Shown here piece after piece: positions 1 to 64,000 of a DNA stretch of 64,000 nucleotides. A model generated the notes under the pieces. That model was not told the DNA's origin, made no database searches, and saw only the letters and a program-made list of their open reading frames with translations. Origin of the DNA: Gonapodya prolifera JEL478. Lineage: Eukaryota; Monoblepharomycota; Monoblepharidomycetes; Monoblepharidales; Gonapodyaceae. Within the stretch, counting starts at the first letter, position 1. The number at the start of each line of letters is the position of its first letter. The stretch lies in NCBI GenBank assembly GCA_001574975.1, contig KQ965806.1:180180-244179 (forward strand). The letters run 5' to 3'. Position numbers and translations under genes: made by a program.

Positions 1-1000
1 ATGCATACAATCTTTTCTAAAACCATGGGGCAGGTGCATAATCTCGCTTCTCAATGAGATGTCAGGACAAGGAGCGGCCAAGAGATCGACGTGTTTTAAA
101 CATTTGGATGCCCTCCAGCTTCTTTAATGGCCACCATTCTTCTGAAAACCCTAGGTTGAATATTACGTAGATACTCCCTGTCAACGCCAAATCGAATCAT
201 TGTGACAATGCCTGCGCGAGATCCAGCCAGGAAAATGCGAGGGTTACATTTCAAAAGTGGCGAGTATGGGAGCTCCGGCGCCCCTGGGGTCTCCGGTGAA
301 TTAAGGCTGGATTGATGATACATTGTCCTTTTCTTTCAGCCTCGTAATGCGCAGAAGGGTGTGACATCGGTCAACCGCCACCATTAACGTCACCGTACTT
401 GGTCCGTTACCCGGTGAACAACTGGATGCAGGAGCCGAACGTCAAACTAAAAGCGCAGTCAAACCACCAGACTGCGCAAATGTGTTTTCGTCACAGAACA
501 GAAAACATCCTAAACAACTGCCGCTATTCGAGTTCTCGGCAATCAAATCACCGCCTCCACCGATCATTAGCGGCCCTCCAAAGGGAGAGCCACCTGCACT
601 GGGGACGGGCGAAACGAGCAAGAGCAGAGTGGGTGAAATTCCCGGTAGCGTGGTGTCTTATGAGTGTGTCCGAGCAGCCCCAATGCTCGCTGCTAGATCT
701 GGTGTGCAAGGCGGAGGGTGACGCAGCCCCCGAGTTGGCCATCTCTTGTCCAGTCGCGGCTCGAGTTGCCTCCAAAAAGTAAACAAGAGAATACATGAGC
801 GCAGAATGGAGTGGTTGTACTTGGCAGGTTGGACGTGTGAAGTGGGACCACAAGCAACCTTTCGGTGTCACCTGTCACCACGAAGGCAAAGTGCGGACCA
901 TGATCTGGACGGCGCCAAGTCTGCACGGGCAGCGCGGCGCGTCAAAATTTGTAGTGTGCGTACGTGGGGCCTGGAATTATAACGGCGGGTTTGGCTACTA
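1..1000. other. no recognisable gene
   Basis: I see no conserved domain, tRNA-like fold or repeat here. Several short overlapping open frames exist on both strands but none has a recognisable motif, and their amino-acid composition is that of random GC-rich sequence. Confidence 0.5.
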
Positions 1001-1134
1001 GCCGAGACTTCTTAAAATTTTCGCTTTATATTATGTATATAGGGGCTTACTTTCTCTCGAATGGCAGTAGGGACAAGCCTTAAAATAAAACTCATATTAC
1101 GAGGTATCTCAAAGGTTAGAGCTGAGTCGAACTC

Positions 1135-1929
1135 ACTCATGAGCGTCCGTCCGAAACCGCTGGATTCACCCACGGCACAAACAACAGAACGTCCAGTCCC
1201 TTCAACAACCTTCGATCCTGAAAGAATGAATGGATCCCCTGGTGCCTGCCACGGTGCCGACGTTCCCGTCTCCTCCATGTTGTGACCTGGCCGATGATCC
1301 CACGCGGGTCCCTTCGGTACAGTCTTCCTGACGGCCTCTGCTTCTCCCGTGGTCGCACTTTCGTCACACCGCACATTGGACCCGCTCACGAGCACGCCGT
1401 CCGCCGCAGGTACGTCCCACGGTTCGATGACAACAACCAAGAGCACGGACTTCAACGCTAGAAATTTGTCATGAGCTCTCGCCCACATAACTGCCCACAG
1501 AGACTTTGGTCTCGCCTGCGGAATTGCGTTCGACCCAAAAACGCGACTTCGCAGCGCCCGTTTGTCGGCGGTCCTTACCCCTTCATCACGCCGACGAGCG
1601 TCCCCTCCCGCAGCGACGGGTCGAGCGGTGGGTGCGGTGGATTCCCTCGTCTCCGCAAGGGGCGAAGCGGATGATCCTTGCCAACCAACGCCCCTGCCAA
1701 GATCCACATCAACAGAGGCGCACAGCCCATCAACGCCGCCCAACGACGCGAGCTGCTGAGACGCCTTTGGGTCGAACAACAGCTCCAGAGTTTGCTGAGT
1801 CAAAGCGAATGATGTCCCGTTCCCGGTAGGCTTCCACCAGCGACGATGCGGCCGAGAGCGCGAGCAAGGCCCGCGAAGCGTCGGTGTCCGCCATCGGAGG
1901 CGTGGAGCGTGTGGAGAGTGGCAGTCCAA
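1135..1929 (-). pseudogene. Calcium P-type ATPase (PMC1/PMCA type), N-terminal part, displaced
   Basis: The minus-strand frame reads like the N-terminal third of a fungal vacuolar/plasma-membrane Ca2+-ATPase. In order it shows a segment like 'LELLFDPK...LGGVDGL' (N-terminal regulatory region), 'VFGSNAIPQ..KSLW' and 'DKFLAL' (start of the cation-ATPase N domain), then 'ADGVLVSG.NV.CDESATTGE' and 'DPFILSGSKV.EG.GRSVV' of the actuator domain, ending at 'GRTLMS' near 1135. About 100 residues that should hold the first two membrane helices and the start of the actuator are missing between 'DKFLAL' and 'EPWDVPAADG'. Family members continue directly into 'TPLQ...IAKLGG', and exactly that continuation is found on the opposite strand from about 4105. 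It therefore looks like one half of a broken gene. A working short product is unlikely. Confidence 0.75.
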
Positions 1930-2047
1930 GGGAACAGTGAATAAACAGCAAAGCCGGTGGATAATCTATATGTGGAAGGAGAGGGCATCTCTCACTCCCG
2001 TATCTGGCAACACTCCCGTCGATTTGGGGGGCATGCGTTTTCCACAA

Positions 2048-2690
2048 CCCGATGCATCCCGGCGGTGGATATCATCGGCCTCCTTATGTATACCACATGC
2101 TCCACTATGAATTACGGAATTCATTCAGGGTTTTAAGGTGGCAGCATCTTCGAAGGTCATTGCACGCCATTGGTGATTGGTGGAGATGAGTTCTCTTCCG
2201 GACGAACTCAAATGATGTGTCTTTCGAGGGCAAATGCAGGACAAAGGCGCAAAACCTCGACGAGCTGCTTCCCGTATCCTTCGTTAGCTACGGATTTCAT
2301 GGTGGATCCAATCTTTGAAATTTCACGACAATGCTTTTCTTTGTTGGGCACGGCGTCGGTCGGATGACAATTATGAAGTTCAGACAGTAACGCTCATGAG
2401 ACGTTAGATATGGCACAGGGTGAGTCGCACGGCTCACGAAAAACGGCTCTTCAATAGATTCTTCTTTGCAAGTCAGGTGGGAAGGAGTCGTTGAATTTTG
2501 CACGTTTCATCGACCTCTCCTTCAACGTACGAACTGAAGGGCCACGCGCACCAGCTCTGAGTACAGACGAAAACGACTTCAGCACGACACATAATCTGTT
2601 TGTTCCAATATTCCCACTGGTGTTCTGGCATCTATGTGACACACGGTGCATCAGGTGACAGTGACCAAAGTCCAAACATTAAACTCCATT
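2048..2690. other. intergenic, nothing recognised
   Basis: This stretch lies between the displaced ATPase N-terminal half and the F-box gene. I see no conserved coding signal or structured RNA. Confidence 0.4.
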
Positions 2691-2699
2691 TTCACATCT

Positions 2700-3949
2700 C
2701 CCCTTCATTTTCCATTATTATTCCTTTCCTTTTCAATTCAATCCGATTTCCTACCTCTCGCCACTCACGCTTTCCCTCATCGACGCTCCCGCAACCCGTC
2801 GCCCACACCTCCTCACCCTCCCCATCGAAGTTCTGCACACCATCTTCTCCCACCTGGCGATGGACACGCTGGCAAACATATGTCTTACCTGCCGGGCCAC
2901 CGGCCGAATTGTCGCAACGATCCCGTCACGGTCTCGATACGACATTCGGCTGGAGAAGGAGCCATACACTTACGCGTAAGGCTCGTCGGAGGAGTTGGGA
3001 TCGGGGATAAAACGGTCCATGACCATGCTGCAGCGGTGGATGTACAGCGGCAACGCTCAAGCGCTTGCATCGGGCGTGGTGTCGGTGGCACTCCATCGTG
3101 AACACACGCCCATCGACGTGACCATTATCGTCCGCATTCTGGACACCGTTCACCTCGCTCCAGGAAGCGTCTTTTGTCGGGTGCCTGGAGTCCGGACGAG
3201 TCTTTGTCGCATTAGCAGCCCAGGATGGACGTTTTTGCAATGGACGTCGCGAAGCTTGAAGCGGTTAGACCTTTCGGACAGCCAAGGGACGACGAAGCGA
3301 CTTGCGAAAAGACCTCTTCATTCTGGGGATGCTCTTGGACGCCGAGCCTCGGATGGAACCTTCCAGGTCTTGACCCTCTCCTCACCTTTGAGTCAAGTTT
3401 CGTGATCTTCTTCAAACAGCGCCGTCACGCTTAGCCGCGGCTTACCCCAACCTGTGCATATCGTGTCATAATCAGCCGGCACATTCATGAAGTCGAGACA
3501 GACGCTGCATATATTGCAGTGAGCCGGACTTGTGTAAACGGTGCCTATCTTACATTTACATCGGACTGTACGAACGTGCGACCGGCGGATTCCACTGTAG
3601 CAACCAGTGTGGTGTGCTTGTAAAACTCTGTGACACGTGTCGCGCAAGTTTTGGGTGGAAGTACTGCGTGTGGCAAGGTAGCAGTACCATGGCGCAGTGG
3701 CTTCCACAGCCGTATTGTGAAACTGATTCATGCCCCAACTGCCAGGCGACCTGCGCCGGCTGTGGGGGCGATTTTGCGTTGTGCAGGCGCCACAGCACCC
3801 CGTGCAAGTGCGAAGATGTGTGTCCGGACTGCTATGAGAATGCGAGGTGTGAAGTATGTAACACGCCTCTATCCATCGAGCCGGAGGCAGGTGGCCGCCG
3901 GGACAGAGTGGACTCGGGCGGCTCGGCCTGTGCTAGGGGAGATACATGA
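2700..3949 (+). CDS. F-box protein with C-terminal Cys-rich region (possibly decayed)
   Basis: From about 2815 one frame reads 'LPIEVLHTIFSHL...LANICLTCRATGRI', a clear F-box (the Skp1-binding module of SCF ubiquitin ligases). No in-frame ATG precedes it, so an upstream exon is needed or the start is lost. After a likely intron at 2978 (GTAAGG) the middle part has 'SLKRLDLSD', weakly like a leucine-rich repeat. From about 3400 a Cys-rich region follows: 'NLCISCHNQPAH', then 'RCIYCSEPDLCKRC' and a series of CxxC pairs up to about 3870, which could form zinc-binding folds. An in-frame TGA at 3488-3490 separates the first Cys pair from the rest although the frame otherwise continues. The gene lies inside the segment that appears inverted relative to the ATPase halves. 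Function beyond a probable substrate-adaptor role is unknown. It may be a pseudogene. Confidence 0.45.
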
Positions 3950-4079
3950 GAACGGAAGATGAAGGGACGTGAGTTACCCGCACATTGTTATCGCCAACTT
4001 TATCGTCCGCATTATGTAACGATTAACGACTCCTCGTTCCAAAATCCACAAGACCGCTGCAAGCCAAACTTCACGAGTA

Positions 4080-5960
4080 TGTACCCGCCTTCTTTCCCTG
4101 CATCTGTTATGTCGACCCACACTCCCCTTCAAAACCCAAGCCCTGCCGACTACATCGCCAAACTCGGCGGCATCGCAGCCTTTGTCATTCTCATTGTACT
4201 GCTAGCAAAGTACATCATCGTGACGACTGTGACTAATGAATTCGGACCGGACTGCGACACACATGCTGTGAGTCTGTTCTTTTCGGTGACAAATTGCCGA
4301 TGTACAACGTTGCTTGACGGAACGACGACGCAATCACTAGTGCCCGAGCGAGGCCCTGTCCCGCTTTGCCAAGATGCTTGTCACATCTGTCGCGATCATT
4401 GTTGTTGCTATTCCCGAGGGAATACCCCTCGCCGTCTCGCTTGCTCTCATGTATGGAACAATCCGCATGTGAGCGTTGTAGTGGTCCCGTCCCCGGCTCG
4501 AACCTTGACAAATCCCTTGTCTCCAGCATCAAGACAGCAACTTCGTCCGTGTCCTCGCGTCGTGCGAGACTATGGGCGGCGCAACGACACCGTGCAGTGA
4601 CAAGACAGGAACACTCACCGAGAACCGGATGACGGTCGTCACGGGCGCGTTGGTGCCGAAACTCCATTTGGAAAGTGCGGAAAGTGGAGTGAACGCCCCG
4701 GTGGAACAAACCTTGCCGTCATATTTGGCGACGTTGCAGAAAAGAGTGCAGGCAGACAGAAGCTGGCGCGCATCCTTGGCGAAGTCGAAAACGAGGGTTG
4801 GAGCACGAAGAGCCTTGGAGAGAAAAGAACAAGAGAGCAAGATGGGAGTTGACGAAGAGCTCGCGAGCGGGAAGTCGGAGAGTGTCACAGAGGAGGAAGT
4901 GGCTGGATCTGAAGAAATGTTCGAGGAAGTACAAAAGGGTCAGGCTCTTCTCACTGTCGTGGGGATTCAAGACCCCGTGCGCAAAGGGTGTACTGGAAGC
5001 AGTCGAGATGTGCAAGGGGGCGGGAGTCGATGTTCGAATGGTGGGTTGCCCTCCAATATCGAAGCCCTCAGTCTCCGTTCTCATCCAACGTTCGCCAAAT
5101 CAGGTCACAGGCGACCACCTTCTCACCGCTCAAGCAATTGCGCGCGAATGTGGAATCCTTACCCCCGATGGCGTTGTTATGGAAGGCCCTCGGTTCCGAC
5201 AGCTTTCTCCTTCGGAGATGCGAGAGATACTGCCCAAGCTCCAAGTATTGGCATGATCAAGTCCCATTGATAAGCTACTTTTGGTAAAGACGCTGAAGGA
5301 GATGGGCGAAACGGCCGCTGTGACCGGCGATGGTAAGTGTGGAATGGTGCGCCAAAACACAGATGCTTTTGTTGACATAACATAGTCCGCTCTGCTTTCA
5401 TCCATTGGAACCAATGACGGGCCCGCTCTCAAAGCTGCCGACGTGAGCTTCAGTGACTCATAAAGAAATCGTTTTACTTCACGCCGGAAAGTTGAAGATC
5501 TTGCGGTCGACGGGTATGGGAATTTCTGGAACCGAGGTCGCTAAGGAAGCCTCGGCAATCGTTTTAATGGACGGCAGTGAGTCTTGTGGAGATTCTATCT
5601 TTTCACGATGGTGTATTCCAAAGCTGATGTCCTTTTTTGTGTACTTTTCATTACAATTAGACTTCGCGTCTATCGTGAAAGCCATCATGGTGGGTCAACT
5701 GTAACTTGGCGACACTGAACGACAGTACTAACTCCATTTTGCAGTGGGGTCGATCAATCAATGCGGCAGTTAAAAAATTCCTCCAGTTCCAGGTCACCGT
5801 TAACATCACCGCGGTGGCCATTTCTTTCGTATCGGGAGTCGTCGATCGGAGAAATGTCGTTTCGGGAACCCCATTGGCTCGCACAAATGTTCGGATGACC
5901 TCGTGTGGAATGCCACGCTCTTTGAGTCATCGCTCGCATTGAGCACCCGAATCTCCTCCA
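4080..5960 (+). pseudogene. Calcium P-type ATPase (PMC1/PMCA type), catalytic part, damaged
   Basis: Starting near 4105 with 'THTPLQNPS' and 'IAKLGGIAAFVILIVLL' (third membrane helix), the plus strand carries helix 4 with the ion-site motif 'VAIPEGIPLAVSLALMYGT' (about 4400-4450), the phosphorylation motif '[13 protein letters not shown]' (about 4592-4630), nucleotide-domain remnants, '[19 protein letters not shown]', the hinge 'TGDG..NDGPALKAADV' (about 5325-5445) and 'SGTEVAKEASAIVLMD', ending after 'WGRSINAAVKKFLQFQVTVNI'. Several introns splice cleanly (5041-5105; GTAAGT at about 5333; before 5660). Damage: a one-base frameshift near 4990, a TGA at 5254-5256 where the frame otherwise continues, a phase problem at the intron after helix 4, NDG for the usual NDA, and loss of the last membrane helices after about 5850. 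The N-terminal half lies on the other strand at 1135-1929. Confidence 0.8.
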
Positions 5961-6395
5961 AAGAATGTAATTGCTTTTGTCGGCGTGCCAAAGTGGACCA
6001 GCATTCGCGACATTTTGATACCTTGCCCCCAACCTGGAAGGAGGAACCATGCGCCCTGAAGACGCCCCCCGGAGTCCACTGCGCATATCTGAGTGTCGTC
6101 TCAGCGAGCGGGTTTCCAGTAAATGTCACAACGTGGTTGCTCGATTGCATGGTTCCTGCCCACTGAGACACCATGTAAAAAAGAGAATCAAATTGGCCTA
6201 CCCGACAACTAAGGGGGTAATGGTCAAATTCATATGTATATGCTTTGGGAGTCACCTTGGTACGTAGTGAATAAGTTCCAAATAGGGTAATTGCATATAT
6301 ACAAGATAGTGGCAGCTCTACAATCTAGGAACCAGGAGCCATTACCGCTGCTGAAGACTCCTGGGGGACCTGGATCCACCTTGACCCAGATCCCT
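5961..6395. other. intergenic, nothing recognised
   Basis: This short stretch lies between the broken end of the ATPase relic and the 3' end of the mitochondrial RNA polymerase gene. No trace of the missing ATPase C-terminus was recognised. Confidence 0.4.
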
Positions 6396-9300
6396 TCAGT
6401 GGAAAAAGTAGGGGCTGCCCATAACAGCACGAACGTCAAAGTCACCTCGTTTCGGGAGTTCGGGAAATAAGCGCTTGATGTCCACCCAAACTAGAACCGC
6501 TCTCGCTCCGACCTTGTAGCTATTAAGATTTCGCTTTGACATCGCACGTCCCTTCTTGCCATACCGACTCTTCACTTCAATGATCGCGTCCAAATCGCCA
6601 TCGTCAGCAAGCATCCTAGAGGCGGTGGCTACTTCACGCTCCGCTTCCAATTTGAGCACCTTCTCCCACATCACCTTCGATGTTTTAAGAGGCAAAGTCA
6701 CGCGGACGGGGAGCTTGTTGTTTCCAAACCTCTCCAACAATTCGTCTCGCAGCTTTTCCATGATGCCCTTGCCATCCGGCCCGGTACTGTGTAGCCTCAC
6801 GAACTCCTCCCTTAGAACTCTTCCAAGTTCGTCTACATCGGCCGCATGTGTCCAAAACGAGTCATGTACAGCCGCAAAGGTCAGTCCAAGTGCCTTCATG
6901 TGCAACGCCGTAAGCATCATGTGCGTCGCGTCCAGACTGTGTATGAAATTGGGGGGGAATGCGCTCGACTGCTTTTGATGGTTTGTTGAACCCTGTAATG
7001 TGGGATCTGCAATAACGAGTCTTTGGTAACGTGTCGTAATCGAGCGCATGGGAAATTTACGGTACGGTTGCACGACAGGGAGGCCAAGCGGGGTTGTCCA
7101 AACCAACATCGTGTTTCGTTGAATAGCCGGTGGCAATTCAAAACCTCGTTTCTTCACGCCGGACTTGGTCTTCTTCGTCTTGGCCTCTTTCGTGCTGGAT
7201 TCCTTCACTGCTGAATCCGTAACAGAAGAGGAGACATCATCCTGTCCAGTGATATCGTGATCCAACAATCCGTCATGTAAATTGTCACGAGATGCCTCTT
7301 GTCCAACAAGCTTTCCTTCAAAAGCATCAGTTTTGGCATCGTTTTCGTCATCTTCGGTCATCCTCAAGTCTTCCAGCTCTGTCGTCTCCACCCCGTTCCC
7401 CTCAATCTTGCCACCCTTCACGATGCCCATCTCCTCCAAGACATCTGTGATGATCAATCCCCTTGGATCGATGTGTCTCGAGTCAGCACTGGAACACACA
7501 ATACGAGCAATGTCGTTTAACCATTGTTGAATCGCCCTTGCGCCGCTGAACATCTCCGCCACCGCGCGGTTTGTCAAGATAGCGAGATAACTTGCACACT
7601 GGAATATTTGTCTATCGTCCATGACGTGCTCTCCGGCAGTTCTTGATTCGACTAAACGGGCTGAAATCTGCTCCCGCGCCCCAATGAATGTCACTCCATA
7701 GCTTTGTGTCATCACAGTTTGCTTCACAAGTGCCCGCGTCACTTTTCCCTGAGCCATCCGAGCGATTGCGTTCCCCGCGGAGGCGTCCTCGTCCACGATT
7801 CTTCCAACGATCTTGGCAACACCGGTATAAACATCACCTGGTTTCTCCCGAGGCACCAAGTTCACCTCGAAAGCACCTTCTGAATCACCTCCCAAGGCAG
7901 CGTAATGCTGCATTCCATTGCAGGAGCCATCCATCTGTACTGGCAAACCGCTTTCATACTTTTCAGGACCTTCAGGGTGTTCCATCGCCCTTGCGACTTC
8001 ATGACAAACCGCCAAGCACTGGTATGGCGAGTCCGCCTTTTTCCACCATCCATTCCCACCCAATGGATTTCTCGCAGAGTCTAGCACGTCGTTTATCCTT
8101 TCCTCTGTCCACTTGACACGATCCTCGAACGACGCCTTATCGAACCCATATGTGTTTGCAAGGTGCACTTTGAGCCAAAACCAGCCACGATCTCCGAGTG
8201 GTTTACGCAGATCGAACCGCAACAAACTCCGACTCAAATCGTTTCCGATATGGTTCAGATTCGGTGGGACGGGGTACGCACGCCCACGGAAGTCGATGTG
8301 GTGGGGGAACCAGATCGGCCTCCCTGCCATTGCTGCCGCCAAGACCACTTTGAGTCCAGCGTCACATCGCCTTGAGTACCGCTCACGCTCATCCTTGAGC
8401 CATTTGGCCCTTGCGGCTGCAATTATCGCAAAATCCCTGATCTCCTCCCGCCCAACTTCGCCCTTGGCCCGACGTTCCTTCCATGCCTTCATACCATTGG
8501 AAAGTGCAGGTGGCGGGATGCGTCGCTCCATGGCAGCCGGTGGCATATCCCCCAAGGAGACTCCGGAATTCCACAGCTCAATCACGGTAGGGAGTACGAC
8601 GTCGTTGACGCGCCACGGGATCGAACCCAGNNNNNNNNNNNNNNNNNNNNNNNNNNNNNNNNNNNNNNNNNNNNNNNNNNNNNNNNNNNNNNNNNNNNNN
8701 NNNNNNNNNNNNNNNNNNNNNNNNNNNNNNNNNNNNNNNNNNNNNNNNNNNNNNNNNNNNNNNNNNNNNNNNNNNNNNTTGACGCGCCACGGGATCGAAC
8801 CCAGATACGACAGGGCGGAGAAAAGGTGCGTCAGGTGTTGCCGTGAGTCGGCGGCCCGAAGGTACGCTAGCTGAGACGGAGCCGTTGGAGTAAAGTGCAT
8901 GATTCGAGCTGGGCGAGTGAAAGGGAGGTGTTGATTGGAAGGAAGAGGAGGGCGAGGTGGAGTCAAAAATTTGACGTCGTCGGGTATCACTACGTGTGGC
9001 GGGATAATACTCACCACCTCTACCGTAATACGGTCCCGACCTCTCGCCTACACCCGCCCAGTTCCTGGGCTGGCAAATCATTGGCAAGTAACTCGCTTCC
9101 ATCCCAGCCAAGGAAGCATTGGCCCATTCCCTGACCTCTTCCCTGGCTTCCACAACGCCAATAAGCCGGCTCTGAATGAGAGAGTCGCCACGGTTGTCGA
9201 GAACCTTCTTATAGGAAAATGCAAATGGTTGGATAGTGGAGTCTTTTGATGGGAGTCGTGCAGTGGCAATGAGCGCGTCCAGAAGGAACGCACCGACGCG

Positions 9301-11759
9301 GGCAGCGAGTGGCAGGGTCCAGTTCGGAAGCCATGGCATGTCAAACTTTTCCCCTGCGACCGCAGCCTGAGCAGTGGAGGGCAGCTGGATCAATATTTCC
9401 CACGGTGAAAGGGGAGGAGATCAAACCTACATGTGCCTTGCTGAGCAACCCCTCCACCCTCTCCCACATTCCTCCCGAAATTGCTTTCTTCATAATGACT
9501 TCGGACGGTACACCATTACTTGCGGTGTCTGGTTCACCGTCAGGTTCTGCATCGCTTTGGCGAAGCTTCTTAAGCTTCGCCTGCAATCGGGCATTCTCGT
9601 ACGTATCGACACACTTCGCAAGGTACTCGCGATGCACCGACCGACCGATCACTCCCGCAAGATGGTTGTATGGCGCTGAGAGGGGTGCGTTGTCCGAGGA
9701 AGACGCCGGAGCGTCTGCATTCTCGGCCGACAAATCCTGGATGCCGGATATGGGTACGGTCGTGGCGGGAGACGTGAGGACCTTGAAGATCCCAGCAATG
9801 TCAGGGCGAGTTCAGGAAATACCGAGCCGACATATTGATTCACCTTGAGAGTTTCGATAATGGCCACGTACGCGGCCTCTTCCGCTCCGATCCACTTCAC
9901 TAATGCGCGCACTTCATCGTCGTGTGGCATATCCTGCATCTGCACATCCGCGTCGTCGTTCATTTCGGCGGACACATTCTCCGCCCTTCCCTCCTGGCTT
10001 AGCTTTTCGTCCCCACGAATCCACTCAGCGATGCCGTGGGACCATTCCCACCCGGCCCATTTTCCTTTTCCAGAGGAAGCGACTCTCCCCCCTGGATGGT
10101 GCAGTGCGATGCGCTGGGATCGGGCCAGGGACGAGATCTGTGAGAGACGGTCCAGCACGAATTGTAGAGACATTGAGTTGAGTGGCTCGTTGGGAGAGGT
10201 GTTCGGCTGTTGAGAAGACGGTGGGGTGGAAATGTAAGATGTGGCGGTGGATGTAGTGGTAGGGGTAGCGCTAGTGGTGTCGTTGGAGTTCGGAGTGGAT
10301 GTGTCTGCTGTCCGAGGAAGCAACCGCATTACACGATGGAGCATTGTCAATGTCGGGGACTGCAAAGTGTAGAGTATTCTGTCAGAGACCGAAACATAAA
10401 GAAGAAAAATACTACATTAACAGATGCAAGACGAGTGCCTTACGCTCATCTTCGAGTCCTGCTTGGAAGCCATGCACCACAATTCTAGATTTGGTGATTG
10501 ATACTCCGTGAACTCACCGTGGCCGATCCGATCTCCACTTTACTTAACCACGACTCGTCGTCGTTTGCTGGGCCAAAATCTTGCTCCGAATCTTTAAAGA
10601 GCATTTCAAGGGCCTTGTCCGGGTCCACTCGAGCAGTCTCGAACAGCTCGTGATAGTACGTTCTGGCCTCGTCGGGCACCGAAGGTGGGACTTGGAAGGG
10701 TAGGGCTCTGAAGGAGACACGCGGCGGGAGCGTATCTTCGTTAAAAGCAGCCAGGGAGGCGAGTGCGCGAGAGATGGCGTCGCGGCCGTCGGGGACTTCG
10801 GGTTGGACTGATTCTGTTGTGCTGGAAGATAAAGTTGTGTTGGACGAGGGTGGGGTGCGGGTTGTGAGGAAGGATGGCCCTTGGATCCAGGCGGCCTCGG
10901 CTTCAGCGAGTAGGGCGACTGCGCGGGGGTCGGTGTCCACAGCGCGTTTGACGTCCTCGGGGTTTGTTCTCCGGAGTCGAGCGAGGGTTTGTGACGCGAG
11001 GATGAAGGGGTGTTCCGAAGGGTTCGCAGGGGGAACCGCGTACGGGTCAGTGGCGTGTAGTAGGTGAGCGTGCATGAGTGCGAGTTGGTGTTGGAATATG
11101 GCCAGGGAAAGCGGTGCAATGGAGGACTGGGGTGAATTTACTGAGAATGATGCGGAAGGATGTGGGGGTGGGGAGAGGTCCGGGGAGGGGACAAGCTGAT
11201 CTTCTTGATGAAGGGGGAATGCGGTGTATTCATGCAAATCGTCCAAGATGATGGGGTTCCGGTTTCTCGAGATGGACCATAGCTGAGGCGGAATCGAGGC
11301 GGAATTTCCAAAGAGCTCCGATTCAATGAGATCGCCCAGGTCGTCATATGCGATGGACTGGGCTAATTGTGAGCGAGTCCGTGAGGGGTGTTGTGGTGGT
11401 GAACGAGGTGAGTCCATGAGTCTCGGTGCCTGCTCTTTCCGAGTACTCGTACTAAACGTTCGCAGTGGCATCGATTGGTTCAGCAGCAGTTGGCGTTGTT
11501 GCTGTGTGTTTTTCAGGGGCTTTCGAGTCGACGTGTCCACCGATCCACCTTGACCACCTGCGTTGCCGACACTCTCCATTGTCCAAAATTGTCTACATCC
11601 TCGTCTCGCTGCTGTACGCTTTTCTCTCACAGCTTTCTCGCCATCCTGCGATGTCTTCTCTCCACTGCCAGGGCAACCCGCACTCCCGAGTCCCCGAGAT
11701 GCTCCCACACTCCCCGCTCTCCTCGCCGCACGGACTCCCACTGCTACTCCTCGCTGCAT
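6396..11759 (-). CDS. RPO41: Mitochondrial DNA-directed RNA polymerase, nuclear encoded
   Basis: This single-subunit T7-like polymerase transcribes the mitochondrial genome. Coding segments join well as 11759-10518, 10359-9844, 9781-9404, 9366-9015 and 8908-6396; all introns are GT-AG and phase-consistent. The N-terminus is Arg/Ser rich with 'MPLRTFSTSTRK', like a mitochondrial presequence. The N-terminal domain has 'GRSVHREYLA' and 'LPMICQPRNW'. The catalytic part has 'DGSCNGMQHYAALGGD' (motif A aspartate), 'KQTVMTQSYG' (motif B), 'HSLDATHMM' and 'VHDSFWTHA' (motif C aspartate), then ends 'FDVRAVMGSPYFFH', close to the usual C-terminus. A run of N at 8631-8778 interrupts the assembly but not the frame. 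A roughly 100-residue acidic, Ser/Lys-rich insert precedes 'VWTTPLGLPVVQPY'. The start chosen is the most upstream Met of the open frame; a downstream Met is possible. Confidence 0.93.
8605..8804. repeat. 26-bp direct repeat flanking a 148-N gap
   Basis: The same 26 bases (beginning ttgacgcgcc, ending gaacccag) lie immediately before the N run (8605-8630) and immediately after it (8779-8804). Dropping the N block and one copy leaves an uninterrupted polymerase reading frame (LGSIPWRV followed by NDVVLP), so the gap is most likely an unmerged contig overlap. Confidence 0.85.
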
Positions 11760-11977
11760 CGTTGCCGCGTCGATTCAGTCCTACACAAACGGTTTGTGTT
11801 TCAGAGTTTTTCTCTCTGCAGAACCCTGGGCCGCAGCTGGCAAGTGAATCCGGTGACTCCACTAAATACACCATTCAATAACCATAAAAAGCATAAGCAT
11901 TAGATTGCGCCATTCATTCTTCAGCTGCTACACTACTACACCTGCCGCCTGGATAAGTCTTATATATTCAATGATCA

Positions 11978-12442
11978 CTAGACCCCACTGGAACCCTCGG
12001 ACGACTTGGCAATATTGCTTGTCTTTGTTGCATCATTGACGTCGGGAGTGAAGATCGAGTGCGTTGATTGAGTGCGTTGTGAGTACTTAAAGTCGAACTT
12101 GGTCGCCTTCTTCATCATAACAAGAATGTCGTAGAGAGGTTTCGTGATAAAGATCCACGAGAAGAGTAAAGACGCTTTCGAAAGTACGATGGCAGCTCCA
12201 ACGGCTTGAAACAGGAGCGCAGAATGTTTTATCAATGTAATTGTTTTAGAAAGGACGGGTGCATGAGAAAGTATCCTTTTCATTGCGGTCCGAAAGTTCC
12301 AACACACACCTGAGAGCACTACTATTAATGTGGATCGACATCCATCAGGCTCCAACGTCGATATGTGCTGCAAAGTATCGCCAACATAATCTGTTAATGG
12401 TCTGAACACGCCAATGGAGTCAAAGGGCGCCAACCCACTCAC
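11978..12442 (-). CDS. small membrane protein, unknown
   Basis: The frame starts 'MSGLAPFDSIGVFRPL'. A GTGTGT...TTTCAAG intron (about 12210-12310) removed from the middle joins 'STLIVVLS' to 'AVGAAIVLSKASLLFSWIFI', giving one long or two short hydrophobic segments followed by a basic 'MMKKATKFDFKY' tail. The spliced product would be about 120 residues. I do not recognise a family. It lies head-away from the RING-H2 gene at 12984 and just upstream of the polymerase gene on the same strand. It could be a chance frame, but the hydrophobic segment and clean splice argue for a real small gene. Confidence 0.35.
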   Translation of the reverse strand: MSGLAPFDSIGVFRPLTDYVGDTLQHISTLEPDGCRSTLIVVLSGVCWNFRTAMKRILSHAPVLSKTITLIKHSALLFQAVGAAIVLSKASLLFSWIFITKPLYDILVMMKKATKFDFKYSQRTQSTHSIFTPDVNDATKTSNIAKSSEGSSGV

Positions 12443-12983
12443 TCACGCTGCAATCACAAGAACGTGCTGGTACGGGTACAAATTCAGTGCCGACACTCGA
12501 AAAATTTTGCCGTCGAGGTTCCACGACTTGTCGGGAATGTTCCAGGCAAAGTCTCCGTTCACCAACGCGTGGAACGTGCAAGTTCAAACATTCAACAAGG
12601 ATAAAAGGGATAGGTCGAGCGGTCAAACTCGACTATCGTTCTCAAACGAAGTCATTCTGGTGGTAGTATTGATCTTTTTCAGAGCCTGAGTATCGAAATA
12701 TGCATGTGATCATTGATCAAACTGTTTGAACAACTTTGTCCCAGCATGCACCCACTCAAAATCATAGATGGGCACGAGCCCACGTTCCACCGCACTTCCG
12801 ACACTTAAGCCGACAGACGCAATCTGGTCGATGCATCATCAATCGTGGAAAGATTCCCAGACGGGGAATACGAATATGAGGGTTCATCAGCACTTCATTT
12901 CATATGTAGTATCTAAACGTGAGTCTACTTAAATATCTAAAGTATCCAGACAGACGTTCGGAGATGAACTTGCTTGCGTCGTC
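12443..12983. other. intergenic region between divergent genes
   Basis: This stretch separates the small minus-strand membrane protein from the plus-strand RING-H2 gene and probably holds both promoters. No further coding signal was seen. Confidence 0.4.
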
Positions 12984-14359
12984 TTGCCCAGAGAGTGCGA
13001 GGACGACAATGTTCTGCGTGGCTACAACCGAGATTCATATGGATCAAGGGAGCGAGTGAGCATGGAGGAAGGGCAGCGACGGCCTGGAGTAGAGCAGGGA
13101 CGCGGTGGAGCTGTGGGGGACATGATGGACGTCGATGGGTCTGACGACGTGGAACAAGTGTCAGGCGGGGACACGTCCGTATCATCGTCCACCACCACCT
13201 CCACTGCCGACCCTCGTGTCACTGATCCCATCATCCCTGCATCACCACTTAATACGCCGACGACTCTCGGTACCACACCTGCAACCCCACAAACCCGCCC
13301 AGCCTCATCCTACCCACCCTGGCTCCCACCTTCATCCTTCACGTTCCCCTTCGTCCCACTCTCCCCAACCTCGGGGCTGCTCTACAACCCCACCACCGGC
13401 ACCGTCTACCACATCTCCTTCCCATCTCCTACTGGCGGGAGCGGCGCTCCAACCACAACCGCCCAACCCCGCGCATCCCCCTCCGCCATCGTATCCCTGC
13501 CTCCCATAACACACATCTCACCGGCAACACTCGCCCTGCACCCGCACTGCCCCGTGTGCCTCGAGGCGTTTCGCCGGGGTGACCAGACCCTCACAGGCCC
13601 ACAAGCCGTCGTGGCGCGCAAGCAAGTGTTCCACCGCGCGTGTGCCGAGCAGTGGCTGGAGAGAAGTAACGCCTGCCCCGTGTGCAGGTGGGAACTGCCC
13701 ACGGGCGACGCGGGGTATGATGTGGGCGTGGAGGAGAGGAACGGGAAGAGGGTTGAGGAGTGGCGGAGGGCTCATACGGCGGGGACGGGGACGGGGGTAG
13801 AGGCGCCGGTGGAAGCGGGTGCGGGTGGGGATGGAGGTTTGAAAGGCGTCCCCACGGGCACCAAGGAGATTGGATGGGCGAACCTGACGCTCGAGACCGT
13901 GGCTGCACCAACCCGTAGCCCGCTTGAGTCCATTCCGTCACCTGATACCTCTCCCACATCCACCTCCTCCCTGCAACGTCCCGCATTCGCATCCCGCCTC
14001 CCATCCATCCGAATCCGTGTCGCGCCCTCTTGCGCGCTCGAGCTGCTCGGGACATGCTCTGAACTCCCTTCCGCTTCCTCCTCCTCCTGGACGAAGGCAG
14101 CGACACCATCGACGCCCTCCCACCCGCACCCACGCTATACCTCCCCGGCTGCTCGTACCGGTTCAACACATTCTGCCTATCCCGCTCCGTCCGCGTGCGC
14201 GGGTGGGAGGACGAAGCCAAGTTGGTGGAGAAGGGCGAGCTGGATGGTGTGATTGTGAGGTGTCCGGTGTGTAGGAGGGCGGGGACGGTGGAGATGGTGG
14301 AGGAGGGGAGTGAAGAGCAGGGGGTGTGGGTGGGTGTTGGGTGGGCGGAGGCGGCGTGA
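12984..14359 (+). CDS. RING-H2 zinc-finger protein (probable E3 ubiquitin ligase), frame change near its end
   Basis: The N-terminal ~180 residues are Pro/Ser/Thr rich and probably disordered. A RING-H2 finger follows at about 13540-13690: 'CPVCLEAF' ... 'VFHRACAEQWLERSNACPVCR', with Cys-Cys-Cys-(Val-Phe)-His-Cys-Cys-Cys spacing typical of ubiquitin ligases. The first frame runs to about 14255 but becomes low-complexity after 14070. A different frame from about 14075 reads 'FLLLLDEGSDTIDALPPAP', 'CSYRFNTFCLSRSVRVRGWED', 'GELDGVIVRCPVCRRAG' and stops at 14357-14359, and it looks like the true C-terminus with another CxxC pair. A one-base error, a real frameshift or an unseen intron could join them. 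No membrane segment is seen. The start at 12984 is the first Met of the open frame; Met at 13060 is an alternative. Confidence 0.7.
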
Positions 14360-14925
14360 GTTGGTGGAAGAGGTTGGGTATGGAGTGTGTGGGGTTGATG
14401 AGCATTATATACATTCACGTTTGAATTTGAAAGCAAAATCTTTCCAATATAAGTACAACATCTTAGATATAGTACAGCTACGGCCATATGCGCGGAAAAG
14501 TGCCGCTTCCCGTCTGATCAGCGCAGCGAAGCCCGCGACAGCCCAGTCAGTACTAGGGTGAGAGATCAGCTGGGAATACTGGGTGCTGTAGTTTTGCACT
14601 TTTGAGAGTTGCAACGTCAGGGGATATGAAGTGTGCGATTGAGAGGTGAGTTTTACCGCGTCGCTTTTTTGCACGCAGATTATGCAGAAGCGCACTATCT
14701 ATTATAGCTTTTCATTCATATCATAAATACTACGTGCACCCGACAGGACGAGAAATGCGTAGTGGTGCTGCGGTCCATCGAACGCAAGGGGAGCCGACGA
14801 AATCACCAACCAATCTCTGCTCATTCGCGATCCCAATACGGACCAATCGCCCCAATCCACCACAATCATCCCTCAATCAGTCGGAATACCGCGTGCTCAA
14901 CCCCCGCTGACTGCCGGAAGTGTCC
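14360..14925. other. intergenic, nothing recognised
   Basis: This stretch holds no conserved coding signal. It includes the 3' side of the RING-H2 gene and an AT-richer stretch at 14400-14480. Confidence 0.4.
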
Positions 14926-14928
14926 ACG

Positions 14929-16180
14929 ATGGCGGTTTCCCCGCTGGAAGGGTCATCTTTGGGCATTCCCGGTCCTTACGCGATCCGTACGTTGCAATCT
15001 CGACTTGATCTCCTCGAACTTCCCTCTTCATGTCTCTGCCCCACCACGTTCGATCCTCCCTGTGTACTTGCACCAATCCAGCGTTGTTCGCCCTCCTCCT
15101 CACACTCGCAATCGTGCCCCTCGTCGACGCACACTTGTGGGACATTTTCCTATCTTTGTCCTCGGATGGTCGTTTGCGTTCGTGAGTTTCGGCCAGGGCA
15201 TCGTGTGATGGACGTGGTGTGCCTCGCGATCGAGGATAAAGTTTAACTTGTGTCCCACCGGTCTTGCAATGGCCATCAATTCTGAAATGCGCCGCGGCAT
15301 ACGTGAATATATATGGCACCTTTGGTTGCTAGACGGTTCCCTTTGGTGCCACATGAGAGTTTAAAGTTCTCACGTGGCATCCATACTTTTCGCTGACATG
15401 CCCCCGATCGAAGATGGAGTCGATCTCCTCACGTACGACATTCTCGACGCGTGGGTCTCTACTGTCAGGCGCCGGCCTGTTCCATTACCGTCGCCTCACA
15501 AATTATCACTCTTGTCTACAACGTTGGACACCCTCTACTCCTTCCTACCGACATCTCAGCGTTATTTCCTCCTACGTTCCCTCTATTGCCGTCGTAGGCT
15601 CACTCTACACACTCCCCAGTGGGCTTGTCCTACGCGGGACGCTCTCGGGACACCCTCACATCGACACTGCCCTTCTTGCCTCTGGCACGATCCTATCGAG
15701 TTTGATCGGGACCGCGGGCGCGAGCATGGTGATGATTTGACCGGTCGTAAGGAGGGCGAATCGGAGGAAGGACAGGGTGCATTGCGTGGTATTCTTCATT
15801 GTGCTGATTAGTAATGTGGGAGGGACTTTGACGCCGAGTGAATAGCTGCTCTCATTGCTTTGTTTATTGACTAAGAGTTATTGCTTGCGTCCCTAGCTCT
15901 CCACAAACAATGCTGATTTCTTATGACCCCTCGCCCACACAATCAGTTGGCAAACCCCCCGTCTTCCTCGGCTACCTCAAAGGCGTCGAATTCTTCTGGC
16001 CCCTGACGCACTGCGCAGTCCCGACTGCCTTCTCCTGCCTCGTCCTCCTTGCTTTGTTCTACGCCATCGACTCATTCTTGTAATTGCGAACGGGTGGAGT
16101 TCTTGAGCAGGACGGCAGACGAGGAGAGGGCCGTGTTGGAGGGCGTTGCGGCACAGAATGGTGGAAAGACTGGTGGACAA
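14929..16180 (+). pseudogene. NhaD/ArsB-type ion transporter (Na+/H+ antiporter or citrate/arsenite-like), decayed
   Basis: Fragments of this multi-pass transporter family occur in order but in changing frames. 'NPALFALLLTLAIVPLVDAHLWD' (about 15080-15145) resembles the first helix. 'FVLGWSFAFVSFGQ' and 'EYIWHLWLLDGSLW' are weaker. 'VPSIAVVGSLYTLPSG' with 'RGTLSG' (about 15570-15650) and 'LLASGTILSSLIGTAGASM' lead to 'VVRRANRRKDRVH' and 'VVFFIVLISNVGGTLTP', strongly like the family core 'IGTTGASMLLIRP..RAN' and 'NIGGSLTPLGDPP'. An intron at about 15838-15949 splices in phase to 'GKPPVFLGYLKGVEFFWPLTH'. A TGA at 15738-15740 stands where relatives usually have Arg (ASMVMI*PVV). The N-terminal part needs several frame changes, and I cannot find the C-terminal helices, so I call it a pseudogene. 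Substrate cannot be assigned. Confidence 0.65.
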
Positions 16181-17417
16181 CCGAGTGGAGAAAGTCAGCC
16201 ACCGTTGGGAGGAGCTTTTGGACCAGGGTACTCGTCCCTAATGGATTCTGCGATCAAGGTGGACGATGCTTCAAACGGACAGGTGAGGACCCATCTTAGC
16301 GACCTTTCCAAGTCGGATTTCATGTACTCTTGTGTACGTAAGGATGATACCCCAGCGGCGAAACTGTTCCGCGCCAAAGCAACGGCAGTTGCTCCACATT
16401 CATATCACCCGACGCCGATGCTCTCGCGCAGCTGGACGTGGACAAATTACACACAGCACCAATCAGTGAGACGCTTACTGCGACTGGAATGCGAGAGAGT
16501 CAGGTCGGGTACGGAATTTTGCCAGTGAGTTGTTCCAAGGCGCAGCGGGAATGACAAACCAGAGATATGGTGACGTTATGCACTGCAACCGTGTTTGTAG
16601 CCCCGCGAGCTTTCGGCAGGGACGTACATCGAGCCGACCATGGATGAGATCATCGAGGATTGGAGCAACTGGTCTGATCAATGTTGTGGGGATGCTCGTA
16701 ATCGCTGCCGTTATTAAGTTCGGAACGTTAACCTGATTCTCGGACCACGTCCGTGAGTGATGGCGTGTTCGTGCCCGTTGATTCAGCGATGCAAAGTGGA
16801 GTACCACGAAGTTGAGACACACTGGAACTTTGATTCGATCACCGGCCTGGGGACCTTCTGCCTTCAGCAGATTGGAACATTGAAAGAGTGCTGAAGTCTT
16901 ATGCCCAATCTATTTGAATTATCTAGACAAACGAGGGCACAGTGGGTCGGCGAGTGATGCCAGCGGTCGTACAATCCGTGATGAACCTACTTCGGCAGAA
17001 CCAGTGACCCTGAGACTGAGCCCACCGAATCACTTTGATGCCTGGACAGTAGCTTCACCCATGATTGCGCTGAGACTTAATTGGTCCAGAGTGGCTTGCT
17101 GCAAGTTGGGGTAAGCGAGGCATTGCGAATCACGCGCAAATGCAACTCAACCGAAACGACTCCGAGAGTGGACATGCGACATTGTGCGATAAATGTGACA
17201 TGCTCTGTTTCGGATCCATGGAACGAGTCGAGATGTTTTGTGTCCGAAATGCGATTGGGAATGAAACACGCAGACTAAGGTGACTTGTGCCAAGTGGTGA
17301 GGCTACCATCGCTGCGATTTGATTTGATGGGGTGTCTCGACGGGAACCGTGGTCTCAGTTCAGTGGTTGGTAATCGTCGGCTGAACTGGTCACCGCTTTC
17401 ACAACTCCACTCTTCGA
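16181..17417. other. intergenic or degraded tail of the transporter
   Basis: Several medium-length frames occur but none shows the expected C-terminal helices of the transporter or any other recognised domain. This may be eroded coding sequence. Confidence 0.35.
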
Positions 17418-18408
17418 ATGTCAGATGAATTGTTCTTGCGTCGTGCTTCTGCCGCTCTCCTCGGCGCGTTTGTGGGCGACTCCACGGGTTCTCTGCTGGA
17501 GTTCACGACCTCCGCGTCGCCAGCAAAAGTCGAGCTCGCTCTCACCATGCGTGGCGGAGGACCCCATCAGGTCGCGCCTAGTCAGATTACCGACGATGGC
17601 GAGCTGACGCTGGCTCTATGCCACGCACTCAGGGGGTAGGATCCCCGAGTCGGGTTTCCAGCTGAAGCTGCGATGGAACAGTACCGGGACTGGTTCAAGT
17701 CATTTCCGTTTGATATAGGAGGCACATGCAGAGCAGCGTGAGGTCAGGATCCTCCTGCGCTGAACTACGCCAGCATCGCAAACGGTGCGTTGATGCGGAG
17801 CTCACCCCTGGCAATATGTGTGCACCCTTCAAAGACTGGGAAAGATCTGGATTGGACCTTCGACATGGCAGCTGCAGATGCAGCACTGTCGCACCCGCAC
17901 CCGACTACACAGAACGCAAACGGGGCGTACATTGTGGCGATGGCACATTTGCTGAGCCACCCCGACGACTCGGTGGGGGCGTGGACAGCTGCCAAGGATG
18001 CCCTGAAGAGTCGAGGGAAGGGCGACACGACGGACGCTGCCCAGTGGCTGGACGAAGGAAGGACTGGAAACCTCGGGTTCGATACGTGCCGACAGAACAT
18101 GGGGTTTCAGTACACCTTCGTTCTGGCCTTTTACCACCTCTTTGCGCGGGTGGTCCTTCGTGGACGCAATGAAGGACGTTCTTCAGCGCGGAGGTGATAC
18201 GGACACGAACGCGTGTATTGTCGGCGCGCTTGTCGCCGAGGCGGGGCGAGAAATACCGCCCGAGATGGTCGCGAAAGTACGGGGGTATACAACGAGCGGT
18301 CGGACTGCGAGGGCGGACAAGTGGGCAGCCAGGGCCGTGCGGGACGTGACAGATGACCCGGAAGGGTACTTTGAAGGGAGAGGTGGTGTGCGGGTTGGAT
18401 CGTATTGA
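17418..18408 (+). pseudogene. ADP-ribosylglycohydrolase (ARH/DraG family), with stops and a frameshift
   Basis: Enzymes of this family remove ADP-ribose from proteins or small molecules using two Mg2+ ions. One frame from 17418 reads 'ASAALLGAFVGDSTGSLLEF' (first metal-binding loop), 'QITDDGELTLAL' (the TDD metal ligands), 'YRDWFKSFPFDIGGT', 'YASIANGALMRSSPLAI', and on to 'MGFQYTFVLAFYHLF'. The last motif, 'VLQRGGDTDTNACIVGALVAE', is in another frame from about 18140. Within the first frame are TAG at 17637-17639 and TGA at 17739-17741, and the shift near 18145 is one base. No phase-consistent intron removes these stops: the candidate GTAGG...CCAG (26 nt) breaks the frame. All metal-site motifs survive, so decay looks recent. 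Sequencing error remains possible for each lesion singly. Confidence 0.75.
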
Positions 18409-18540
18409 ACGTCGAGCATCTTCGGTTCTTTTTTGTAGCGCTTCAAAATCATGTAATGTAAATGCAAATGCCCATGCGGTTGTCAGTGGTCCAACAGAAG
18501 TCCTACAACACTTTGGTCTCCACCACCTCACATTCCATTG

Positions 18541-20181
18541 ATGGGTCTCACATCCTTCCTCGAAAACCCCCGCCGTCGAAAACTCTACCTCCGCATCGCA
18601 CTCCTCCTCACAATCCTCGGCGGTATCACCTACGCCGGGCTGTACGGACTCCCTATCGATGGCTGGCACGGCGCGCCAGATGGAGGGGACCGCCAGTTCG
18701 AGGGCAACAGGGGGAGGGCGAAACTGACAGAGCAGGTGGGAAATTTGGAGGACGCGCTGAGACGGCAGGCTCTGGACGCGGCAAGGGAGGGTGGTGGGGA
18801 GGGGAGGAAAGCCATTGCCGTCCCCGACGTGAAGCTGGAGCAGGACGACCCTCCGCCAGCCCCGCCTCCGAGTCTGAGCAATCAGCAAGGGCAGGGGAAG
18901 AAGTCTTCCGACCAGTTCGTGGGCATCCCCCCGAGCAAGGTCGAGGTGCAACCCGACCCGTCGCTCCCTTCCCCCAACGTCGAAGAGCTCGCCTGCTCCT
19001 TCGACCCCACCACACGCGACCTGAAGAAGTATCCAATCACGCTATGCGACGAGCCTTACCTTCGCCACGACAAGGACCAGCCCAAGGGGACCAACTGTCC
19101 CGTTCCTTACCAGTGGACGTCTCGGTGTGAGGAGGCCGACTTGAGGATCTTTGAGGTGCTTCATGGCGGGATACAGAGCGTTGTTCCGAAGGCGGAACGC
19201 AAATGCGCACACCAGAAGTACGGTTATTTGAGTATGGAAAGTGCCGCTTATTACGGGCAGGTCATGAACGCCAAGGACTATGTCGACGTGGTCTCGACGT
19301 ACCGCCTGGACTCGGACGTGCCCATGACGTACTGGGGCGGGTTCATGGACATCCAGCGCTTCTCCCCGGTACCGCTCCACAAACGACGTACGGACGCCAT
19401 CGCGGCAACTTTTGTGTCCAATTGTGGCGCGTTGAATGACAGGAATAAGTGGATGGAGGGCGTGTCGCAGGTGGTTCCTACACATCATTATGGGACATGT
19501 TTCCATAACCAGGCCATTCCGGAGAGGATTAAGAGTAAGACTAAGGACCATCCGTGGGATTTGAAGTATGCGGTGTTGGAGTGAGTTTTCGCTCGCGGTG
19601 TGCTTTCTTGAGAGTTTCCGGCGTTGTCTGACTGCGTACGCGTACGTTCATCCTCGACGTTCACACTATTCACCAGAGAGTACCTGTTCAACCTCTGCTT
19701 CGAGAACTCGGACTCTCCCTACTACGTCACCGAGAAACTCTACCAAGCGTACGTGGCCGGCGTCGTACCCGTTTACCTGGGCCCATCCAACTGGCAACTA
19801 CACGTGCCCAACCTAACGTCGCTGATCATGGCGAGCGACTTCGACTCCCCGGAGCAGCTCGGGCACTACCTCAAGTACCTCTCCGAGAATAGCAAGGAGT
19901 ACGAGCGGTACCTCGAGTGGAAGAAGTACCCCATGGTCCGGCCCGCGTGGAAGGAGATTGAACGGATTGCGGCCAAGGATGTCCATTGTAGGTTCGCGAT
20001 GCATGTTGCGGGCAAGCCGTACAAGTGGAGGAATAAGGACTTTGGTGCGCCGGAGACGATGGACGGGGATGTAGGGATCAGTGTCGTGGAGTGGAAGAAG
20101 AAGTGGGCGGAGGAGAGGGAGAGACTGGATAAGGAGGCGGCGAAAGAGGGTGGCAAGGACGCGACGGGAGATGAGCGATAG
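18541..20181 (+). CDS. GT10 family glycosyltransferase (alpha-1,3/4-fucosyltransferase-like)
   Basis: This predicted type II Golgi protein has a basic N-terminus followed by a single hydrophobic anchor 'LYLRIALLLTILGGITYAGLY' (residues about 15-35), a Pro/Gln-rich stem, then the catalytic domain. Exons 18541-19580 and 19677-20181 join in phase as 'AVLEEYLFNLCFENSD'. The second exon carries the GT10 signature: 'FENS.SPYYVTEKLYQAYVAGVVPVYLG', the GDP-fucose-binding segment. 'DVPMTYWGGFMDIQ' and 'ATFVSNCGA..RNKWM' in exon 1 also fit the family (YWS-type and FVxSNC motifs). Total length is about 515 residues. The donor is expected to be GDP-fucose, transferring to glycoproteins or glycolipids in the secretory pathway; the acceptor is unknown. 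The start Met immediately precedes the anchor and is the natural choice. Confidence 0.88.
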
Positions 20182-21204
20182 TCAAATACACGCGTATAAT
20201 TTATGATGTGATCAGCACGTTGAATGCTTGCGGTCTACACTTACTTCAGGAACTGTGGGAATGTTGCGAACGCGAGCGTGATTCTGGGAAGCTAATTTGG
20301 TTCCGTGAGGGCTATCTCGGACGATTGCCTGTGGCCAGAGAGCAAGCGTCGTCACCACTGGGGAAAGGGAGCGACATTTTACCATGTCGCACGCCGCAAT
20401 TCCTCCGTTTGTGATTCGTATATTTATTCGTTTTTTCCGTCGACGATAATTCGACTCACATGCCGGGTGAATCCATTCAACCACGAAGGCCTGAAGCTGT
20501 GAAAGTCGGTGAGAGTGTCGGCCAATGCTGCCCCGCCCACGCCCTAAAACAAATCAAATGCAAATATGGGAGAAAATCCTCTGGGAGACTTTCCAAAGTG
20601 ACTTTGGAGCTGCTGGTAGGAATTTTGTGTATTCCCGTTCGGCGATACGTCGCTGCTCATCGGCGATTCATTTGCTCTGCCTGCCGAGAGGCACCGTTCA
20701 CTGATTATCTCATCCCACCGAACTGAGATTTGTAAGCAAACACGACATATCAAATTCGCCAGTGATTAGCTCTGTTTCTACGTTTGCGCATTCTATTGAT
20801 TTGAAGTACTCGCTGCATATACCCGCCCTCTAGTACCAAGTGTCAAATGTCTCCCACGCTGTAATGCATCCGGCTGCCTTGCCACAATGGGGCCATCACT
20901 GCGAAGTGAAAATACAGTGAAATACAGTTGTCGTCCCGCGCAGAACCTATTTTTTCATAGTGTGGATGGTAACCGGCAGATCTCCGCTACGCCACTCGGC
21001 TGATGGTGGAGGCAGGGGCCGAGAGAAAACAGAAGCCGAACGTGTCCCACAGCTGCAGTCACACAGACACTCCATCATCGGACTATAAGACACCAAGCCC
21101 ATCGCAACAGCTTACCCTAACCCTAGGACGGGACTCTCTGCACTCCACCCACCTCAAACCCTCAACGCCCCTCCTCTGCCTGGGCAGCGACAACATTTCA
21201 GACA
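20182..21204. other. intergenic, upstream of the Zn2Cys6 gene
   Basis: No coding signal was recognised. Near 21113 there is a short telomere-like CCCTAACCCTA, which in other organisms can act as a promoter telobox. It lies about 90 bases before the probable start codon. Confidence 0.4.
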
Positions 21205-24200
21205 TGGACGTTGGCGACGGCGACGAGTGGAAGAAAAAGACGAAGAAGGACAAGAAGAGCAAGAAGGGCGAGGACGGCGATGCCCCGAGGAAGAAGCGGG
21301 TTCGCATTGCGAAGGGTGAGGAGTCTGTCGACGCAATGGTGTGATTGATCAACGGGCGTAATCACCGATCTTTGCTCAAAGCCTGTGACCTCTGTGTGGT
21401 CAAGAAGCTCAAGTGTGATGGCAGCGAGCCATGCTTCAGATGTAAAACGGTGAGTGGGTCTCTGAGGACATTTGATCTTCGTGAACGATCACTACGCCTC
21501 CACGAGGATGGAGTGGTTTTGACAGCATGAGTGCGACTGCTGTCTCTACTGAATGGCTCAGTCGGTCGGTGTCGGCGGGATCATCAGGATGTTCCTCGTC
21601 CTAATGGCACGTACGAGCAGCGGAGGCCCAGAGGCCGGAGTTACGTGACGCGAACGCAGAGTCCGAGGCCTAAGCGGAGTTGACCGAGGCTGTCCGCTAG
21701 AGGCGAATGATCCGTTGGCGCTGTCTTCGTATTGACGACCCGCTCCTGTATATACGTCTTCTTCCTTCCTTCGCTCACCCCGTTTCACTCCCCAAAACTC
21801 TACATACCACCAGACATCCCAAAGCTGTACCTACCTCCGCCAACATAAAGTCCCCGTCCGCCGCAAGAAGCACTACTACGACGACGGCGATCTTCCCCTC
21901 GGGTTCACTCCGCGCCCGCAGCCCATCGTGCCCAACGGCCGATCTAATGCCGCCATGGACCCGTACCCGGACCAGCTCGGTCTGAACGTGCAGAGGCAGG
22001 GAAAGCCACCAGGATCAGGACAACCGAAAAAGCAGAAGCGTCCATCCGCCGCTGGTTCGCGCAGACCGTGGGAGGAGGAGAGCGACGAGGAGGAGTCATC
22101 CTCAGACGACGAATCGGCGGAGGAGTATTCGGAGGATGAAGATTCGGGCGAGGACAACGATGAATCCACCACCGAAGTCAATGGCGGGGCGCCACTCAAA
22201 CGCAAACGCACCAACTCCGCACCGCTTCCCCCTCTCATGAGCGCCGGAATCAACGGCGCGCTGAACGGCTCTGACGCACTGCAACTCGCGCCACGGTCGC
22301 GACATTCCAGTATCGTGTACGGTAACCACCAGGCACCCCCCGCCATGGGCATGGGCATGCCGCGACCGAAACCTTCGGGGACGGTCAGCATTTCGGAGAT
22401 TCTGCCCGAACAAGGAGACGAGTTTCCGGGTGCGAATGGGTTTATGAGCCTGGTGTCCAGGCCTGGACCTCGCCGGTGGTCTTCGTAAGTTGATTGCAAA
22501 TGGTACCGTGGTGTTTTCACCCGTCTCATGCGAAATTGGTCCCAAAATTCTTTCCTCGTCTCGTTAGCCTCTCGACGACACAACTGAATGCGATCCAAAT
22601 GAGCGTACCAGATGACATCCCCTTGTTCGCGGATCTTCCTCCCTTACCGACTCAGGAGATTCAGAACCTGCTTGTTGGTCTCTAGTGAGTGGCCACTGCT
22701 CAAGAAGATGTGCTATTCTTTTCTCATACGGTTTCTGTTGTGTAGTTTCGAAAAAGTGTGGCCGTGGCTTCCCTGTATTGACAAAACGAGGTTTCTTCGA
22801 GACTTCGCATCCTATCCACCCATCTTAACTTACTCCATTTACGGTAAGCGGACGCCTTCCTCAGAAATCGCCAATATTTACTTCACGATGCCACCCCGTA
22901 CTCAGCCTGCGCCGCCCGCTACTGCGAGGACCCCAGCATCGACAGCCGCCAGCACCCCACCTCCACGCCCAACCTCATGCTGATCCGCTGCGCCCGCCTC
23001 CTCCCGACCGTGTTCGACGTCCGCCGCCCCACCGTGCACCACGTCCAGGCCATCCTCAACATGTGCGTCCAGTCAAACACCCGCCCCGAGTTCGAGCAAG
23101 GAAGAATGTGGGTCGGGATGGCCATGGTGGTTGCGAGGATTGTCGGGTTGTGTACGGAGGGCGGCGTGGACGGAGCAGGAGGAACGGCGGCGGAGTCGTG
23201 GAATAGGGGGATTTCGACGATCACGGAGGGTGAGGATAAGGAGAGGAAAATGGACGAGATGAGGAGGACGTGGTATTGCTGCCTTGCCTACGATAGGTGG
23301 GTCTTTGTCTGGTCGCCACCTTCCCCTGAGGGCAGGTCGTTGACGCTTCTTTGAAACAGGTTCGCCGGAATGTCCGAGCCCCGAACGTGGTCCGCCGCTC
23401 TCGACGAAGGCCGCGACGTCCGAATACCCCCTCCTTGGTCAATTCACGACGGACCTCCGAGCCAAATCGAGCTCACAGGAGGTCAACCCAAGTCGGACGC
23501 TCTCATGTCCCTCTACTCCTTGTACGCCCGCGTCGTCGAGTTCCGCCAACACTGCAGCCGCAAGGGTGTCGATCCGTGCGATTTGGCCACCCAGAGCGGC
23601 AAGAGGATGTACTCCAAGCTGAGATATCTGGACGGAATCGTCGTGGGGTGGTACAGGAGCCTGCCAGATAGTGTGAGGAGTTTGAACATCAAGGACGGGG
23701 AGCAAGGCAGGAAAACGTTCCTTGAAAGTGCATATATGCTAATGATTTTCTACGCGATGCGAGGTGGGGTCTATGATTGAGGCATACTTTATCCAACAAC
23801 GTTCATCATTGATTTCTCCGAACGTCCTTAGTGATTCTGAACGGACCCACGACGGTGCTCTCCACCGAAGAACTCGTGGCATCTTCACCGGCAACCCTGC
23901 ACGCATGGATGTCGACCCCCTGCTTCCTCATTTCCACGACATCGGCAGGCAACATTTCTCGTGTTCTGGAGTCAGTACTCGACCTTGAAGGCGAGCGTGG
24001 AATGGATTTCGCCAGCCCCCTTCTGTGGGTGTGCATCTGGAAATCTGCCATTATTCGGGCGGTTTCTGTCAGGGCCGTCAGGGTGTACTCTGGGGTTTCT
24101 GTGAACGGGCGAACGACCTCCGGCCCTGCCGCCGCGCCAGGTATCGATCCAGCCGCTGTTGTGGCACGGGAGACCCGTGAGCTCGCTGCGTTCCGACGTG

Positions 24201-24877
24201 CAGTGTATGCGATTCGAAAGTGGTGGATCCCAGCATCCGAGGCAAGGTCAAAGAGGTCACTCTTCGAGCACGTCTTCCATGAGATCGGCTTCCCCATCGG
24301 ATGGAAGCCAGATCCTTCGGAGGTGGTCGAGGATGAAGGCGAGGAACGTGTCGCCAAGATGGCGGCAGTTGTCATTGTACGAGAGGAGGTTCCGTCCCAC
24401 GCGGGATCCGCCGAACCCAACAACGTTTCATCTCACGGATCCCCGGAAGGGATGGAGGGTGTTCTGCGACCGTACCCTGTACATCCTCTCGGATGGCCGG
24501 ACCATATGATCTCTGGAAACACAAATGGATCGGTGCAAGGAGAGTCCACCGACATGTCGGACATGGACGATCTCGACGTTCAACGGCACGCTCAAGACGC
24601 GCATCACTATGAGCTTGCTACCACGCCCGCTGGGGTTGGTGCGCCGACTCCTCCCCCGATGGGATTGACCGAATGGGATTTACAGTTTTCAGTCGGTGGC
24701 GACACGAACCCTGGCGGTCATCCAGGTGATGACTCGCACGACATCTTATCAGGAGGGCAGTCGACCTGGAGACCTGGAGTGAGTGGCGGTCTGTACGGTT
24801 ATCTTGGTTCTGCCTCCTCCCCAGGCGGATTTTGGGGCAACGTAGCTCCGTCACCAGCTGGTGAAACCATCAACTAA
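21205..24877 (+). CDS. Zn2Cys6 binuclear cluster transcription factor with fungal_trans domain
   Basis: This is a fungal nuclear regulator. The N-terminus is Lys-rich ('KKKTKKDKKSKKG'). Exon 1 (21205-21315) joins exon 2 (21382-21449) in phase, giving 'RIAKACDLCVVKKLKCDG' and 'CFRCKT'; the next exon adds 'HECDC', completing C-x2-C-x6-C-x5-C-x2-C-x4-C. An acidic Ser/Glu-rich linker follows (about 22070-22160). The middle homology (fungal_trans) domain begins 'LYFEKVWPWLPCIDKTRFL' and continues with 'HVQAILNMCVQSN', 'WVGMAMVVARIVGL', 'MRRTWYCCLAYDRF' and 'MSEPRTWSAAL', the usual order. Small introns interrupt it near 22684, 22842, 23296 and 23760. The C-terminus is Gly/Ser/Pro rich. DNA targets cannot be predicted from sequence. 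A Met at 21003 lies upstream in the same open frame, but the start at 21205 fits a typical N-terminus better. Confidence 0.87.
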
Positions 24878-25220
24878 ACAAAAAAATCTACCGATGAACG
24901 TTTTGCATTGTGTGGGAGTACTTCGGGCTGTAAATAAGCTGTAGAATGACTTTTCTGATCTGGGTGCATTTTGGAGTCACAGGCATTGCAAATAAACTAC
25001 ACTGTCATATGATTCTCTAGTAGCGACTGCCATGTTTTTGTTTGACAAGGGACTGGTTGTTCTGGACCGAAGTGTGAGTCATGAGTGGCGGTGGAGGCGA
25101 CACGTTGCCGTGACTCTTTTGCCCTGAATATCCCGATTCTTCTCAAAATCAAGACAAATCCGAAGCTTTAGAAATCGGAAATCTTTCCCCTCTCTACCAA
25201 TCCATCGAAACCCAATCGCA

Positions 25221-26058
25221 ATGTTGTCCGCGGAACAAGCTCGGCTTCTCAAGAAGAACTGGAAGGATATCGGCGCGGTACGTCGTGACCCTGACCTCTT
25301 TGAAAACGGATACCCCAATCGAGGTTTAACTCTGCAATCCTCGGCACACAGTCTTCTGTCGCGAATCCCATGATGTTCGTCGTAGCTCAGTTCTACAGGC
25401 GGCTTCTTCGGAAGAAGGGCTACAAACGCATCTTTGAGGGAATTGATATCGAAACGCAGTACTTTAAGATGCAAGGGGCTTTGACTGCCTGCGTAGGTGC
25501 GTTATCGTCGACGTTGCAAGCGACAGGATCCGAATATGCGGTTCTAACCACTGGTCCCAACACACTGCACCTCGTTATGTTCGATAGAGTTTGCCGAAAA
25601 CCTTGACAAGTTTGCCGACACCATTCGACGAATCGGAGCGAGGTCAGTTCTGTGTCATGTTGCGCTGTGATCGACGAAAACTCACCGTCACATTCCATGT
25701 GGATTTTTCCAGACATGCACGATACAACATGACACCCAACATGATGAACGATGTAGTGGACTCCTTAGGTAAGTCATAAGTCTTTGATTTTAGCACGTGT
25801 GCATTTGTGCATTTCACTAACATTCTTTCCTGCGCAGTACCGTCTCTGAAGGAGTTCTCCCTAGACCATGGTATAACGTGGAACGAGGAGATCGAAGAGG
25901 CGTATGACGAATGGCTCGAGCAGGTCACGGGATACTTCATGGAAGGGATCATGAATGCACCTCCCCCTCCACCTGTCGCGGCGGCCGCGGGTCCAAAAGT
26001 AGTCGAAGTAAAGGAGAATGGATCGGGGCAACCGAAGGTCGTCGCCACGGCTCACTGA
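25221..26058 (+). CDS. Single-domain globin
   Basis: Exons 25221-25277, 25352-25496, 25588-25642, 25713-25768 and 25838-26058 join in phase to a protein of about 175 residues. The first exon reads 'LSAEQARLLKKNWKDIGA', the usual A helix. 'FYRRLLRK' is the B/C region with the conserved Phe. 'GALTACVEFAENLD' is the E region. 'ADTIRRIGARHARYNM' carries the proximal haem-binding His (RH) before the usual 'Y'. 'WNEEIEEAYDEWLEQVTGYFMEGI' is the H helix. The family binds haem and oxygen or nitric oxide, or senses redox state. The layout is nearer to neuroglobin-like or FHb-type globin domains without a reductase. The tail 'PPPPPVAAAAG...' is low complexity. Such globins occur in zoosporic fungi, which fits the suggested lineage. 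Confidence 0.85.
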
Positions 26059-26210
26059 GTCGAGAACTTCTGCATTTTACGGATATTTGATTATTCAATT
26101 ACACTACGTCTTGTCTCAAGATATGTACAATACACTGAATATAGATTCGCATCAAAATTGATCATTTGGTCGGCCCCACCATTTCATATCGACGTGAACA
26201 TTTGCAGACA

Positions 26211-27988
26211 ATGCCGAACGCGGACTTCTCCCCTCGAGTTTTCCTCGAATCCCTCGCAGATCGAAAGGTGGCTCCCTTTTCATCCGTCGATTCTTCTGAC
26301 TCGACGGCGAGTGGATCCATCGATTCCGCGACCTTTCTTTGGGTTCGACTTGCAGTCTTGATAAAGCAAATTCTGAACGATTCGGCGATTCCTCACCCTC
26401 CTGACACCACTATTGCTCCCGATGCATACCTACAAACGGCTCTCGAGCTGTCCTCCACTCTTCTCGATCGCGCGTGGGCTGATCTTCACTCCGTTCCTTT
26501 CGCCACCGTCTCAAGGGACTTGAGAGCATCGTACGAGGACGCTGCGCTCTGCAAATGCTGTCTCTTTCTTGAATTACAGAGTCGGCGTCTTGGACAGGCC
26601 AACGGTACAATATCTGGTGATCCTCCATATTCGCCCACCTGGATTGGAAAACCGAAAAGGACTCCGTGGGGTGAGAAGAACACCTTAGCCGACTCGGTAC
26701 GTTTACGGGACTTGAAGGTGGCTTTGCAACTTCTGGATAATTCGTTGATAATGGTGGGAAGACCGGGGAAGGAAGCGGAAGAGAAACAGACGGGGCAGAG
26801 AGCACAATCAGCCGTGGATCAACTCGTGGAATTTGTAGAAACGGAGCTCAAGAATAAAACTGAGCCAGTGTCATGGGCCTCGGTGGAGCGGCCAGCTAAA
26901 CGAAGGAGGACGGAAGAGTCTGCATCTTGGACTGTTATTCCACCAACCATTTCCGTAGCAGCAACACCAATCAGTTTTCAAATACCGGTAGTTGATATAT
27001 GTCCATCATTGATGGATTTCGCCTCTCATCTTTACCGAGAGTCATCTTTGGCTCCGAAGCATCTCTTTCCTACCTACAATTCTCCTATTACACAAATACC
27101 ACCATCCCATCCACTTCCCTTCGTCGTACGCGAATACTACTCGGATCCAGAGGAATGCCCTGCTCTCCTCTGGAACGACCTTCGGGTGCTCGTGCAGGAG
27201 ATTGGAGCAGACAGAACCGTCCCAATTGAAGTCGGATCGAAATACACTGACGACTCGTGGTCTCAAGAACTCGTGGTTGTCGAGGACTGGGTTCGAAGCT
27301 TTGCGGAGACTGGTCTACTGGACAGCGATGCCCCCGTTACCTATTTGGCGCAGCACGATCTGTTTGCTCAGATACCCCGCTTGAGGAAAAGCGTGCCAAC
27401 GCCCGATTTGTGTTACGCAAGATCGTGCCCGCCAGACTCGCCAGGACCTGGCCGTGACGAGTACCAACAAGGAACCGCTCCTCCATCAGTGACTGCACCA
27501 GACTCTCCGCTTGTGCATTTTTGGTTTGGTCCAGCACGGACTGTTTCGCCTCTGCACACCGATCCGTACGACAACCTGTATCTTCAACTTGTGGGTAGAA
27601 AGTATGTGCGACTCTACGATCGAAGAGAAAAGGAGAGAGTTGGAGGTCGGAGTGATGGTGCATGGATGAACAACACGAGCGAGGTTCGTTTTGGGAATTT
27701 TGATTTCTTGTTGTCTGCGTATGTTCGTGACAATCTCTCCATTCCAGATCGATGATATCGAAAATCCTGATCTGGAGCTTCACCCCGACTTTTTGAAAGT
27801 GCCGTACGTGGAAGCTGTTCTTGGTCCTGGCGATCTACTTTTCATTCCCGTGAGTCTGCTCTCTCGATACCGCCCTAGCTATTTGTCTTGCAGCAAACAG
27901 ATGTGCTTTTGGCGTCTTGCCTCAGGTCGGATGGTGGCATTACTTCCGCAGCGAGATGACTTCAGTGTCAGTGAGCTTTTGGTTTTGA
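26211..27988 (+). CDS. JmjC-domain protein (JMJD5/KDM8-like 2-oxoglutarate oxygenase)
   Basis: Exons 26211-27683, 27748-27849 and 27926-27988 join in phase. The N-terminal ~250 residues are helical and include 'KRRRTEE', a possible nuclear signal. The JmjC core starts at about 27000 ('FASHLYRES') and contains 'HFWFGPARTVSPLHTDPYDNL', where H-x-D are two of the three Fe(II) ligands, then 'LVGRKYVRLYD', 'LGPGDLLFIP' and, after the last splice, 'VGWWHYFRS' with the third His, ending 'VSVSFWF'. This is the JMJD5/KDM8 order, an Fe(II)/2-oxoglutarate-dependent hydroxylase or peptidase/demethylase-like enzyme. The final exon is only 63 nt including stop TGA, and without it the third metal ligand is lost. 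Start: ATG at 26211; the frame opens earlier only via non-ATG codons. Confidence 0.9.
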
Positions 27989-29021
27989 AGAATTCGCCAC
28001 AAACACTCCAACAGGGGTCGTAGTTGGCATTTTCTTTTGTGGCAAAGTGATAAGTTAGCATCGCTCAATAACTACGAACTTGGTGTGACAGTTTCGGTTC
28101 CTGATGGAAGGTTTTCTCATAGTTGGGTCACTGGGTGCTGAGAACAGCACAGAAGGGGCTCCTTGCTTGCGTCAAAGTCTGCAAGGTAATCGACGAAATC
28201 GTCTGCCACAGCCTTTGCAGACCAACGCAACCTTCCCCGTGATTCCGCTTGCTGCGTTGCGTTTCTCTGTTGACGTCGGCCCTGCCCGGACTCTGTGTCG
28301 TCCATTCAAGCGGCGCCAGTCCGGGAAGCATTTGACGCCCAACGCCGGCCCTGCCCCGATTGGATCTTCTCCATGCGTTTTAAAGCATGTGTTGCAGCAT
28401 CCGTTTCCCGGATGGCAGCCTTCTTGGTGTCCGACGCTAAGAGACATGAACATGGTGAGCATCCTGGCCCTTCCACCACCACCACAACGGGGAAACTGAC
28501 CATTCGCGCGCTGCTCCTGCTTCTTCTCCGTCTCCTTCTTTCGTCTTTTGACCGAGGCGAATGTGTTTTCCAGTCGGCCGAGTGCACCGTGTCTGGTCAG
28601 CAGCACCCGCCCATCCGAAAAGCGGAAGTGGAATCCGTTTCTGTGCGCAGATTGGACCTGTTTTCCCAATATCCCGAAGACCACCACCCGCGCCCCTGAG
28701 AGAGCGAATTCAGAGCTGATCCCCCGGGCGGCACCTTGTATGAGCCTAAAGATTCGAGTGATCGAAAGGAATCAGAGATCGGTGGTGAATTGAAGTTTTT
28801 TTGTGAACGGGGGGAGGGGACAGACTGGCCCCCATGAGACCCAAAGCATTTTTGTGATCGCAAACTTTTAGCTTCGCACCTCCATTCACAATCCGCTTCG
28901 CTCCTTCTGAACTACGGGCTCGCAAATACACTGCCGTAGTTTAGTTTTCAATGACAAAAATTATGCGCCAGGGCAAGTGCTGAGTGCGTGCACGAACACT
29001 GACGCACCCTTGGAAACCATC
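27989..29021. other. intergenic, nothing recognised
   Basis: About 1 kb with overlapping open frames on both strands (for example 28172-28687 minus and 28104-28499 plus). Neither frame has a recognisable motif, and their overlap suggests chance. Confidence 0.4.
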
Positions 29022-30815
29022 ATGCTCAGAATCGCAGGCCTGCTCGCCCTACTCGTTTCCAGCCTTACGATCTCTCAAGTGCGCTTGTCTAGAGCGTCTC
29101 GCGAGTGTCCCGCCGACTCACCTGGCGCTCGATGCGTCGATCCTCCCTCAACAGCTTCCTCAGAGCGCCAACGGTTTCGTCAATGTGACTGCCGCCTTGG
29201 ACGCTCTAAGAACAGTCCCTGGACGTCTGATTCCATCGTTTCCTGTCAACGTGGAGTTCCAGTTTGGGAAGGAAGGAGTTTCACCGTCCATAGATGCCAG
29301 AACCAACGGAGGCGATCGTTCTCGACACAGCTTGAGCGTGACTCATCCTGAGCCGGAGATAACGGGTCTGGATGTCCGCTACTATCGGGAATCGATGGAA
29401 CGGTTGCGAGGTCCTCCCCAGAAAGCGCTCAGTCCAACCTCTAAGAACAGAAGCACACCAAATCTTCCTTCAACCAAGGAAACCGATCCAGTTCCCAAGT
29501 CAGCCGTTTTCCTTCCCACGAGTCCTGTATGCACTGAAAAGTCTTACCGTAACTGGACTATGTGCGAGGATTGGAGGCGAGGGCGAGCTCCGTTCATGAT
29601 ACCTGTTGATGCGTATAGGATGTACACGTCATCTGGAAGTGGGGACAAGGTGACAGAGGAAAGTGAGTAGATTTATTTGTGAACAGCTGTGGAACTTTAC
29701 GACGTGACTGTAGCGTTTATTCACTGGATAGCTGTGGGACCTGTCAACTCTCGTCGATATGAGAGAATTGATCACATTGTCCGCTACGTCGGCACCCACA
29801 AGACAAAACTATCCACCAGTGCCGTACAGGCGAGAGTGCTCGTGCCAGTCCTTTTCCTTGCTGCATTGGTGCTAGCCAAGGTTTGTGATATCTGTAAAAT
29901 CCCTCGCGAACCACGTTGAAAAATTTTTGTGTGAGCATGCAGCCGTTTCTATCACACACCGGCAAACGAACAACCGACACACCTACGACTTCACGTGTAA
30001 ATGTGCCGCCTGTCACCAGTATTCCAACAACCCACCCAACCACGACTTCCTGTGTAAATACGCAGCCACTTCCATCGTACACCCGCGGATCAACAACCGT
30101 CGACTCAACCACGACTACCGCCAAAGACCACGAGTCGGCGGCACAACCATTGGTCGAGTTGTTTGGTCACCTCCAAATTATCACCGAGGATCCCGCGAAA
30201 GACGATGAATTGCCGGTACAACCTTTGCTCGAGCTGTCTGATCTCCGAAGTATCACCGTGGAGCAAACGCCAGTTATAAACCTGCCGCTCAAATCTACGG
30301 CTCTCATGTTGACCCGGGCTGAGGCGAACGGTGATTTCACTCTCCCTCGAAACGCCCACACTGCAGATGCCACGACTATTCCCAGCCCGATCCCTTCCGG
30401 CGAAGACAAGCGATCAGTGGACAAACTTGACAGTGCAGCCGGTACCAGTTATGCTCCCAGCACATCCTTGTACGAAACCGCCTCGGTGAACAGCTTTGAC
30501 ACATCATCGACAAAGCTTCAACGGGGCCCCTCTACGCTCCAAGCGCTGACCGAAGTTTGTGACGACGTCGAACGAGCTTACCAAGCAACCATTAACGCGG
30601 TTCGTGAAAATGAGGGGCGCAGGCGAGAGGCGCACAAGAGGCTCGCGCACGTGCATGCAGAGCTTGCGGCGCTCCGACGAGCGAAGGTGGAGAGAAGCGC
30701 GACTCAGGTCGGGGCCAGAAGCGGCACGAATAAAGTTGTGGTGGTGGACCTTGTTGCGAGGCCAGCGGAACTGCGTGAATGGAATCCGGACGTCAATAAC
30801 AAGTCGGTAGTGTGA
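29022..30815 (+). CDS. single-pass membrane protein with cleavable signal, unknown family
   Basis: Exon 1 (29022-29078) encodes a signal peptide 'MLRIAGLLALLVSSLTIS'. It splices in phase (29079-29154) to 'LPQSANGFVNVTAALDALRTV', a luminal/extracellular part with 'PVNVEFQFG'. Then comes a putative 24-nt intron GTGAGT...AACAG (29663-29686), without which two stops follow. Exon 3 has 'VELYDVTVAFIHWIAVGPV' and a membrane helix 'VLVPVLFLAALVLA'. An intron at 29881-29942 leads to a Thr/Pro-rich cytosolic tail and a C-terminal Arg/Ala-rich helix ('NAVRENEGRRREAHKRLAHV') that looks like a coiled coil, ending 30813-30815. No known domain is recognised. If the 24-nt intron is not real, the gene is split into a secreted protein ending at 29670 and a downstream relic. 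Confidence 0.6.
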
Positions 30816-32100
30816 TTTGGGGTGAGTGATATGTTACATTCTTTCACAAAGCGCAACAGGAGAGTTTAACCCGCTCGTCACGACATCTGTTGCCCTGCAT
30901 TGATTTCACGACTTCGAAACGTGCAATTGCGGTTTAGGTCTGCTTGGGAATATCATCATTTTACCACTCACATGGCAAATGGAACAAACATGCGGGAAAT
31001 TTAATGGCTGGATTTTCTAGCTTATCTTTTCATGTTGGAAATTTGTAATCCTCGCTTTTCACAAAACTTTCAATAACATCATGTTTGCAACCTTCATAAA
31101 GACGATGCCCCTACTAAAAACGGCGGACTTGTCGCTTAGTTTACATTCAGCCTTCCGATAACAGACGGCCTCAACTGGCATTGGAGGTGGTACATTGGCT
31201 TTAGCAGGCAGCGTTCCATCTCCGCGAGTTGAAACCTGGTCAAGTACCTTTTGCCTGAGAGACCGGTCTATTGCAGCGTAAGAAGTGCAGTTCGAGGAGA
31301 GGCGGACGAAAAGTGCAGCGACATCTCTATAAAATATTGATAATCTTGCTTGAATTCGGTGCTATCTCCTGCAGTTTGCCGAGAATGAGAATGAAAATAT
31401 TTGTACGGTGTTACAGTGACCTCGCGAAAGCAATAGATACCGGGGACATATTCCACCCGACAGCCACGATAATATTCGAATACAAAGGAAAGCTCCTGCG
31501 TGATGCCAAACATTCTGCTTTTCAAATTACTGTTTGACTGGATGAGGAGGAAAAGTTCCACGGGAGTCTGACTAAAAGCTTGGTCCTTGTGGTGTTGCAA
31601 GGGTTTGAGGCAAATTCCGGTTTTCGGGGTCAAAGTCGTGACGGTTCTGATGCGGAAGTGTGCCAAAATGAGGAGATCGGCCCGGGAGCCAGGACCCAGA
31701 ACTGTGGGCCTGAATGATGTTGCCCAATGGTCAGGCGGCACCCAATCGAGTCGACACACAAAAGAACGATAGAATGAAATCAGAATTGCGAAGATTAGAC
31801 ACATCGGCAGCAAAGGTGGAATCGGGTGGAAGTGTGGCACAGCCACGGGAAGAAACGTGTTCGGGAGAAGGGTTCAGGAGATTTGCCAGGGCGTCATTCC
31901 GCAGGGGTCACCGGCAGATTCACCTCCAGCAACGGGAAACTGGCGCAGAAACCGAGCGGAATTCACTTGGATATCATCCACCCGTGAGCGTCGGTTGCAC
32001 CCGCCAGATGCAGAAATCCCCGTCAACACTCGGCACCGTCACCCGTTCCGGATCTGCATTCCATCCCGCGGCTTCGCAAAACAGCCCCACTCCCACCACC
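30816..32100. other. intergenic, one unexplained open frame
   Basis: A 192-codon minus-strand frame (31268-31846) begins with a hydrophobic stretch ('LLPMCLIFAILISFY') but has no recognisable domain. The rest holds no clear signal. Part may be 5' untranslated sequence of the zinc-finger gene downstream. Confidence 0.35.
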
Positions 32101-32101
32101 A

Positions 32102-35040
32102 ATGGAAGTTCTCGATAGCCGGATGCAATGGACCCTGCATTCGGACATGGAATCGCTCGCTGGGTGAGTTTGAGTCGGGGCGTTTGAGGGCCTACGGTGG
32201 ATGTTCCGGATCGGCGGCTTTGTCAACCCGCTGCGTCCGCGATGGCGACACCACTGGCACGAATTGACAATCAACGCATTGGATGTGTACTGGATATCGC
32301 TCGCCGCCGCGATCCGGCCATGAGTGGTGTTGCTCCCTCGGTCCGTGGCGGAGAGCTGAGTCATTCCACGCCTCAAGTGCAAATTGGAAACTTCACATCG
32401 GGGGTTCGATTTTACAAGATTCATATTAATATACGCGTTGTTTCAGTGACGGGATCTCGGAGGATGCGCAGTCTTCGTGCGGAGAATCGACCGACTGTTC
32501 CTCCTCCACGGCCGACGCAAGCCTCACTCCCACCGACATCGACGCCGGCATGGACGATGCATTCTGTCGGGACTTTTCGTGTTGCGGAATGAGTCTGGCG
32601 AGCCTGCACGATCTGGTGCAACATTGCGAGGAGTTCCACGGCGGTGCATTTCCCGAGGAACAAGAGGATGAAGCCACTACGCCACTCGCAGCGGGCCTCT
32701 TGGACGTCGACCCCGGTGCAGTCGCTGCTGCTATCAATGCACCTTCTCTCTTCGGTCTTCCTATCCCCTCGATCACGGTGCCTGCCGACCCGGTTGACTC
32801 AGCAATTAATGTGCCCTTCTGTGTCACACCGGAGACAACTCCGAAACTTGTTCCCTCAGACGACGTGGCTGTCAAAGCTGAACCAGACCTAGTCTCCCAG
32901 TCTGTGCTCTCGCCGGGACGTGCTTCTCCTCTTCCGACACCGCCACCGGAATCACTCGACATGCTGATGTTTTCTCGCCCAAAATCAACCTCATCGCTGT
33001 TTACACCCAGTCGATCGATCTTCCCCGTGCTCAAATCGGACCCCGTTCTGTGCGCTGGACCCGTGGCTCCAGAGTCGATCCGCTCCATCACACCGATCGA
33101 AAGTACAAGCACCCCGGACCTCGCACAACCTTCCCCTCGCACAACCCCCCTCCCTACCGACCTCATCTCCACCCTCACTCTCACCCCCTTCCCGACTCTC
33201 CCCTCACCTCCCCCGACCCCCTCCGTCCCCGCCGACCCCCAACTCCTCGCCCGCCTCCTTGCAGCGCTCAACGATCCCGTCGCCTTTGTGAGCATCCTCG
33301 CCTCCCAGATCGCAGCAGCCATCGCAGCCAATGGCGCCGCCAACGCCTTGTCGGAAACAAGTGCGATGCCCTCCTCGGCGTCCATAGAAGCTGCCGCCGC
33401 CGCCGCAGTCGCAGCAGCTGGACTCTCAGCGGCAGCCCTCGCGGGTGGCTTGGGGTGTATGGCGGCGTCAGTCGTTGGAGCTGTCGGTTCGGATGGATCA
33501 GCCTTGTCGAGCGATCTTACCGAACCGACTTGTGTACGAATGGACGAGATTTGCGAGGACCTGGGATGCTCGAGTTGGAGGAAACGGTCCGGCCAGTCTG
33601 CCAAGAGATCCCTCTCCCCCATTCCCGAGGATCTCCCCGTCGACGGCCTGGACGGCGACCTCGACGACTCCTCAGCCGACGAATCCGCCACCGAAGAACC
33701 CGTGCTTTCCTCTCGACCCACGAAACGCGCTCGCCCCTCGACGCGCACGTTGTTGATCAACTCTTCTGACTCGACGACTGCCCCTGCTCGTTGCCCTCCT
33801 CGACCTCCTCAGACGCCCAAGGACCGCGAGATGGAATTGGCGAGGAAAAGGGAGAGGGAACGCCGAAGAAGGGAAGAGAAGAGGAGGGTTGAGGAGCAGA
33901 GACGGGCAGCGAGGAGTAAGGTTGGTGAATTCGCGTGGCTCTGAGTTGGGATTGGCATACTCACACTTCAAATCGATTCCACAGCACACCGCAGCTGCCG
34001 CAGCCGCTCGAGCCGCCGCGCAGGCAGAAGCCGCTGCACGAGCCGCAGCCGAGGCCGCCATGTCGTCGTCGGCGGCCATCGTGTCTGAAATGCCAATTGA
34101 GGATATTGCAATGGGAGAATCGGTGGCCAATATGTTCCCTCTCGCAGCCAATCCCGCTCTGCCTCCAGTTGGTGAAAGTGCTGAAACTGATACCGTTGTG
34201 GACCGGACCTCGCCTGTGGAGACTAAATCCGAGGACGGCGACGTACCCATCAAGTTGGAGTCACCCGCCACACCTTCCCCCGAAACACCACCGCCCGTCC
34301 TGGAAGTGAAACCCAAAGTCGCGACCTCGTTACCGAAGTCAGGCCCCCGGGCTCTCACACTGAGGCTTCCCGCCCGCCCGGCCAGCCCTGTCCTTAAAGT
34401 GTCTAGGAGCGCGATCTCTTCCCGCGTCGTCGCCTCGCCAACTGCGACTGAAGCGTCTTCGGACGACGCGAGCAGCACGATTGGAACGGACTGCGGGGAG
34501 GAGTCCATGCGCATGGCGGGAGCTCTGCTCATTGGAAGATCGCCGTCTGTGGCGTCGGCGGCTAGTGGGGCGTCGGGTGATGTGAAGGAGAAACGGTCGT
34601 ACGTATGCTCGGTCAAGGGGTGTGGGAAGAGCTATAAGAACGCGAACGGCTTGAAGTACCATGAGCAGGTGGGTACTAATAACCGACGACTGGACTGTTG
34701 CATCCGAACTGATCTGACGACTTTTTCCTGACAGCACGGCCATTTCACTGATACGGGCGATCCGACGCTCAACGCCATCATCAACAAACCTTACTTGTGC
34801 GCTATCCCCGAATGTGGGAAACGGTACAAGAATCCGAACGGTCTCAAGTACCACATTGAGCATGGTGAGCTGACATCGAAATAGGTTCATTCTCGAGTAA
34901 GACTCATTTTTTTTTGTGTCTCTGGCGTAGCTCACTCAAGCCTCATAGCCAACATTTTGGGTGAGAGCCTTGGCGCCACAAGTCAGACCACCAAGTCGAC
35001 TGGCGCTCCACCCTCGACTCGCCCTTTGACGAACAACTAG
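32102..35040 (+). CDS. SFP1-like C2H2 zinc-finger protein
   Basis: The order is that of the Sfp1 family (split C2H2 fingers in ribosome-biogenesis/cell-size regulators). A first exon 'MEVLDSRMQWTLHSDME' ends at a GTGAGT near 32164. An exon near 32330-32400 has 'LSHSTPQVQIGNFTSG'. The large exon from about 32460 carries 'CCGMSLASLHDLVQHCEEFH', a degenerate first finger, followed by long Pro/Ser/Ala-rich linkers and 'RKREREERRREEKRRVEEQ'-type basic helices (about 33840-33915). After an intron at about 33920-33985 an Ala-rich helix follows. The last two fingers are 'YVCSVKGCGKSYKNANGLKYHEQ' and, after an intron ending near 34734, 'YLCAIPECGKRYKNPNGLKYHIEHAH', ending at 35038-35040. The exon 2/3 junction near 32404-32470 is uncertain. 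Nuclear localisation is likely. Confidence 0.75.
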
Positions 35041-35715
35041 AATACGTATCGAAACTTGGATTGCACTCGGTTCCCTGGATATCACATAACTATAGACTCG
35101 ACCGTCCTCGGCGGACTCGAGAGCACCCCACTGCGGTGCACACACGGACTGTACCATAAACTCTACGATGCCTTGACATCGCCTTTCATACTTTGCGGGT
35201 TTCCTTTTCATTTTGTGTCGCCGTGTAATTTTCGGTTGTTTGACACTTGTTTTTCGGGGTATCACGTTCGGGAAAAAGTCGTTTTACTCATTTGTCTTGC
35301 TATATAGAATTTGACAACAATAACACGAAAAGAATTCAAACTAGTGGTCTTTGCAGCGCCTGACAGCAAGCGGCGGTTATGCGTTCGGCATTTCAAAATA
35401 GGGCAATATTCAGCACTACCGACTTCCACGCCATTCACATATTACCATACCCAGCACATATTCGGCAGCATCTAAATACTATTTTTTCGCTGTTGCTGTA
35501 TCCCAGCCAGACGCCCTTTTCACAAGGTTTCTCGGTACTGCTCACGAAGCTTTACTGTTCCGCCGGGTGCCGTGTGACCAACAGCATCGATGTCCGTCTT
35601 GAAAGCAAAGTTAAAGCAATGCCAAAGGTCGCCAGTTATAATCTTCTCACCTGCAATTCCTCCAGTACATACCAGTGGATACGATTCTTGATGGGAAACT
35701 CAAGGCATTTTTCCC
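35041..35715. other. intergenic, nothing recognised
   Basis: This stretch is AT-rich relative to the flanking genes. It holds no conserved frame and separates the convergent SFP1-like gene and the SDR relic. Confidence 0.4.
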
Positions 35716-36648
35716 CTAAGGATCGTTGATCCAGGCCTTCCAAGCAAAATCTGCAATGTCATTTGGTTCGATGACTCTGAAGATTTTATGAAGGACCCGG
35801 AGGCGCGTGTGACGCCGCCGACGCTGGTAGGACTGGTTAATTAAAAAATGGGTTATCATATGTGAGACACGATAGTGAAGTGTATGATTTCGAGACATAC
35901 TAGGTGTAGATCAACCCTGGAATGACGTCGGCCGCCCTCAGGCCCCAACCGATCCAAGCTCGAGAGAAAGAGCCTCTGTGAGCCCGTTGATAGCATGTTT
36001 TGTGGCAGAATAAGTAGCAACACCGGGAAGTCCGTACTACAGAAAAATGTTGCAAGAATGAAGTACCAAAGTGTGCTTTTGGTAGGTTATCACCATTGCG
36101 CTCGCTGAACTGGTAGAAAAACCTAGACCTCCCGCTGTCTCCTTCATGAGTTCAGAGGAGCAGCATACGGTGGTCATAACACCCAGAAGGTTGACATTGA
36201 GGACTTCAAGATGCTCTTCCCATAGTTGCTCAATGGAAAGTCCTCCTCTCCCAATTCCAGCATTAGCGAAGACCACATCCAGGACGGCCGTTGCGGATCC
36301 ACACCGAGATGGTAAAACAGTACGAAGCGTGGATATGAGCGATTCAAAAGCTGGTTTGTTCGAGACTGACAGCTGAGCAGTATGTACATTTGGTTCGCCG
36401 AGATCTTTCTGAAGCGTTTTGAGACCTGGGCGAACGCGGCCTGTTCGAGGATCTGTGGTGGGTTCCTCAAGAGTATCTACTGAAACGACGAGCCACCCTC
36501 CATGAAGAGGTTTCCGCGTCCAGACTTTTGACTGAACGTTCACGATTAGAGGCCGCAATAAAACCGACCGACCTTTCGAGGCGAAAATATTTTCGTTTTC
36601 GATTGACAATTCGATGCGGTGCGGTGATGCCCCTGCCAAGTGCCGCAA
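35716..36648 (-). pseudogene. Short-chain dehydrogenase/reductase (SDR), truncated and frameshifted
   Basis: The minus strand shows the middle and end of a classical SDR: 'GGWLVVSVDTLEE' (second strand), 'LDVVFANAGIG' (NAG motif), 'LEVLNVNLLGVMTTV' (active-site Asn region), then 'GLPGVATYSATKHAINGLTEALSLEL' with the catalytic Tyr and Lys (about 35940-36020), 'AADVIPGLIYT' and a C-terminal piece 'EPNDIADFAWKAW' (about 35720-35780). The usual N-terminal TGxxxGIG dinucleotide-binding motif is absent, replaced by unrelated sequence. A one-base shift lies between 'LSLELGSVGA' and 'LRAADVIPG' near 35930, and a stop follows 'GLIYT'. I call it a pseudogene; an unseen first exon cannot be excluded for the N-terminus. 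Confidence 0.65.
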
Positions 36649-36957
36649 TTGAATGTACTCCTCCGTTATAAGAATCGCTCGGCGCCGGCCTCAGGAGTAA
36701 TGAGCGTTGAGTCTACTCTCGAAATTCCTCTGAATATTATCGGACATATATTTCGCGCAGGTGAGTGGGCGAGGGATGGATCACCGGATTTCGGACTGTG
36801 CCGAGCGGTTGGTTAACCACCCGCGCACTTGTCAGTTGCAATTACATTTCCATTTTGTTACATCTCGTGTAGGTATAGGGTGCAAGCATCTTTTTACTCC
36901 GAGAAAACTTTGATTTGAGGATGATGAAATTGGTGCCCTCCACATTGCAGATCCGAA

Positions 36958-38473
36958 ATGGAAGAGAATTCTGTTGACGTAGCTGAAGGACAAAACGTGA
37001 GGGACGTTGCAAATCCCCTTGAGAGCGAGGAATCGTTCATTTCACGGGAGTATGGGTCATCGAACGAACTGGATAGTTTCTGTTGGAATCTCCCAAAGGC
37101 AGTGAGTGAGTTAGAGCTCATAGCGTTCGACTCCCAGAAGTGTGTTTCATCTCGATCACTGCAGGAACTTCATGCGCATCGCAACGGGTTGATATCTGTC
37201 GGCGATATGCAGGACCTTGCCCAGCGCAAGGTGAAAACTCACCCACACCTGATCAATGAGCCGCTGCCGACCATCCGCCCCGACTTTGTCATCGAGGACT
37301 TCTTCCCTTTCTTTCACTTCATCTACCAGCTAACAGATGACGTGGAATCGGTCCGATACGTTGCTCGCCGGGTCTTTGCAGAGTTTGCTCGTGATGGAGT
37401 CCGATACCTGGAAATCAGGAGCACTCCACGAGATAATGCAACGTCAGGGATGTCAAAAGAAGACTACATGAGGGCGGTGGTGCATGTTATCAAGGAAGTC
37501 AGTTGTGAAGAGTTCAATTCGAATGCCGAGCCATCAGCAGTACCCAGGGAAGCCAACCTGCACCCTCCAATCACCATCCGCTTCATCCCTTCTACCGACA
37601 GTCACTCTCAGCCTGCTGATGCATTGGCCACTGTCTCTCTTGCTCTACGTCTTCTGTCGGAACCAACAATTGGCTCATACCTGGTGGGCTTGGATGTTTG
37701 TGGAGACCCAACGCGGGGCTCTGCTGACAATTTTCGAAGTTCTTTGGAGACACTGCGAGCTGCCAATCCTCCCATGAAAACGACGGTACACATTGGCGAA
37801 GTTCCGACCCAGGGCGATGAAGGGTGGGATGTGGTGACTACTATAGGACCCAATCGGATCGGACACGGTACCTACCTGCAAAAAAGGACCAAGGACTCGT
37901 TGGTTGAGCAAAAGATTCCCAGTGAGTTGGGTGGTGCTTGGCGTCATTCACCGGGGACGACGCTCTGGATCGCGCGTCCGATCGTATTTGCCAGTGGGAC
38001 AGGCGATTTATTCATCGTACTGATGTGTCCATCTTAACTGTGGTCGAGATATGCATGACGTTCAACGTGATATGCAAGGTACGTTTCCGATTGGTCATGT
38101 CATCGTATTCCCTCCATTTAGTTGACTGCGAGAATCAACTAGACCGCCCCATCGTACGTCTTCCACCACGTTCGAGAGTGGTTCGCCATCAACCACCCGG
38201 TTGTACTTTGTGTAACTGATTTTGGCATCAGCTTTCTGTCGACGAGTGTTCACGCTGATTCACCGGACTCTCACACAGTCGGACGACCCTGGCATATTTT
38301 CGTGCCCACTCTCTTATGAGTACGCTCAAGCAGCGCGAGCTTTTCGACTTGGCAAGCGGGAGCTTTTCGAGCTTTCCAGACGAGGTTTCGAGTGCGCGTT
38401 TGTGGATGAGAGAGTGAAGGAGGGACTCCGAGAGTATTGGAATCAATGGGCAAAGGGGCAAGGGCTAATATAA
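36958..38473 (+). CDS. Adenosine deaminase-like protein (ADAL/MAPDA type)
   Basis: This metal-dependent amidohydrolase family deaminates N6-substituted AMP or adenosine. The first intron (37102-37164) removed joins 'FCWNLPKA' to '[11 protein letters not shown]', the N-terminal HxH metal site (usual HAHLNGS; here Arg replaces Leu). Next come '[17 protein letters not shown]', '[14 protein letters not shown]', '[11 protein letters not shown]' (His/Glu pair) and '[12 protein letters not shown]'. Downstream exons give '[11 protein letters not shown]', '[20 protein letters not shown]' and, after an intron from about 38209 to 38278, '[19 protein letters not shown]', corresponding to 'CTDDxGVF', then a regular C-terminus 'YWNQWAKG'. 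The junction between 'EQKIP' (37920) and 'EICMTF' (38046) has a GTGAGT donor but no obvious in-phase acceptor, so it is unresolved and may reflect an error or an odd splice site. Confidence 0.82.
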
Positions 38474-38664
38474 TCTTTTGTAAAGTACAGAGTTTGGTGA
38501 CTATTCGTTGTACCTTCAGGTCATATAACACCTCTTGCGCTCAAATTTTCTGGAGGACAGCGCATCAACGACTGCACTTCCGCACTCTCGCTGCCACGAC
38601 CTCTCGTCCGATTCGTATCGTCTCTTTCCGCGAGATTACCTCAAACACGAATCACCGTGACGAA

Positions 38665-41311
38665 ATGACCTTCCCCACGGCATCATCGACTCCGCACACA
38701 GCCCTTACGATCGCTGGCTCAGATTCAGGAGGCGGCGCGGGCATTCAGGCCGATTTGAAGACCTTCACTGCTCTGGGAGTTTATGGAGGGTCTGTCATAA
38801 CCGCTGTCACCGCTCAGAACACTTTAGGTGTCCAAGGTGTACATGAAGTACCTTCTTCGTTTGTGGAGGAGCAACTAAGAAGTGTGCTTGGGTCTCGTGA
38901 AGGTGAATCAGAGGGTTCTCGAGACGTGATGTTGTGGGGAGCAATAAAAACAGGTACGTAGGACACCGACGGGACGGATTTCGTGGGGGTAGCATTTCGG
39001 ATTTTCTTCTCGTTGGCTGTGCTGTATGAGTATCTTTTCTGGTTTCAGTTACATGGATTGGCGCCAAAGGAGTTCGCAATAACGCCGCGGCGACATTTCG
39101 CGACTTGAATTTCTGAGATTTATACAAATATAAACAAGCGGAGATCATGCATTTGTTTGCCGGTTCCTCTGATAGACATCTTCCTGACTTGAAGTTGTAT
39201 CCCCTTGACGTACAGGCATGCTCTCCTCCGCCCCCATCATCAACTCCATCACCTCTTTCTTCGAGCACCGCTACCCCGACGGCCGCCCGCCGAACTATGT
39301 CCTGGATCCCGTGATGGTGTCTACATCTGGCCACGTACTGCTTGCCGAAGACGCTGTACAGCTCATGGTGAACGAGCTCGTGCCGAGAGCGACGGTGGTC
39401 ACCCCGAATATTCCAGAGGCAGAAGTCATGCTGCGGTGGATTAAGAAAAAGGTCGCTCCGGAAGTAAAGTCGGCAGTGACTGCAGTGGAGACAGGGACGA
39501 CGGCCCAGTCTGCCACCACACCAACCTCCATCACCTCTCTCAGTGACATGATTGATTCCGCTCGTGTGCTATCCCAACTTGGACCCGCAGTCCTCGTCAA
39601 AGGAGGACACCGAGCGTGTTCTGCAGCTGAACTTTTTGAGGTTTTGGGGAGTGAGACCGTCCAGGGTGAGTCACCAGAGGACGAGTGGAAGCACTTCTCG
39701 GGAGGATGGTTGCGAATGGACTCCTCCATCTCTCGTCATTTGATCGGCAATCAGCAGCATTTGGCGGTGGACGTTCTGTATTTGCCCCCGACGCTCAAGG
39801 TTTCTGGTGGCATACCTCAGTCGAATGGTTCACGAGGAGGTGACGTTTACCTCTTCGTCAAGCCGTACCTCCACGGTCAGAACTTTCATGGGACGGGATG
39901 TACCCTTTCCGCTGCGATTACTGCTAGTCTTGCGAAGGACGCGTCAAGTGAGAAAACTGCACTCTTGTCACCTTTTCGTTTTCATGTAATTTGATGTCGC
40001 TCGATCGTTCCAACGAAAGTCCCATCCGCAGTCGCCTCTGCAAGAAACTATCTTCACGCCGCAATAGAACAAGCCATACCCGTCGGAAAGGGCATTCCAT
40101 CACTTTGCCACTTCCACCCAGTCTCAAGTGCGCTTGTGGGACCACCTCTGCCGTCGAGACCCACCACGCCCCCGACAGCTGTTCTCTGCCCCAGAGTACC
40201 ACCACCTCTGCCGCCTCGCGAGACAACACCAATGCGATTCTCTGACTTTTTGATTTCGACCTGTCCGGACGTGTGGGAGCTGTTCACGCTAACGCATCCC
40301 TTTGTGCGAGGGATCGGAGATGGCACACTTGACCCCGAAAAGTTTCGCTTCTTTATTCAACAGGTAAATACGCTCGTGTATTTGCCTCGATCTTTGCTGG
40401 GACGCGATTTCCTGAAGTTGACGCTTTGGCTCGGTGATCCAGGATTACCTCTTCCTCACCCACTACGCCCGATGCTGGAGCTTGGTCGCCTTCAAGGAAA
40501 GGTCTGCCGAGAGTATCGAAAAGGCATCCATGATGGCGCAGGCGATGGCGGCGGAGCAAAAGCTGCATATTCAGGTGGGGATACCGCGAGTTTGTAACTT
40601 GGATTCACTCGAGCTAATGTGTGTGTTTCTCTGATTCCACCACTGTTTGTGTGATGGCATTACTTGCGTGATTGAATGATCGGGACATTTAAGTTTTGCG
40701 AAGAGTGGAGAGTCACTCGCGCCGAGCTCGAATCGACGCGGGAAGCAACCGCCAATGTAGCGTACACGCGATATGTATGTGAGAAAGGTTCGTAAGGGGG
40801 AACCGCGCCTCCTTGTTTCAAAGGGTGTTTTTGTTTCGCCATGGAGCTGTAACGTGCACCGTGTTCCCTCACCCTAGGAATCTCGGGCGACCTTCTCGAC
40901 CTTCGTACAGCACTCCTCCCCTGTGTGCTAGGATACGCGGTGATTGGAACGTTTTTGTTGCAGGAGACGAGAATTGCATCTGAAAAGGGAAAGGGCAAAG
41001 TAAATCCTTACGCGAAGTGGATTGAAACGTACGGCGGAGAAGAGTATCAGAGCGTAGCGCAGGAGGCAAGAGGTTAGTGTCTCTGTATTTTACACCGCAG
41101 CTTGTTCCATTTCTCTTTACCGGCCGGGATTTTTGAAGATGCCGTTGATCAATTGTTCCCCATTCTTCTTCCGGGGGTATCACTTGCCGCGTTTGGATCC
41201 GGTCTCTTAGATACGCTCCCAGAGCGACTCCGTGAGCTGTGTGAGGTCTTCCGACAAGCAACGGCCCTTGAGGTAGGATTCTGGAACATGTCTTGGGAGC
41301 GGAGAGAGTGA
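38665..41311 (+). CDS. THI20: Hydroxymethylpyrimidine/phosphomethylpyrimidine kinase fused to TenA-like thiaminase II (THI20 type)
   Basis: This bifunctional thiamine enzyme has an N-terminal ThiD kinase that phosphorylates HMP and HMP-P, and a C-terminal TenA domain that salvages degraded thiamine. Exon 1 has '[21 protein letters not shown]' and '[14 protein letters not shown]'. Intron 38954-39215 joins 'AIKT' to '[12 protein letters not shown]'. Then come '[15 protein letters not shown]', '[12 protein letters not shown]', 'AVLVKGGH' and '[17 protein letters not shown]' (anion hole and ATP loop). After an intron 39948-40031, '[18 protein letters not shown]' ends the kinase. The TenA part has '[27 protein letters not shown]', '[12 protein letters not shown]', '[13 protein letters not shown]', '[12 protein letters not shown]' and '[15 protein letters not shown]', ending 'GFWNMSW'. 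About six introns. It contains a Thr/Ser-rich loop (about 39480-39530). The fusion is typical of fungi. Confidence 0.92.
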
Positions 41312-43627
41312 TTTTGTTTCTGAGATGGGAGCGACGTTCACTATCTTGAGACTTTGTACATGCAGGCTGTCGCACCGTGATAAGGGGCGTTGCAAATAAA
41401 AAGGGGAGACGTAGCACGATACACGGTGTGAATAATGATTATTGCTCTGCCGGCGACAAGATTTCCTTCGCCAACGCTTTTGCAGTTGCATATGTGGGCA
41501 ATGATCTGGAGGCCATTACCATCATTGTCACACCCAGTTTTGCCTGCCCACGACTCATGTGTTGTGATGAAGAAATGCATCTGCAGACACTAAGTGCATC
41601 ACAGACAACTTTACTCCTTTGCAATCAGCTGTTTCCCTGTGGTACTAGTACCAAGGTGGATATTCAATAGGCAATGACATCAGAAACCCCAACTGTGACC
41701 ATCCAAAGATGTTAAACAGACTTTTGTGGCCCACAGGATGGCATTTGCAACAGGCAAATTGTTAAGTGAACAAAGTTCAGTGTGACATTTCAGGCATGGC
41801 AATTGGTGCAACTTGTGTGACAACAGTTTTCTTCCACATCCAAGAAATTTTGGTTCATACAAACAATTGAGAAAAAGCAACCTGTGATTTGACATTTGCA
41901 AGGGGCTTGGGCAAGCCCCATTGCAAGTTGCTGTGGCGAAGCTCCTTTGGCACCCAGCTTCATCAACACTGGAAGCATAGGGACTTCACCCTTGTAAAGA
42001 AAAGCATAAACTAGAATCTTGCAATTAATAACCAAATGTAAAAGGCTACAAAATAAGTTCTGACTTTGATCCTCAATCTTGTCTCGCTCATCTCCTCGGT
42101 CACTTGGTGTGACCTCTCAGCACTTGGCTCCCTCTCATACTTGTCTCTTGCACACTGGTTGTGTGCCTTGGCAACTCTTGGTAACCCCAGCCTGCACCCC
42201 CTAACACCTTTACATGCATGAACAAAACCAAGAAGGAAACAGAAGAATCTGATACAACCTGTCCAGTGAGCGAAAAACGCTTTGGACACTTGTAATTCAA
42301 GGAGGAGTCAATTGGCATAGCTTATGTAAGAAACTGGGTTTTCTTCCACAATGATTCTTAACTAAGCCCATAACAGGGCTGACATCACTACATGCTATCT
42401 ATTAGACAAAGTACTCCTATGCAATGTGCTCACACTCTGTCCAAGTTGTAACCCATATTGCACACCTTTTAACAGCTCCAAATACAGACAGGTATTTCTC
42501 GGAAAGAAAAATTTGGTATTTGGTATTTGGTATTCGGTTCGGGTCCAGAAAGTGAGATTCAGTATTTGGAGGTGGTGTTTTTGAATCTTGCACTTGTTTC
42601 GTCCGGATTCAGTTCGGCATGGCGCGAGATCCAGCAGTGACTTAGATGTGGGCGTTCAGTTGTTGCGGATTTGCGCCCGACCCTGTCGTTCGCGAGTGTT
42701 TATGGTTTTGGTTCGGGCACTGAGCAGGAGGCAGAGCAATTTATTTGTTGGAACCTGTCAAGTGAACGCAGACGGTAAAGATCGGCGACGCAATTCAGGG
42801 CGAGTCGGTTGTGACGACCGTAGTGGGGACTAGAAATACTTTTTGGCACGTGGATAAAAGTAAAAGCAAAAAGCTCAGCACGATCTATTTAACCCGATTG
42901 GGATAAATACGGGACACCGAGCAACTTGTTGTGGGTGCGGCCTCGAGGCACCGGAGGAAGAAGGGCGGGAGGTGTGGACACCTCGTGCCGTGGGGTTTTT
43001 GACAGATTGTGGCGCGATTGGACACCGGAGCGAGAGGGCGAACGCTGGTGAGTTGGCGGGAGAAAGGGAATGAGCGTATGCCCCGATTTGGAAAATAAGG
43101 GAAGGGAGGGAGAGGGCGCGAGATGGCGCGTGTTTTGGGTGGGCGAGGTGTCGATCACGCGTGGGAGAGACAGAGCGCGCGCAGAGACACGGGAAAAAGA
43201 AGAGACAGCGCAGAGAGAGAGCGGATTGGCTGCTGCTGCGCGTGCGGATTTCGCGCGGATTTCACGGGTTAGGGCGGAGTTAGTGACGAAGAGCGGAACG
43301 TTGAGCAGACACGGGAGAAGCGCGAATCGAGGCGGAGACACAGCAAGGAAGAGGTAGAAGAAGAGCGCGAAGAGGGAGAAACCAGAGAGAAAAGAAGTCG
43401 GCACGCTGGGTTCTGTGCTGTCTGTTGTGAGCGTCGTGGCGGGCGGAGAGCGATACCCAGGATACCCGGACAAGGGCAGCGAGAGTGGGAGAGGCAGCAG
43501 AGCAGACAGCGAGAGAGAGAGGAGAGAAGCCGAGGACGCGGACAGGGAGCAGACGGACGATAGCGACATCTCACACAAGGCATCAAACACAGACACCGAC
43601 ACCGCACGCGTAGGTACAGCACGAGCC
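41312..43627. other. AT-rich island and kinase 5' region, no gene seen
   Basis: The part 41380-42560 is clearly richer in A+T than its neighbours and lacks conserved coding signal; minus-strand frames at 41790-42035 and 42011-42289 are unrecognised. It includes an imperfect hairpin around 41896-41925 and a short tandem TTTGGTA run near 42510-42540. From 42850 on the sequence becomes purine- and GC-rich and is probably leader/promoter of the kinase gene at 43628. An open frame continues upstream of that start but reads as Arg/Ser/Glu-rich low complexity. Confidence 0.45.
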
Positions 43628-46600
43628 ATGCTGTCGAATACCCAGCAGCAGTACACATACGCCACTGCCACCGCCACCGCGCACACTCGGCCCACGCACG
43701 CGCCACAGCGACAGCAGGAGCAGCACACGCTCGCACAGCGCCTGCATCGCCACAACGCACCCGCGCTCATCCCGTACCCGCAGCAGGGGCAGCGACAGCC
43801 ACCGAATCCATTCTGGCAGCTCCTCGCGCAGTCGCAAGGGTCGCCCATGGAGTACACGCAGTACGCGGTGCAGGCATCGCAGGACTTCTTTGGTCATCCT
43901 CAGCAGTATGCTCTCAGCTTTGCGCCGACGTCGCACCAGCAGCAGCAGCAGATGCAGCAAATACAGCACGCCCAACACCAACAGCAGGTGCAACAGCAGC
44001 AGCAGCAGCAGCAGCAGCAACCTCCACGCAGACCAAACTCCGTCGCGGGACAACACGATCTCATGACACTCGCTCCCCAACCTACCGCCGCACCTTCTGC
44101 CTCTCCTCACGGGCACCCGGCACCCATCCCACCCCCAATCCCATCCGAAGCATCCGCCTCACTCGCCCTTCCCGGCGCACCCAACGGCACCGGCGCACCA
44201 CGCGCTCGCCCTCCCGTCGACCGCCGTCCACGCCCTGCATCTACGTACGGCCCAACCGCATCCGCCACCGCACACGCGAACCGCACTCCAACACCGCGTG
44301 CGCCCGCGCCTCCGTCTCCGCTCCGTCCGCCCGTCGTCGTGCCGCTGCCCGTTCCCTCCTCCACGACAGCACCTGGTCCCGGTCCCGCCATGGCGAACGG
44401 TGGACAAGCACCTCAGACCCCGTCTCGCCCGCCAGCGTCACCGTCGCAAGGGCGGGAGCAGAGACCGAGCAGGATCGGGCCATATGTTCTGGGTAGAGTT
44501 CTGGGTGTCGGGAGTGCGGGCAAGGTGTTTCAGGGGACGCATGTTGATACGGGGCAGGTTGTTGCTGTCAAGGTGCGTTTGGGAGTCGTGCGTCGACTGT
44601 CACTTGTTCGAGTACTGATTCATCCCGATTCAACTGCATTGCACGTCAGGTCATTCCCCGAGTCAACACCCCACACGACGCCACCTCCCCATCCCCCTCC
44701 ACCGGCACCGGCGCGGCCCCGACCCCGCCCATGACGGACGAAGAGACTCGCGAAGCCAACCGCAAGATGGAAAGAGAGGTCACGCTGATGAAGTTGATCA
44801 GGCATCCGAATGTCATGGAGTTGTATGATGTGTATGAGACGGAGAGGGAGCTGTGAGTTGGTGTGGTGGTAGATTTCATATGCAAGCGACCCGTCTAATC
44901 TCCCCACCGCTACCGACACCAGCTACCTCATCCTCGAATACGTCCCCGGTGGCGAACTCTTCGAGCACCTCGTCGAGCGCGGCCGCTTGCCCGAACCCGA
45001 GGCCCTGGCCTTCTTCCAGCAGATCGTGTATGCGGTCAGGTGGTGTCATGGGTGTATGGTGTGGTGAGTGTTGGTGTGGGTTGTTGTGGGTGGAAGGGCA
45101 AGAGAAAACTTCGGAAGTGAACGAGGGTGGATTGTGCGAGATCGACACTAACAATCCCCCCTTCAACCCTCCCCCTCTCCGCACGCGGAACCAGCCATCG
45201 CGACCTCAAACCCGAAAACATCCTTCTCGACCGACGCCGCCGGCAAGTGAAGATCGCCGACTTTGGGATGGCCTCGACCGCCTTCGCAGGGCGCATGCTC
45301 CTCACGTCGTGCGGGTCCCCGCACTACGCCTCACCCGAGATCATCAGGGGTGTCGCGTACGATGGCGCAACGGCGGATATTTGGAGCCTCGGTGTCATTC
45401 TGTTCGCGCTCTTGACGGGCAACTTGCCGTTCGATGATGAGAATATTAGGAGGTTGTTGCAAAAGGTTCGTTGGTTTTTGTGTGGTGCGGTGTGGTGTGG
45501 TGTGGTATGGTGGTGGCTGTGAGTGGAAAAGAGCTAATATTTTTGGGTGCGCCGCGGCATTCACAGGTCAAGGCGGGCGTGTACAATATCCCCGAGTTTG
45601 TCCCGCGTGCGGCCGCCGATTTGATCAGGAGGATTTTGGTCGTGGATCCGGCGAGGAGGTTGACGGTACGTCTCTCCCCTTTTGTTGGCCCTCATGCAAC
45701 CAGCGGACTCACCCCGGTCCCTCCCTTCACCCTCCCGAAGATGGAAGGCATCATATCGCACCCTTGGTTCCGCTCGCGCCCGCCGCCGTCCTACCTCTCC
45801 CACCACACGGACCCCACTGTGGAGCTCGTGAACCTGCACGAAGCCATTCCTCTCCCCCGAATCGACCGCGAAGTCGTCGAGCAGCTGGTGCTCCTTGGGT
45901 TGGGTGACCCGACGCCGGGAGAGCGAGAGCCGGATACGGATAGGAGACGCGAGGCCCTGCTGCGGAGGTTGCAGACGTATGGGTGGGTTTGGTAGTTAAG
46001 TCAGTGGTGTTGCTGGGTGTTTTAACAAATTTTGCGATCGGTATAGGAACCACCCGCACGACCCGTACGAGAAGGTTTTCTACCATTTGCTGTTGAAAAG
46101 GAAGAGAGACGCGTTGGAGAATTACGATGTGCAGAATGATGTGTATGAGAGGGACGGTACGTGCGCTTCTTCCAAACTCCAATTATCGCTCGGTGACTGT
46201 CGTTTATACTCACCCTGCCCAACCTTGAACCGTCTTAGGAGGCCCCCGCCGCCGACGCGACTCACTCAGCCCCGGGTCAGCCTACGCCGATGCCCTCGCG
46301 CACCGCGTGTCTGTGTTCGTCGACTCGGCGCGCAATTCCGTCGTGTTCGACCCCTCGGCTTCTCTCAACGGCGGCACCCCTCCGGCCGGAAGAGGCACCG
46401 CACCAAGAGGCTACCTCGACGCACTTGCCGCCCGAAATGCGGTCGCTCGCGTTGCAGGTGCGCAGCCTTCTCACCCGGGCGTGGTGGGACAGGAACGCAG
46501 GCGCACGGACGATTCGGCTGTAAACTTCATCAATGCGGCGGCACCCGCGGCTGGTGGCGCTGCTGAGGATACCAATATGGCGGAAGGTACCCCGCCAAGG

Positions 46601-47615
46601 GCGAGCATGGCTATTGCGGAGACGACTGTGAATGGTGATACCGCTATGCGGGTGGAGGAGCTTCCCAGTGTGGTTGTGCACGATGCGGATGGCAGCGATA
46701 CGTTGATCGAGGGGATGGAGTATGTCGTTGGTCCGTCCGCGACGGCGGCGAGGACGGGTGGAGATGGAATGGACAGTGTGGAAGGTCAACGTGAGTTTGG
46801 TATTATGTCGTGACATTGATTGAAGGGGCTAATTATATTCCCCTTTTTCACGCGTTCAAACAAAGCGGGCACGCCCACACGCACAGGCGACGGTTCCGAC
46901 TCACCCACCCGGGGAGGGAACATCTCCCCGCAACGCTCCTGGTTCGGCGCTATCCCCAACTTGTTCCAGTGGCGAGCAGACTCTTACGAGATGGTGGCGG
47001 AGGTTTCGGGAGCGTGGAGCGAAGACATCACGGGTGTGGTGAGAGCTACGTTGTCGGTGAGTCGGTACCGAGGCGCTGCAACAATGCACCAACAGAAACT
47101 GATGTGGGGTCTTTTCGCCTGTGCAGCAACTCCGAATCAAATCCCAGGATCGCTCAGCGGGTATGGGCTACAAGTGCAAGTGGGACGGCATACCCGCCTC
47201 CCAGCGTGCATCGCATCTACCTGCGTACGCGCAGGGAAGCACCCCTGTTCTACAGGACCTGCCATTTGTTAAATTCAAGGTCGACTACTTCCCCGTTGAT
47301 GTACCAGAAGTACCGACCGGGAGCGTGCAGTCGGGAAAGAGGGTGTGGAGGATCATTTTTACGCAGCAGCAAGGTGAGTCAATGATCAGTGTTCGCCGTA
47401 ATCCAATGCTCGCGTCTGATCCCTGTCCCGTTCCTTAAGGTTCCTCTTCGTCTCTGCTCTACTGCTTCCACGGTTTTGTCTCCGCCTGGTCCCAGACTCG
47501 CGATATCGACATCATCACGTCCACTTTACATTCCCAAAACCCACCGCCCGTGGCTCCCCCAAGCGGTACTGTAACACCTCGACCTTCGACAAACGGTACT
47601 CGCTTAGCGCCCTGA
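43628..47615 (+). CDS. BRSK/SAD-like (Gin4/Hsl1-related) Ser/Thr protein kinase
   Basis: An N-terminal ~270-residue Gln/Pro-rich region includes a poly-Gln run (about 43940-44020). The kinase domain starts '[18 protein letters not shown]', 'VVAVK', then across introns '[21 protein letters not shown]', '[20 protein letters not shown]', '[12 protein letters not shown]', '[10 protein letters not shown]', '[16 protein letters not shown]' (activation loop) and '[22 protein letters not shown]'. After it come 'LRRLQTYG' and '[26 protein letters not shown]', matching the UBA-like and linker segment of BRSK kinases. The C-terminal domain '[14 protein letters not shown]', 'YKCKWDG' and '[11 protein letters not shown]...VWRIIF' matches the KA1-like region of BRSK ('SWFGNF', 'KFQVDI'). 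It ends at 47613-47615. The role is probably cell polarity or septin/cell-cycle signalling by family analogy. At least nine introns. Confidence 0.88.
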
Positions 47616-48340
47616 GGTAGTCTTTGGTTTCTTGATCTGGACGGTCCCACTTGTGCAAAATGCTGGGGATATATATTCTTGCGGATTCTCTTCAGGACAA
47701 GTTGCAGTTATATTTGGGGGGGTTTCTGTTGCCATCACGTTTTGGCATTTTTAAGTTTCGTTTGTTCGCTGTTGATCCGCCCCAGCAGATCTTCGCTAAG
47801 ACTGCATTTCCGGGTCTTGAACGTTTCCTCATCCCCCTTCTTTTCGTTTTGATGTAGACATAACCTGGTTTTGGGGTTGAAATACGGCTTTTTTTAGGCG
47901 CCAAAAATACCCCACAGAACGTGCTTTGAGTTAAAATATATACGCTTTCCTTGGTACACTTGCGATGTGGAGATGACGAATTGTGTGGATGAATGTTTCG
48001 GATGGACCAAGTTCCGAAAGCGCAAAGTTCTGCACTGCGAATTGATTTGCATGCATTGTTACAAAGCGTTGCTATTACATTTGTTGGTTAGTTTTTTTTT
48101 TCTCTCTATGAAGATCCCGATATCCGAAGAAATTATAAAAAAAAAGGTCGAACCAGCGACCATAAGACGAAAGCGATTTTCCGGCTACCTGGACAGCACA
48201 TCTAGAGACAAAACATGCAGACAGCGCGACATGGTGCTGGGGGTGCAAAATTAACGTCCCAGTCAGAGATCATCAATAGATGAAGAGAGTAGCGTGCGAA
48301 CTCACACTCAAGCAACTCTGATTAGACCCAATCTCTCCCC
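47616..48340. other. intergenic, convergent gene ends
   Basis: This stretch lies between the 3' ends of the plus-strand kinase and the minus-strand spherulin-4 gene. It is AT-rich with homopolymer T and A runs (around 48095 and 48138). No gene was seen. Confidence 0.45.
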
Positions 48341-49777
48341 TCAAACACCGGTGAGAGCATCAAGCAGGCTGTCAATGTAACTCGGCAGACTGCTCCACGG
48401 GTTTCCACCACCATTTGGAGTAACGTAGAGGTAGCCCACACGCCCAGCCAGGTTTCTCACAGCTGATGCATCCAAACCGCCGACACCGTAGGAAATGACA
48501 CCGAGGTTGCTTTTGGCGGCGTTGGAAGTCCACCCCGGCAAGCCGGAAGGTGAGGGTAGATTGGCACCCTCGTAAACGACCATGGAGGAGAGTGTGCCCA
48601 CGTAGGACTGCTGCCCGCCGAGCCCCACGTTACCGATCGTGAGCCACATGCCTGTGGACCGCGCAGCTGCCGAAAGTTGCGAGTAGTACCCTTCGTACCC
48701 CGATTGCTCAGCCATCTCGTCAAAAAAGATCCCGTCGATGGGTGCATACCATGCAGCGTAGTTGGCAATATCGGTCTGCACGGCTGATGCAGATCGAGTA
48801 CCGCGTTGGGTGTAGGTGTACCCAAGTACGGTGATTCCAGCTGATTTGAGGTTGGCGACTGCTGACGCAATCGTGGGGTCGCGAGACGATCCAGCGCCGT
48901 TGCTTGGGTTGAAAATTGCTACGATAGGAACGGAGGGGTGTCCCTGTTTTGCGGCGACAAGACCGGGCCAAGAGTTTCCGTCCGGATACATGTACAGAGG
49001 CACAAGGAGAGATGTACTGGAAGTTCCAGAGGATGGTGGGGGCGGGGGAGGTGAAGGAGGTGAAGGCGGTGGTGTAGGAGGAGGTGGTGGTGGAGATGGT
49101 GGCGGCGGAGGAGGTGTGGCAGGTGGGGGTGGTTGCGGAGAAGTTGGTGGTGCAGGAGTTGCTGGACTCGATGACGAAGGCACTTGCGAGACCGGGGTTG
49201 CTACCCCAGGCGTGGGAGCAGAAGAGACTACAACAGTAGATGCAGTGTCACCCGCCGTTGACGATTCCGTCGTGCGCGTGGCACCCGGAGCAGCAAGAGT
49301 CGGCGAGTACCGCTCCGAGTAGCTTCCCACCGTTGCAGATCCAGCCGTAGAGTACGTTCTCGGCTGCACCTCCATCGTCGCTGCCTGAGCGGCAACTGCG
49401 ACTGCATCCTGGTTCCCGGAGGGTTGCGACGCCTGCGACCCAGCAGCAGCCTTGTTTCTGCTGACGACCACGCCCAGGGCAATGGCAGAGCCCACGATGG
49501 CCAGCATCATGAGGGCAAATGCGACGTTACGCAGCATGCGGTGGTTGTTTCTTCTCCTGTCCCGGAAGTTGAGGACGGGCGCGTGGTCTGCATCGCGGAA
49601 GGACGCCGGCGGCTCGGGGTAGGGAAATCCTCTGTCGACAGAGCGCCAGTGCGGAACGTCCAGCGATGATTGCATCTCCATTGTGGTGCGAGGATTTCGT
49701 TCCCACTTAGTCTGTCCCTTTTTGGAATTCAGCCCCAAAGCTTCTTTTGGTCCCTTCCTAATCAGTCTTTTCATCAC
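48341..49777 (-). CDS. Spherulin-4 family (GH135/Sph3-like) type II membrane protein
   Basis: A single uninterrupted 478-codon frame. Basic N-terminal cytosolic part, then a membrane anchor 'VAFALMMLAIVGSAIALGVVVS' (residues about 86-107), then a Ser/Thr-rich stalk and a long Pro-rich spacer of repeated PPPPSPPP type (residues about 205-250). The C-terminal domain is the spherulation-specific family 4 fold: 'LLVPLYMYPDGNSWPGLVAAK', 'PIVAIFNPSNGAG', 'LKSAGITVLGYTYTQRGTR', 'IANYAAWYAPIDGIFFDEMAEQ' (acidic catalytic candidates D and E) and 'MVVYEGANL'. Relatives include Sph3, a glycoside hydrolase acting on galactosaminogalactan-type polymers. The predicted role is cell-wall or extracellular polysaccharide modification, anchored at the cell surface or secretory pathway. 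No intron, unlike most neighbours. Met at 49777 is the first; a second Met follows directly. Confidence 0.88.
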   Translation of the reverse strand: MMKRLIRKGPKEALGLNSKKGQTKWERNPRTTMEMQSSLDVPHWRSVDRGFPYPEPPASFRDADHAPVLNFRDRRRNNHRMLRNVAFALMMLAIVGSAIALGVVVSRNKAAAGSQASQPSGNQDAVAVAAQAATMEVQPRTYSTAGSATVGSYSERYSPTLAAPGATRTTESSTAGDTASTVVVSSAPTPGVATPVSQVPSSSSPATPAPPTSPQPPPPATPPPPPPSPPPPPPTPPPSPPSPPPPPPSSGTSSTSLLVPLYMYPDGNSWPGLVAAKQGHPSVPIVAIFNPSNGAGSSRDPTIASAVANLKSAGITVLGYTYTQRGTRSASAVQTDIANYAAWYAPIDGIFFDEMAEQSGYEGYYSQLSAAARSTGMWLTIGNVGLGGQQSYVGTLSSMVVYEGANLPSPSGLPGWTSNAAKSNLGVISYGVGGLDASAVRNLAGRVGYLYVTPNGGGNPWSSLPSYIDSLLDALTGV

Positions 49778-50046
49778 CTTATGATACCAGTGACAGCTTT
49801 GCAGAGGAGGTTTCTCCTGTAAATATTTTTGCCTGTCTTTGCAATGAAGATAAGCAACGCTTACATCAGAGTCAACTCAGACTTGAATAGACGAGCTTAT
49901 AGTTTATGTTTCTAATTTCAAAAAGAAGCATACGTATATCCTGATGAGATGAATAGAACTGAGTTTTACTTCAACGTGAAATCTATCGATGATTTGGAAC
50001 CACAACTGAACGACATCGCTGCAAACTCAGACAACCGGATCGTGGA

Positions 50047-52615
50047 TCACTCTTCATCCTCCTCAATCATACTGAAAGCTCTAAAACCAGGCGCCCCCTC
50101 GTTCCCAGACAATAACCTCACACCGAGTGCCACAGGAGGTGTTTCCTCGGTGGGATTCGATTCAACAGTTGATTGATCTGTGGGCTCATCGGATCCACCA
50201 AGCCCAAAGTCGCCAGCCATACCTGGAAGTGCCGTCCTCTCCCTCCGCAATGCCCCGTCCTCGACCATCATGTCAGTCGACACCCCAGTCATTGATGAGA
50301 ACCCAATGTCCGAGAAAATACGTCTTGCAGCAGGAACATGCTCAACTCCGGCCTTCGCGACTCCGATCAGAAGAAGTGGTGCTCGCGGTTTCGTTTCGTG
50401 ATCGCGTTCTCTCACCGCGGTGTCAAATGACCCTCCTGCTCCCTGCTGAGACAACTCTCCAGACAAGGTATGTCCAGTGCGTCTCACAACCATCCGATTC
50501 AACAGGCGTAAAGCATCCACCGCACCTTTCCACTTTGTCCGAGCCCAGTTTCGTTGCCGTAGTAATGGGGCGAGGTTTGCGGAAGGTGCTTGCCCGTCGA
50601 TGGGTATCGGCGGAGAGGTGGTAGGGGCGGACGGAACGTCTGAAGGGAAGTGGGTGAACCAAGGGTGTGACAAGGCAACACTTGCCGTTGGGCGAAGGGA
50701 GGGCGTGGGGTTCAGGAGAAGTTTGATGAATGACTTGGCTTTGGAATGCCAAGACATTGCCATTCAAGTCACGCTTTCATTCCACGTGCATTACATAGAA
50801 CGTACCGTCATCGGATATTTCCTGCCAATGTTCCTCGGGTTCGAAATTGAACCGACCGAGGAGTACGTTCTGGGTCTCAGAGAGAAACCCGTCATCTTGG
50901 AACGGGAGATTACCGCACAATCTGTGATATACCCAACAGTAATCGCCTGCGTCAAATACCACAAACTTCCCACAAGCACCATGAAACGGACAACTCACAG
51001 CAAGTACGCCATCACAGCGACGCCCCAAATGTCCACCTCCTTCCCATACGGCTCACCACGGATGACTTCGGGCGCCACATACCCAACCGTCCCCACGCGC
51101 GTGGTCATCAACTCGTCCGACCTCCCCAGTGCTCGCGAGATTCCAAAGTCGGCGAGGAGCAGGTTGGACTCGACAGACCATTCGGGAGACGAGAAGAGGG
51201 AGCTCGTGGATGGTGACGGGTGAATGCCCGATGTGGGTGGCGGAGAGAATGTGGGAGGGGGAGATGGCGTTTCGGTATGTGATTCGAGGATGCTTATCGG
51301 AGTGGCACCAGTGGTGGGAGTTGGCGAGGTGACGGGAACAGCGCCCCATCCCCAATCCTCCGTAGCAGGTGGCGGTGCTACTTCAGTCGTGTTGTGTGGT
51401 GTCAATCCAGAGTCCGCCCTTGTCGCGGGAGTCGGCGACACAGCTGCGACCGCAAAGGCCCCCCATCCCCAGTCCACGGATTCGACTGGCGCCGGTTGGG
51501 TATCTGTCGGAGTTACCGGGGTTGTCGATGATCGCCGGATATCTGAACCCGGAACAGGGAGCGCAGGACTCGGTGTTCGTCGCACGAAACTAGGACTTTT
51601 GGCTTCACTACTTGTGATGGAGTCTGCCGACGCTGTTATGGATTCTGGCTGCCACCCAGCCCGTAGCGGTGACAGTGCTTTTGCGGGAAAAGGATGTTTC
51701 GGGGAAGGCGTTCTCGGACCTGGTTCGGGGGTTGCGTGGTGACTCAATGCTGGGGATGGGGAAGGTCGAGTGCTGGTAGGCGTGGCAGACCGAATTTGTT
51801 GCAAGTCCGTCGGGGGAATCGGAGGTGGTGTTCGGAGGAGAAGGTTTTCTGGCTAGAGCGTCGTTAACAAGCTTGAAGAGTCCGGTAAGATGAAAGCAGA
51901 GCGAACCTTTATATCGCGATGGACAACATTGCGTTCATGAAGAAAGGATAATGCTTCAAGCAGAGTTTTGATGATCTTCATTCAAATCGCGTTGGACCTC
52001 GCGTGATGTTGATTCTTGGAGTGAGGAGAACTCACCCTCGCTGCATCCGACTCCGCAAAGTAATGCCACTGGCATATCTGTTCAAACAGCTCACCACCTT
52101 CCGCGAGGTCCATTACGAGATACACTGAGCGGTAGTTGTTGTCGTTGCGGTGGAAGTTAGAAAGAGAGCTTCAATTGAGAATACTCCACAACGAACTCAC
52201 GATCGCCTGCGACCTGGAAATGGTCCCACAGACTGACGACATTGGGATGCCCTCCTGCGTCACCAATGACCTTCATGACGTCGATTTCACGGTCCACCTC
52301 CTTCCGGTCCACCGCCGACATCTTATCCAATGCCAGAATTTTCATCGCGTACCGTCGCTGTGTCTTCACGTTGATGGCTTCCCGAACGGTGGCGTAGTGA
52401 CCCTCCCCAATCTTTTTCCCGGGGTAGTAGTCGCGGAACGCTCCGCTCGTTGGTCTTGCAGCGGAGGAAGGTCTGCGATCGTTCGGTGAATTCCCAGAGA
52501 TGGGAGCTTCGTTCGTCATTTCGTCCGATGCGCGACCAGCGCGTGATGTTGATTCCACCCCGGAAGACGAGAGCGAACGGTCGCGTGATGGTCTGCAAGG
52601 TGTGGTTGATGGCAT
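50047..52615 (-). CDS. CAMK-like Ser/Thr protein kinase with a ~220-residue insert between catalytic loop and DFG
   Basis: The N-terminus is Ser/Arg-rich. The kinase begins 'YYPGKKIGEGHYATVREA', 'YAMKILALDK', 'EIDVMKVIGDAGGHPNVVSLWDHF'. The next exon, joined in phase, is 'LYLVMDLAEGGELFEQICQ'. The catalytic loop is 'ALSFLHERNVVHRDIK' (about 51900-51955), then 'PENLLLRTPPP'. Before the expected DFG comes a Pro/Ser/Thr-rich insert of about 220 residues containing two copies of 'DWGWGA'. The kinase then resumes 'LLLADFGISRAL', 'RVGTVGYVAPEVIRGEPYGKEVDIWGVAVMAYLL', 'CGNLPFQDD', 'SFIKLLLNPTPSLRPTASVALSHPWF'. The C-terminal tail contains 'RNWARTKWKGAVDALRLLNRM', like a CaMK autoregulatory helix. 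The translation start lies only 53 bases from the divergent RidA start. Substrate unknown. Confidence 0.85.
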
Positions 52616-52668
52616 TCAAACCTCCAGACGTGTCCAAAGCAGCGGAGACTCGGAACGAACATTCCACA
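52616..52668. promoter_or_regulatory. very short divergent promoter region (kinase / RidA)
   Basis: Only 53 bases separate the proposed start codons of the minus-strand kinase (52615) and the plus-strand RidA gene (52669). Transcription must start within this interval or within the opposing gene. No consensus element was recognised. Confidence 0.5.
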
Positions 52669-53376
52669 ATGCCCGAAATCGAAGTCATCGCGCCGCATCC
52701 GACGATTCCCATCGCATCTGCCGTTCAATACGGTGATACGCTCTACGTGAGGTCGGAGGATTGTCTCCTTTTCGACGCGGTGATATGATTATAAATCTTG
52801 CCGATTTGCCTCACTCGCCGGACTTCATCGGCTTCGTTCGACGTGATTATTGTGTTGGAATGATCCCAAAGTGGTCAGCTTGGGTTTGGCGCAGATGGAA
52901 GTAAGTTGCGTGTTGCTGCAGTTGCTTCCTTCGTCAATTTCCTCAAGAAAGCTGGTTTTACACAATCGCTTGCTCATTCAATTGTCGGCATCGAAAATCT
53001 CCGTACTGCTTCTGTCATATGTCAACGAAGAACTGGTCTCTGGTGATTGCTATGCACAGAGTGTTCAGACGTTGAAAAATATCCGCGCGATTCTCGAGAA
53101 GGCTGGAACCTCAATGGACAAGGTGCGTGGGATCTCCGACGGACTGTTGGCCATCAGATTGCAGTGTCTCTATACCTTGGCCATCGCTAGGTGCTTAAAT
53201 GCACGGTCTTCCTCGCGAACATTGCCGACTTTCCTCTGATGAACCGCGCATACGCCGCGGCATTTGGCACTCATAGACCGGCTCGATCCGCTTTCCAGGT
53301 TGCTAATTTGCCGGTCGCTGGCGGTCTCGTAGAGATTGAATGCGTCGCAGCGATCAAGAATGCCGGTCGATTGTAA
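52669..53376 (+). CDS. RidA (YjgF/Mmf1) family protein
   Basis: Small imine/enamine deaminase family, often mitochondrial or cytosolic, that clears reactive 2-aminoacrylate. Start 'MPEIEVIAPHPTIPIASAVQYGDTLYV' followed by GTGAGG. A middle exon near 52860-52902 has 'NDPKVVSLGLAQMEV'. Another exon is 'DCYAQSVQTLKNIRAILEKAGTSMDKV' (about 53042-53122). The last exon is 'VKCTVFLANIADFPLMNRAYAAAF' and 'RPARSAFQVANLPVAGGLVEIECVAAI', where the conserved Arg of 'RPARS' and Glu of 'VEIE' are the typical active-site residues. It ends at 53374-53376. The exon border before 'NDPKVV' is not certain. A fragment of its last codons recurs at about 54053 in a duplicated segment. Confidence 0.85.
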
Positions 53377-53700
53377 TGTCACGTCGACGCGAAATGGGAA
53401 TAATAACAGTTGAAATTTGAAGGATTCAATTCACAACACTTTACATAAAGGCCCGTTAGACGTGAAGCAGTGTCTTTCCTTTTGTTATCATCACAAAGTT
53501 TCAAAGTCCGAAAAGACCGTTGGCGTACCATACAACCTACCGATCCCGTCGACGCTTCTGAAAAACCAAAGTCGAATAGTCGAATAGCCTTTTTTCAGAC
53601 GTTGTTGGTTCCCAGATTGCTTGAATGTGATACTTCTTTTTCGCCTTCAACGGTTGAACGGCCACCCAGCCACCTGTCCGCTAGCGAGACCGTTTGTTAG
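53353..53700. repeat. tandemly duplicated border segment, copy A
   Basis: This segment starts in the last codons of the RidA gene (atcaagaatgccggtcgatt) and runs across the intergenic DNA to a degraded copy of the 3' end of the downstream C2H2 gene (ggccacccagcca). It matches copy B at 54053-54425 at most positions, at an offset of about 700-725 bases. Confidence 0.8.
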
Positions 53701-53930
53701 GATGACGGTTCACGTCTTTCAAAGCTTGTTAGCGACTGGTGACGCTACCGTGCGACCGCATTCTGTTGCGCACAATGTTATTTGTCATGCTGTCGGACGT
53801 CGAGTAGTCGGTGACATTCTCGAGTACACTCATCCATACCTAGTATTGTGCATACCCAGAGCCCTGGGGTCCGGGATTAGAGTTGCGGGTCGGGGAACGA
53901 TTGAGAAATTCTAGAACGCCGGGATAAGGA
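53701..53930 (-). pseudogene. degraded partial copy of the C2H2 gene's 3' part
   Basis: Sequence such as 'gctgtcggacgtcgagtagtcggtg' (around 53795) with the preceding stretch matches the coding strand complement of the C2H2 gene at about 54690-54860, but with many substitutions, and about 265 bases of the parent are missing between this part and copy A. It is the remnant that lies left of copy B and shows that a gene end was duplicated. Confidence 0.6.
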
Positions 53931-54052
53931 CGAAAGCAGTGGACCTAAGCTCTTTTCCAGGGCTGGCAGAAGCGTAGCCGCCGTTGTCGGGACGACAGGT
54001 GAGGCTTTGTTGGTCGCTACGTGATACGCCAGATGTGTATCAAAGCAGTATA

Positions 54053-54425
54053 ATCAAGAATACCGGTCGATTGTAACATCGCGACGAGAAATGGGAATGA
54101 AAGTTTAGTTGAAATTTTAAGGATTCAATTTACACACTTTACATCAAGACACGCTAGACGTGAAGCCATGTCTTGCCTTTTGGTATCCATCGTCTCGCAA
54201 AATTTCAAAGTCGGAAAACAACATTGGCATCCAAGAACCCCCTGTTATTCCGTTGGCAGTTTTCAAAACCAAAAGATGAATCACCGAATAGAAGTTTGCA
54301 GACATTAACCGGTTCACAGATTGCTTGAATACGTTCCGATTCCGTATCCATAATCGACACACTTTTCTGCTTCAACGGTTGGGCGGCCACCCAGCCAGCT
54401 GTCCGCTTGGGAAACCGTTGCGATA
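54053..54425. repeat. tandemly duplicated border segment, copy B
   Basis: This copy begins with a remnant of the RidA 3' end (ATC AAG AAT ACC GGT CGA TTG TAA) that has no gene in front of it. It ends inside the functional 3' end of the C2H2 gene on the minus strand. See copy A. Confidence 0.8.
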
Positions 54426-56537
54426 GCCTAACCTTGACGGATCAACCTCGGCGGTACCCCAGTCGTAGCCTGGACGATTGATGCCGCCGAACGCCTGAGG
54501 AAGAGGTGCCCTAGTATATCCATTCCCAAATCCGAGATCGCCGCCTCCGACTGGGTACGTCAATTGTGGGGGGACGCTCGGCATTGGATCGCGATAAGGA
54601 GGGATCGAAGTGGAGTGCTGATAGATACTTGTCGGACCAGCTGTATGGAGAGGATGGAGTAATCCCGCGCCGTTGTGAGCATGAAGAGGGCGGTTTACGT
54701 CTCTGAACAGTTGTTGATCTGTGGTGACGTTCCCGAGCGACCTCATCCTGTTGTGTACGCTTTGGACCATGCTGCCAGACGTCGAGTAGTCGGTGGTGAT
54801 GTTCCCGAGCGACCTCATTCTGTTGTGCATACTTTGCACCATGGTGTCGGACGTGGGGTAGTCAAGTCGGTTGGGAAATGGTTGAGAAAGCATGGAAGGG
54901 CGCGGTGCTGTGCCTGACTGAACCCCCTGACCGTTGTGAAGCTGCGCATATTGATATGTCGAAGAGTTTGAGAGGTTGTGCGGTGGAGGAAAGTGGTCCG
55001 CGAGAAAGGAGCTACCGATGTTGTACGCACTGGTGAGTGGGGGGCGAGAAGCTTCGATCGTGGTGTGCTGGCTATACAGAGAAGTTCGAGGGGGGAATTC
55101 CGCTTGTTGAATGTGCTGATTGAGGTTCGACGACGTTGTTGCTTGGGTATATGTCGACGAAGAAGATGGGGGTGGCATGAATGGCACGTTCGGCGGAGAG
55201 AGGGGCGTTGGAGCACCGAAACCCAGTGACTCTGGTCTGAGAGACGGGAAACCTCTTGGTGGTTGGAGGGGTAGAAGAGACGTGCGGGTGTAATGGTCCT
55301 CGGCGAGACCGCCTTCCTCCCACGGCCTTCGTTTCTGCCCGTCAGCTGATACATCTTGCAGACCTGTCGGCATGACGGCCGGGGTTGGTCCCTGTTGCCC
55401 GGTGAAGCGCACCGGTTTTGAGGCGAGTCGATCGACTGATCCGTACTGATCGGGGGGGATTCCTCCATCGAAACCACCGGCACTCCAGGACCCCGAGTCG
55501 CCAAAAGTCTGGTTTTGCGCTGTAGGTTGACGCGAGAGATGTGGCGGGGTCGGCCAAGGGGCGTCGTGTCCGGGAGTGAGAGGGATCAACGATGTTGGAC
55601 GTGGCGGACATGCACCAGCCTGAGCATCGAGGCGTTCTCCACCATTTCCCGACAGGGGCTCTCCGGACGAGCATCTGGCGAGTTGATTCCCAGAGAGTGA
55701 CCTTCTGTGCTCGGGTGGAGGAGGAGGGCGGACCCAGGGTGCTGCTGACGGCAAGGAGTCGTCGCTGAGAGATGCAGTTGGGGAGAGGGAGTCCCATGGA
55801 GGCGCTTCGGACGGTGAGCGTGATCCTTCGACGCGGACGACGAGATCTGCACATTGGTGCATGACGTGCCAGCGAAGACGTTCCTCCCTGAGAGTACGCA
55901 GAATGGTAGGAGAGAAGTGTTATGGGAAGGTTTCCGAAGGAGAGTGAACGGTGAATCTCACTTTTCAAACTCTTTACCGCAATTAGAGCACGAGAACGGG
56001 TGCAGGCCTCGTATGTGGACCTTGCGGTGACGAGTCAAATCCCCGACTCGATAGAATGCCAAGCCGCACACGTCGCAAGGTATCTTGACTCTGTCCGGGT
56101 CGTGCGTCTGCATGTGCATCTTCATGTTGAATTTTCTTTTGCGACGAGTCGAGGCGTATGATGGCGGGAGGGAGGGATGTGTGGAGGATTTGGGATGGGG
56201 ACACGACTTTGTGGCTGCGGAGGCTCGAGAGCATCAGCGGGGAGAACTCACCTGGAGAACGCCTGTCCGCATCGTGGACACGTGTGCATCTTCCAGTTGC
56301 GTCCCTTTGAGACGGGGCCCCTGTCTCGCTGGGCGGATGCTGCGCTTCCATCAAAGTTCTGAGTCACTGTTTGGTCGATCCCCCCACCTGGCGCCCCCGT
56401 TCCGCCGGCAGAGTCCGTTCCTCTGTGGGGAGTATTGAATCCAAACATCGTCGCCGCCGTCGCGCGGTTCCAGTGCGAGCCGCTTCCGCCGCGGGGTTTT
56501 GTAACCGCTGATTGATGTCGCGGAGGCACTACCCTCA
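54372..56537 (-). CDS. C2H2 zinc-finger transcription factor
   Basis: Fingers are at the N-terminal side. Exon 1 (from 56537) ends 'KMHTCPRCGQAFSR' and splices near 56250 to 'RKFNMKMHMQTH', forming finger 1. Finger 2 is 'IPCDVCGLAFYRVGDLTRHRKVH' and finger 3 starts 'FSCSNCGKEFEK', continuing over an intron to 'LRWHVMH'. The remaining ~480 residues are Pro/Ser/Gly/Tyr-rich, without other domains, as in many fungal C2H2 regulators. The C-terminal part contains a 24-residue tandem repeat ('MVQSMHNRMRSLGN' / 'MVQSVHNRMRSLGN', DNA period 72). It ends 'GQLAGWPPNR' at 54372. Part of its 3' end is duplicated to the left (see duplicated segments). Nuclear DNA-binding role inferred; targets unknown. 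Confidence 0.82.
54721..54860. repeat. 72-bp tandem repeat inside the C2H2 gene
   Basis: Two near-identical 72-bp units (starting gtggtgacgttcccgag at 54721 and gtggtgatgttcccgag at 54793) give a 24-residue repeat in the protein. The unit length keeps the reading frame. Confidence 0.8.
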
Positions 56538-57640
56538 CAAAACCGAAGCCCTCAGGACGCGTACGGCACGCTGGCAGATGATTACGGGATAGATGTGTGT
56601 GCTGATGGATGCGGTTGATGTGTCAGAAGCGCGTCCTGTTCGGCTTACTTCGTGGCAGAGCCGTCGCTTTGGAGGCGAGGGGGCGCGAGCCCTTCACGCG
56701 ACGAGCACTCACAGCAGCAAACGTCGACGACTCGCACTCTGGTGGTTCTGTGCTATCGCCAGGCTGCTCAGTTACTGTGGTGCGCAACGCTTCCCTTTTG
56801 GCGGAGGGGTAAATTGGCGGGAGTGCGTCCCAAAAAGGTCAGAAGAAGGCAGCGTTTGCTGTGCCGCACGCCAAAGAACAGGAGACCGCCCGCGTCACTT
56901 TGCCGATCGGCGTACTCTTCTCGACTGCGAATGTTGCTACGGGCGGCGGTGGGGTGGGCGTGTGTGACAGAGAAAGTCCTGCGTTGCAAGGGCGGAGTCC
57001 TTCCAGGGCACGAAGCGATGTTACCCCTCGATATCTTTCGGCGGCAGCGCAAAAATTACATTTGACTTACGAAGGGGACAAATTGATGATTGGAAAGGGC
57101 TGCCCAATATGCCTTCTTCCAGAATAGCTTTGGCAAACAAGACCTGCCTCATTATCCTTGATACAGTACCTCCATCACGTCACAGTATTAAATGTTATTT
57201 TCTGTGAAGACTGTCATCAATTATCCATGTCGTCCACGTCCCTGGTAATTATTCGCCCGCCTGCAAAGTTTTGCGATCGAGAACGAAAAAGGAGCCTCCC
57301 TCAACATAAAACATATGTAGAATTTCCGAGACTCTGTGAACGTCGGACATCTTCAGTGAATGAGAATATTTATTCCAAAGGCACTTTGTGTTTCAAAAGG
57401 GAGCGACCAGACAGTTAACGTTCCATACACTCGTAAGTCCTCGTGTCGGAGATCACCGGTTGTTCGATGTCCAGTACATTAGCACAGGGGGAGTCAGCAT
57501 AATAATATATGTCTCCGAATCATTATCGTACAAAGTCAGAATGCACACCTACACAGGATACTTCACAAGACCAAAACTGCAATTACACCGCGGAGGAACC
57601 CAGCCCTTTCTCTCGACCCTTCGGAACAACGATGCTCCAC
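56538..57640. other. intergenic, promoter side of the C2H2 gene
   Basis: About 1.1 kb between the 3' end of the membrane RING gene and the start of the C2H2 gene, both minus strand. Open frames are short and unrecognised. No tRNA or repeat was noticed. Confidence 0.45.
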
Positions 57641-59903
57641 TCACACTGGCGAATCCCCATCGTCTCTCCCACTGAGCGTCCGTCCCAAACTCTTCCACCA
57701 CTTCCCACTTCTCGTTACGTCCATTCGACAGACGGGACAAGCGCCCTTCTCCATGCACACCCAACGATCCACACATCCAATGTGAAACGCGTGTCCACAG
57801 GGAAGCATCCGCATCAAATCACCTTCGGCGTGAGGGGAGAGGCATATGGGACAGAGACGTAGTTTTGATTGTGCGAGGATGGAATGTGTTGATGTGACGG
57901 GCGAAGTGACGGCCGGCGGTGCTCCAGACGGTGATGCCGGAGAGGACGATAGTGATGCGAGCGACAACGAGGAGAGGGACGAGACAATCTTGCCGAGCTG
58001 CGAGAATCCAGTCATCGACATACCTCCAGATGCGCCCGCGGTCGGAGTACTGGACTGGAAGCCATCCGCCGAAGTCGTTCCAGTGGATGCACGCCGGCGG
58101 GCAGGTGTTCGACCTGGAGCTGGTCCAGCAAAAGGTACCTTCCCGGTAAGCAGGTCATTGTCCCACGTTATAGTGGATCCTCGACGGGCGGCCGCCTGTG
58201 CTGATGGCTGCGAAGGTGCGGCAAAGATACCCAGTCCGAGTCCGGCGGAAGTACCACCGCTGAAACTTGCACTCGTTTGAAGCGCAGGTTTGACGAGGGG
58301 CACTCCAATGTCCTCGCCGGATTGTCGCAGGCGTCCAGAAGTGCTCTTTTGCATCATCATCCCATCCTCACTGACCGCTCGCTCACGTCCGGCCGAGGCA
58401 TTCTCTCCATCAGTCGTAGGGGAAGGCAGTGGATTGCTGGTGTCATCTTCGTCATCCCTCCATCCCTTCGGCGCTTCTTCTAACCCCCACTGCCACACCG
58501 GCCACTCTTGGAGAAACTTGGGGTGTACCACCGTTTCGACAGCTCCGCCATTGTAGAGCTCCGGTGGGTCGTGCGGGATGTCGCCACGTCGCACGAGCTC
58601 GAAGAGTTCGGGGTTCTGCTTCGAGAGGATGGTGAGGTCTGCCGTGGAGCGCTTCGAAAAGACAGGGTTAGAAGCTGATGGCGTGAGTTCCCCGGGCGAC
58701 GCAAACAGAAATTTCACACTAACCCTTCGACGTGCGAAGCGCCATACCAACGTCACGACAAGGACAAGAGCGAGGAATCCCGTGATGCCGACGAAGCCGA
58801 GAAGGCCAGACGCGGTCCACAGGTTCGACCCTCCCTGGTCCTGACCAGCGGCGGGGGTCGGGGACGTACGAGAGGACGTCGCGAGAGGTGATGGGGAGGC
58901 GAAAACAGGTGCGAGAGAAGGTAGTCCGATGGAGCTAACCAAGATGACGGACTGCGGAGACACCGAAAGGGCGGATGTGAGAGGAAGAGACGAGTTCGAG
59001 GAAAGGGTGAAGACGGGTTTCTGCGAAGGCGGGAGATCCGCAGTTGAAGTATTTGCTGAGGTGGCGACGTCCGATATGGACGTCTTCGCTGAAGTCATTG
59101 CACTCGGAGGAGCGGTTGGCACTTTGAGCGAGGCAGCAGCCGTCCAGATGCTACCATTCAGGATTAAACCAAACGGAGCATCGCCAAAGATGACGGTTTG
59201 CACCATGGGAGAAGCAAGAAGGGGAGGGAGGAGCCAAGTGAGTATTCTGGTTGCGTGGTCGTATCCTGATGATGTTATCGCATGGGAAGTGTTTAAACAG
59301 ACCGAAGCTAACGGCGAGGAGACGAGGAGCGCCAGGTTGACGTCTTCGAATGCAGGGACCGGGAGGTTGGGTTCGAAAAATAAGGCGGATGTGTTTGACG
59401 AAAAATTGGTTGGAAGGGCGGAGCAAGGAACTTCGAACGAGACGAGTTGTGCTCGGAGTCTATTCGAGGCCGCAGTTGGGGATCCAGGAACGAGTGCGAA
59501 AGACGACTTCGGGGTGTAGATTGAGGAGTCATAGGCGATTTTGGTAATGCCAAGGATGAGGATATCTAAGTAACGTAACAGTTGACGCAATAATCGTGGA
59601 AGAGGGTAAGCAAGACGCTTTGAAGAAGAAAAGCCACATCGCAATCACGAACCGGTCACCATAGCGGAGTCTCCTAAAGCCGACTCTGTCGGTATGGTCG
59701 TTGACCCTGATGCTGTAGCAGTGACTCTGTCCCCTACTGTACCCCCGGGAATACTGTAGAGGCCCAATCCATTCACCGGTAGGAGAAGAAAAAGGGATGT
59801 AGCGCAGAAGAGTGCGAACGTGGGGAGAGAGATCGGGAGATTGGAATGGGAAAGGGAAAAAGAAGAGAGTTGCGATCGCGGGGCCGAAATCCGTGGAGGG
59901 CAT
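57641..59903 (-). CDS. Membrane RING-H2 E3 ubiquitin ligase (PA-TM-RING-like layout)
   Basis: A likely signal peptide exon 'MPSTDFGPAIATLFFFPFPFQS' starts at 59903. An intron ending near 59560 (TTACTTAG) leads to the main exon. The luminal part contains 'ALVPGSPTAASNRLRAQLVSFEVPC' and 'DVNLALLVSS', then a Ser/Thr/Pro stalk. A transmembrane helix 'GLLGFVGITGFLALVLVVTLVW' (about 58745-58810) is followed by basic 'RFARRRVSVKF', so the C-terminus is cytosolic. After a long disordered region the RING-H2 'LCPICLSPHAEGDLMRMLPCGHAFHIGCVDRWVCMEKGACPVCR' lies near 57700-57845, with C3H2C3 spacing. Predicted to ubiquitinate at endomembranes. Whether the luminal domain is a true PA domain cannot be told by eye. 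The first exon border is tentative. Confidence 0.8.
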
Positions 59904-60548
59904 CGAGGTTGGGGGCGACGGTGTATGCAGTCTTTTGACGAGAAGTGCGATCTGCGTCTTCAGCGGGGTTGAGAATTTCCAGTGGGTTTAACTGAAGAGG
60001 ACAAGGCCGACACCGGATCTCTCACCTCGGCGGCGTGGCCATCGGGGAAACGCTTCCGGAGAGTCTCACTGATGTCTCCGCGTGTCTCGGTCGCCTGCCA
60101 ACCGCACGACACACCAACGTGGAATCTGGGATTGCGGCTGCTCTTCCGCTTGTTGAGGGCTGCGCGGACCCTTGTCACGTGAGCGTAAAATACTCTCTGC
60201 CGCATTCAGCAGATTGCGTCGGTCGCTCTATTCACAGTGTCGCAGATGATAAGATGTAGTGAACACTGTCCATCAATTTGGTAAGCACATTGTTCCCAAG
60301 AGTCATCGTCCGAATTACAAAGCGTTCAGAACCCCCAACTCGCGTAAATAGTAACGAGGACGATGACAACGGTGACACACCCCACAGGTGAATGGGGCTG
60401 CGGCTGGTGGTGGTGAGGAAGTGGAAAGGGTCCGAATGAACGGAGTTTGATCCCCCCGCTGTTTGTTGAAATTCTGCCGGACATCCAATTATTATATTGA
60501 CCACGTAGAAAGCACTAGTTTGATAAGTTACTAGCTTATCATTTTTTT
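59904..60548. other. intergenic
   Basis: Between the RING gene start and the retroelement relic. The right part (from about 60450) drops in GC, matching the transposon-rich end. No long terminal repeat was recognised. Confidence 0.4.
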
Positions 60549-61905
60549 TTGTCTTCGTTCTCAGACATAATCATATGGACGGGTGTGGACCGGTTAGAAT
60601 TTAAACAGATAAAGAGTCTTGCTACGTCTCTACGCTACGTCATGTCAATGGATTTGAAGGACCGTCTTCCATCTTACCCCTACCAGAAGTTAGACCCTTC
60701 CATGAAAAGTCTCAACACCTACCTTGAACTCTTGGAGCCTTGGTTCATCTTCCATGGCAACTTGGAGTACATTGATGGAACAGAGATAAGGCATCTGGAG
60801 AAAGGGAGGAAGATTTCAAGAAGAGACAGAAGGAATAGACAATTCAGAACAGCAAGGCTTATCTGATGCTACAAGCCAGTCTCAGCGATGAAGCCCAGAA
60901 CCTGATTCAGCACCTCCTCAAGGGCAACCAAAATGGCACTCACCTCTTTGCGGCTATTAAAGTCAGCTTCCAGCTCAATGCAGCAGACTTGATCACCCTG
61001 CAAAGGCAACTGATCAATAGGAAGATGAAACCCAGAGAACCTGTTGCCAATTGGCACACAGACATTATTAAAATTGGATGCAAGTGGAAAAGCATATGGC
61101 GGAATTCACCCTTCAGGATGAGTTCAACTGGACTTTCACTAACATCAATCCAAGGTACCATAACACAATGAACATCATAAAGGAGATCAAATACCTCAAC
61201 TCCATGATGCTGCAAGAGCGTCTACAGCAGGAGGAAAGGCATCTCAAACAGGTGTCTCAGGCGTACAACACAAAACATTTGGGAGGCAAGAAAAAGTTTG
61301 GTAAATACTCACCTAACTCTCCTGTCTGTACGCACTGCAAAAAGTCCCAACACACAGTCAACATTTGCTTGTTCCGCCACCCTGAGCTCCAACCTGAACA
61401 AAAAGACCTCTACAACCATAAGAAGGGAAAAGATTGGGATAACAAGAAAGATACCTCAGAAGCAAATGCAGCATCTTTTGCATATGTCCGCACAACCACA
61501 ACAGACAACAGCAATGCACCATTCCTATGGGATACTGGAATGGAAAATCACATCTTGTTTGATCATTGCAACTTTGTTAGAATTCAACCCCCACCTATCA
61601 AAACTATAGGTAAAGGAGTCCCAGGTTTGCAATCAGAAGTCCTTGTAAAGGGTGATGTTAAACTTGCGATTATCAATCCCAAAACAAGCCCACCAAATGG
61701 GAAAACACTTCTCCTGAAAAACGTGCTCTACGCACCAACGTTCTGCACCAAATGAGTGGCACACCGACCTATTGACAAAGGGGGATGCAGAATCATTGGA
61801 AAGGATCGATTTGTTATGATCCTAAGCCCAAACAATCAGACAGTGTTTGAAGGAACGCTTGAAAAACAGTACACTAACCTGTACTGCATGTTTGCTACCT
61901 AGGGA
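60549..61905 (+). mobile_element. Copia (Ty1)-type retrotransposon relic: gag and protease part
   Basis: Gag-like segments occur in order with frame changes near 60865 and 61080: 'MLQASLSDEAQNLIQHLLKG', 'LQRQLINRKMKPREPVANWHTDIIKIG', 'TNINPRYHNTMNIIKEIKYL'. A zinc knuckle 'CTHCKKSQHTVNIC' (CX2CX4HX4C) is at about 61346-61390. The protease segment has 'FLWDTGMENHILFDHC' (DTG active site) and 'LLKNVLYAPTFCTK', then a TGA at 61753-61755 and continuation 'DKGGCRIIGKDRF' and 'NLYCMFAT' before a TAG at 61903-61905. Integrase, reverse transcriptase and RNase H are not found. GC is much lower than in neighbouring genes. It is a truncated, non-autonomous remnant. Confidence 0.8.
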
Positions 61906-62080
61906 TACAAGGGAGCAAGTTCAAACTTGCCAACTCGCTCCCTCAAAACTTGCAAATGCAAGTGGAGTAGGGGTTTTTGCAAGGGAGCAAGTTGGGAGTT
62001 TGTAAAAATTTGAGGGAGCAAGTAGCGAGTTGAATTCAGCCAACTTTGAGCGAACTCCCTTGGAACCCCTCTCAAAAAAA
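61906..62080. repeat. palindromic/repetitive low-GC segment
   Basis: Direct and inverted copies of a motif like agggagcaagtt occur (61915-61960 and 61980-62035). The left part can fold as a hairpin: agggagcaagtt pairs with aactcgctccct at 11 of 12 positions. This may be a terminal or subterminal repeat of a transposon. Confidence 0.55.
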
Positions 62081-62099
62081 AACACGATATGAGCGCAGG

Positions 62100-63360
62100 T
62101 TGACCAAGTGCACCAGGAGGCAATGAATGGATTCCTGCAAAGCAATTTGTCACTTCCAAGCAGGAAGAGTCATGGGAGTTTTGGGATGGACACTTTGAAA
62201 AGCAGGAGAAGGGTGCGAAGAGGAGGGCAATCTGCCGTCATTTTGGACAGAATGGATGCAGTGCAAAACCATGAGTATGGCACAATTTGTTATTATTTTC
62301 TGCATCATTAGAGAGTATGCGCAAAGCCAAAATTTACCGTAAATGTTACTGTAGAGCCTCTGTGGCGCAGTCCCGAGTAAATTTTGACGGTGAAAATATA
62401 CCCTGGGATGGCCCCACAGGAGATTCAATATCCTCAACAATTTTCTCGTCGATTTTACGCAAAATCTCACAATCTGCGCTGCAATTGGAGAGAATGGATT
62501 ACAGAGGTCAGTTCTACCGTCCCGTGTGAAGTTTTACCTCTCCCTCGTCGCTGTGTTGACACTGCCATTGCGGCCGATTTCGAATCCCTTTCGTCGAACT
62601 GCCCTCCCAATTTCACCCCAGGAGCTGGTCAAAACTTATTTAGGGAAGGACAGGGCGTGTTGGCGCAGCGCGGGATAGGGAATCCGGGCGTCTACAGTGG
62701 ACCGCTTGCCCCAATCAGTGAGTTGGTGTTTGATGCAATGATTTGTGGCCGATTCACCATTTTTTAACGTGGAATCTGTTCGAATACATACTTTTAATAC
62801 AGATGTTATGAATACACCAGCTGGTGTTGGCTGTGTTGCGCAGTTTCGGAAGCTAATAGGGAAAGTCAGGGAACCAACTGGAATGTGGCACAATTTGCTA
62901 ACGGAAGCAATCACCCGTCGCGCCGTACTGGAAAGGAACGCGGGAGACAATCAAGGAAAAGCAGACGAGGATTGTGGCAAACTTGGAGGCTGTTGGAGTG
63001 GAATGGGTGGGGGTCAAGTGGAAACCCATTGACACTGCCCTGAATCGGGCACTGACATGGGTAAAAGAGGACTGCGAGAACCACAAGAGGCTGACGGGGG
63101 TGGACAAAGACGTTACGGAGGTGCAGCAATTACTGGAGGAGTGGTACGACGTGGTGAGTGTTCGGTTTTGCGGGATTCGGGAATTGTATGCAAACTAACT
63201 GCGTGATTGGCATACATGTAGTATCAAGACAAAGAGAACAAGAATGCAGATCAAAAACGTGGGCGGGAGGCCTCGGAATGGGATGAGCTGTCATGTTTTT
63301 TACACCCCCCACCCTGTAAATTGCTCCACCCACCCCTTAAATTGATGCAAGATGCACCTG
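62100..63360 (+). CDS. possible hypothetical gene(s), transposon-associated
   Basis: Coding-like pieces are seen but not a clear gene. At 62165-62270 one frame gives 'ESWEFWDGHFEKQEKGAKRRAICRHFG', faintly like the start of a BED-type zinc finger of hAT elements. At 62965-63150 a frame reads 'VANLEAVGVEWVGVKWKPIDTALNRALTWVKED', then 'GVDKDVTEVQQLLEEWYDV' and a clean GTGAGT...TGTAG intron (63153-63221) to 'YQDKENKNADQKRGREASEWDEL', ending near 63366. This looks like a real helical protein fragment of unknown family. Boundaries and start are undetermined. Confidence 0.3.
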
Positions 63361-63399
63361 TGAAATGATGTAAGGCTACCATAATCAGTCGACCAATTT

Positions 63400-64000
63400 G
63401 GATATATGTGTATTCAGAAAGTTAGGGTTAGGGTTAGGGTGCAATAGGACGCTGGGTGAGGGTAGGGGATTTTCGGGAATGAGAACTTCATGCCCAGCTC
63501 CAAGTCTGGAACCAACAGATAGCCCTGATATAGGAGAGTGTGGGAAAATTCCAAAAATATTGATTGGAGGTGTATTGGTGGTGTGGTGGGCAATACAAAT
63601 GTGAGGGGGCGGGTATTTTTNGGAATGAGAACTTAATGCATAGTAGCAAGTGTGGTATCAAAAGAATGCCCTGACATCAGATAATGTGGGAAAATTACAA
63701 AATCATGGCTTGATAAAGTATTGGTGGAGTTGTGGGCAATACAAATGTGATGTGGCTTAGGGTTAGGGTTAGGGTGCAATAGGTCGCGGGGTGAGGGTGG
63801 GGGATTTTCGGGAATGAGGACTTCATGCCCAGCTCCAATTGTGGTACCAAATGATAGCCCTGATATAGGAGACTGTGGGAAAATTCCAAAAACATGGATT
63901 GAAGATGTATTGGTGGTGTGGTGGGCAATTGAAATGTGATGTGGTGGGTATTTTTGGGAATGAGAACTTGATGCCCAGCTCCAAATGTGGTACCAAATGA
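63400..64000. repeat. 146-bp satellite with TTAGGG-bearing higher-order repeat
   Basis: Units share a ggaatgagaactt...tgcccagctcc core and end in gtgggcaatacaaatgtga. The ggaat landmark ends at 63480, 63626, 63815 and 63961, so the spacing is 146, 189 and 146. The 189 unit contains an extra ~43-bp block starting (TTAGGG)3 at about 63758 followed by gcaatagg, and the same block also starts the array at about 63423. The higher-order period is thus 335 bp. The array runs to the end of the window. One N lies at 63621. Confidence 0.85.

Follow-up and report, generated by a model that had tools for sequence, protein, structure and literature searches.

A Ca2+-ATPase pseudogene of Gonapodya prolifera JEL478, very probably split by a 2.9-kb inversion, and its unbroken copy on a sister region

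How did two parts of a Ca2+-ATPase gene come to lie on opposite strands in Gonapodya prolifera JEL478, with an F-box/Cys-rich gene between them? This arrangement is found near the left end of the stretch of DNA analysed here (64,000 nucleotides of contig KQ965806.1, assembly GCA_001574975.1; hereafter the window, on contig C76). A first-pass annotation, made from the letters alone, had proposed that one inversion split one Ca2+-ATPase gene, and this was borne out by a sister region of the same assembly (C99), in which the gene order of the ATPase locus is unbroken. A chance resemblance of the two ATPase halves was rejected. From the sequence comparison, we consider it highly probable that the window holds a dead PMCA/PMC1-type Ca2+-ATPase split by a two-break inversion, and that C99 holds the unbroken copy.

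The C99 gene has exons 1-13 with GT..AG borders and encodes 914 residues without a stop. Its protein scored 644 bits against TIGR01517 (cut-off 507.05), identifying it as a PMCA-type Ca2+-ATPase, with a Cation_ATPase_C match further on. It contains the DKTGT phosphorylation motif, which the window copy retains at 4599-4613. Another conserved motif is spread over C99 exons 3-5 (LRTEDEETPLQAKLHDLADYIAKLG) and corresponds to window 3947-3968, 4053-4076 and 4141 onward, the second of these being exon 4 (RPLQAKLH-, plus strand) of the C99 gene model. Once exons 3-5 were recognised, a frameshift suspected in the C99 gene near THTPHQ was rejected as intron sequence. Similarly, 'MSTHTPLQ' (window 4109-4132, plus strand), with which the plus-strand half had been said to begin, falls into intron 4 of the C99 gene model and is non-coding.

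In the window, the 5' part of the gene (exons 1 and 2; 1137-1894, minus strand) starts with an ATG at 1894-1892 and contains a 35-bp and a larger deletion. It ends with GRTLMS as first described, the LM codons lying at 1143-1138 and the end of exon 2 at 1137, and the plus-strand half follows it in gene order. Intron 2 (1079-1136, minus strand) has its donor GTGAGT at 1136-1131 and ends at the breakpoint, 1078 being the first base of exon 3. The gene continues on the plus strand with micro-exon 3 minus its first 3 bases (3947-3968), the right breakpoint lying just inside this exon. Exons 3-7 are preserved in part in block B (3947-4767, about 82% identical to C99), followed by block C (4768-5851, 93% identical, with similar divergence at all codon positions), both on the plus strand. 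At the DNA level, window pieces of the 5' half are 87-90% identical to the C99 ATPase, those of the 3' half 82-93%.

Three larger deletions shortened this copy. The first, of 334 bp (junction 1432-1437, minus strand; 6 shared bases, GTTGTT), removed the end of intron 1 and the codons for what are, by homology, the first two membrane segments. The second, of 567 bp (C99 122869-123435; junction 4765-4768, plus strand; 0 shared and 2 extra bases), took by homology part of the nucleotide-binding domain. The third, of 1,816 bp (junction 5849-5851, plus strand; 3 shared bases, GAG), cost the ATPase its C-terminal part and also took most of a pfkB kinase gene. C99 121371-121698, 122869-123435 and 124531-126343 are absent from the window copy. 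Besides the large deletions, the exons carry one 35-bp deletion, three 1-bp deletions, one 1-bp insertion and a stop at codon 837; two gaps were left out of this count, namely a 13-base gap at window 5752, due to an assembly scar in C99 (an N plus a 13-base duplication at 124430), and a 1-base gap at the breakpoint (3947). A complete membrane part and a complete nucleotide-binding domain are missing, and in a scan that took in the 5' fragment, this fragment alone reached 62.9 bits against TIGR01517, under the cut-off. With its frameshifts, its stop and the loss of essential parts, the window ATPase copy is a pseudogene. The pfkB-family kinase, which in C99 has an open frame of 328 aa (L012:3729-4715, minus strand; PF00294), is left as a remnant at 5849-6170 (minus strand), and a 172-aa window frame at 5806-6324 gave no Pfam match. 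Next to it lies an RPO41-like gene for a mitochondrial-type RNA polymerase (6396-9047, minus strand), open to the C-terminus. The N run that breaks into this gene at 8631-8778, with a 26-base repeat beside it, is an assembly scar.

For delimitation of the inversion, the two contigs were compared. Collinearity of C76 with C99 begins at about 90.6 kb of C99 (147.7 kb of C76) and extends to 172.3 kb of C99, with block identities of 68-95%. Within C99 105.5-129 kb, the flipped piece is the sole in-place reversed match above 100 bp to C76; a 66-bp reversed match at C99 111453-111518 is a local repeat. The inverted segment comprises 2,869 bp (window 1078-3946, on the minus strand equivalent to C99 118586-122062), and both of its junctions could be mapped to within a few bases. 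Window 1074-1921 corresponds to C99 120850-122066 reversed and window 3947-5851 to C99 122065-124530 direct; the overlap of many residues that would have spoken for two different gene copies was looked for, and the halves were found to abut without any overlap, their C99 positions meeting to a few bases. The proposed size of about 3 kb thus held, while the limits shifted from about 1130-4105 to 1078-3946. Also, the GTGAGT donor was present where it had been seen, but the left break lies about 58 bp beyond it, at the acceptor end of intron 2, and the right break at the start of the 25-bp micro-exon 3. Window 3940-3946 aligned poorly, and a few filler bases are therefore possible at the right junction.

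The right flank is strongly collinear with C99, whereas on the left collinearity consists only of 42 bp at 81% identity (window 1036-1077, plus strand, homologous in direct orientation with C99 118545-118585; search space 7.6 kb, E 9e-5) and of a weak 101-bp match further out (window -48 to 48, 69%). At window 1055-1078, 22 of 24 bases agreed with C99 118563, whereas 12 control 24-mers, compared on both strands, reached 15-18 of 24 at best. On the right side, the match to C99 runs over window 3947-4765 at 82%. Left of the break, C99 carries about 5.8 kb absent from C76, and sequence comparison found no C99 counterpart of window 48-1036. C99 117857-118365 sits inverted on C76, 12 kb to the left of the break, and because of this displaced piece the inversion of about 3 kb is not the sole rearrangement nearby. 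Recombination between inverted repeats was ruled out as the cause, since none of at least 14 bp occur at either break and the repeats listed lie elsewhere; transposon ends at the left break were rejected, since window -150 to 1200 contains no direct or inverted repeats of at least 12 bp. There are no N bases at either break. As far as the assembly shows, the inversion of about 2.9 kb relative to C99 is real.

The F-box/Cys-rich gene between the ATPase halves (Pfam F-box-like, E 8e-7; F-box, E 5e-6) had been placed wholly inside the inversion, which proved incorrect for its 3' end. Most of it lies at 2767-3946 (plus strand), where it is cut by the inversion; the last 11 codons and the stop (CPYCHSRQSSP* in C99) were parted from the rest by the break and remained outside the inverted segment at 1040-1077 (CPYCHSR..., minus strand). 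This gene is a pseudogene, too, with its ATG changed to ACG, stops at codons 71 and 244, and several frame-shifting indels, some of which cancel. Its differences from C99 (41/383 at first, 52/380 at second and 87/379 at third codon positions) indicate weaker constraint.

In the sequence of events that we favour, a two-break inversion would have flipped 2.9 kb, the ATPase being broken one base into its micro-exon 3 and the F-box/Cys-rich gene, which lies on the opposite strand, in its last codons. On rejoining, next to nothing was lost (on the tightest reading, 2 bp), presumably by non-homologous end joining. Thereby, the ATPase halves would have been brought into opposite orientation and the tail of the F-box gene lost. 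The same copy also carries the three larger deletions and the small frameshifts, and the unbroken ATPase on C99 probably made the loss tolerable.

The split by inversion stands; that the inversion also killed the gene, with the other mutations accumulating later, as the first-pass annotation held, is one possible order of events. Blocks A2 and B together differ from C99 at 23 of 556 first and second but at 62 of 278 third codon positions (P 3e-15), with third-position divergence of 21/100 in A2 and 41/178 in B; the ATPase up to about 4.6 kb was under purifying selection before its death. Block C has no codon-position bias (25/489 at first and second, 14/244 at third positions; P 0.73). Amino-acid differences were found in 71 codons, 68 of them with paralogue data; here the paralogues agreed with C99 in 44 cases (one being the window stop), with the window in 5, with both in 3 and with neither in 16. 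The 44 versus 5 outgroup-decided changes and the missing bias in block C reveal relaxed selection on the window copy. Divergence to C99 drops within window 4532-4802, the interval that also contains the 567-bp deletion, and silent sites have diverged much less in the 3' part of the ATPase, as well as in RPO41 next to it, than in the 5' part. This low-divergence tract probably arose from exchange (conversion or recombination) between the C76 and C99 copies. The share of codons with an amino-acid change is alike on both sides of the 567-bp deletion (6/100 in A2, 17/175 in B, 23/242 in C), and thus the gene seems to have died at about the time when the low-divergence tract formed. Changes at selected positions since death amount to about 4-5%, compared with a third-position divergence of about 22% in the 5' part; the ATPase loss can therefore be placed roughly within the separation time of the two copies, which provides a built-in clock.

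These figures make it a serious possibility, though not the one we would back, that the gene was already dead, for instance through the 567-bp deletion or an exchange at about 4.6-4.8 kb, and that the inversion came later in neutral sequence. The about equal frequency of changed codons to the left and right of the deletion fits such an order, as does the fact that this deletion alone takes much of the nucleotide-binding domain; however, nothing dates the inversion itself as younger, and the F-box gene clipped by it is dead too, which is consistent with a shared cause without proving it. It is improbable, in our view, that the low-divergence tract arose together with the inversion and the deletions in a single event with multiple breaks, either by shattering or by template switching from one sister region to the other. 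The inversion, three deletions, the displaced inverted piece and the switch in divergence do fall on one copy within about 18 kb, and the deletion ends share 6, 0 and 3 bases; yet ordinary accumulation in a dead gene would look alike, a shared age is not demonstrable, and the displaced piece could predate all else. That the segment was merely placed backwards in C76 during assembly is very unlikely. The scars at C99 124430 and in the window RPO41 gene are reminders that the assembly has faults, but a flipped contig piece would usually require flanking inverted repeats or gaps, and neither an N nor an inverted repeat of at least 14 bp is present at either break; moreover, the copy is independently a pseudogene, with most outgroup-decided amino-acid changes on its side. 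Two separate gene fragments brought head to head by duplication, without any inversion, are hardly credible despite other related ATPase pairs in the genome, as the halves meet in C99 coordinates without overlap, have the same best match and have diverged to a similar degree at third positions (A2 and B, as above), and the 5' half was flipped along with the F-box gene and some of the spacer.

Among conserved housekeeping loci, with pairing judged from contig and score pattern and locus counts representing lower bounds, 0 of 3 RPB2-type, 1 of 9 CCT/HSP60 and 2 of 12 proteasome loci were paired, about 3 of 24 in total; the proteasome value becomes 3/13 if small minus-strand matches beside the C58/C35 pair represent a further gene. 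Whole-genome duplication is therefore unsupported, and neither it nor hybridity is demonstrated by these counts. Against these counts, related ATPases occur in four pairs, the others being C25/C18, C163/C164 and, by position, C100/C31. We regard it as doubtful, but worth stating, that C76 and C99 are long-separated sister chromosomes (from an old hybrid, or long-asexual alleles) that decay in a complementary manner, with rare exchange having set the low-divergence tract. On such a reading, the losses of C76 would be the ATPase, F-box and pfkB kinase genes, and C99 may lack a working RPO41 because of a frameshift at an A-run near C99 127229; if so, the organism would be locked into keeping both copies.

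PMCA-type (P-type IIB) Ca2+-ATPases, TIGR01517, are represented in fungi by yeast PMC1. The C99 gene resembles them in passing the family cut-off and in its Cation_ATPase_C end, whereas the window copy is split and has lost three stretches, which by homology cover the first two membrane segments, a large part of the nucleotide-binding domain, and the C-terminal part. Disruption of a gene at an inversion breakpoint is a known kind of mutation, and gene death by inversion is not new in kind. The locus shares with such cases the two breaks, the reversed segment and a gene cut at each end; it differs in that this assembly itself preserves the unbroken order, so that no second species is needed to read the two junctions. 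Thereby, the unflipped sister copy allows the ATPase loss to be followed in detail, at both ends to a few bases. For hybrid or polyploid genomes, loss and conversion of homeologs are described (PMC9157103, PMC8406199, PMC4864293). Compared with what is described there, the present locus is alike in its diverged duplicate regions, the loss of one gene copy and a tract of lower divergence, and differs in that just part of the genome appears duplicated (about 3/24 housekeeping loci). The region is a good test case for gene loss and sequence exchange between diverged duplicate segments.

In the window, the Ca2+-ATPase gene has been lost, and the loss, which is well resolved, centres on an inversion. 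The genome assembly (47.6 Mb, 207 contigs; window at G000:C76:180180-244179) was searched with both halves of the gene and the intervening DNA, and each time a single place on contig C99 was the best non-self match. DNA comparison revealed C76 and C99 as collinear sister regions, extending from about 90.6 kb to 172.3 kb on C99, with blocks being 68-95% identical. The gene order on C99 is F-box (minus), spacer, Ca2+-ATPase (plus), pfkB kinase (minus), and RPO41-like (minus). There, the ATPase scores above the PMCA-type cut-off, and exons 1-13 are open with GT..AG borders, encode 914 residues without a stop, and are followed by C-terminal exons. An assembly scar (N plus a 13-base duplication) is present inside an ATPase exon at C99 124430. 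From the sequence comparison, the order of C99 is taken as the older one, since chance cannot build a continuous gene from two halves. Conserved housekeeping genes are for the most part single in the genome, with about 3 of 24 loci paired, yet other duplicate pairs exist, including C25/C18 (89% DNA identity) and C163/C164 (84-87%), and the related ATPases form four pairs. The sister regions may therefore be uncollapsed alleles, hybrid remnants or segmental duplicates. Judged only from paired matches, C58/C35, C39/C184, and C100/C31 are duplicate pairs, too.

In C99 coordinates, the window runs to 118585, then from 122062 back to 118586, and then from 122065 onward. Thereby, the ~3 kb inversion proposed by the first-pass annotation was borne out in the assembly, with window 1078-3946 being flipped relative to the unbroken order of the sister. 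The left flank shares 22 of 24 bases with C99 118563 (controls 15-18 of 24) and is 81% identical over 42 bp, and the right flank (window 3947-4765) is 82% identical. Read as tightly as possible, the junctions lack no more than C99 122063-122064 (two bases); since window 3940-3946 aligns poorly to C99, the right junction could also hold a few filler bases. Inverted repeats of at least 14 bp were not found at the breaks. This pattern is as expected if the piece was inverted after two breaks and the ends were resealed by end joining, a repair route that we infer from the junctions.

The left break is located within the final codons of the F-box gene, and the right break one base into an ATPase micro-exon of 25 bp (C99 122062-122086). 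Therefore, the inversion cut two genes and not, as initially assumed, only the ATPase. The F-box gene had been placed wholly inside the flipped piece, but its final 11 codons and stop remained at window 1040-1077. The break had also been placed at or next to a possible intron border (GTGAGT); the intron is the same, but the micro-exon containing the break sits at its opposite, acceptor end. MSTHTPLQ (4109-4132), regarded as the start of the second half, is part of intron 4 in the C99 gene model. Other members of the F-box/Cys-rich gene family occur at six loci on C23 and C33 (L028-L033; 66-73% DNA identity), five of them on C23, with shorter matches on C22, C69, C100, and C48.

To the left of the inversion there is additional rearrangement, and ~5.8 kb of C99 was not found at the corresponding place of C76. 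The homologue of the inversion flank C99 117857-118365 is present in inverted orientation at C76 168090-168938 (locus L051; window -12089 to -11241), which is 12 kb to the left of where it would be expected. Window 48-1036 (~1 kb beside the left breakpoint) had no genome match at the sensitivity used. A stretch of ~510 bp shared by C39 (328701-329213) and C99 (113508-114017) is 98% identical, above the level of the sister regions, and possibly represents a recent mobile copy.

Three deletions have also shortened the window ATPase: one of 334 bp (C99 around 121371-121698) with 6 shared junction bases, one of 567 bp (C99 122869-123435) with two extra bases and none shared, and one of 1,816 bp (C99 around 124531-126343) with 3 shared. 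The last extends into the pfkB gene, of which only the 5′ part was kept. Leaving out the gaps at the C99 scar and the breakpoint, the exons have lost 35 bp at one place and a single base at three; one base has been inserted, two insertions (6 and 9 bp) keep the frame, and there is one stop. The window F-box copy has lost its start (ATG to ACG), is interrupted by stops at codons 71 and 244, and carries seven indels of non-multiples of three, most cancelling pairwise.

Divergence from C99 was compared by codon position. Differences at positions 1+2 and position 3 were 23/556 and 62/278 in blocks A2+B (window 1079-1437, 3947-4767), 27/287 and 30/143 in block A1 (1432-1921), 25/489 and 14/244 in block C (4768-5851), where codon bias is absent, and 35/1490 and 69/745 in the adjoining RPO41. 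Of 27 window ORFs of at least 200 aa, 22 had a C99 match; in 13 of these the first/second-to-third ratio was below 0.5, while the remaining ORFs include wrong frames. Position-3 divergence was 0.195-0.405 in the 12 low-ratio ORFs outside the ATPase. Silent divergence decreases at window 4532-4802 (best 4637), an interval including the 567-bp deletion junction (4765). The low-divergence tract starting there and covering RPO41 probably results from sequence exchange, or conversion, between the two sister regions. The tract may extend to ~11.5 kb, with 8631-11013 not comparable due to N in C99; because of this gap and later bins (18.25-18.75 kb) again 94-96% identical, the comparison does not establish one clean tract. 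Window 8631-8804 is an assembly scar (N run plus 26 bases repeating the pre-gap sequence). In the RPO41-like gene on C99, an A-run at ~127229 (locus L012, ~5229) carries one additional base, with a stop soon after, while its window sister (~6670) is open through to the C-terminus; either an error in sequencing or reciprocal gene loss may explain the frameshift.

Replacement-changed codons are similarly frequent in B (17/175) and C (23/242), so gene death and exchange look similar in age. Paralogue data were available for 68 of 71 codons differing in amino acid, placing 44 changes (one being its stop) on the window copy and 5 on C99, with both states in 3 and neither in 16. By this 44 to 5 distribution the window ATPase is the relaxed copy, and selection acted on it during much of the time since the copies separated. 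Gene loss of this kind is already known; what makes the present case valuable is its unbroken sister copy, together with the divergence mosaic.
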